Shown here one piece after another: positions 1 to 35,982 of a stretch of DNA of 35,982 bases (the stretch's first letter is position 1; the number at the start of each line of letters is the position of its first letter). The notes below the pieces were generated by a model, which saw only the letters and a list, made by a program, of their open reading frames with translations, searched no databases and was not told where the DNA came from. The translations under genes and the position numbers were made by a program. Source of the DNA: a virus; the IMG/VR virus record IMGVR_UViG_3300009052_000013, positions 1 through 35,982 of that record. One strand, given 5' to 3'.

Positions 1-564
1 AGCCATTTTAAAATTATTTAGCTCTGTATTATTAATAAGACTTGAGATTCTTTTCATTTCTGATGATGAAAGTCTTTCTGTAACCGCTTCAGCTTCATTT
101 GCAAATTCTTCAGCGTTTTCTTTGTCTTCTTTATCTACTGATTCAACATCAAATTCTTCGCCGTCAACCTTGAAAGTCTTTTCACCCTTAGCAATAGCTT
201 CAGCTCTTGCAGCACCAAATGCATTGCCTTCATTAGCAAACTCTTCAGCGTTTTCTTTATCTTCAGCATCTACGTCTTCAACTTTAAAAGTTTCTCCGTC
301 TACTTCAAATTCTTTTTCGCCTTTAGCAATAGCTTCAGCTCTAGCAGCACCAAACGCATTACCTTCACCTAGAAGTTCTGTAAAAAATGTATCTACATCT
401 TCTTCATTTAGATCATTGATATTTGCAACATTATATTTTTGGAGCAGCTTGTTAAATTCAGAAACAGTGCCTTCTCTTTTGACGGCTAGCTCGTTCTGTC
501 TAGCGTCTTCTTTTAGCTGAGCTTGTAGTTGGCTAAAGCTCTTGAATGATTCAATTTTTTTCAT
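1..564 (-). CDS. Partial acidic protein with a 45-residue tandem repeat (3' end off the window)
   Basis: An open frame runs from an ATG at 562-564 to the left edge without a stop, giving at least 188 residues. The N-terminus (MKKIESFKSF) is followed by a charged helical stretch. Residues about 67-156 are two consecutive 45-residue repeats, each starting EGNAFGAARAEAIAKGEK, continuing with a short beta-like FEVDGE segment and ending KENAEEFAN. The chain then continues EAEAVTERLSSSEMKRISS. There is no signal peptide or membrane segment. Small proteins with this kind of N-terminus and the EGNAFGAARA motif recur, as I recall, in marine T4-like phages without a known role; an internal head or core protein is a guess. 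It lies 40 bp downstream of the UvsW gene and has no clear ribosome-binding site. The frame is certain, the function unknown. Confidence 0.8.
   Translation of the reverse strand, partial: MKKIESFKSFSQLQAQLKEDARQNELAVKREGTVSEFNKLLQKYNVANINDLNEEDVDTFFTELLGEGNAFGAARAEAIAKGEKEFEVDGETFKVEDVDAEDKENAEEFANEGNAFGAARAEAIAKGEKTFKVDGEEFDVESVDKEDKENAEEFANEAEAVTERLSSSEMKRISSLINNTELNNFKMA
97..366 (-). repeat. Two tandem 135-bp in-frame repeats
   Basis: Units lie at 232-366 and 97-231, each 135 bp (45 codons), inside the partial left-edge gene. The first 60 bases or so of the units are nearly identical at the DNA level (for example gcaatagcttcagct at 326 and 191), with third-position changes and a few replacements later. 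This points to a fairly recent duplication under selection to stay in frame. Confidence 0.9.
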
Positions 565-604
565 TGTATAATGATACTTTATTTTAATAGTATAATACCT
601 TTTG

Positions 605-2119
605 TTATATATCGCCTAGAAAATTAACTTTTTTAACTTCATAACTGAACTTTTCTTGGCGATAAATCTTTTTACGTTCATGGCCATGGCGATATAAATA
701 GTTCTGCCATTCCTCAAAACAAAGATTATCAACAAAGTCAATAATGTTAACTGAATCTTTTGATTCGTGTTGACGTAGGCCTCGGCCAATTGATTGGCGG
801 ATAATAACCTCTGATTTGAATGATTCCGTGAAGAAGATATTGTGTATTTTCTTAATAGAAATACCAGTTGAAAATGTACCATAACTGGCTACAATTACAA
901 CCTCATCGCCCTCTTCCATCTTTTTTTTATATTCTTCCCTGATATCCTTATCAGTATTACCATCTACATAATAGACTTTTTTGTCGCTGCGTTGACGTAG
1001 TAATTCATATAGCTTTTTGCCGTGTTCAATCCTATGAAAAAGCACCAAGGAATTGTTTGATATTTTTGAAATTACTTTTGTAACAAAATTGAGACGACCG
1101 GTTGAGTTAATCACATAGTTTTGTTCTAATGAAAAAACATCTTTGTTCTCATACTTATTGGTAGCCAATTCCATGAACGCTTGCTTAGCAGATTCAGGTG
1201 CATAGTTCATTTCAATAATCTTAACATTACACCCAGCAATGTGACCTTCTTGTTGTAAGAAGTTTGCCTTAATTTCTGTAATAAGCGGACCCGTCTGTGC
1301 CATGAGTGTTAGCTTGTCCAATGAGTTTTCTTTAGGAATTGTACCAGAAAGACCATACTTGTATTTTGCCATGCGGCACTTTTCAAGAATCGTTTTAATT
1401 GAGTTTGATTTCGCCTTGTGTGTTTCATCCACAATAACCGCATCAAATCCATCAAAGAACTCTTTTGGCTTCTTGACCAAAGACTGGTATGTACCAATGA
1501 CAATGTTGCGGTTCTCTTTTATCTTTTGACCGGAATAGATTTGTTGAATAAGCATCTTAACTCTATTCTCATGGTTGTATTCGCCAAAGTCTTCGGTTGC
1601 CTGAACAACTAGTGATACGTTTGGTACAATGAATAGGATACGTGTGGCTTTTTGCTTTTCAAGCATATATGCCACTGTTAAAAATGAAATAAGTGTTTTA
1701 CCAGCTGACGTTGCCAATTCTGATAGGGAACGCCTAAACTTTAAAATATTAAATGCTGCTTCAATCTGGTAGTCGCGTGGCTTGATGCCGTCTGGGTGAT
1801 CTTGAAAAAAATCAATAGCCCAATTCTCAAAGCTCTCTGCCGAAATATCTTTATCAAACAATCTAGTGATACCGTTGATTTTGATATCATACCTATATTG
1901 TTTGCAAATCTTTGTAATCTCCTGCCATAAACCTGCAGGTACCCACTTATCGTCCTTTACATAAGAGACATAGCCATCCCACACCCCTTTCTTAACCAAT
2001 GGATTAAAACGCCAAGCGTCAATCCTTCGAGTAAGGGATATCTTCAACTGCTCTAACTCAAGTTCAGTTATATCATCAATACGTAAAAACTGATTGTCAT
2101 CAGTGAGTGTTAGTTCCAT
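605..2119 (-). CDS. uvsW: UvsW-like superfamily 2 DNA/RNA helicase
   Basis: At 504 aa it matches the length of T4 UvsW (503 aa). In T4 this enzyme unwinds R-loops and branched DNA, switches replication from origin-primed to recombination-dependent, and regresses stalled forks. The N-terminal domain has the family pattern WRFNP...GVWDGY (residues about 36-50). Helicase motifs follow in order: motif I ATSAGKT (136-142), motif II DETH (231-234), motif III LSGT (257-260) and motif VI with the Q-x-x-G-R-G-x-R pattern (about 441-448). It sits 26 bp downstream of the UvsY-like gene, as in T4, where uvsY and uvsW are neighbours. The ATG at 2117-2119 gives the correct family N-terminus. No Shine-Dalgarno sequence is visible. 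Confidence 0.95.
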   Translation of the reverse strand: MELTLTDDNQFLRIDDITELELEQLKISLTRRIDAWRFNPLVKKGVWDGYVSYVKDDKWVPAGLWQEITKICKQYRYDIKINGITRLFDKDISAESFENWAIDFFQDHPDGIKPRDYQIEAAFNILKFRRSLSELATSAGKTLISFLTVAYMLEKQKATRILFIVPNVSLVVQATEDFGEYNHENRVKMLIQQIYSGQKIKENRNIVIGTYQSLVKKPKEFFDGFDAVIVDETHKAKSNSIKTILEKCRMAKYKYGLSGTIPKENSLDKLTLMAQTGPLITEIKANFLQQEGHIAGCNVKIIEMNYAPESAKQAFMELATNKYENKDVFSLEQNYVINSTGRLNFVTKVISKISNNSLVLFHRIEHGKKLYELLRQRSDKKVYYVDGNTDKDIREEYKKKMEEGDEVVIVASYGTFSTGISIKKIHNIFFTESFKSEVIIRQSIGRGLRQHESKDSVNIIDFVDNLCFEEWQNYLYRHGHERKKIYRQEKFSYEVKKVNFLGDI

Positions 2120-2145
2120 GCATAATGAAACTGTTTTTATTTTCG

Positions 2146-2568
2146 TTACAGTCCCTGTAGTTGAAGCTTGTTACGAACGGCCCAACTCATATTATCTAGA
2201 GTCTTAACCGATTCACGCAAGAAATCCATCTGCGTTTCAAGTAAGCTTAGTACCATTGAGTCGTCCGACATGTCGGCTTTCAAAAATGATTCCTTCTGCT
2301 TATCAGTTAGTTTATAATCGTATTCAAAGTATTTGACATACGATGATTTGTATATTTTAGCAAGCTTTGCTTCTTGCTGCTTAATCTTAATGTTAAGTTG
2401 TGCGATTTGTTCAATGATAATTTGTCTATAAGACGGAATAAGTACCATTGCCTCATTCAGGTCATCAACGTTCTTAAATGATTTTGCAAGCTCTCTAATT
2501 TTGGCAGTCCATTCCTGGCGCTGGTCATTTAGATATGTGTCTATTTTTATTACTTTATTTTCTGACAT
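2146..2568 (-). CDS. uvsY: UvsY-like recombination mediator
   Basis: This 140-aa helical protein is close in length to T4 UvsY (137 aa), which displaces gp32 from ssDNA and loads the UvsX recombinase. The C-terminal half resembles UvsY from memory: a YDYKLTDKQKESFLKAD segment aligns with the T4 region YEKSEMKTVLSADKD, followed by a long helix with MDFLRESVKTLD that matches in pattern. The N-terminal half is a heptad-rich helix. Position supports the call: directly upstream of UvsW and in the same transcript as primase and gp32. Its ATG overlaps the stop of the 70-aa gene (TAATG). I made no alignment, so sequence identity is unmeasured. Confidence 0.75.
   Translation of the reverse strand: MSENKVIKIDTYLNDQRQEWTAKIRELAKSFKNVDDLNEAMVLIPSYRQIIIEQIAQLNIKIKQQEAKLAKIYKSSYVKYFEYDYKLTDKQKESFLKADMSDDSMVLSLLETQMDFLRESVKTLDNMSWAVRNKLQLQGL
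2265..2276. other. 12-bp perfect palindrome CCGACATGTCGG
   Basis: The palindrome lies inside the UvsY-like gene, where it encodes Asp-Met-Ser. The same 12 bp is the core of the 16-bp palindrome at 28355-28370. Both copies encode DMS, so shared codon choice is a sufficient explanation. Confidence 0.5.
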
Positions 2569-2780
2569 TAGAACAGTGATGATTTATTGTTAGACTTTGG
2601 GGTCCATGGATTTGCCCTTAACTTTTTCTTCATCTTTGGTTTGTCAAACTTAATTTCCTTGCTTTTATATTCAGTACAAAGGTTATCAAATTCTACAAAC
2701 ATTTTCAAATCATTATGCTTTTCACTTTCGTCGTAAAAATCATCTAATTCATCTTGCATCATTAATTCAAAGTCAATCAT
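2568..2780 (-). CDS. 70-aa conserved-position small protein, unknown
   Basis: This 70-aa protein has an acidic N-terminal half (MIDFELMMQDELDDFYDES) and a strongly basic C-terminal half (KPKMKKKLRANPW). Its ATG overlaps the primase stop codon (ATGA) and its own stop overlaps the UvsY start, so it is translationally coupled on both sides. That packing argues for a real gene. I do not recognise a family. Position between primase and UvsY suggests a replication or recombination accessory factor, which is inference only. Confidence 0.7.
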   Translation of the reverse strand: MIDFELMMQDELDDFYDESEKHNDLKMFVEFDNLCTEYKSKEIKFDKPKMKKKLRANPWTPKSNNKSSLF

Positions 2781-3853
2781 ATGTACAGTGCATCAAGTTT
2801 AGAGTCTGTAAAATAATTGCCTATATTTTTTAGTGCTGGTGACTTTAATTCATAGCACTTCATTACCAAGTCGTTTAGGTCCTTGATATCCTCAGTGTAT
2901 ATATTTAGCCCACTTTCTTTCAAGAATTTTGACCACATAAACACAGATTTATTACGCTTAAGCTTTTCAATCATCTTTGTCTTACCTGTCTCGTCATTAT
3001 CAAACATATAACGAGTCGTTGGTATTTCATCTAATTCTGTAGTTGAACGACCGGCTGTTGCTAAAGCTAAAGAATTATGCATAAACATGGCATCAAGGGG
3101 TCCCTCAAAAATGGTAACCGGTCGTGTCATATCAATACGCATAATATTAAAAAGTGTAGATATCTTATTGATTGATATAAGCTCTTCGCCTTCGTATGGG
3201 AATTCAATACCCATCTCGCTATAAAGTTTACCCATATCATACGTAAGATATCTTGATTTATATTTGCCAAGCTTTCTACTTTGGCATCCAAGTATTTTAC
3301 CGTCTTGTGTCTTATTTAAAATCCAAAGATTCTGACCAAATGACGAATAAAGAAACTCATCTGACTTTTGATGCAATCCACGATTCTTTAAATAGAACCA
3401 AGCATAATCACCAACCTCTATTGATTTAGCACCAAAGTATTTTTTAAAGTCTTCTACTTTAATTGCAGATTCAGCAGCTTTAACATAGATACCGTGCTTC
3501 AGCGTTTCAATCTGTTGTACCTCGGTCTTCTTGGTCTTGATATACTCAATAATTGTAATTGAGTCATCACCACCCCGCATTCTAAGGTTATGATCACGTA
3601 ATAGTTTATTTAGGTCACCATGCTCACCACAGTTATAACAGTGGAATTGTAGGGTGTCCCAATAAAGGTTGCATCGCTTTTTGGTTACGTCAGTTGAGGA
3701 GTCTCCACAATAAGGACAAGCCAGCGTCAAACGACCTGGCATCTCCTTAATCATTTGCTTAGAGGGGTGACCGTGTTCTTGCACGGCCACCTCTTTAACT
3801 AAGCTTCTAATTCTATTTTTGAGTTCCTCAGTGAGATTAGATGTCGAGTCCAT
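2777..3853 (-). CDS. 61: DNA primase (T4 gp61-like, zinc finger plus Toprim)
   Basis: At 358 aa it compares with T4 gp61 (342 aa), which makes RNA primers for lagging-strand synthesis with the gp41 helicase. The N-terminal zinc-binding domain has CPYC (46-49) and CYNC (72-75), the four-cysteine arrangement of primases. The Toprim catalytic domain shows EGPLD (250-254) and FDND (284-287), with DIKDLNDL (322-329) as the usual third element; E250, D285 and D287 are the predicted metal ligands. The ATG at 3851-3853 lies 17 bp inside the 3' end of the gp32 gene, so translation is probably coupled to gp32. No Shine-Dalgarno sequence is seen. The helicase partner is not in this window. Confidence 0.9.
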   Translation of the reverse strand: MDSTSNLTEELKNRIRSLVKEVAVQEHGHPSKQMIKEMPGRLTLACPYCGDSSTDVTKKRCNLYWDTLQFHCYNCGEHGDLNKLLRDHNLRMRGGDDSITIIEYIKTKKTEVQQIETLKHGIYVKAAESAIKVEDFKKYFGAKSIEVGDYAWFYLKNRGLHQKSDEFLYSSFGQNLWILNKTQDGKILGCQSRKLGKYKSRYLTYDMGKLYSEMGIEFPYEGEELISINKISTLFNIMRIDMTRPVTIFEGPLDAMFMHNSLALATAGRSTTELDEIPTTRYMFDNDETGKTKMIEKLKRNKSVFMWSKFLKESGLNIYTEDIKDLNDLVMKCYELKSPALKNIGNYFTDSKLDALYI

Positions 3854-4760
3854 TCAAGAATGAATCAAGGTCATCGTCATCACTTACGTTTGATGTACTA
3901 CCGCTTGCAGTTGCATCAACGTTGTCCAAGTCAAATGATTCGCTAGCCATTTCAGCCGCTTTTGGTGCTGATTTTGCAGGAGCTGCAGATACAGCGCCCA
4001 TAGCACGACCTGGGTTTGAAATGTATTGGCCAAGAACTTGGTTTACAAAGTCACGAGTTTGGTCATCCCATGGCTTGTACTCGTACACTGAAAGTGAAGG
4101 AGCTGCATCCAATTCAGTCTTGATAGCTTGCATTGATTCTTGATTGCGTTCAGCCGGTTTTTCACCAACCATGATTGCAGACGTCGAAGCAGAAAACTTT
4201 GACTTATCATAGTTGTTGTACTCACCCTGACGAGTAATAATCAATTCAAAGTTCTTGCCTTCAAAAAGGTCAAATACTTGAGTTGGCTCGCCAAATGCTG
4301 GTGACAATTCCTCGTCAATCTTCTCTTTGATCTTGTAACCAAACTTGAATACCATGTATTGGCCTTCTAGAGCTGGGTTCTGAGGATCTTTAATAACTTT
4401 GATCAAAGCGTAATATTGTTCGCGACGCTTTAGACGCTCAGACATTTTACGGTCTACCGCTGAGTCTGATTTGCGGAGACGGAAGAACGTGTCCTGGATA
4501 GGGCACTTTTCACCCACTGAAGTTGGAGAGTCGACTAGACGACCAGAACCTGAAGGGTCTGTCAACCAGTGTACGTACTTTCTAACAAGTGATTTGCGTG
4601 GGTTTTCTGGATTAGGTACGAAGCGGATAAGTGCTTTGTAAGTACCGTCCTTGCCATCATCGGCTGATGGTTTGTAAACAACTTCAGTAGTTGAAGAAGC
4701 TGCTTGGTTGTGAGTTTCAACATCGTTGACGCTCAAGTTGAAAATGTCAAAATCTGCCAT
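3837..4760 (-). CDS. 32: gp32-like single-stranded-DNA-binding protein
   Basis: This 307-aa protein (T4 gp32 has 301) coats ssDNA during replication, recombination and repair. The OB-fold core is recognisable: ALIRFVPNP (43-51), YYALIKVIKDPQNPALEG (116-133), FKFGYKIKEKI (138-148) and NYDKSKF (183-189), each with a direct T4 counterpart. The C-terminus is acidic and ends DDDDLDSFLNGLDI, like the T4 tail that docks replication partners. Unusually, the T4 zinc site (His64, Cys77, Cys87, Cys90) is not complete: only one cysteine lies in the region, in KCPIQD, where T4 has CPVC. It has the best Shine-Dalgarno sequence in the window (AAAGGA) and its own promoter candidate. ATG at 4758-4760. Confidence 0.95.
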   Translation of the reverse strand: MADFDIFNLSVNDVETHNQAASSTTEVVYKPSADDGKDGTYKALIRFVPNPENPRKSLVRKYVHWLTDPSGSGRLVDSPTSVGEKCPIQDTFFRLRKSDSAVDRKMSERLKRREQYYALIKVIKDPQNPALEGQYMVFKFGYKIKEKIDEELSPAFGEPTQVFDLFEGKNFELIITRQGEYNNYDKSKFSASTSAIMVGEKPAERNQESMQAIKTELDAAPSLSVYEYKPWDDQTRDFVNQVLGQYISNPGRAMGAVSAAPAKSAPKAAEMASESFDLDNVDATASGSTSNVSDDDDLDSFLNGLDI

Positions 4761-4763
4761 AAT

Positions 4764-4769
4764 TCCTTT
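4764..4769 (-). promoter_or_regulatory. Shine-Dalgarno sequence of gp32 (AAAGGA)
   Basis: On the minus strand AAAGGA precedes the gp32 ATG by three bases (ATT). It stands out because most other genes here have no such sequence. It lies in an A/T-rich leader of about 65 nt, which resembles the kind of unstructured target gp32 binds to repress its own translation in T4; autoregulation here is inference. Confidence 0.6.
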
Positions 4770-4833
4770 AATACTTTAATTTAAATTGTTGAACTTTAAA
4801 ATCGTTAAATACCTTTAGAGTAACTTAACACTA

Positions 4834-4866
4834 CTTATACACCAAACCTGAAAAAAGTTTCAAGCT
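4834..4866 (-). promoter_or_regulatory. Candidate promoter of gp32 with 16-bp box
   Basis: The minus strand carries the box AGCTTGAAACTTTTTT (4851-4866), containing TTGAAA as a -35-like element (4858-4863), then an 18-bp spacer and TATAAG (4834-4839) as -10. Transcription would start near 4827 and give a leader of about 65 nt before gp32. The same 16-bp box occurs upstream of the 56-aa gene. Sequence evidence only. Confidence 0.5.
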
Positions 4867-4873
4867 TGTCTTA

Positions 4874-5044
4874 TCACATGCGTGAATATCTAGCTCCGGC
4901 TTCGTCGATCCAATCACCGTTGTCGGTCTTAGTCAAACCAGCTTTAGCTAAAAAAGATAACATCTCTGCTTCAGTGATTCTATTTTCAAGAACCATGATT
5001 TCAAGAATATCTTTTAGAGTACTTAGGTATGTTGCATTAATCAT
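4874..5044 (-). CDS. 56-aa hypothetical protein
   Basis: A small open frame starts with ATG at 5042-5044 and ends with TGA at 4874-4876. The product is helical and amphipathic at the N-terminus (MINATYLSTLKDILEIMVLE), with a central TEAEMLSFLAKAGLTKT and a C-terminal DNGDWIDEAG stretch. It fills most of the only long gap in the window (4761-5161) and is preceded by a good sigma70-like promoter, which supports it as a real early or middle gene. I do not recognise the family. Its compact helix-turn-helix-like look (ITEAEMLSFLAKAGL) could mean a small regulator, but that is speculation. Confidence 0.65.
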   Translation of the reverse strand: MINATYLSTLKDILEIMVLENRITEAEMLSFLAKAGLTKTDNGDWIDEAGARYSRM

Positions 5045-5065
5045 ATCTTATATATCTTTTATATT

Positions 5066-5096
5066 ATTATACTATTTTTTAAAAAAGTTTCAAGCT
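5066..5096 (-). promoter_or_regulatory. Sigma70-like promoter upstream of the 56-aa gene
   Basis: On the minus strand, TTGAAA (5088-5093) is followed by a 16-bp spacer and a perfect TATAAT (5066-5071). The -35 hexamer is part of the 16-bp box at 5081-5096 shared with the gp32 promoter. The ATG of the 56-aa gene begins about 22 bp after the -10. The region 5097-5161 between this promoter and the RuvC-like gene stop shows nothing else I can support. Confidence 0.55.
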
Positions 5097-5161
5097 AATG
5101 AAACAAAACCCCCAATATGCTCATATAAGTTATGGTTTTATGCCTGAGGGTAAAATACAAT

Positions 5162-5806
5162 TTAAAGGGTTTGAGCATAAGACATAATAAAGTAAGCATC
5201 TACAAGGTCATCTAAGGGCTTCATAATCTTTTTGTCCTCTTTGAATTCTTGACAAAAGTTCCAAAGACCTGATTCAATATTTGATGTATCATTGATATAA
5301 ACATACCACATGTCCATCTTCTTCATGTTACCTTTACCAGCATGTTTCTTAATACTTGTAGGGGCGAAGACTTCAAGTTGAGTTACATTAAAGCGATCAA
5401 TCAAATAAGATTTAAGTATAGAGCTGGCGGATGCTAAATCAATAAGAGAGTTGGTTCCGAATCTTGAGGTGCCATAAGAAGAACCTTCAAAAAAGATTTT
5501 ATACTCTTCTTCTGGATTGGTATTTTCTGCAATAATATTACATATACCTTCAGCAATATCACGGTGTCTCATGACCCTTGCCATTTCCTGTTTATCAATG
5601 TTTGGCTCTGGTTGATATATTAAAGTAACATCATCAAGTAGGTTCATTTCCTCTTGAAGCTTTTGTTCTTTTTTTGTACCAGTACCTGGTTTTAGATATG
5701 AGATATAATATGGCTTTCCATCTTTAAGAAGACAGATGCCTGGAGAGTTGATCGAAAAATCGATTGCTATTAAATTCAAATTAGATTCTTTTACCAAGAC
5801 TAGCAC
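5162..5806 (-). CDS. RuvC-like Holliday junction resolvase / nuclease
   Basis: This protein of up to 214 aa has the RNase H-like fold of the RuvC superfamily, which cuts four-way DNA junctions. Visible acidic positions are D16 in LIAIDFSINSPG, E107 in IFFEGSSYG and D200/D203 in PLDDLVDAYF, matching the RuvC order D-E-D-D. A lysine-rich segment SIKKHAGKGNMKKMDM precedes the last motif. The longest frame starts with GTG at 5804-5806, inside the previous gene; a TTG at 5777-5779, just after that gene's stop, would give MNLIAIDFS, closer to a usual RuvC N-terminus. I favour the TTG weakly. T4 itself uses the unrelated endonuclease VII for this step, so this is a replacement. It could also act on other branched DNA. 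Confidence 0.8.
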   Translation of the reverse strand: MLVLVKESNLNLIAIDFSINSPGICLLKDGKPYYISYLKPGTGTKKEQKLQEEMNLLDDVTLIYQPEPNIDKQEMARVMRHRDIAEGICNIIAENTNPEEEYKIFFEGSSYGTSRFGTNSLIDLASASSILKSYLIDRFNVTQLEVFAPTSIKKHAGKGNMKKMDMWYVYINDTSNIESGLWNFCQEFKEDKKIMKPLDDLVDAYFIMSYAQTL

Positions 5807-6149
5807 CTAGTGCAGCACCAACAAGTCTTGAAGTTAACAGATCGTAAAAAATACCTTTTTCAATACCTAGTACTTTAGCAACAATCTTGCCGACAGATTT
5901 ACCTAGGGCAAAACCTGTAAGACCACCGATAATAGAACCAAGGATACCCTCATTAGTTACCTCTTCATTAAAAGCTGCTAGGTCGTATGAACCATCTTCT
6001 TTTTTGTATTCTGCTAGAAATGCTTCAATAGCTTCATCAACTTTAGCTTCTAGTTCTGGAGTCCACTCCTGTTGTAGAGATTCGTTCAAAGACTGCATGT
6101 CTTTTTCAGTTACGGCTTGTTCTTCTAGGTATTTTAAAAAAGTCTTCAT
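5781..6149 (-). CDS. 122-aa protein with glycine-rich hydrophobic C-terminus
   Basis: The first 60 residues are acidic and helical (MKTFLKYLEEQAVTEKD at the start). The rest holds two glycine-zipper-like hydrophobic stretches, GILGSIIGGLTGFALGKS (about 69-86) and LVGAALGASLGK (about 109-120), able to form membrane-inserting or packed helical hairpins. The N-terminus resembles that of the left-edge repeat protein. I do not recognise the family. It follows the tail-tube-like gene by 30 bp and overlaps the RuvC-like frame by 26 bp if that gene uses its GTG start. A virion-associated membrane-active peptide or a small internal protein are both possible. Confidence 0.75.
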   Translation of the reverse strand: MKTFLKYLEEQAVTEKDMQSLNESLQQEWTPELEAKVDEAIEAFLAEYKKEDGSYDLAAFNEEVTNEGILGSIIGGLTGFALGKSVGKIVAKVLGIEKGIFYDLLTSRLVGAALGASLGKRI

Positions 6150-6179
6150 CTAAATATTCTGTATTTGATATTTTATATA

Positions 6180-6731
6180 TCAGTCTAATTCATTAAGTAA
6201 ATTAAACTTATTGTAGAAGAATGTTATATTGAATGTTGAGAATTCTGCAATATTACTTGCCATGTTTAATTCTAGCTCTGAAATAGAGTTCATAATTGGC
6301 TTCTCAAATACAGCAGACATTACGTGAATACCTTCAGCATCTAGGATTTGAAGCTTAAAGTCATCAATATATTCATTTGTATTTGCTCTATTGTAATGGT
6401 ATAACAGAGTGTCTGACATAATCCAATAGTTAATAAAACCGTCCAACAACTGCATTGTTACAGTAACTTCTCTATTGATTAGGTTTTGAATTGGTTGGTA
6501 CCCGCGTTTATATGTGATTGTACCATCGTTAGGTGCTTGTTGAGCTGGATCGAATGAAACACCAGGTATAGCAAGTCCCTGAATTGTGTAGTTAACAAAA
6601 TCAATAGGTTCCTCAATAATGTTACCTGGCATTCTGTTAAGATACGGTCTGTACTTATCAGCTACCTCTTGCGGTACAAAGTTCTTTGGAAACTTAAAGT
6701 TAAATAAATTACTTCTTGAGTTGAGTATCAT
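6180..6731 (-). CDS. Tail-tube-like protein
   Basis: This 183-aa protein has the segment order of the T4 gp19 tail-tube family: a beta-strand region TIQGLAIPGVSF (49-60), a loop, NREVTVTMQLLDGFINYW (86-103) packing a helix, then FKLQILDAEG and a C-terminal ELELNMASNIAEFSTFNITF region that looks like the final beta hairpin. Tube proteins stack as hexamers to form the channel for DNA. The resemblance is by pattern, not by a computed match. It sits 8 bp downstream of the 691-aa structural gene, at the far end of the tail operon. Alternatively it is a baseplate protein with a tube fold. Confidence 0.6.
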   Translation of the reverse strand: MILNSRSNLFNFKFPKNFVPQEVADKYRPYLNRMPGNIIEEPIDFVNYTIQGLAIPGVSFDPAQQAPNDGTITYKRGYQPIQNLINREVTVTMQLLDGFINYWIMSDTLLYHYNRANTNEYIDDFKLQILDAEGIHVMSAVFEKPIMNSISELELNMASNIAEFSTFNITFFYNKFNLLNELD

Positions 6732-6739
6732 ATCAAGAT

Positions 6740-8815
6740 TTAGAATTTATTTATTTCTGGAAGCGGTGTAACTGGACTTACCGATTTAGGTGTAATACCT
6801 AAGATGTTAAAAGTTCCGTGGTGAATTAAGGTTTTATCAGTGCCGTTCTGAATAGAAAGCATATAATTATTATTCTTTTCTTTAGATGCTGCAGTAATAT
6901 CTGCTTCACTGATTTTAAACATGATTTCACCTTCACCAAGCTCGACATCAGCATAGTTTAGTGTATTTTCAATTGCAACACCACCCAAATTTAGGATAAC
7001 CTTATCAACTGATTCAAGTGATATATTAATTAAATCAGAACCGCTTTTCTTAGCAATCTTAAATTTAACATAGTTATCAAATGGGCTTAGAGTTAAAACA
7101 CTCTTACCGTCTGCAAAATATGTAATCTCAGAATTGTCTACAACCTCGTTGCTTGTAATAGTTACACTTGTTGAACCAGTTACAATATTCATGCGTTCAA
7201 TAAATGTAGGTACAAATCTTGTTTGATTACTTGGTAATGTTGCAAGGTTTTCAATAATCTGTCTATTCTCAAGAACATTTGGAAGAGTATTGTATACCTT
7301 TAAGATTTTGTTTGTTGATGGAAGATTGATAGTTCTAAGTCTCTTACCAAACTTACCAACATCATATGATGTAAATGAAGCGCGCTTTACAATTTGAGTA
7401 TTATTAGTCTCGTTATAAATTCTCAATGTATAATCAATATTGTAAGCGGTAGCTGTCGATGCATTTTGAATTACCGGTCTAAATGGTAGTGGGTTTGAAA
7501 AGTTTTCAGACTGTGACATTGACATTTCGTAGCTCTTATCAAAGAACGATGTGATTTGTTCATAAACCGCAACATCGTGGAATACGATAATATCGTCACC
7601 TGAGAATTCACGTCTGTTCATGATGTACTTATCAAATTCTGAAATTGATCCGTCTTTAGTTCCGTATAGTAAAAAGTAATCACCATCTGTAGCTTCTTCA
7701 ATAACAGCTGCAATATCCTGGTATTCGTCTTCCTTAGCGATTGTAAATTCAACTTCTTCACCAGTATTGATATAATCAAAACCAAGGTCACTGTAAACAT
7801 TGTCAATCAATTTGAATGTAACTTCATAATTTGACGTAGTGTCTAGTGCATCAGTACCAGTACCAAAGAACCAATCGATGAAATCACCATCTGGGTTTGC
7901 TAGAGAAGGTACCTTAATTTCAATGAACTTAGAATACATTGTTTCGCCTAAAATAAATGGCTTTGGATTTTGAATCTCAAATGAAGATGAATTCAAATAG
8001 ACAATAGATGTAAACATGTTCTTAACACCTGAAAGTCTTTTTGCACCAATTTGGAAAAGGAAACCCTCATAACCTCTAGCATCAAAAGAATAACCAGCGC
8101 GCAAATGAAGTCTTACAGTATCATAAGTAATTGTATTTGCTGGAATGTCCGTTGCATCAGCTTGGTCAATTGTTGAAGATGTTGAACCAAGCCAAGCTAT
8201 ATTATTATCAATAAAATTATTTGTAGAATCTAGAAGTGCATACTTTGATTGAAGCGCGCCGTCTACAAGAACTGCTTGGTATCTTCCAATTTGGCCAGCC
8301 CCTGTTTTAATATCGTTACCAGTTTCTTCGTCAGCCGTTGCATACAATGGATTAGCAGTAGTTTGTACCGTAATCGCACCGCCTTTAAGTGATGGATATG
8401 TATATGTGTATGAACCATTAACCGATGGTACAAATGTATAAATACCATTTGAATATGTACCAACAACATTACTAGTTGAATCTAGAATTTCAAAGCTTGA
8501 TGGTATTGTAAGCGCAGCAACATTAAATTTGTATGTTTTGCCGTTAGCAAGTGTAAGTGGTCTTGCCGCAAAGTTTTCAACAAGAAGCATACCACTGGCA
8601 CTAGTTACATCAAAGTTTACAACTGCAGCACCAAGCTCATGAATAAGATGGCGAGTGTCTGAAGTAGACGCTGTAGTATTAAGTGCAAGTAGGTGTGAAC
8701 CATTATTATCAATTTCAATTTGATAGTTACTAAGTGTAGCTATATTTTGATCATGATAAATGAATTCTAAAAGAACATCCTGATCCAGTCTTGCATATTT
8801 TGAAGCTTGTGCCAT
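6740..8815 (-). CDS. 691-aa virion structural protein, probably baseplate or fibre-associated
   Basis: The protein is rich in Thr, Ser, Asn and beta-strand-forming residues, with no signal peptide, membrane segment or nearly any cysteine, typical of tail appendages. The N-terminus MAQASKYARLDQDVLLEFIY recalls that of structural proteins of other marine T4-like phages. Residues about 100-155 contain an Ig-like stretch (GTYSNGIYTFVPSVNGSYTY). No catalytic motif is seen. It lies between the membrane-anchored coiled-coil gene and the tail-tube-like gene. A motif TATAAACT lies exactly 5 bp before its ATG. The exact T4 counterpart is unknown. Confidence 0.75.
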   Translation of the reverse strand: MAQASKYARLDQDVLLEFIYHDQNIATLSNYQIEIDNNGSHLLALNTTASTSDTRHLIHELGAAVVNFDVTSASGMLLVENFAARPLTLANGKTYKFNVAALTIPSSFEILDSTSNVVGTYSNGIYTFVPSVNGSYTYTYPSLKGGAITVQTTANPLYATADEETGNDIKTGAGQIGRYQAVLVDGALQSKYALLDSTNNFIDNNIAWLGSTSSTIDQADATDIPANTITYDTVRLHLRAGYSFDARGYEGFLFQIGAKRLSGVKNMFTSIVYLNSSSFEIQNPKPFILGETMYSKFIEIKVPSLANPDGDFIDWFFGTGTDALDTTSNYEVTFKLIDNVYSDLGFDYINTGEEVEFTIAKEDEYQDIAAVIEEATDGDYFLLYGTKDGSISEFDKYIMNRREFSGDDIIVFHDVAVYEQITSFFDKSYEMSMSQSENFSNPLPFRPVIQNASTATAYNIDYTLRIYNETNNTQIVKRASFTSYDVGKFGKRLRTINLPSTNKILKVYNTLPNVLENRQIIENLATLPSNQTRFVPTFIERMNIVTGSTSVTITSNEVVDNSEITYFADGKSVLTLSPFDNYVKFKIAKKSGSDLINISLESVDKVILNLGGVAIENTLNYADVELGEGEIMFKISEADITAASKEKNNNYMLSIQNGTDKTLIHHGTFNILGITPKSVSPVTPLPEINKF

Positions 8816-8820
8816 CTAAT

Positions 8821-8828
8821 AGTTTATA
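8821..8828 (-). promoter_or_regulatory. Candidate late promoter element TATAAACT
   Basis: TATAAACT on the minus strand matches 6 of 8 positions of the T4 late consensus TATAAATA and is separated by ATTAG from the ATG of the 691-aa gene. The spacing is the same as at 20692-20699. A start 6 bp downstream would give an almost leaderless transcript. AT-rich sequence makes chance matches common. Confidence 0.3.
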
Positions 8829-8831
8829 TTA

Positions 8832-9590
8832 TTAAAATTGTAACCACTTTGGTGAGTATCCTAAACTAATTCCAATAACAGGTGAAAGTCTAAGTCCACC
8901 ATTGAGTGGAATAATACCATAACCAATACCAGCGTTAACCACCCATCTTGATTTATTCTTATATGTATTCAACTCTTCATTAATAACTTCAATACCCTGT
9001 AATTTAATATCATCAAATGGGTATTTAGTACTTATCTTAAGTTGTGATACACCGTCCTTTTTTTCAATTACACCAAGTAGCGAAATTGTTTGATAGATTG
9101 AAAGGTTACCAGTAACTGATGATTCATTAATCTTACCATCCAATCTGACAATTCTAATATTGTTGTCACCAAAGTTAGCTGAATCATTAAATGTAAATGT
9201 TGAATCAGGATTAATTTGAGCACTAAGTAAAAGACTATCTTTAACATTAAGCTCTGCCTGTAATAGAGTATTTACACCTTGTAGTTTTTTATTCAAACCA
9301 AGTGCAGCTCTGTACTTTTTAGTAAGCGCGCCATTATTCTCGACCAATTGTGTATTTGTATACTTAAATGTTCTTATTTCAGATTCAAGAAATCCAGCTT
9401 TATTAACATAAGTTCTAACTGAATCTTTAGATGCCTCTAAGTTATTATCAGCAATAGAAACAGTTTGCTTAAGTTCTTTAATATCTTCTCTTAGTGCAGC
9501 ATTACTAGAACACTGACCTAACAAAATAAAAATAAGCACAGCTATTGCAATGAAAGGAATCCAATCTTTATCTATTTTAATGTTAATCAT
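8832..9590 (-). CDS. Membrane-anchored coiled-coil protein, spanin-like candidate
   Basis: This 252-aa protein has one N-terminal transmembrane helix (about 10-25, IPFIAIAVLIFILLG) after the charged start MINIKIDKD. A long charged coiled coil follows (about 33-125), then a beta-rich domain, and the C-terminus SRWVVNAGIGYGIIP...GISLGYSPKWLQF, which looks like amphipathic outer-membrane strands ending in a terminal Phe. A cysteine follows the helix (GQCSS), but the residues do not fit a normal lipobox. This architecture would suit a protein spanning from inner to outer membrane, such as a spanin acting at lysis. It sits between fibre genes, so a virion or injection role is the alternative. Not recognised as a named family. 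Confidence 0.7.
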   Translation of the reverse strand: MINIKIDKDWIPFIAIAVLIFILLGQCSSNAALREDIKELKQTVSIADNNLEASKDSVRTYVNKAGFLESEIRTFKYTNTQLVENNGALTKKYRAALGLNKKLQGVNTLLQAELNVKDSLLLSAQINPDSTFTFNDSANFGDNNIRIVRLDGKINESSVTGNLSIYQTISLLGVIEKKDGVSQLKISTKYPFDDIKLQGIEVINEELNTYKNKSRWVVNAGIGYGIIPLNGGLRLSPVIGISLGYSPKWLQF

Positions 9591-9617
9591 TGTATATTAA
9601 ATATTATTGACCAATAT

Positions 9618-10895
9618 TTATGCTCCTTCAATACTTACACCACCACCAATTTCAGATAATGAGTACGTTAAGTTTGTTGCTTCTAAATAAATCATATAAA
9701 TTACAGTTGCAGATTTTGGTGCAATTGCAATTGTTCCAGTTTGAGTTGGTGTTGAATCTGGATTACCAGAAATAAAGTCTGAAGAACCACCAGATTCTGG
9801 TTCAAGAATACTAACAGGATTATATACATCACCCTTATCTATTGTAGTATTGCCAATATTTGTTGTATGGGTGTGGTTTGCTAGTGGAATATTTACAGAA
9901 ACATTTGTTAGTTGAGTAACATTCTTATTACCATGTAATGTATTACCAGTCTGAGATGGTGTAGAGTCAGCAACAGATTTACTGTAACCAAGTGCAAAAC
10001 GGTCTCTAAGATCTGGAGTTACATATGTACCCCAAGTTTGACCATTACACCAGTACCAACCAGCCCAATCATCTTTACCTCTACCAATATAATCAAATGC
10101 CGCATCACCAGATGATGTCCATTGAATTTTAGTAGCATTATTAATTATGAAAGCAGGTGCCATTACAATTGTACCAATCGGCACAACACCTGGATCACCC
10201 CAAGTAAATGTACCTTGAGCATCTGATGATTTAAGTACCTTATTTGCTGCTGCACCTGATGGCATTTTAACAGCACCGTTGAATTTAGTATTTGAAGTAA
10301 ATACAGATTCAGTTACATCTAATTTAACCTTAACACCAGCACCAGATGAAAGTGTAAGACTAGAACCTGTAAAATCATATACTGTATTTAAGGCACCAAT
10401 CGCCGAAGTTTTAAAACTAAGGATTCTATCAGCGCCATCATCATTAAATGCAACATCAATAAACTTTGTAGTACTATCACTTGATTGAATTCTAAGAGCT
10501 GTGTCAAATAAATCTTGATTTGTAATAATACGCAAAGTTGAATCCTTATAATCTACAACACTTGGACTGCCGTTAGTATCGGCATTTGCCTCACCAAGTG
10601 TTAGAGTAGATACGTGTGTGGTAGCTGGATCATTCTTAAGATATACTGAATCCTGTTCCACAAAATCATCAACAACAAAGAAATCAGTGTATGCGCCCTG
10701 TGCGCCAGTTGCACCTTGTGGACCAACAGGACCTTGAGCGCCTTGTGGGCCAGTTGCACCAGAAGCACCCTTAGATCCAGTTAGACCAATTGGACCACCG
10801 CCATTGGCCACAATCTGGTCAAAGTTATAATTAATTTTATCAATTCTTTGTGCTAATGAATCATTATCAAGAATTTCTTGTATATTAATCGCCAT
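9618..10895 (-). CDS. Collagen-like, tail-collar-domain fibre protein
   Basis: This 425-aa protein carries twelve uninterrupted Gly-X-Y triplets at 34-69, expected to form a collagen-like triple helix and so a trimer. Residues about 237-310 resemble the phage tail collar domain (GWYWCNGQTWG then TPDLRDRFALG). A histidine pair in NHTHTTNIGN (340-349) recalls the metal-binding HxH sites of T4 short tail fibre gp12. The C-terminus is hydrophobic (SATVIYMIYLEA). The N-terminus DSLAQRIDKINYNFDQI resembles that of the 183-aa fibre at 20705-21256, perhaps a shared docking segment. It most likely contacts the host surface. The ATG lies 2 bp after the stop of the 1480-aa gene. Confidence 0.85.
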   Translation of the reverse strand: MAINIQEILDNDSLAQRIDKINYNFDQIVANGGGPIGLTGSKGASGATGPQGAQGPVGPQGATGAQGAYTDFFVVDDFVEQDSVYLKNDPATTHVSTLTLGEANADTNGSPSVVDYKDSTLRIITNQDLFDTALRIQSSDSTTKFIDVAFNDDGADRILSFKTSAIGALNTVYDFTGSSLTLSSGAGVKVKLDVTESVFTSNTKFNGAVKMPSGAAANKVLKSSDAQGTFTWGDPGVVPIGTIVMAPAFIINNATKIQWTSSGDAAFDYIGRGKDDWAGWYWCNGQTWGTYVTPDLRDRFALGYSKSVADSTPSQTGNTLHGNKNVTQLTNVSVNIPLANHTHTTNIGNTTIDKGDVYNPVSILEPESGGSSDFISGNPDSTPTQTGTIAIAPKSATVIYMIYLEATNLTYSLSEIGGGVSIEGA

Positions 10896-10897
10896 GA

Positions 10898-13800
10898 TTA
10901 GCTATTTATTTTTGTATAGATATAGATCTCTTGTCTAAATCCAGGTCTTTTATTATATATTACTCTTATATTTAGAGGATTGATATTATCATACTCTAAA
11001 ATGAAATTCTTATTTTCAAGGAATGGTGTATAAAGAATGTCGCTAAGAGAGTTAGCATTTAAGATTTGGCTTACTTTAATATCCTTAGATTCATTTACAA
11101 AAAGTCTAACATCAGTTATGTTCATAAGCTGAAGTAGATTTACCTCAATGTATTTCTTGATATCATCATCAAGCGTTGTCTTATCACCATAAGATTCAGA
11201 TGTATTTACATACTTTTTAATACTAATACCTGCATTATCTGAAATTAATAAATCAGTGAGTACATTACCAATGTATAGGTCCATGTAAAACTTATCATCA
11301 TCTTCAAAGACTACGGCGCTACCCTTAAAGTTATTTGCTGCTTTTCTAGTCTTCATATCATCCAATGAATTAGCCCAGCTAATTTGTGGATAAGCAGTAA
11401 TATCGTATTGATTCTTTGGTAGATTCAATGTTGATGCAAGGAATGCACCTTCTTCATACGGTGACAGTGTACCATACACATAATTAACCTGCTTGTTACT
11501 GTCATTCTTTGCATAGAATTCAGGCTCCCAAGAAGAACGGAATACATTTATATCTCTACGGTCAATAGCAATCTCGCCTATAAGTGGATACAATGGTAGT
11601 TCACTTGTACTATTTGAAAGCTTTAAAATACCGTCAGCTTTTTCAGGATTAATCTTATGATAAAACATATCCTCAATTAGACCGTATTTGTATTGACCCT
11701 GATTCATATAAGAACCAAATGCAACCCCAAGTCTATTGTATCTATTGTACAATAATTTCTCGCGAGCGTCTGGCGCTATGATTTGAGTTGTTTTATATGG
11801 TCTATGAATATCTGTGAATGTAACAACAGGTCTTGCAAGTGGTGTGTAATCACCAGACATTCTAATTAACTTAACCTGGTGTGGGTCATTTCTTTCAACA
11901 ATAATATCACCAACCTTACCAGAACTTACTTTATAGCTGTTTGGTTTATTAGGATCTGGACTTGTAATCAAATCAGATGTTCTTACAATCTCATGACCAT
12001 CTTCAATGTTGATGATGAATCTATTTAGTAATTCATTACCATTTTCATCAATAGTAATATACTTGATAGTTCTGGTATCGTTATTATTTAATAGGTCAGC
12101 AATAGCTTTAGCAGAAATACTTTCAAATGTAGATTTTGCAAGCTTGTAACCGCCGTCTACATATTTGAATGATGTTGTAGACCAGACCGTACTTGGTAAT
12201 AAAGAAATATTTAATGTATTAACACCAAGCTCATCGTATACAATACCAAACGATGTTGTATTGATTCTAATAGAATTGTTATTATAAACCTCACTTACCG
12301 GTAGTAACCATGTTGTACCAGCATAATCGAATTTAATATTATTGTATCCACCATCTTCATTCAATTGAATCTCCCTAAGTAGTTTTGTATCAACACCAAC
12401 CGCATCAATGTAATTATCTTGACCGGCTTGTGGGATATCAAAATCTAGGTAGCCATTAATGTTTGTATCTACCGGTGTTCCAGAATAATCAACAAAATCT
12501 TGTAAGTTATACAATAGCTTTCTATTTAAAAAGCTTAGGTTGCGCTCAGACGAGTTAACATTAATGTATAATGTAATAGTTTTAAATACTTTATTTTGAA
12601 TGGCTTTTATTTGCACATTATCAAAATCATTATCGTATTTATAGTCTAATACGGCTGTAAATTTATAATCATTAAATTCAGTTGATGTAATAAGATTCTG
12701 TGGATTTGCTAATAAGAATTCTTTACGACCATATATCTTAACTTTAAGTCCTCTAAATAGGGCTTCAGCTGGTGCTGCATCACTACCTTTTCTGAGTCTT
12801 ACATACTTAGGTGTTGGCGTTGCAGGTGCAAATCCAACCCCAGTATAATCAAAACCATCATAAACAAATAATCTATCGAACCAATTATTATCGATATCTT
12901 TTAGATTAGCTTCTGTAAGTTCAATATTAAGTTCTGGCTGAATATAACTTTTTAGTTTTGTAACCATTTCTGCAACATCAGATGATGTCATCTGCTGACC
13001 GTACTGCGTGCCGTCGGGTATATTATAAGTTGGGTGTTGGTATAAATAGAACCACTCGTGCGTCATTCCATTAATGTTTCTACCATCAACCGTAATATCA
13101 GGTGCAAAGTTAGTTTTACCAAACGCTTCACTCATTGAAAGCATATATGGATTTTCTCTACAGTTTACACCTTCGAAGTATTTCCATTTATTTACAGTAG
13201 GTACAACCCTAGAATAAAGAGCAAAGTCAGTATTATTATTCTCTTGAAGTCTGTCGTATTCATTAGCTATTTTAGTAACGCCAGATCCTGTTTTTGTAAT
13301 TCCAGTATTAACGCTAATTAAATTATTAAAATAAGTTTGTGCACTTTCACTGTATTTAACAATATCCTCGAGTTGGTCTTGTTGAATATCTACAATATAA
13401 TCCTCATATACTAGTTCACCTAAATCTGAATTAGCAGTTGAATAAAAGTTGAAGTCAAAGTCATAAAAATCAAATGCTTCAAACTTACCAAACTTAATCT
13501 TATTTTCAACCCAGAGGTTTACGCTATTATCATTAATTTCTAACTTGTCAATTGGACCATCCAAACAAACGCGGTATAAATCAGTATATGTGTCGTCTTT
13601 TATAATCTCAACAATACGAATAAATTTATTACCATTCCTGACCCAGGTATTTTCATCAATGTCTCCAATTTCATTTTGTGTAACCAAAAATCCAGAACCA
13701 ACGGCTGAACCACCACGACCAGACCATACATTCCAATCCGTATAAAAGTTTACATCACCAGTAACAGCATCAAGTTTCATGTGCTTTAACACATTATCTG

Positions 13801-15340
13801 AAAGACCCTCAACAGAAACTGCCGAACCATTTAGTGCATCTTGTGCAAAAAAGAAGTTATACATTCTGTTGCCACTTCTATAGTTATTAATAGTAATAAC
13901 ATTACCAACTGCGGAAACAGAAACAGAAAGGTCTTCTATATTTTTAATGGCGCCCATCATTGCAAATGTAACTTGCTCGACGGTACCTTTATTTGAAAAC
14001 TTGTGATCTTCATAAGTTCCTGCTGGTAAAACAGGTTCTGCTACAATCTTAAATGGTGTTGTATCACCAGAAATTATAACTTCTGTAAGTACACCAAGAA
14101 TATAAGTATCTCCAATGTTTGGATTACCATTAACAGTAATTGTTAAATAGTCTCGGCTATCATCGAGTAAGTTATAGATTTGAAGAGTATCCAGCTTTTT
14201 TACATATTTGTCAGCCGTGATATCAAATGCATTTACTTTCAATTTATAAGGATCAAGTACCTTACCTTCTGCATTATTTTTTATATGTGCAAATGAATCC
14301 CCTGATTTCACCCACTGTAAAACTGGATCAACCAAATCAAGCGTAGGCAACATATCAGTAGCAACCAATGATGTTCCAGTTAAATCAAAATTTGTATCAA
14401 CTGTAGATGGGTTAATAGTTAAATAAGTACCATCGTATTTAGTATGCTTAAACGAACCCTCTTCATGTGCGTTTACATAAATACCGATGTACCTGTTAAC
14501 CTCATATGGATTATCAAAATCTTCAAATAAGAATTCAAGATTAATAAGATTAGCACTGACTAAATTGTTTCTGCCAAAACCTTCAGTAATAAAAGCATTA
14601 TTAAGTATCTCAGGTCTGTCATTATTAACAAATGCGTTATAAATAAATTCAGACTTTTGTGTGAATCCACCCTTAATAAGGTCAATACCATTCCAAGATG
14701 TTTTGCCATCTTTTTCAAATGATGCTGTGAGTGGGGCTAGCGGCCTATCCGGGTCATTTGCAAATCTGTGTAGGTAGTTACCAAGCTTGCTACCAGGTCT
14801 CATATCAAACGCCTTCACAATCGTTGCGTTTGAAAGCATTGTCATAATCCTGTCATTGATGCCATACAAATCGTTTGTAAGTGGCATTGTAGAAACAGGT
14901 TCTTCAATTCTGTATACAACAAAATACTCGGGTAACTTTTCATCAATCCATAGCGGCGCCATGAATCTGATGTTCTCGCTAAATTCTTTATAGCTATTTA
15001 GAGTCGCGCCGTAGTGGTATTGCTCTTCATATTGTTTTTGATATTCTCTATACACTGACGTATCTGAATCCTTGCGTAGGACGCCATACGCGGCTTTTAA
15101 TGGAGTCTTATCGTAAAACTTAGCAATGTCATAGGCAAGATGCCCAGTGCTATCAATTGCAAACTTTTTATAGCGTTGATCACTCAACGTCTTATTAGCA
15201 CTAATACTATCAAGATATAGTTCTCCTGATGAATCAGTTACTAATTTGACATTAGATGTCAATAGCGGGTTAGTCCTTAGAATAACCTGGCTCTTATTGT
15301 CGATTGAATTAGAGTTGACCTCAAAGTTTATGCTAGCCAT
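10898..15340 (-). CDS. 1480-aa giant virion protein, unassigned
   Basis: This is the largest protein in the window. It is beta-rich and Asn/Asp/Tyr-rich throughout, with no membrane segment or signal peptide, consistent with a baseplate-periphery or long-fibre component. The N-terminus MASINFEVNSNSIDNKSQVI leads into NPLLTSNVKLVTDSSGELYLD. I see no obvious internal sequence repeats or catalytic motif. The gene lies between a 1134-aa structural gene and the collar fibre, where T4 has gp7-gp12 or fibre genes. Its start is preceded by CAGGTTA, a weak Shine-Dalgarno. I cannot give a T4 equivalent; a wedge-peripheral or fibre-attachment protein is inferred from position. Confidence 0.8.
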   Translation of the reverse strand: MASINFEVNSNSIDNKSQVILRTNPLLTSNVKLVTDSSGELYLDSISANKTLSDQRYKKFAIDSTGHLAYDIAKFYDKTPLKAAYGVLRKDSDTSVYREYQKQYEEQYHYGATLNSYKEFSENIRFMAPLWIDEKLPEYFVVYRIEEPVSTMPLTNDLYGINDRIMTMLSNATIVKAFDMRPGSKLGNYLHRFANDPDRPLAPLTASFEKDGKTSWNGIDLIKGGFTQKSEFIYNAFVNNDRPEILNNAFITEGFGRNNLVSANLINLEFLFEDFDNPYEVNRYIGIYVNAHEEGSFKHTKYDGTYLTINPSTVDTNFDLTGTSLVATDMLPTLDLVDPVLQWVKSGDSFAHIKNNAEGKVLDPYKLKVNAFDITADKYVKKLDTLQIYNLLDDSRDYLTITVNGNPNIGDTYILGVLTEVIISGDTTPFKIVAEPVLPAGTYEDHKFSNKGTVEQVTFAMMGAIKNIEDLSVSVSAVGNVITINNYRSGNRMYNFFFAQDALNGSAVSVEGLSDNVLKHMKLDAVTGDVNFYTDWNVWSGRGGSAVGSGFLVTQNEIGDIDENTWVRNGNKFIRIVEIIKDDTYTDLYRVCLDGPIDKLEINDNSVNLWVENKIKFGKFEAFDFYDFDFNFYSTANSDLGELVYEDYIVDIQQDQLEDIVKYSESAQTYFNNLISVNTGITKTGSGVTKIANEYDRLQENNNTDFALYSRVVPTVNKWKYFEGVNCRENPYMLSMSEAFGKTNFAPDITVDGRNINGMTHEWFYLYQHPTYNIPDGTQYGQQMTSSDVAEMVTKLKSYIQPELNIELTEANLKDIDNNWFDRLFVYDGFDYTGVGFAPATPTPKYVRLRKGSDAAPAEALFRGLKVKIYGRKEFLLANPQNLITSTEFNDYKFTAVLDYKYDNDFDNVQIKAIQNKVFKTITLYINVNSSERNLSFLNRKLLYNLQDFVDYSGTPVDTNINGYLDFDIPQAGQDNYIDAVGVDTKLLREIQLNEDGGYNNIKFDYAGTTWLLPVSEVYNNNSIRINTTSFGIVYDELGVNTLNISLLPSTVWSTTSFKYVDGGYKLAKSTFESISAKAIADLLNNNDTRTIKYITIDENGNELLNRFIINIEDGHEIVRTSDLITSPDPNKPNSYKVSSGKVGDIIVERNDPHQVKLIRMSGDYTPLARPVVTFTDIHRPYKTTQIIAPDAREKLLYNRYNRLGVAFGSYMNQGQYKYGLIEDMFYHKINPEKADGILKLSNSTSELPLYPLIGEIAIDRRDINVFRSSWEPEFYAKNDSNKQVNYVYGTLSPYEEGAFLASTLNLPKNQYDITAYPQISWANSLDDMKTRKAANNFKGSAVVFEDDDKFYMDLYIGNVLTDLLISDNAGISIKKYVNTSESYGDKTTLDDDIKKYIEVNLLQLMNITDVRLFVNESKDIKVSQILNANSLSDILYTPFLENKNFILEYDNINPLNIRVIYNKRPGFRQEIYIYTKINS

Positions 15341-15384
15341 TAACCTGTGATATATTTAGCGCTTAACTATATATCCCAGTAAAT

Positions 15385-18300
15385 TTAGGCCTTATACTTT
15401 GCAAATACTTCTAGATCAAATGAAAACTTCTTGTTTTGTGAATCCAGGATATCTAGACCAATTCTCTTAGAGTAAGTTAGGTTTGTCTTAGTTTGACTGT
15501 ATTCACCCGCAATGTAACCAAGTGATGCATCAGATACACCAGAGTAGTCAGTCATTCTGTATTGGAAGATAACATCAAGTGCAATTGCATTGTTTTCACC
15601 AGTATTGATAATTGATTTACCTTCAGTGTTATCTGAATTTACAACCAATGAATCAATTGAAAGTGGAGACATAAATAGGTATGCACCACATGATTTACCA
15701 CCCAATAGGTATTGGTCTTTTGAATCAAAGCCCATTTTAATAGTACGGTTTTGAGTACCATCGTAATAGAACGCCGTTTGAATGTTGTTTGAACCTAATG
15801 TTTTTGGTTGAACAACGCCAGCACCATTATTATAGATTGTTGAATATGCAATTTGATCTATAACATCTGGATGTTTGTAGTGCAAGAAAATACCGCTGTC
15901 GTAATCCTTGACAGATTGTAATGTATTAACATAAATAACATCACCACTTACGTTATTATAAGTACCATTCCAAATAAAGTTACCGCTACCTGGCGCACCG
16001 TTTCCACCTAGGCCCTCTGAAAGAATATCAAACATTGAATATTCAAATTGAATTGCAGCATCCGTATCAGAGTTATCAACGTTTGTAGTTGCGTATAGGT
16101 TTGCATCATTTGCTAGATTTTTGAATCTAGAATAAATGAATTGACCTCTCAGCTGTGTAGATTGATATGGTGCATCATTTAAGAATAATGTTGATGTAAA
16201 TTCAGGTGCTGTAGTATTTTGATATAATACAGGAACCAGGTCATACTTGCCAGATGATAGATAGTATGCATCGTCAGATACCGCTGAGCTTACAGATGTT
16301 TGGTTTGCTGTTGGACCAAAGCTTAGGTTTGCAGTTGAATGGTATGCTGGTTGTTTTCTATCACCATATAGTCTTGAGATAAGTTCAAGCGGGGTTGCTT
16401 TTGAATTTTCAAGAATAATCTTAAATGTCTTAGTTACAATATGACCTTTCTTAATTTGAAGGTTTGCAACCTCATCTGTATAGTATCCAGCAAATATCTG
16501 CTTAGTTGAATTGTTTTGAATAACCTCAACAGTACCATCTTCTTTTTGAAGCTTAACAATAAGCTCGCCAATTGTACCGTTGATTTGTTCTTTAAGTGCA
16601 TTGATCTCAATTTGCATTGCAAGAAGCTTTTCGTACAATGTGATTGGACTTTGTGCATCTGTTAAAAAGCCAGATGCAATTGATTGTGCATCGTGTGAGA
16701 AATACTTATCATTGATTGTGAATGAATCAGACACGTGTTGGTAAACACCAGTGCTGTTCAATTCGTCAATAAGTTTTACTCTTGCAACTTCTTTAGAATT
16801 CTCATTGATTAGGTTGAGTACTGATTCATCAGTTTGTGAACCTGCTGGGAATTCAATTCTTGTGATGTCAGACCAATCTGATTCGATTGGGTTTGCTGGC
16901 CATCCAGCTTCAGATACTGACTTTACTCTGAATTCAACAACCTCACCCGCTTGAATAGGAATATCCAGCTGATTAATATTTACAGCTTGACCATCTTCAA
17001 TACTTTCAGTTGCCCAGATATACTTACCAGTGACTTCATCCTTGATTCTCTTTCTTGGCTTAGATGCAACCTCTACCCAGTTTGAGAACGAAGCTGTCTT
17101 CTTTGATGTGCCATCTACAACATCAATCTGTTCAACACCCGCAGGCGTACCGTCAGATGATAGGTATCTATATTGTACTTTAAATTGTACAACCTCTTGT
17201 GGTAGTGTATCAGCAGCAAGCTTTGCTGTTGGCATTGTCCAGAAACCGCGCACTCTGTATTTCGCAGAGATATTAGACACTGAACTATTATCAGCTACTG
17301 ATTTAATTTGATTAACCAAAGATGAATACATCTGAGATTCAGCTGTTCTTTGATTAAGGATAGACGTAAGCTCGTTACGGTCTCTATCTTTTTCAATAGC
17401 TGATGTGTATTTCTTCGTAGCAATTTCTCCACGCTTTTGTGAGATTGCTGAATCAATACTCTTAATAGTTTCCTCAACAGAAACTTTATTACCGTTAAGC
17501 TTCTTAATTGATTGGAACGCCGAGTTCTTTGTAAGGTGTGAATTAACCTGAACAACCTTGAAGTTATTTACATCAAGTACTGGAGCATTTGGCTTAACAC
17601 CAAGTGTTGATGGTGGAATAGAATCATCCTTAAGTGCTTTGATCATTTGACCAAAGTCAGCAACCTCTGCCTTATAATAAGTAGCAAGGTTTTGAACCTC
17701 GCCATTGTCTCTTGTAATAAGAAGTTCATTGGAATAGAACGCCGTACCAGGTGACCAATTCTCAGCTTCAAGATTTGAATCTGGATCAACTGGCTTAATG
17801 AATACAACTTGTCTTTCATCAAAGCCAACATTAACCTCAATGCTATTATAAGCTTCTTTGCCCTTGTAGATTTTTAGTTGGTCAACACCAACCATGATTG
17901 ATTCATAACCTTCAAGTAATAGTAGTTCAACTTCAAGAGTATCCGTGTTAAGAGAAACAATTCTATACTTAGTTGAAGCATTACCAGAGTTAACAAGTAG
18001 TTCATCACCAATCTTTAGTGATTCCGTATCCGACATTGTTTTAGACGAATCGCTGTATGTGAACTTATTGAGTGTATAAAGCTTGATAGTTTTTACTTGA
18101 GTAATACCATCAACAATAATGTTACGCTGTGTTGTTCTAACATTAGACACAGAGAATGCACCGGAGTATTGAGATGATCTTACAGGAGCATCAATAATTT
18201 CCTCGTCAACAATATACTTGATAGAGTTAGTTGCAAGATTTGAGACTAATGTATTGACTTCTAAGACATCTAGGCCCTTAAGGTTATCATCGAACCATTC

Positions 18301-18789
18301 AGTAGAGTTAGTGTCATTAGAATCGATTAAATACCTTCTCAGCTTGATTTTTTCAGTGTCAGCTGGTACTTGACCGTTAACATTTAGTTGAACCTGTAAT
18401 AGTGGGTTTAAGAATGCTTCAAAGAAGTTATTAGTCTTAGTAATAAATTCTCTTGGAGCTGAAATTGAAGTAACAGATTTTGCTGGGGTCTTTAGCTTAG
18501 ATTTATTAATTTGTCTAAATGTACCATCAGCCATCTTCACAGTGGCGTCGCCAGTATTTAGGCCAGATAGTGATTTGAAGTTTAGATCAAGTCTTTCAAT
18601 CTCACGCTTCAAGTAACCAAAAGCTGGAACTTGAACAGTCTTAAGATTGCCCTGTTCATCAAATAGATCCAGTGATACTGTTTTTTTATCAGTAGTAATG
18701 GCTTCAGAGATCTTTTCAAAGTTCTCCAAAGAGTTCTGGTTCATTTCCAGAAACTGTCTAATAATTTGCGAAATACTGTTATTTGCCAT
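15385..18789 (-). CDS. 1134-aa baseplate/fibre protein with FN3-like domain
   Basis: This is a large structural protein. The first 80 residues are helical, ending REIERLDLNFKSLSG; residues about 432-500 form a charged coiled coil; residues about 505-648 look like a fibronectin type III-like domain (AKYRVRGFWTMP ... VVEFRVKSVSEAGWP ... ESDWSDITRIEFP). A second helical stretch (about 700-735) and a beta-rich C-terminal part follow. FN3 and coiled-coil modules are common in tail appendages, where they act as spacers or sugar-binding surfaces. It starts immediately after the 631-aa gene (1 bp gap) and precedes the 1480-aa gene. The specific role is unknown. Confidence 0.8.
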   Translation of the reverse strand: MANNSISQIIRQFLEMNQNSLENFEKISEAITTDKKTVSLDLFDEQGNLKTVQVPAFGYLKREIERLDLNFKSLSGLNTGDATVKMADGTFRQINKSKLKTPAKSVTSISAPREFITKTNNFFEAFLNPLLQVQLNVNGQVPADTEKIKLRRYLIDSNDTNSTEWFDDNLKGLDVLEVNTLVSNLATNSIKYIVDEEIIDAPVRSSQYSGAFSVSNVRTTQRNIIVDGITQVKTIKLYTLNKFTYSDSSKTMSDTESLKIGDELLVNSGNASTKYRIVSLNTDTLEVELLLLEGYESIMVGVDQLKIYKGKEAYNSIEVNVGFDERQVVFIKPVDPDSNLEAENWSPGTAFYSNELLITRDNGEVQNLATYYKAEVADFGQMIKALKDDSIPPSTLGVKPNAPVLDVNNFKVVQVNSHLTKNSAFQSIKKLNGNKVSVEETIKSIDSAISQKRGEIATKKYTSAIEKDRDRNELTSILNQRTAESQMYSSLVNQIKSVADNSSVSNISAKYRVRGFWTMPTAKLAADTLPQEVVQFKVQYRYLSSDGTPAGVEQIDVVDGTSKKTASFSNWVEVASKPRKRIKDEVTGKYIWATESIEDGQAVNINQLDIPIQAGEVVEFRVKSVSEAGWPANPIESDWSDITRIEFPAGSQTDESVLNLINENSKEVARVKLIDELNSTGVYQHVSDSFTINDKYFSHDAQSIASGFLTDAQSPITLYEKLLAMQIEINALKEQINGTIGELIVKLQKEDGTVEVIQNNSTKQIFAGYYTDEVANLQIKKGHIVTKTFKIILENSKATPLELISRLYGDRKQPAYHSTANLSFGPTANQTSVSSAVSDDAYYLSSGKYDLVPVLYQNTTAPEFTSTLFLNDAPYQSTQLRGQFIYSRFKNLANDANLYATTNVDNSDTDAAIQFEYSMFDILSEGLGGNGAPGSGNFIWNGTYNNVSGDVIYVNTLQSVKDYDSGIFLHYKHPDVIDQIAYSTIYNNGAGVVQPKTLGSNNIQTAFYYDGTQNRTIKMGFDSKDQYLLGGKSCGAYLFMSPLSIDSLVVNSDNTEGKSIINTGENNAIALDVIFQYRMTDYSGVSDASLGYIAGEYSQTKTNLTYSKRIGLDILDSQNKKFSFDLEVFAKYKA

Positions 18790-18790
18790 C

Positions 18791-20686
18791 TTATCTTAGT
18801 ACGTCTGCTACAAACGTTAGTGTTGCTTGATTTGTACAAACAATCTCAATATAAGGTTTGCCATTTCTCAAATCGCCATTTACAATTTGAGCAACTTGTG
18901 ACCAACCATTTTTCTTGTCTGTATAAATGTTGATGTTGTAACCGTTCATTTCAATAATGTTATCAAAAACTAGCTTTAGTGTTTGACCATCTTTCCATGA
19001 TGCAGTGCTATCATCAATGTATATATTAACATCATTATTTGCCACGCTTCCACCACTCTTAATATTAACTCTCATCATATTCTCAAATGGCTTAAGTCTT
19101 GCAAAGATACCTTTATTTAATGCATTAGATGCATCATATGCAGTAACCTGTAGACCAGATGTAGATGTAAGATTGTCCCAATCAAATAGAGTTAGAAGCT
19201 TGTATCCGTATACGTTATTGTTAATCTTAATCTTATTAGGCACAGATTTATCAACTGTAGTACCTAGACCGTCGTGAATAACATTTGTATTGTATTGCAC
19301 TTCTGTTGGAATAGTACCATCAACAATCTGATTGATGCGTCTATTGATTTCAGTAATCATTTGTAGAAGTGAAGTCTCATCGGCAAAGTTAAGTGCCGCA
19401 TTTTCAAGCTGAGTTTGTAAAGTAACAATTTGTTGCTTCATCAAATCAGCGTCCTCAGATGATAGGACCATATTCTCCATAACATCAAGTCTATTAGCAA
19501 TGGCATCATATCTACTGTTTGCCTGCATTAGAAGCTTTGCTGCGTTCTCAAGAACTGATGTAGTGTCAAAGAAAAGATCCATTGAGAACGTTGTAAAATC
19601 GTTGATAGAATTTTCAACGCCAACATTGTCAAGTGAAGTATTGTATTTGATATTAAGCTTTAGTGAATAAGCATTACCGTTCAAACCAGTAATTGAGTTT
19701 GGCTTGAATTTTACAAATTCTCTAATCGTGTTATCCTTAAAGTTATCAAGCAATAAGATACCATATAGGTTTGTAGCTCTATTGCCTGGGTTTGATTGTG
19801 AATATAAATCGTAATAAACTAGAACAGCATTAAACTTAAAGTTACCGCCCTTTTGTGAAAAATCATGCAGTGTATTGATTGAAGAGTTAACGCTAACAGC
19901 ATAGTAACTACTTTCATTAAAATCAATACCAACAGCTGGGTTTAGATTTGTGTTGACATCATATTCACCATTTGTATCAACTAGTGTATCTAAGCTAAAA
20001 CCAACTTCAGGGTGTGTTGTTGTAGCTCTACCTTCAATCTTTGTGTTAGCTGTAAGTGTTAAGCTTGTTGTATTATACGTATCGTTTTCAAAAAGAACAA
20101 CTGGCGTATAACCAACAGATGAAGGTACATTAATAAAGATTTCCTGGTATGTATTTGCAGCATAATTCTTGTCATTGATTACATCAATAGTTCCAAGATA
20201 TTTAATGATACGCTCATAATCATTACCTGTGCCACTTGCATTGTCCTCCTCTGTGTATCTACCTAATGTAGAAACGGCTTCACCAGAAGTCGCCGTTCTC
20301 AATCTAAACGCACCAATAGATTGTAGATACTTAAAGAAGATCTTTTCAGCATCAGATTTATATAGGATTGGATCAAAATCATCATCATTTCTAATGATTT
20401 CTTCCAGGTTTAATGCATAATTCTGCAGTGTTTCAGCCCAAGACCTGTTAGTGTCTAGGCTTGGCACATAGTTATTACCCGCAACATCCTCAAGTCTTTC
20501 AAATTCGATTGTATTAAGACCGTTAACCTGAGCAGTAACCTCTGGAAGATCAAGTAGGGCATATTGAGAGAATTCAAACTTTAAGTCTGGATCTCCTTGT
20601 GCTCTTGTTAAATCTCTTGCAGCGGAAGCAAAGGCGTACATTGTACCACCCTGCTCTTGCACGGTTCTTACTAATGGTGTTGCCAT
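18791..20686 (-). CDS. 631-aa baseplate structural protein, unassigned
   Basis: The N-terminal 130 residues look like a folded helical/beta domain (MATPLVRTVQEQGGTMYAFA at the start), the middle is beta-rich, residues about 375-460 form a helical coiled coil (NRLDVMENMV ... EINRRINQIV), and the C-terminus is a beta domain with DDSTASWKDGQTLKLVFDN resembling carbohydrate-binding jelly rolls. A trimeric or dimeric baseplate pin is plausible. It is followed by the 1134-aa gene after 1 bp. The start ATG is preceded by TATAAATA at a 5-bp distance. No database family is recognised. Confidence 0.75.
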   Translation of the reverse strand: MATPLVRTVQEQGGTMYAFASAARDLTRAQGDPDLKFEFSQYALLDLPEVTAQVNGLNTIEFERLEDVAGNNYVPSLDTNRSWAETLQNYALNLEEIIRNDDDFDPILYKSDAEKIFFKYLQSIGAFRLRTATSGEAVSTLGRYTEEDNASGTGNDYERIIKYLGTIDVINDKNYAANTYQEIFINVPSSVGYTPVVLFENDTYNTTSLTLTANTKIEGRATTTHPEVGFSLDTLVDTNGEYDVNTNLNPAVGIDFNESSYYAVSVNSSINTLHDFSQKGGNFKFNAVLVYYDLYSQSNPGNRATNLYGILLLDNFKDNTIREFVKFKPNSITGLNGNAYSLKLNIKYNTSLDNVGVENSINDFTTFSMDLFFDTTSVLENAAKLLMQANSRYDAIANRLDVMENMVLSSEDADLMKQQIVTLQTQLENAALNFADETSLLQMITEINRRINQIVDGTIPTEVQYNTNVIHDGLGTTVDKSVPNKIKINNNVYGYKLLTLFDWDNLTSTSGLQVTAYDASNALNKGIFARLKPFENMMRVNIKSGGSVANNDVNIYIDDSTASWKDGQTLKLVFDNIIEMNGYNINIYTDKKNGWSQVAQIVNGDLRNGKPYIEIVCTNQATLTFVADVLR

Positions 20687-20691
20687 GGATA

Positions 20692-20699
20692 TATTTATA
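20692..20699 (-). promoter_or_regulatory. Perfect T4-type late promoter element TATAAATA
   Basis: TATAAATA on the minus strand, the exact T4 late -10 consensus, is followed by TATCC and the ATG of the 631-aa gene. With T4 geometry the transcript would begin at or next to the ATG. It lies in the 18-bp gap between two genes, so it would re-initiate transcription of the large baseplate genes. Position supports it; no -35 is expected for this class. Confidence 0.4.
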
Positions 20700-20704
20700 T
20701 TTTA

Positions 20705-21256
20705 TTAAGCGATGTTAATATTAATTGGTGATGCAGCGATTACATACCAATTTGAACCAACATATCTTAGAGTAATTGTACCAGCTGGGTCAAGTTCAAT
20801 TGTAGAAACACCAGCAACAAGCGAAGCGTCTACAGTAACCATTGCATTAGTTGCAATGATTGTAATTTCTTGACCATCTTCAGCTTGTGCCAAGCTTACA
20901 GAAGGCGCTGAGTTACCATCAACAACATATGTTGAACTTGTATAACCCAAAGCACCTGGCATGCTTGTTGAAACTGCAACAGAACCATATACAACACCAG
21001 CACTTGCAGTAAGCAGTTTAGAAACCTCAGTAGCAACATCAATAGTTACTGCAGAAGCACCAAGTGCAATATCACCGCCAGCAACAGAAATCGCAGTAGC
21101 TTCAATATTATTTACGCCAGTTAGGTTTGTTGTTGTTGGGTCTAGAAGTGACGTTACCGATGTAAGCTCGTCATTAATAGCAGTGAAATTATCATTTAAA
21201 GTTACTCTAGAACTTGATAAGCTATCTGTACCCTGAATTAGTGAAATGATTGCCAT
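20705..21256 (-). CDS. 183-aa small fibre or adaptor protein
   Basis: The protein is Ala/Ser/Thr/Val-rich and repetitive, as expected of a fibrous beta structure. The N-terminus has LIQGTDSLSSSRVTLNDNFTAI, whose second half matches in pattern the start of the collar fibre (DSL, R, N-x-NF-x-x-I at equal spacing), suggesting a common attachment point. Residues about 112-176 form a small beta domain (STYVVDGNSAPSVSLAQ ... TITLRYVGSNWYVIA), a pattern seen at the tips of phage and metagenomic fibre proteins. It lies between the gp7-like wedge gene and the 631-aa gene. No membrane segment. Exact role unknown. Confidence 0.75.
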   Translation of the reverse strand: MAIISLIQGTDSLSSSRVTLNDNFTAINDELTSVTSLLDPTTTNLTGVNNIEATAISVAGGDIALGASAVTIDVATEVSKLLTASAGVVYGSVAVSTSMPGALGYTSSTYVVDGNSAPSVSLAQAEDGQEITIIATNAMVTVDASLVAGVSTIELDPAGTITLRYVGSNWYVIAASPININIA

Positions 21257-21267
21257 TTTACGTTTTT

Positions 21268-23922
21268 TTATTTAATTGTTAGTGCGTTTTTGCTTATTTC
21301 ATTAGTGTTACCATTAACATCAGTAACTTTGAGCTTAATTGTGTAATCACCCTTATGCTCAAAGAGATATGTTAACCACTTATTATTGTAGTATATATCT
21401 TCAACGTTTTGGCTGTTATTCTGAATAGTCCATGAATAAGCGACCTTACCCGGTATTTTAGATTTATCAACCGAGAAAGTAACGTGTGATAGAAGTTCTA
21501 AGTCTGTATGATCATCAATAATTTTGATGTCATTGTACGTTGGATTGTATGATTTATAGTGAACCTGGTCTTCAATTTGAATTGAACCAACCAATACTTC
21601 AAGCGAGCTATAATCATAAACATGCGAATACTGTTTACCAACCACAAGAATGCCTTCACAAATTGTAGGTGAACCCGCTTTGAAAATTGGATTATAGTTA
21701 AACTTAGATAACACGTAATCCGTTGAAGCATTTAATAGATCTGCAGTATTTTGAAATGCAGCTGTATCTAGTGGGTCGGTTAGATCATCGAGTAGTGTAA
21801 TAATGCCACTGTAAGTCGTATTATTAGCTACATTAAAATAGTTAACCTTAAGTTCAGAACCGATATCACCGCTTATGATTTTGAACGAAGATGTTTGGTC
21901 CATACCAACATAAGTCGCATCCCACCAAGTGTGCTTACCGTCATTCCATGTATGCTTTGAAAGGTTTTTCCAAAAGTATGGTCCAGTAGTTTCACCATAA
22001 CCTCCAGGTTGTGCAGTGTCTTTATATCTACGAACCATTGAAAAGTTAACACCCTGTGATTCATCATGTAAATAGTTTGCTCTGTCAAGAGTTAAGTACA
22101 GTGTACCAATTTCAGCATCAACATCTTCTGTATTCTGCTGTGGGAAAACCCAATCACCACCGGCATCTTCCCATTTATATGTTGAATTACCCCAAAGAAC
22201 ATTGTCAACATCTTTCCACTTAGTGATACCGTAAATTTCAATAGATTTCATTTTAACCTCAACCGCGTCTGGGTATCTAAGAACAGTTACATTGTTAAAC
22301 AAATCAACCTGTTCAAACTTGATAGAATACTTACCAGCATATGGAAGTGCTAGGGCAACTTTTAGGTAATCATCAATTGAACCGACAATTTGAACAGACC
22401 AGTTCTTTGGACCAGTAATAGTCCAACGTAATTCATATACGTTTCTCTTCCACCAGTTGTCCCATGTAATAAATGATTCAGCATCGTCCCATGTGAATTC
22501 AGCATCATTCCATGTATTGGCAAATGAAGTGCACTCAAGCATAAGTGGTGCACCAATCTTGAGGTCAATACCACTATCCTTGAAAGTACTTCTATCTAAA
22601 TTATAGTAATCAGTATAGAAAGCTTCAACATCAGTATATAGTGTCGCCATATCTGTACCATCCACCTTTGAGAAGTCTTGTGATTTACCTTCAAGGATTG
22701 TTGAAACTTTTTCTAAATCTTCAATAAAAATAATGTCTTGATGGATCTTGATAGAAGGTTCAACACCCGCATTGATAGATGTGATTTCATTCTGGTTATT
22801 CCATACATTTGTATTATACAGATTGTAGAAGTCGCCTTCACCGATAATATCGATAATCTTAGCTTGAAGTGGTAAGTATTCACGCTGAAGCTTATTCTTC
22901 AGACCATATAGCTTTACAATAACTTCGTCTGGTGTAAAGTCAAATGCCTCTTCAACTGTTGGCATATCCCATTCATCAAATGAACCCGTAGGTGTATTAA
23001 GCTTATAGAATAAACCAAACCTTGAAGTCTTTTTGTATGAAGAAGATGGTAGCGCAACCTGCTTTAGTTTAGAAACAAAACCATTTGTTGCCGATGGCAC
23101 TTCAACCGCTTTCATCTTACCAAACATTGGCGAGCGGTCATCAATCATTAACCAGTATTCTTTAAGCGTAAGATTATTATAGCCAAAGAATTTAATAGCA
23201 TTAATAAGGGCTTTGTATGTACCGACAAACGGTTTAATGTTTGATAATTCTAATAAAAGCTCCTTACGTTTTCTATTGATTAGCATCCAGTCGGTACCAA
23301 CCTCATTAATATCATGGTCCTTAAAAAGGAATTGGTCCTTTGCAGTAAGTGTTGCGCCGAAATTTGATAAAAGTATTTCAAGTCTTTCGTCCTCACCTAC
23401 TGTTTCACCATATACATAAATCTCTGCAATAAGATAGTTATCAACCGTATCATAAATACGTAGGTATCTATAGTGACCAGCTTCATCCTGTGAGTTGATG
23501 GCCAATGTAAACTGAATAGCTTCTTTTGAATATGAATCACCAAGTGTATGGATGCCGTCTGTTGTACTTGTTGGTAGTGTACTAGGTTGTGGTTCAAATA
23601 ATAATGAATCAACATTAGACACAATAAACTCATCATCAACTAGGTTTGTTGTAATAAGATTAATGTCTCTAGATGTATTCTTGGCATTTATAAATTCTGC
23701 CTTAAACTGAGAACCTACATTACTACCAATTGGCTTGACAATAATTGGCGCGCCATATTGATTGTATGCTTCTTCAAGCATGAAAATAGTTGCAGTTTCA
23801 TAAAGACCAGTCGATACCTCCTTTAAGTGCAAGCTACCCTTAAATACACCGTCATTAGAATCATAAACCAATTCAATCTCCGATGCATTACCATTAAATA
23901 ATCTAATACCTGAATAACGCAT
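21268..23922 (-). CDS. 884-aa baseplate wedge protein, gp7/gpI-like
   Basis: Residues about 180-260 resemble the P2 gpI / T4 gp7 wedge domain: DWMLINRKRKELLLELSNIK, then PFVGTYKALINAIKFFGYNN and LTLKEYW, i.e. the typical R-K-x-L, K/V-G-T, FG, EYW sequence. Its place directly after gp25 and gp6 fits gp7, which with two gp6 subunits forms the wedge core. Residues about 469-670 contain three tryptophan-rich repeats (WNDAEFTWDDA; WKDVDNVLW...YKWEDAGG; WKNLSKHTWNDGKHTWWDA). The C-terminal 80 residues look like a PKD/Ig-like domain (SYSWTI-type core, then GDYTIKLKVTDVNGNT). T4 gp7 is 1032 aa. Its start overlaps the previous stop by 1 bp. Confidence 0.75.
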   Translation of the reverse strand: MRYSGIRLFNGNASEIELVYDSNDGVFKGSLHLKEVSTGLYETATIFMLEEAYNQYGAPIIVKPIGSNVGSQFKAEFINAKNTSRDINLITTNLVDDEFIVSNVDSLLFEPQPSTLPTSTTDGIHTLGDSYSKEAIQFTLAINSQDEAGHYRYLRIYDTVDNYLIAEIYVYGETVGEDERLEILLSNFGATLTAKDQFLFKDHDINEVGTDWMLINRKRKELLLELSNIKPFVGTYKALINAIKFFGYNNLTLKEYWLMIDDRSPMFGKMKAVEVPSATNGFVSKLKQVALPSSSYKKTSRFGLFYKLNTPTGSFDEWDMPTVEEAFDFTPDEVIVKLYGLKNKLQREYLPLQAKIIDIIGEGDFYNLYNTNVWNNQNEITSINAGVEPSIKIHQDIIFIEDLEKVSTILEGKSQDFSKVDGTDMATLYTDVEAFYTDYYNLDRSTFKDSGIDLKIGAPLMLECTSFANTWNDAEFTWDDAESFITWDNWWKRNVYELRWTITGPKNWSVQIVGSIDDYLKVALALPYAGKYSIKFEQVDLFNNVTVLRYPDAVEVKMKSIEIYGITKWKDVDNVLWGNSTYKWEDAGGDWVFPQQNTEDVDAEIGTLYLTLDRANYLHDESQGVNFSMVRRYKDTAQPGGYGETTGPYFWKNLSKHTWNDGKHTWWDATYVGMDQTSSFKIISGDIGSELKVNYFNVANNTTYSGIITLLDDLTDPLDTAAFQNTADLLNASTDYVLSKFNYNPIFKAGSPTICEGILVVGKQYSHVYDYSSLEVLVGSIQIEDQVHYKSYNPTYNDIKIIDDHTDLELLSHVTFSVDKSKIPGKVAYSWTIQNNSQNVEDIYYNNKWLTYLFEHKGDYTIKLKVTDVNGNTNEISKNALTIK

Positions 23923-24191
23923 TACTTAACCCTCCACTCGTCCTTATTTACGCTAAAAGCTTTGAACACTTTTAGTCTTGAAACAGTTTTAATATTTTCT
24001 ACAAACAGGTCTTGAATAAAAGAAATAAAGTCGGTAAGAGTGTCATTTCTTTGAATGTGCTTTGATAGCGCATTTCTAAGAATACTCTTTGAATAATCGC
24101 GACCTTGATTTTTGCGCTGATCATTCATAGTCTTAGTCAGACTGTACTTCTTAATAATCTTATATCTATAAAGACCTTCGTATAAATTCAT
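23922..24191 (-). CDS. 89-aa basic helical protein, unknown
   Basis: This small, basic, helix-rich protein (MNLYEGLYRYKIIKKYSLTK at the start, ISFIQDLFVENIKTVSRLKV near the end) lies between gp6 and the gp7-like gene. It overlaps both neighbours by one base (TAATG arrangements), so its translation is coupled to the wedge proteins. That position suggests a wedge accessory or assembly factor. I do not recognise a family and see no T4 counterpart at this place. Confidence 0.7.
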   Translation of the reverse strand: MNLYEGLYRYKIIKKYSLTKTMNDQRKNQGRDYSKSILRNALSKHIQRNDTLTDFISFIQDLFVENIKTVSRLKVFKAFSVNKDEWRVK

Positions 24192-26020
24192 TACAATGAT
24201 TTTCTATTTGCAGATTGAATTTTTGTATATACAGTTCTTGGAACCGGCTTCGAGAAGCTAACAGACAGTGATGCCATTTGTCCAACCTTTGGCTGGTCAA
24301 CAACAATACCACCAGATCTATCTTGCCATCCACCTCTGAACATAGCAACTTCTTCTTTATCAAGAATAATGTCACCGAATTCATCAAGACCCGTAACGTA
24401 CTCCCTGACATCAGCTGGAATACCATTTGATGGATTAAATGTAACCGTGTTAGACGTCACAGTCTTTTTGAAGAATAGGATACGGTTCTTACCGTTACCA
24501 ACATCTTCAAGAACCGGAGCTTGAGGTGTGATGGTAGTCTGAGTCACTGTATATGAACCAGTCCTAAGAGCATCCTCTTGAGACTTTGAAAGGAACTGTA
24601 CGTTAACAGAATCGATACCATCAATATTTTCAATAAGAGCTACAATATCCGATTTAGGAAGTCTATCTCTTCTTGTAATCTTAAGAAGATACTCAGATAC
24701 TTTTGCTCTAATATTATTCATAAGTTGAATTTCATCAAAACCCTCAAAGTGTCTTACAGAAACGTTCATTGCATATAGCTTTTGCTTTGGTTCAACAAAC
24801 TTAATTTCTGTAGTCACCATTTGCTGGCCAGATGTTTCGATAGCCGTACGGATCGCATCAAGCTCAGAAGGCATAAAGAAGAATTCTTCAACAGGCAATG
24901 AGAAGTAATCCTGTGAAGATGTTGTCTTAGATGCAACCTCAGGTAGAAGGAATAGGTAGATAACATTGTCATCATCTAAGTATTGATCATCTGTCAAGTT
25001 GTATGCATCTATATAAGAGAACATATTGTATCTAGCCAAGAAGTGTTCGTAGTTATCCGGTGTAGCCAGTACAAATGACTTTGATTGCATTGGCGCAATT
25101 AGCTTTGTAAATTCAATTGATTCAGCGTCCGCACCCATTTTAGGTGATGAAGTCACCTGCATTTCAAGTAGTTCATTTAAGTCATATTCGTTCTTAACAC
25201 CATCGTAGCCAGTGTCAACAAACTTAAAGGTCACATCTTTCGATTCACCAAGATTACCCGCGGCACCCTTTGTCTTAATATATTCAACAGTAATAAGAGC
25301 ACCGTTATTTGGAATCATACCAAAGTTACCATTACCAAAGAACAGGTCAATACCACCCAAGATACCAGTCTTTACAATAACGCCGCGAGTGGATGCATTC
25401 ATGTCATATAATGAATTGTAAATTGTCCACGATTCACCGTTAACTGCAACCTTTACCTGGTCGTGTGCTGTAGGTCCACCAGTCTGGATATTGAAAGTTT
25501 GAAAAGCTTCACCAGTACCCGTGACTGTTTGATTTTCAATTTGACCTTGAATAATAGGTATTTTAATATAATTAAATTCTGATTTGCTTAACGAAATAAT
25601 ATCAGAAGAAGTACGCATTAAATAAACATGACCGTTTAGATCTGAACGGATTTGGCTATTGGCTGGAATGTATAAAGCACTTCCTGCAATATCATTTTGT
25701 GTACCTGGTTTCCATCTAATCTGTATTTCACCAATAGATGAAAAACCTCTTGATGGATCGTGTCCAGTTAATCTTGCCAGACCATAAACTGATTCTGGTT
25801 GTTGAGCAGTCATAATATTCTGTTCAACTGTTGAATCTTCAATGTAATAAAAGATCATCTCAGTTAATTCAGACATTACCTGGATAATTTGCGCAAATGG
25901 CGAAGCTGCCGTAAATAAATTACCAGCTCTACCATAGACCCTACTTACGTACTGTCTTGCGTCCTCTTTAATTTCAGATGCCTTGATTCTAGCAGCTTGT
26001 AAAAATTTAAATTCAGCCAT
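24191..26020 (-). CDS. 6: Baseplate wedge protein gp6-like (baseplate J family)
   Basis: This 609-aa protein (T4 gp6 has 660) forms, as a dimer per wedge, the inner ring that joins the sheath initiator to the hub. The N-terminal region ASPFAQIIQVMSELTEMIFYYIEDS and the segment ESVYGLARLTGHDPSRG with SIGEIQIRWKPGT (about 95-108) are typical of gp6/gpJ proteins, followed by the usual beta domain (AGSALYIPANSQIRSD). A helical segment NIRAKVSEYLLKITRRDRLPKSDIV... (about 439-460) ending in IDGIDSVNVQFLS matches the C-terminal gpJ-like half. It follows gp25 by 12 bp, the order seen in contractile systems. The leader is A/T-rich without Shine-Dalgarno. Confidence 0.9.
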   Translation of the reverse strand: MAEFKFLQAARIKASEIKEDARQYVSRVYGRAGNLFTAASPFAQIIQVMSELTEMIFYYIEDSTVEQNIMTAQQPESVYGLARLTGHDPSRGFSSIGEIQIRWKPGTQNDIAGSALYIPANSQIRSDLNGHVYLMRTSSDIISLSKSEFNYIKIPIIQGQIENQTVTGTGEAFQTFNIQTGGPTAHDQVKVAVNGESWTIYNSLYDMNASTRGVIVKTGILGGIDLFFGNGNFGMIPNNGALITVEYIKTKGAAGNLGESKDVTFKFVDTGYDGVKNEYDLNELLEMQVTSSPKMGADAESIEFTKLIAPMQSKSFVLATPDNYEHFLARYNMFSYIDAYNLTDDQYLDDDNVIYLFLLPEVASKTTSSQDYFSLPVEEFFFMPSELDAIRTAIETSGQQMVTTEIKFVEPKQKLYAMNVSVRHFEGFDEIQLMNNIRAKVSEYLLKITRRDRLPKSDIVALIENIDGIDSVNVQFLSKSQEDALRTGSYTVTQTTITPQAPVLEDVGNGKNRILFFKKTVTSNTVTFNPSNGIPADVREYVTGLDEFGDIILDKEEVAMFRGGWQDRSGGIVVDQPKVGQMASLSVSFSKPVPRTVYTKIQSANRKSL

Positions 26021-26032
26021 TTATTTAGTTCA

Positions 26033-26389
26033 TTAATTTATGTAGACACCAACTTGATATTTGCTATCAATTGTAACGTCTATTTGCGCAATGTCTCTGA
26101 CCTCACCTCTATAGAAAGAAACAAGAACCTCAACATTAAATTTTGCAGCCAATGGTACAAAACGTTTAAATTGTTCATTGACAATACCCTGAATTTGAAC
26201 CTCATTATAACCTAATGAATAAACTAGGTCTTCCAGGTTGCAACCAAAATCAGGTTCGCCAAGTACTTCACCTCTATTTGTAAACAAAGTTGTCTCAATC
26301 TGTCCAATGAGTTGGGCTACCTCACTCTCAGAATGTACTTTATACGGATCATAATTAGGATCACCAATTGTTTTAACATAGAAGTCCAT
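26033..26389 (-). CDS. 25: Baseplate wedge protein gp25-like (sheath initiator)
   Basis: This 118-aa protein (T4 gp25 has 132) carries the conserved pattern of the family: QIETTLFTNRGEVLGEPDFGCNLEDLVY in outline, with T-x-x-GE and FG-x-x-L elements (about 33-53), then a helical segment and the beta strands RDIAQIDVTI and KYQVGVYIN. gp25 forms the first layer on which the sheath polymerises and binds gp6. It sits immediately upstream of gp6, as in most contractile tails and type VI secretion systems. ATG at 26387-26389; no Shine-Dalgarno. Confidence 0.92.
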   Translation of the reverse strand: MDFYVKTIGDPNYDPYKVHSESEVAQLIGQIETTLFTNRGEVLGEPDFGCNLEDLVYSLGYNEVQIQGIVNEQFKRFVPLAAKFNVEVLVSFYRGEVRDIAQIDVTIDSKYQVGVYIN

Positions 26390-26409
26390 AGTAATATTAT
26401 ATATTCATC

Positions 26410-27243
26410 TTATGAGTGCATCATCCAATCAGTGCCTTCGTCCGATTTAATCTCTTCAATAATCTTATCAAGCTCGTCTTGACCCATACCCTGGATAATA
26501 TCGGCATTGATAGTAATACCACCTGGTAGGTTGTAACTAAAGATTGCAAGCTTTTGACCAAACGCAACCATAACCTTAGCAACAACATATCTAAAAAAGA
26601 TTTCATCTGCAAACAATGCACAGTCCGGAATAGTTTCATAAACTTCTAGGAATACGCCTTTCTTCGGTGTCTGTCCTGTGAACTTTAGCTCATGTGTTTG
26701 TTGTGAGTAGTGGAATGAAAGCGGATTCTCAAGAATCTGTCTAGACATTTCCATACCAGATTGGTTGATTACATAGTACTGTAAGTTTTCCATGGCATTA
26801 ACCATACCAGCACCTTCATTTGAAAAAGAACCGTAAATCATACGCTCAATATCAAAGTCACCAGTTTGAAACGCAATTGAAGTACCAAAGCTACCGCTAC
26901 CAGTTTCAAAAACACCGTATACAGAATAAACTTCACCACCGCCTGTAATGCTAGATGGTCCAGGCATTGTTAGTGCTCTTCTTCTTTTAAAGTGATCAGT
27001 TTCAAATACTTCCTTTGGGATGTATAAGAAGTTTTCAACCATAGAGTATTCATAGTTCTTATAGAACCATTGTTTAGCTCTTTTAATAATATTGTAGATC
27101 TCTGACTGTGGTAGATTCATTGGAATCATACAAGCACCAGTTACATATGAACCAATCTCGTTTAAAAAGTCATTTAAACAATTTGGATCATACGATGGTG
27201 GAGTTGTTAAGTCATTTAGATCTCCTACAAAAATATCGCCCAT
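26410..27243 (-). CDS. 277-aa structural protein next to gp25, unassigned
   Basis: The first part is helical and acidic (CLNDFLNEIGSY, then LPQSEIYNIIKRAKQWFYKN); a Gly/Ser-rich loop lies in the middle (PGPSSITGGGEVYSVYGV); a segment GVFLEVYETIPDCALFADE leads to a helical C-terminus containing LPGGITINADIIQGMGQDEL. No membrane segment or catalytic motif. Its position between the amidoligase and gp25, 20 bp before gp25, fits a virion connector: neck, sheath-terminator or baseplate wedge protein. I cannot choose among these. No Shine-Dalgarno; the start is preceded by a run of A residues. Confidence 0.75.
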   Translation of the reverse strand: MGDIFVGDLNDLTTPPSYDPNCLNDFLNEIGSYVTGACMIPMNLPQSEIYNIIKRAKQWFYKNYEYSMVENFLYIPKEVFETDHFKRRRALTMPGPSSITGGGEVYSVYGVFETGSGSFGTSIAFQTGDFDIERMIYGSFSNEGAGMVNAMENLQYYVINQSGMEMSRQILENPLSFHYSQQTHELKFTGQTPKKGVFLEVYETIPDCALFADEIFFRYVVAKVMVAFGQKLAIFSYNLPGGITINADIIQGMGQDELDKIIEEIKSDEGTDWMMHS

Positions 27244-27250
27244 TTTTTTA

Positions 27251-28555
27251 TTAATCTATTTTTTTTGATTGCACAATTTCAGTGCCATCAAATTTTGCTG
27301 TTTTTGCGGAGTACTTACCCTCCCTAAAAATGCCGTCCTTCATTGAACCTTTAAATACACCGTCTGTGCCAAATACATAGCAGTTTTCAGCAGAAGATGT
27401 TTGGTGAACATATGAAGACTTTAGTTTTGAATTTTTAATAACAGTTGACTGATATAAATTACAAGTCTCAATATCACAACCATCTAATTTACATTTATAA
27501 AAGTCACTATATTTTACCTCACCTGCAATTTCACAATCTACAAATTCATAAAACTCAAGACCGTGCGCACCCTTAAATACACCATCCTTGATTTGAATCT
27601 TAGACCTATCTGAGTCGTAGTTAATATGACCCTTTGTCATGCCACCCTCTGATATCAATTTAATAACACGCTCCTTGATTTGGTCCCAGTACATATCAAT
27701 GGTCTCACCCCTGTTACCACCATCTTCACTAAGGTCAAATGTAAATCTGATATCATCAAATTGTTTAAAGTTTCTATGGTCTCTATACAAGTCAAGTATT
27801 GGTTGCATGTTACGCATAATTTTACGTAACTCAAGTCTATTCAATTCAGACAAGCTTGAATCAGAACATACATCATGAAGCTGTGTAATAAATAGGTCCA
27901 TCAATTGTAGGATGTCAACCGTGCGTTTTTGATAATCAGTACCACCCAAGTATCTGAATTCAAGATAACCCTTTTCTTGCTTCAAGAAATTTACACCATA
28001 ATACTTGGTGTCTGGATATTTAAACTGTGTCTTATTTACAGTATTCTCATTGAATAAATACATACCATTTTTTGGTAGGATGTATTTAATAGATTTTGCA
28101 TATACAAGATTCTCTCTTTGTGGGAAGTATTTATAGACTTGATCCTCTTTAAATTCAAGTACAAATTTAAGAGTATTCATATGTGTTATAAAATACTTGC
28201 CATAAGTTCCTGATTGAAATGAAATATTTAAGTGTAAACCACAACGGTCATTTGTGTAACCATTAGTATCAATCCACTTAAGCATCTTGATGGCAATCAA
28301 CCTAGCATCCGTATATGGCAAAGGGCCAGTAACTAATTCAATTAGCCCGGCCCCACCCGACATGTCGGGTTCCATTTTAAATACCTTATCAGATGGCTGA
28401 AAATCCGAGTGTGCTTTCTTTTCTATTTGAATCTTTCGACCCAATAGTTCGCCTACCGATTTTGCAGTTTCTTCTACAGAAGTATTTGAATAAAATTCAA
28501 ATTCAAATCCAACTTGTGAATTTAGAAGAACATCTTTATTGTGTTGGTTTAACAT
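27251..28555 (-). CDS. Amidoligase-family enzyme fused to a C-terminal beta-helix-like repeat
   Basis: Residues about 12-300 match the putative amidoligase family (COOH-NH2 ligases with a glutamine-synthetase-like fold): VGFEFEFYS (15-23, E18/E20 as metal ligands), MEPDMSGGAGLIELVTGPL (61-79), CGLHLNISF (105-113, H108) and LEFRYLGGTDYQKRT (198-212, E199/R201). These enzymes form amide or peptide-like bonds using ATP. Residues about 318-430 are a repetitive segment of short units with alternating hydrophobic and polar residues (FYEFVDCEIAG ... DFYKCKLDGCDIETCNLYQS), like a pentapeptide or right-handed beta-helix. No signal peptide. It lies between the S1-like gene and a virion gene. Substrate unknown; modification of a virion, host-wall or ribosomal component is possible. 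Its ATG is directly preceded by an RNA hairpin. Confidence 0.8.
   Translation of the reverse strand: MLNQHNKDVLLNSQVGFEFEFYSNTSVEETAKSVGELLGRKIQIEKKAHSDFQPSDKVFKMEPDMSGGAGLIELVTGPLPYTDARLIAIKMLKWIDTNGYTNDRCGLHLNISFQSGTYGKYFITHMNTLKFVLEFKEDQVYKYFPQRENLVYAKSIKYILPKNGMYLFNENTVNKTQFKYPDTKYYGVNFLKQEKGYLEFRYLGGTDYQKRTVDILQLMDLFITQLHDVCSDSSLSELNRLELRKIMRNMQPILDLYRDHRNFKQFDDIRFTFDLSEDGGNRGETIDMYWDQIKERVIKLISEGGMTKGHINYDSDRSKIQIKDGVFKGAHGLEFYEFVDCEIAGEVKYSDFYKCKLDGCDIETCNLYQSTVIKNSKLKSSYVHQTSSAENCYVFGTDGVFKGSMKDGIFREGKYSAKTAKFDGTEIVQSKKID
28355..28370. other. 16-bp perfect palindrome ACCCGACATGTCGGGT
   Basis: It lies inside the amidoligase gene at the Asp-Met-Ser codons of its conserved motif. The 12-bp core is identical to the palindrome at 2265-2276. 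It is unusual for its GC content in this AT-rich sequence. Confidence 0.55.
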
Positions 28556-28591
28556 AGGTGGAATCTATCTTGTTTAAGTATATATCCACCT
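28556..28591 (-). promoter_or_regulatory. Hairpin directly upstream of the amidoligase start
   Basis: On the minus strand AGGTGGA (28585-28591) and TCCACCT (28556-28562) form a perfect 7-bp stem with a 22-nt loop, and the 3' arm ends immediately before the ATG. AGGTGG is itself Shine-Dalgarno-like, and would be masked. This could control translation of the amidoligase. Sequence evidence only. Confidence 0.45.
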
Positions 28592-28604
28592 CACATAAAG
28601 GTTA

Positions 28605-28624
28605 GTTGGAGCTTAAGCCCCAAC
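28605..28624 (-). terminator. Hairpin at the end of the S1-like gene (stop codon in loop)
   Basis: The minus-strand RNA forms GTTGGGGC-UUAA-GCTCCAAC, an 8-bp stem with one G-U pair, and the loop contains the UAA stop of the S1-like gene. The G-U pair exists only in the minus-strand RNA, the transcribed one. The following sequence (TAACCTTTATG) has only a short U-tract, so it may be a weak terminator or an mRNA 3'-end stabiliser. Confidence 0.4.
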
Positions 28625-29935
28625 CACCTTTAAGAAAACCTTCTTCGTATCATTGTCAATCTTGGTAATTTCGACAGCAACCTCGTCACCCTTTGTAAAT
28701 CTTTCAGTCAATGAAATATTCTTTTCAAAGTTAGATACGTGTGCCATACCAGTGATAGTTCCATGTAAACCAACAAATACGCCGTAGTCTTTTACAGATC
28801 TAATCTTACCTGTAACTACAGATGGAATTTGCAAATCTTTTGTGAACTCTTCCCAAGAGTTGTCTTCCTTAACTTCTACCTGTTCAATTTGAGTAAGGAT
28901 AATCTTCTTGTTATTAACAATCTCCTTAATCTTAAATTCAATTTCATCACCTGGTTCGATTGAATTATTCTTATGCTTGGCAGACCATTCTGGACTTAGG
29001 TCATTAATGTGGATCATACCTGTCAAACAGTTATTGAATTCACAGAAGACACCAAACTTAGCCGTACCGGTCACAAAACCCTTCTGTACTGCGTCCAAAT
29101 TGTTTTCAAGCTCACCAATCATTTTTGGAATCATAGCTTGTAGATAAGCTCTGTGTGAGACCACAATAGTACCACGCTTAGCAGAGAATGAATCAGGCAC
29201 AACATACATTTCAGTACCAACGATTGATTCAAAATCAGCCAGCTTATTGATACCTGCTAGTGAACCTGGCATGAAACATTCAATACCTTGAACCTTAACA
29301 ATGTAACCACCGCCTGGAATCATTGAAGTAACCTTACCCATAAATGCAGTACCACCTTCGTCAGCTGCCATTCTAAGTTCAGCAAATATAACTTGCTTAG
29401 CACCTTCAGTAATTGATGCAAGTGCATATTCACGTGCTTGAGTCTTATCACTAAGAACCTTTACAGATACTTCATCACCTGGTCTGTAATCCGCAATAAC
29501 ATCACGGTCTTCACGAGACAAGTCGATATACAACATTTCTCTATAGTTTACATCAACCGTTGCCCATCTAGTAGACATAGAATGAAGCTTACCAGTCATA
29601 ATAGACCCTTCAACAAGTTCACAGATTTCATCCAAATGGAATGAAGCATTGTTGTACATGTTGTACATCTCCTGTGCATTTGATGCGTGTGAATAAACAA
29701 TGTGTTTGTGGTTTAGCGTCTTAACCTTATGATTAGGTTTTAGCTTGTGGTTGTGATGCGCTTCGTAACCGTCCCAATCAAATTCACCATTAGGAAGGAT
29801 GAAGTTATACTCATCATGGTTACCTTCCAGGGTTAGTTCGAAATCGTCTTCTTGTACTTCGTTTAAGAGTTGTACATCCTCTGTTTGAACTTCAACTTTT
29901 CTTTTGCTGATACGTTCTCTTTTTTTGTTTTCCAT
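28613..29935 (-). CDS. Ribosomal protein S1-like protein with four S1 domains
   Basis: This 440-aa protein has a charged N-terminal extension (about 1-105, including a His/Asn-rich part) and four S1-type OB folds at about 109-175, 195-262, 287-350 and 371-438. The second has the bS1-like signature GGGYIVKVQGIECFMPGSL and ends VVSHRAYLQ; the third and fourth have FGVFCEFNNCLTGMIH and YGVFVGLHGTITGMAHVSN. bS1 binds single-stranded U/A-rich leaders and delivers mRNA to the 30S subunit. A phage copy might redirect ribosomes to phage mRNA, especially as most genes here lack Shine-Dalgarno sites. It has its own sigma70-type promoter. Other roles, such as an RNA chaperone or a replicase-type cofactor, remain possible. 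Typical bS1 has 4-6 domains. Confidence 0.9.
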   Translation of the reverse strand: MENKKRERISKRKVEVQTEDVQLLNEVQEDDFELTLEGNHDEYNFILPNGEFDWDGYEAHHNHKLKPNHKVKTLNHKHIVYSHASNAQEMYNMYNNASFHLDEICELVEGSIMTGKLHSMSTRWATVDVNYREMLYIDLSREDRDVIADYRPGDEVSVKVLSDKTQAREYALASITEGAKQVIFAELRMAADEGGTAFMGKVTSMIPGGGYIVKVQGIECFMPGSLAGINKLADFESIVGTEMYVVPDSFSAKRGTIVVSHRAYLQAMIPKMIGELENNLDAVQKGFVTGTAKFGVFCEFNNCLTGMIHINDLSPEWSAKHKNNSIEPGDEIEFKIKEIVNNKKIILTQIEQVEVKEDNSWEEFTKDLQIPSVVTGKIRSVKDYGVFVGLHGTITGMAHVSNFEKNISLTERFTKGDEVAVEITKIDNDTKKVFLKVVGA

Positions 29936-29984
29936 TTTTTTGGTTTAAATAAAAAGGTGAATAAAAATAAATAATAAATTATAC

Positions 29985-30012
29985 ATTATATACCCTATTT
30001 TTATAGGGTCAA
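29985..30012 (-). promoter_or_regulatory. Sigma70-type promoter of the S1-like gene
   Basis: On the minus strand TTGACC (30007-30012, five of six -35 consensus bases) is followed by a 16-bp spacer and a perfect TATAAT (29985-29990). Transcription would begin near 29978 and give an A/U-rich leader of about 43 nt without a Shine-Dalgarno sequence. This is the best-scoring promoter by eye in the window and lies within the 87-bp gap after the 367-aa gene. Confidence 0.6.
29992..30009. promoter_or_regulatory. 18-bp inverted repeat in the promoter spacer (operator or terminator)
   Basis: ACCCTAT-AAAA-ATAGGGT is a perfect 7-bp inverted repeat with a 4-nt centre. It overlaps the -35 hexamer and fills the space up to the -10 of the S1-like gene promoter, where a repressor would block RNA polymerase. 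As RNA it could also be a terminator: on the plus strand it is followed by CAATTTTTT, but on the transcribed minus strand it is followed by ATATAATG, a poor U-tract. Confidence 0.5.
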
Positions 30013-30022
30013 TTTTTTAAAG

Positions 30023-31126
30023 TTAAGAACCCGGGCGACCGCCAATTTGTCCTACATTATCGGGGTTATAACTACCCGCGGCAAATGCCCGATTGCCAGA
30101 TGAAACGATTTGTGGTTGCGGAACCTTTAGCCATTCGTTATAGCTCTGGAATAATTCACCCCATTCCGCTTCAATCTCGTCAGAGCTATTTACTAATTTC
30201 TTAACAGCTTTACGGTTCTTTTTCTTAAGTGGCCATTCACCATTAACGCTATATCTTGACTGTGCTTCAATCTGAATTTCTTGACCTGTTATTGTAGCAC
30301 CCTCTTCAATATTACCACCGCCGGCTTCAGGGTGTTCGGTTTTATAACCATCATCTGAATTCTTAGCTTCTTTTTCAGCTTTAGCAAAAGCATCTTTTAA
30401 TGATTGCTGTACTCTTACAATAGGTGCTGCAAGTTGAACTATATCTGTTACAGCCCTATGTTCACCAAGTCCAAGCTCATCCATAAGTTTTAATACAACT
30501 AATACACCGGCAAGTACAATATCAATCTTAGTTTTAATTGCAATAATCTTAAGACTAATTTTCAAAACACTACTTAGTGGGTTTGGAGCTACTGGTCCAA
30601 CAACCGGTGGCATGAAGGCATCCGTGATAGACATAGTTACCTCTTGTGCAACACTACCCATAGTACTTTGCATATCTTTAATCTCAATCTTTAATTGATC
30701 AAGCTTATCCTTAAATGCTGCCTTACCAGGTCCCTGTAAAAATGCCTTAGTCTTTTCTTTCTCAGCTTTTACTAAATCTTTAATAGTCTTTTTATCAACT
30801 TCAGGATTAGCTTCCTCTAAGTCTTTTTCAATTGTTTTAAAACCAAGCTTATTATCCATATACAAGTCCATGATAAAATCATCACCCGGTAAGATAGCGC
30901 CCACTGCTAAATAAGCCGTAATAGCACTTGTAAGTTCGGCAAGCATTAAATCATTTGAAGCACTAGATGAACTAGGGGCATTAGAAGTACCTGAAGTACC
31001 AACCGAACCAACACCTGGATTTGCGGCACCGCCGCCCTGTGTTTGATCACCACCGGTCTCCTGTGTACCACCATTGCTATTAGACATCGGTACACCACTA
31101 TTTGGGGCTACTATTCTTTCTGGCAT
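30023..31126 (-). CDS. 367-aa helical protein with Gly/Ser-rich N-terminus, hub-associated
   Basis: Residues 1-58 are low-complexity Gly/Ser/Thr/Asn (for example TQETGGDQTQGGGAANPG), then a long helical part: charged helices at about 90-160, a hydrophobic stretch at 185-220 (ISLKIIAIKTKIDIVLAGVL), and another charged helix to about 250. The C-terminus is Gly-rich (NPDNVGQIGGRPGS). No catalytic motif. It starts 3 bp after the spike protein stop. A tail-hub component, a shortened tape-measure-like protein, or a membrane-interacting protein released at injection would all fit; I do not recognise the family. Confidence 0.75.
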   Translation of the reverse strand: MPERIVAPNSGVPMSNSNGGTQETGGDQTQGGGAANPGVGSVGTSGTSNAPSSSSASNDLMLAELTSAITAYLAVGAILPGDDFIMDLYMDNKLGFKTIEKDLEEANPEVDKKTIKDLVKAEKEKTKAFLQGPGKAAFKDKLDQLKIEIKDMQSTMGSVAQEVTMSITDAFMPPVVGPVAPNPLSSVLKISLKIIAIKTKIDIVLAGVLVVLKLMDELGLGEHRAVTDIVQLAAPIVRVQQSLKDAFAKAEKEAKNSDDGYKTEHPEAGGGNIEEGATITGQEIQIEAQSRYSVNGEWPLKKKNRKAVKKLVNSSDEIEAEWGELFQSYNEWLKVPQPQIVSSGNRAFAAGSYNPDNVGQIGGRPGS

Positions 31127-31129
31127 GTT

Positions 31130-31798
31130 TTATCTCTTTTGCTTAAAAGTTTTAAACTTAGCTTTAGTCAATCCAAGCTGAATAGTTGTATTCGGTAATA
31201 CTGGACCGCCATATGGAATATGTTTATGATTGCTAATAGCATCAACAATTTCTTCAAGTATCTTTGATAGTGTTTCACCCTTTACTGCTGGCTCACTTTC
31301 ATCATTATAACTTGATGCTATAAAAATATCATCAGCATTGATATAAACTTTACCATCCTCCGATAGTCTAACCATTGGCGCGCCAGCTGCGCCGTTGCCT
31401 GTTGAGATAATAATACCTTCACCCGGTGAATAAAAAACCTTTGCGTTTTTTTCACCATCATACATTAAAGAAATAACATTTTCCGGTTCTATTGAACCAC
31501 TTAATACGTCGTCTTTTAAAGCCGTATTGTTATTAATGTTATATTTATAAAGAGGTGTATAGATATTACCGTTGTCAAATATAATTGCAACTATATCGCC
31601 AACCTTAGGTACATTATATGAACCGTGTGTATTATTGGCAGCCAATGCCCATGGGATATCCTCAGCATCTAGTAAGTCGAACTTACCAAATACTTTGACT
31701 TTGCATCGACCGAGTTGTTGTGGATCTTTATTATCAACAACTTCTCCAATCCAATGCGAGTCCCTAAGATTATCTGTAAATAATTCTCGTTGGTTCAT
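31130..31798 (-). CDS. Baseplate spike protein, gp5/gpV-type OB-fold
   Basis: This 222-aa protein begins with the OB-fold typical of T4 gp5, P2 gpV and VgrG: HWIGEVVDNKDPQQLGRCKV (15-34), followed by KVFGKF and IPWALAANN, then PKVGDIVAIIFDNGN (63-77). Residues about 110-170 form a beta-stranded shaft-like part (VFYSPGEGIIISTGNG, EDGKVYINADDIFIA). The lysozyme domain of T4 gp5 is absent. The C-terminal tail has a His in NHKHIPYGGP. It forms the central piercing spike with the hub protein. The start overlaps the previous stop (TAATG). Confidence 0.85.
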   Translation of the reverse strand: MNQRELFTDNLRDSHWIGEVVDNKDPQQLGRCKVKVFGKFDLLDAEDIPWALAANNTHGSYNVPKVGDIVAIIFDNGNIYTPLYKYNINNNTALKDDVLSGSIEPENVISLMYDGEKNAKVFYSPGEGIIISTGNGAAGAPMVRLSEDGKVYINADDIFIASSYNDESEPAVKGETLSKILEEIVDAISNHKHIPYGGPVLPNTTIQLGLTKAKFKTFKQKR

Positions 31799-32937
31799 TA
31801 TTCATTAACATTACCTAAATTTTGCCTCTGGCTACTTATATTATTTATCGTCGGCAAAATTGAGTTAATTGAACCTGCTCTCAACGCGGTACCCAATGTT
31901 GTACCACTACGTACACCAAAGATATTCTCCCTGGCATTCTTTAAAATATTATTGGTTTCGGCTTTAGCCGCCGTTACATTATTTTTAAATATGTTTTCAG
32001 GTATTCTTGAAACACCACCTGCAAGATTGTCAAGTTGATTAACAGCTCTCTCAAATGCAACATCAAACACAGAACCATATACATTGTTTGGTCTTGTAAT
32101 ATTTTGAATAGGATTTAAATTGTTTAAACCACCCATTGCAGTATTTAGTGCATCATTAACGGCCTGACCGGCACGTGATGCATACGTCGTGTTACCCGGT
32201 ACCTCTAGACCAACACCTGGATTATCATCAATAGTTTCACCCAGCATACCATTTAAATATTGTGCTGAAATCTTTTCTATAGTTTCATATTTAATCCTAA
32301 TCTTTGGCTTTGGATTTTCAGGCGCTGCACTATTAAGATTTTCAAGGACTTCTTTACCAGATGTAATATCAAACTTACAAGCACCAAACTTAAACATAAA
32401 GTGAGGTTTAAAATCAGCAGTAATATTAGTATTAATATTTGTATTACCTATTGATGTCTGGATGTTTCTAACCTCAGACACAATCACATACATGTTGAAT
32501 CTTTTATAATTCTCTGGCAATACTTGTGTCCAACCCTTTAAATTATAAACAGCTTCACGGTAAAGGTCCATCAAACCAGATATTGGTAGGTTGATAGTTT
32601 CATTACATTCAATTTCAAGTTTTGCATCATCACCACCCCAATAAGGTTTTGTCATATCAAAATCAAGAGCACGATCAACACCAGTAATTGAATTAAAATA
32701 CCATGGCATCTCTTGGTTGATTAAGAGCATAGTGTCAATAAAAGCACTAAGCTTGTCAGCTCTACGGTCTTCACCATATTGTTCTCTTAGTGACTTCACC
32801 GCAACATCCTTATTAAATAATGGACTTGTTACATCAAACATTAATGTAAATGTCAAAAATGTAGGATCCTGGTATGGATTCTTTGCATTTTTATTAAGGT
32901 GTCCTTTTAAGAACTGATATTTAGTTTGATCTGCCAT
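31798..32937 (-). CDS. Tail-tube-fold baseplate protein (gp54/gp48-like candidate)
   Basis: At 379 aa it is near the size of T4 gp54 (320 aa) and gp48 (364 aa). The N-terminus contains NPYQDPTFLTFTLMFDVTSP and LEIECNETINLPISGLMDLY with the helix-strand pattern of tube-initiator proteins; a strand block follows (RFNMYVIVSEVRNIQ ... PHFMFKFGACKFDIT) and a Gly/Asn-rich linker. The C-terminus (about 260-379) is helical and Asn/Ala-rich. It lies between the hub and the spike genes. The call rests on pattern and position, not on an alignment. Confidence 0.6.
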   Translation of the reverse strand: MADQTKYQFLKGHLNKNAKNPYQDPTFLTFTLMFDVTSPLFNKDVAVKSLREQYGEDRRADKLSAFIDTMLLINQEMPWYFNSITGVDRALDFDMTKPYWGGDDAKLEIECNETINLPISGLMDLYREAVYNLKGWTQVLPENYKRFNMYVIVSEVRNIQTSIGNTNINTNITADFKPHFMFKFGACKFDITSGKEVLENLNSAAPENPKPKIRIKYETIEKISAQYLNGMLGETIDDNPGVGLEVPGNTTYASRAGQAVNDALNTAMGGLNNLNPIQNITRPNNVYGSVFDVAFERAVNQLDNLAGGVSRIPENIFKNNVTAAKAETNNILKNARENIFGVRSGTTLGTALRAGSINSILPTINNISSQRQNLGNVNE

Positions 32938-32947
32938 TGTTTATATA

Positions 32948-34432
32948 TCACATATTTCCCATCTGGGCCGGCCACTCTCTACGAGCTAGCTTAAGGACCT
33001 GACGGTATTGGTCGTCTTGATTATACTTGTACTGAATGCCAATAATAACATAGTGACCACTTAAGAATTCATCCAATGTAAAAGTACTGTAATCACCGTC
33101 TTGCTTCACAGATTCAGCTTGTAGTTCAGATTCCTTTGTTGTGAAACCATCCTCAATTGCTTTTTTATTCTGGTCGTCTTGAAGTGCTGCGGTAGATATC
33201 TTATAATTGTAAATAGTTACAGGCACTTTCATATACTTATAAAGCGCTGGGTTTGCCACGGCCAATTCAACCTCAAGCTGTAACTTATCTAGCTCTACCA
33301 TATTCTGAATATTATTAACTGCCGCAAAATTGTAATTCAAATGAGTAGCATCAGATTGAATACCAACATACTTTTGTTTATAATGCGAAGCCCATTCATC
33401 ATTGTCATTATTACGACGACCTTTTAGTGGCTCCTCATTATCCGCAATCGTACTACTGACCAATGATTCAACATCAAATTCAACCAGTGTATTTGTATTA
33501 GCCAAATCAAAAAACTGCATCTTACGCTTGTATCCATTCTCCAAAGCTACTTGAGTTGCATTATTAAGAAGGTTGTAGCTTTCAATGTATTGATTTGTAC
33601 CATTAACTAAGTGATGGTTTGAAAGTATCAATTGCACATCGCTCTTACCGGCGCCCTCTTTTGGATCAGTACCCCTTTCATTAAAAACCTTTGCCGAAAT
33701 CATTTCATGTATTTCAATGTCATTTGGCGCATTGAATACTGTCTGTAAATCTACGTAATTAATATAGTAATATGGATCAATTGAATAAGTTTGAAATGCA
33801 TTATCTGAGACATACGAATGTAATACAGTGTCTGAAATAAGTTCAAGCTTAGATTGGTATGCACAAAATCTACGCATCTTATCATCAGTTGCACCGATGT
33901 TTGTTGCTAGTCCAAGCTGTAGGTCTTGTGCAATTAATTTGATATGTTCAAGTGATGTATTTTCACCGTATGATTTACATTCATCCGTATACATTCCAGG
34001 TATCCTAGCAATAGCTCGAACCCTATATACAGAACCGGAACCATTAGTTATTTCAGTTGCATTTGTTGGAAACCCTTTAAATTCAAGAATGTTAAAGTCC
34101 ATTCTAATATCTTTATATGTACCGGCTTCATCAAGCTGTATTCTTAAACTAAGAATGTCACCATCTCTTGGAAACTTGTCAACAGACAACAATCCCTGTC
34201 TATCTGAAATCCTTGCACGGATTTCTGGGTACTTGCCATTTAAGTCTAGAGTAAAGTCTTCAATATCACCTTGTGTAAAAACATACTCATTAATTTTAAT
34301 ATACGGCGCAGCCCCACCTTGAGTATCCGATATACCATCACCCGTTGCACGCTCGCCAATATTAGGCATTTGCATAGGTTCTAGTTTTATACTAGGTTCT
34401 AGTATTGTATAAATATGACTATCTAATGCCAT
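32948..34432 (-). CDS. Baseplate hub protein, gp27/gpD-like
   Basis: In this 494-aa protein, residues about 44-120 contain KINEYVFTQGDIEDFTLDL, RISDRQGLL and GDILSLRIQLDE, as in hub proteins; further on, SYGENTSLEHIKLIAQDLQLGLATN (about 163-187) matches the conserved helical insert of gp27 and Mu gp44-type hubs. The C-terminus contains the beta-strand VPVTIYNYKIST. Hub trimers cap the tube and hold the spike, which is encoded two genes downstream. It starts 2 bp after the LysM gene stop. A T4 gp27 is 391 aa, so this one is longer. Confidence 0.75.
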   Translation of the reverse strand: MALDSHIYTILEPSIKLEPMQMPNIGERATGDGISDTQGGAAPYIKINEYVFTQGDIEDFTLDLNGKYPEIRARISDRQGLLSVDKFPRDGDILSLRIQLDEAGTYKDIRMDFNILEFKGFPTNATEITNGSGSVYRVRAIARIPGMYTDECKSYGENTSLEHIKLIAQDLQLGLATNIGATDDKMRRFCAYQSKLELISDTVLHSYVSDNAFQTYSIDPYYYINYVDLQTVFNAPNDIEIHEMISAKVFNERGTDPKEGAGKSDVQLILSNHHLVNGTNQYIESYNLLNNATQVALENGYKRKMQFFDLANTNTLVEFDVESLVSSTIADNEEPLKGRRNNDNDEWASHYKQKYVGIQSDATHLNYNFAAVNNIQNMVELDKLQLEVELAVANPALYKYMKVPVTIYNYKISTAALQDDQNKKAIEDGFTTKESELQAESVKQDGDYSTFTLDEFLSGHYVIIGIQYKYNQDDQYRQVLKLARREWPAQMGNM

Positions 34433-34434
34433 AA

Positions 34435-34920
34435 TTAAACTTGGCTAGGATTTAAGTCCGTGATAGGACCAGATGTAGCATCTTTATTTACTTGACCGGT
34501 CTTAAGTCTATTTGGTGGTAGCGCTTCTACCTGTGCAATTGACTGAAGGTATTCAAATCGCTTAATATCTTTTTCAGTCATTCTACGTTGCTTTAAGAAC
34601 TTTTCTTTTTGAGTTTCTTTTGACGAACGGCTTGGCTTAATAAACTTTTTAAATGAAGTAATATTTACGGGAATAAAAAGAGTGTCGCCTTCATTAATGG
34701 AAAATGGATTTGAAATACCATTAAACTTTAATAGGATATCAAGCATCTTATCTGTTGAATAATATTTTAAAGCAATTAGATCAGGTCTATCTAGTTCATG
34801 TAATGAAACCTCGTGCTCAATAAGAGTATCCGGGTTCATATTAAAAAATACCGTTGTAGGTTCAGTCATTACAACTTTACCATCAACAATTCTTTTATCT
34901 TTTAGTGTACGAAAGTCCAT
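34435..34920 (-). CDS. LysM-domain baseplate protein, gp53-like
   Basis: This 161-aa protein has a LysM-like region at about 37-90: EVSLHELDRPDLIALKYYST, a helix-loop with LDILLKFNGISNPF and the final INEGDTLFIPVN. The same LysM pattern begins T4 gp53-family wedge proteins, which lock the baseplate together. A basic coiled region (KETQKEKFLKQRRMTEKDIK) follows. It sits between a tube-cap-like gene and the hub gene, and its start overlaps the previous stop (TAATG). Gene 53 is the best guess, but other small baseplate LysM proteins exist. Confidence 0.75.
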   Translation of the reverse strand: MDFRTLKDKRIVDGKVVMTEPTTVFFNMNPDTLIEHEVSLHELDRPDLIALKYYSTDKMLDILLKFNGISNPFSINEGDTLFIPVNITSFKKFIKPSRSSKETQKEKFLKQRRMTEKDIKRFEYLQSIAQVEALPPNRLKTGQVNKDATSGPITDLNPSQV

Positions 34921-35981
34921 TATCCGTTAGCCATTTTTCTATAGATACCAGCTTGATGCGGTGTATCTGCATTACCATAAACTGAATTGTTTGTACTGTT
35001 ATTAGTATTAACGCCGCCTTCCGGTGTTAGGTACATACGTTCTCTACCACCATTAAACATTCTTTCAATGTCCGCCTTATCTCTCGGTCTAGCTGGCTTT
35101 AGCGAAACAACAACAGTTAATTCAGTCGGGAAACCCTCGTATGACATTTCACCGCCAAACTTAAAGTCCGCCTTATCACAATATAAGTTACCAATCGTAG
35201 CGATAGGCGCCATTGGATTACCAATAGTTACATGGTATTGACCAGTAGGATCACCAGTCAAAAATGCTTTAATAGCTTCACCACCTTGTGGAGTACCAAA
35301 TAAATCCATAAGTCCGCCGCCGATTATATTCTGTGTAAACTTATTACCCATAATACCATTCTCTTTGATATCAGCAACAATATTACCAACCTTACCAAAT
35401 ACGTCACCAACAATAGAACCCAAGAAACCACCAAAGTCACCAGACTTTAATTTACTAAAGTCACCAAATGGTTGATTCATACCTTGCGCACCACCAGTAT
35501 ATCTAGTTGATCCACCCCAGAAGTTACCATTATTATATGTAAGCACTAACATGTTTGCCAGTAAATCTAAGAATGCAATTTTCGGCGATACACCATCAAG
35601 TTGTCTTAAGCTATAATGAAACGTTAGGGACATGTCGCCCGTAAAATCAAGACCAGCTTTTCTAACCATTACCTTATCAATAATGTTGATAGGACCAAAT
35701 ACGTGGTTTGGATATGTACCCTTTGTAGCATCATAGCCGCTATTTGCCGCCTGTATTTGACTAGCATCCATTCCATTCGCAGCGCCTAAAGCAGCAGATG
35801 CAAAGAAGTTACCACCAATCATTTCACCAAGCTTACCACCTTTCTTTTCGCCACCCTGTATTTCTTGGATTTCAGATTTAACCTCTTCCCATACAGTGCT
35901 CACATCAAACTTTAAAATATCTTCAAGTTTATTGCCAATAGTTTCGTCCATCCACGTTACAGCACGTGCAATATCTGGCAT
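34920..35981 (-). CDS. Tail-tube/baseplate-associated protein (gp48/gp54-like candidate)
   Basis: This frame reaches an ATG at 35979-35981, one base from the window edge, so an upstream start cannot be excluded. The 353-aa protein has a Gly/Ala/Asn-rich N-terminus and middle, a domain with NIIDKVMVRKAGLDFTGDM and LTFHYSLRQLDGVSPK, and a C-terminal domain with GQYHVTIGNPMAPIATIGNL, CDKADFKFGGEMSYEGFPTE and KPARPRDKADIERMF. Such a C-terminal pattern recurs in baseplate or tail-cap proteins. It is followed directly by the LysM gene. The exact T4 equivalent is unresolved. Confidence 0.6.
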   Translation of the reverse strand: MPDIARAVTWMDETIGNKLEDILKFDVSTVWEEVKSEIQEIQGGEKKGGKLGEMIGGNFFASAALGAANGMDASQIQAANSGYDATKGTYPNHVFGPINIIDKVMVRKAGLDFTGDMSLTFHYSLRQLDGVSPKIAFLDLLANMLVLTYNNGNFWGGSTRYTGGAQGMNQPFGDFSKLKSGDFGGFLGSIVGDVFGKVGNIVADIKENGIMGNKFTQNIIGGGLMDLFGTPQGGEAIKAFLTGDPTGQYHVTIGNPMAPIATIGNLYCDKADFKFGGEMSYEGFPTELTVVVSLKPARPRDKADIERMFNGGRERMYLTPEGGVNTNNSTNNSVYGNADTPHQAGIYRKMANG

Positions 35982-35982
35982 G

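Follow-up and report, generated by a model that had tools for sequence, protein, structure and literature searches.

A TGAAAC promoter class upstream of gp32 in a clade of phage contigs, with a phage-encoded ECF sigma factor as its candidate reader

In phage T4, replication genes, gp32 among them, are transcribed between the early and the late genes from middle promoters, which consist of a MotA box and TATAAT. The MotA boxes lie near -30 and replace the -35 element. In phages phiEco32, 7-11, and SU10, the middle genes are driven by a phage-encoded ECF-type sigma factor (PMC4281155, PMC4331800), and a survey of jumbo phages reports sigma factors and AsiA in some of them (PMC7824862). For phages CBB and GAP32, a promoter class with TGAAACG and TATA had been predicted in 2017, and the section of that paper on the class names no factor that reads it (PMC5259590). 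The word TGAAAC is also bound by SigW (PMC6713349, PMC2375139), whose promoters have the form TGAAAC-N16,17-CGTA (PMC2375139).

Boxes and promoter-like units in the window

The window analyzed here is a whole stretch of 35,982 bases of one virus record (IMG/VR record IMGVR_UViG_3300009052_000013). An initial annotation had noted in it two identical 16-bp boxes, each followed by a TATAAT-like hexamer and each upstream of a gene, and had taken them for the site of a bound regulator, in a promoter class comparable in role to MotA boxes but with a different sequence. The exact scan agrees with the description: AGCTTGAAACTTTTTT occurs precisely twice, both times on the minus strand, followed by TATAAG at the box starting at 4866 and by TATAAT at the box starting at 5096, and the genes downstream, gp32 and a 56-aa open reading frame (ORF), lie on the same strand (Table 1). 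No further match with up to two mismatches was found anywhere in the window, and the two matches with three mismatches, at 167 and 18080, are at chance level.

The 16-bp identity alone is weak evidence, because a third-order Markov model of the window gave at least one repeated 16-mer in 7 of 20 simulations, and the window holds 12 repeated 16-mer words, the AGCTTGAAACTTTTTT pair being one among them. The pattern TGAAAC-N15..19-TATAA has three matches in the window against 0.33 expected, a number reached in none of 100 shuffles. The third match, which the initial annotation lacks, lies on the plus strand and adjoins the box at 5096 in the opposite orientation; we call it P_as.

Sixteen other loci have both sense promoters, and there the two boxes match at just 8 to 11 of the 16 positions, six of which are TGAAAC itself; the long identity is thus a peculiarity of the phage of the window. 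The full 16-mer was rejected as a conserved unit; with up to two mismatches it is found at 13 scattered places in 8 of the 14 clade contigs. All that is conserved is TGAAAC, a weak WWW following it, and R-TATAA-T, and the idea that the whole 16-bp box is a regulator's site is not supported. The functional unit predicted from these letters is TGAAAC-N17-TATAA and not the 16-mer. The second promoter, with its unusual N15 spacing, may have arisen by local copying or may be weak.

Table 1. Coordinates of features at the gp32 locus of the window
Feature	Position	Strand	Remark
gp32 promoter, TGAAAC-N17-TATAA	4835..4862	-	16-mer at 4851-4866; present in relatives
Predicted +1 of gp32 promoter	near 4829 (G)	-	from the logo of N17 sites
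56-aa ORF promoter, TGAAAC-N15-TATAA	5067..5092	-	16-mer at 5081-5096; spacing 2 nt below the class norm
Divergent promoter P_as, TGAAAC-N19-TATAA	5099..5128	+	antisense into the RuvC-like gene
Conserved start of P_as transcript (TTATGGTTTTA-GCCTGAGGGTAAAATA...)	5129..5161	+	non-coding, before the stop codon of the RuvC-like gene
mRNA leader of gp32, TTAA[AC] words spaced about 9 nt apart	4761..4829	-	candidate translational operator
gp32-like single-strand DNA-binding protein, 307 aa	3837..4760	-	phrog_224, E 1.6e-43
56-aa ORF	4874..5044	-	no family match
RuvC-like Holliday junction resolvase	5162..5806	-	phrog_159, E 8.3e-13

Recurrence in related phages and the genes downstream

Among viral contigs we found 342 relatives of gp32, of which the best 80 were retained. 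All of these 80 loci carry TGAAAC-N14..20-TATAA less than 250 nt from gp32. When the upstream regions were reduced to 44 distinct ones, the spacing was N17 in 43 and N18 in one, and the letters of the spacer varied. The pattern was found in all 14 clade contigs, the poorest having one site; in contig G001 it occurs 21 times forward and never in reverse, and the reversed-pattern control gives 0/0. Over G001 to G004 the distance from TGAAAC to TATAA is 17 nt in 52 cases, 18 in 16, 19 in 5, 16 in 3, and 15 in none. TTGACA shows neither a peak nor enrichment before TATAA in the same four. A position 17 nt before TATAA is the canonical -35 spacing, which argues for a sigma -35 element rather than an activator site.

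The promoter class was found through TATAA, and we scanned blindly every 6-mer at distances of 8 to 25 before it. TGAAAC at 17 nt ranks first in G001 (17 versus 0.28 expected) and G003 (16 versus 0.72), second in G004 and G019, and sixth in G002 (9 versus 0.61). On T4 the same scan found GTTTAC, which we take to be the early -35 word of that phage; in the window alone, a short sequence, no 6-mer stands out. Among letters for which the N17 sites were not selected, there is A or T at three places after TGAAAC, and a purine at a frequency of 0.96 before TATAA and of 0.94 at the expected start. The position directly after TGAAAC is A in 0.60, T in 0.33, and G in 0.00, and no TG precedes TATAA. The predicted consensus is TGAAAC-N17-RTATAAT, and transcription would begin some 6 nt beyond it, at a purine.

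At the DNA level, a single 114-base match was the only relative in the phage collection. The nearest relative of the clade there is the 462-kb uncultured phage LR756500 (loci L210 and L225), with identities of 51.8% for gp32 and 35.1% for the ECF protein described below. In its blind scan CGAAAC at 17 nt ranks first, so that it has its own variant of the class. S-PM2 and Thanatos-1 have no match to the TGAAAC pattern with TATAA.

Of the 68 sites with N17 or N18, 49 lie less than 100 nt from a called ORF start, the gene calls coming from a simple ORF picker that places starts and small genes only roughly. The replication and nucleotide genes behind the promoter are gp32 and those for the clamp loader, an exonuclease, a DnaB-like helicase, and dCMP deaminase. 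An RNA-binding protein (phrog_850), UDP-glucose dehydrogenase, an Fpg-like glycosylase, a glycosyltransferase, and several unknowns are found there too. For seven promoters (five in G001, two in G004), tRNA genes are no more than about 160 nt away, by distances taken by hand. The gene for the gp55-like late sigma has a TGAAAC promoter in one of the four genomes with called genes (G004). No structural gene is among the named downstream genes, many genes being without a family. The proposal of a single promoter class with a MotA-like role and another sequence thus holds up across relatives; as for copies before replication genes elsewhere, it is the core TGAAAC-N17-TATAA that recurs there, and the full 16-mer does not.

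Several further observations were made in these genomes. An Hc1 histone H1-like protein stands directly behind a TGAAAC promoter in G001 (137385), G002 (164055), and G003 (209765), the G001 copy matching PF07432 with an E value of 9.3e-23. In G003, a TGAAAC promoter occurs in two identical copies, at 170916 and 171961 (+), separated by 1,045 bases. Each copy sits inside a called ORF of 147 aa and is followed after 23 nt by a 77-aa ORF, whose start is the same in both cases; this is probably a tandem gene duplication. In G002, CCTTATTTGGAATCAT is repeated directly before TATAAATA, for example at 171328 (-), 174786 (-), and 87059 (-). A late class built on TATAAATA was tried and dropped, its counts being unconvincing.

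More than 160 nt upstream of gp32, a second TGAAAC..TATA in the sense direction is present in 17 of the 44 distinct loci, and GAAAC..TATA in 25. The leaders of the same 44 loci (L003 to L082) hold on average 4.6 TTAA[AC] words against 0.73 in shuffles, mostly 7 to 11 nt apart. These repeats match the UUAAA repeats of the translational operator of T4 gp32 (PMC535899), and the leader in the window is a candidate for such an operator.

Candidate sigma factor, early promoters, and rival readings

Contigs G001, G003, and G005 encode a protein of about 200 aa that matches PF04542 and PF08281 (sigma regions 2 and 4) above the Pfam cutoffs. The best NCBIfam model, a Bacteroidetes ECF subfamily, is below its cutoff, whereas the match to the ECF superfamily model passes that model's own. 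Our ECF profile A1 also matches G015 to G019 and G021. A search of the viral contigs gave 112 relatives, the best 80 of which were retained, and in all 12 ECF-containing contigs tested (G015 to G026) the TGAAAC pattern is above the control, from 3 versus 0 in the weakest to cases such as G016, with 22/1 and a control of 1/0. The closest solved relative of the phage protein is Bacillus subtilis SigW (5wuq), whose helix α9 contacts the -35 element via T168, K170, T171, R172, and R175 (PMC6713349). Four of these residues, T168, K170, R172, and R175, are identical in 10 of 10 aligned phage ECF proteins, and T171 is replaced by N. Mapped by eye, the protein of LR756500 keeps T-K-N-R-R, with the promoter word CGAAAC, and that of Lak-A1 has T-K-N-Y-K, with a different promoter word.

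The profile search found no ECF gene in the window, G002, G004, or G006 to G014. Eleven contigs have both genes, and in these, with G019 counted as circular, the ECF gene lies 61 to 113 kb downstream of gp32 (71 to 80 kb in nine); the contigs without it hold 2 to 66 kb downstream of gp32. As this distance mostly exceeds what is left of the contig, the gene is expected, if unproven, to lie off the end in most of them; in G004, with 66 kb, its absence is not explained away by the contig end. A search for the host through the ECF protein among genome contigs gave one weak match, of 30% over 87 residues, in a Bacteroidetes metagenome-assembled genome. Lak-A1, LR745206, and crAss cr52_1 have distant ECF proteins and no enrichment of TGAAAC, with counts of 6 versus 7 in the control for Lak-A1 and 6 versus 4 for LR745206. 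For the Prevotella megaphage Lak-A1 (MK250016), the blind scan gives TAGACTT 15 to 18 nt before TATAA, possibly the promoter class of its own distant ECF protein.

The ECF gene has a different kind of promoter. None of the best 80 of the 112 relatives has a TGAAAC promoter within 300 nt upstream (one locus offering only 89 nt), and 78 of the 80 have TA[TG]ATT[TAG][AG]. In 39 thinned upstream regions, TCAAA and TTT precede this element, the TTT being placed as the -33 element at the spacing found in Bacteroidota promoters. A matrix made from the ECF upstream regions finds 95 sites in G001 to G004 versus 4 in simulations, its training set including some ECF promoters of these four, and 77 of the 95 sites lie at most 90 nt upstream of an ORF start. 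Loose early patterns were uninformative by plain counting, unlike this matrix. The Bacteroidota consensus TTTG-N18..21-TANNTTTG is not enriched genome-wide in the clade and only strand-biased in LR745206. A form related to TTTG-N19-TAnnTTTG does precede the ECF gene, and the primary sigma of Bacteroidota reads TAnnTTTG (PMC9723704). This second promoter class is presumably an early class. In G001 to G004, for example at 2992-18448 (+) of G004, it takes the very regular form TTTTTTTATGTCAA-N-TATATTTAC, about 20 to 45 nt before many small ORFs.

We put at about 0.7 the probability that the boxes serve as the -35 elements of middle promoters in these phages, most likely read by the phage-encoded ECF sigma factor; that this protein binds TGAAAC, when it acts, and in which host is what we infer. 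The host primary sigma would transcribe early phage genes, including that of the ECF protein, from the Bacteroidota-like promoter TCAA...TATATTTRC. The ECF protein would then redirect the host polymerase to the TGAAAC promoters and so to gp32, clamp loader, helicase, nucleotide-metabolism, and tRNA genes, and the late genes would then be served by the gp55-like sigma. The TGAAAC promoters have the (G)AAC of ECF-type -35 elements about 16 to 17 nt from the -10 element. Their -10 element is TATAA throughout, in a class that was found through this word, unlike ECF-type elements such as CGTA; the promoters of SigW and of flavobacterial ECF factors carry a -10 of the CGT type (PMC2375139, PMC9723704).

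This primary-sigma-like -10 element would suit a host sigma, primary or ECF, that reads TGAAAC-N17-TATAA with no need of a phage factor, and such hosts own several ECF factors, seven in Flavobacterium psychrophilum (PMC9723704). We regard this as unlikely, as TTGACA is not enriched before TATAA, the early class of the same phages has a different, Bacteroidota-like -7 element, and the primary sigma of the presumed Bacteroidota host reads another word. The gene class, with gp32 and the clamp loader, is that of T4 middle genes and would also fit a MotA-like activator that binds the box and works, in the manner of T4, with a host sigma that has been modified. The box lies 17 to 18 nt before TATAA, however, which is the -35 position, and AsiA (PF09010) was found in none of 11 clade contigs, with T4 recovered as a positive control, so that a switch of the MotA/AsiA kind is unlikely and an activator of this sort quite improbable.

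The remaining two readings we consider very improbable. In one, the sites are late promoters of the gp55-like sigma: such genes are present in the clade, and TATAAG or TATAAT resembles TATAAATA in form. But gp55 reads only the -10 element, and a TGAAAC held at fixed spacing is not expected of it; the named downstream genes are replication and tRNA genes, and TATAAATA is not clearly strand-biased or enriched in the clade. In the other, the 16-bp identity is chance or a recent duplication without a function of its own. The N15 spacing of the second promoter would agree with this, and beyond TGAAAC it is borne out by the partial agreement of the boxes in relatives and by the repeats in simulations, so that the identity of the extra 10 bp can still be explained in this way. 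For the core it is refuted by TGAAAC-N17-TATAA at all of the best 80 of 342 gp32 loci.

The middle promoter reading also bears on P_as, which runs against the RuvC-like gene with no plus-strand ORF downstream in the gene call of the window. TGRAAC-N18/N19-TATAA was found in 54 of the best 80 of the 342 gp32 loci with a strict pattern and in 65 with a looser one, and a third pattern found P_as in 38 of the 44 distinct loci. In 25 listed loci the spacing is N18 in 19 and N19 in 6 and never 17, whereas the gp32 promoter has N17. The first 25 nt of the transcript are conserved and the promoter spacer varies, and P_as is retained in L035, L037, and L064, where the small ORF seems to have been lost. 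It is duplicated in L049 and L059, with further copies at G004 118302 (-) and G002 119911 (-). The transcript gave single-strand folding z scores of 0.32 and -0.34, no pairs in the alignment fold, and no match in Rfam; GC skew, monotone along the gene strand, was uninformative as an origin marker. Conserved beside gp32, P_as is a candidate non-coding RNA or origin. T4 origins are R-loop origins, and it is conceivable, if rather doubtful, that a short non-coding RNA started here by the ECF protein serves, by its conserved start, as a replication primer at an R-loop origin or as an antisense regulator. If so, a single sigma factor would govern middle transcription as well as the onset of replication.

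Comparison with known systems

New here are the clade, the link to an ECF protein, the proposed early-to-middle cascade, and the conservation of an antisense promoter; in the open-access literature searched we found no TGAAAC phage class joined to an ECF sigma. If the reading is right, widespread uncultured phages, probably of Bacteroidota, time their replication with an ECF sigma of their own, and a phage sigma combines a -35 like that of SigW with a -10 like that of primary sigmas. This would also supply a testable reader for the promoter kind predicted for CBB and GAP32, as well as a sequence key, TATATTTRC for early and TGAAAC for middle, with which gene timing could be read from metagenomic contigs.

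The CBB and GAP32 class resembles that of the clade in its -35 TGAAAC, its TATA -10, its 17-nt spacing, and its many sites before DNA-synthesis genes, and one TGAAACG promoter precedes a gp55-like gene (PMC5259590). Our blind scan of CBB ranks TGAAAC first, with 29 at 17 nt versus 0.94 expected, and counts with TATA are 39/6 in CBB and 36/2 in GAP32, with controls of 7/5 and 10/8. RaK2 shows no enrichment (8/6 versus 9/6 in the control). The two phages differ from the clade in having enterobacterial hosts and an extended TG before TATA (PMC5259590). This TG and the G after TGAAAC are both absent in the clade. The CBB sigma, moreover, is a protein of 330 aa with regions 2 to 4, including region 3, is not an ECF factor, and has no match to profile A1. 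The box as such therefore does not require an ECF protein, since these phages have the same -35 word and the CBB sigma has region 3.

In phiEco32, 7-11, and SU10, the consensus tAATGTATA is a -10-type element without a TGAAAC box (PMC4281155, PMC4331800). SigW shares with the clade the -35 word and a similar spacing, and the phage ECF protein keeps four of the five hydrogen-bonding residues of helix α9 (PMC6713349). SigW promoters differ in having CGTA where the clade has TATAA, and they serve a bacterial stress regulon rather than phage middle genes. The middle promoters of T4 are alike in role, whereas the box of the clade has a different sequence and stands at -35, and AsiA was not found.
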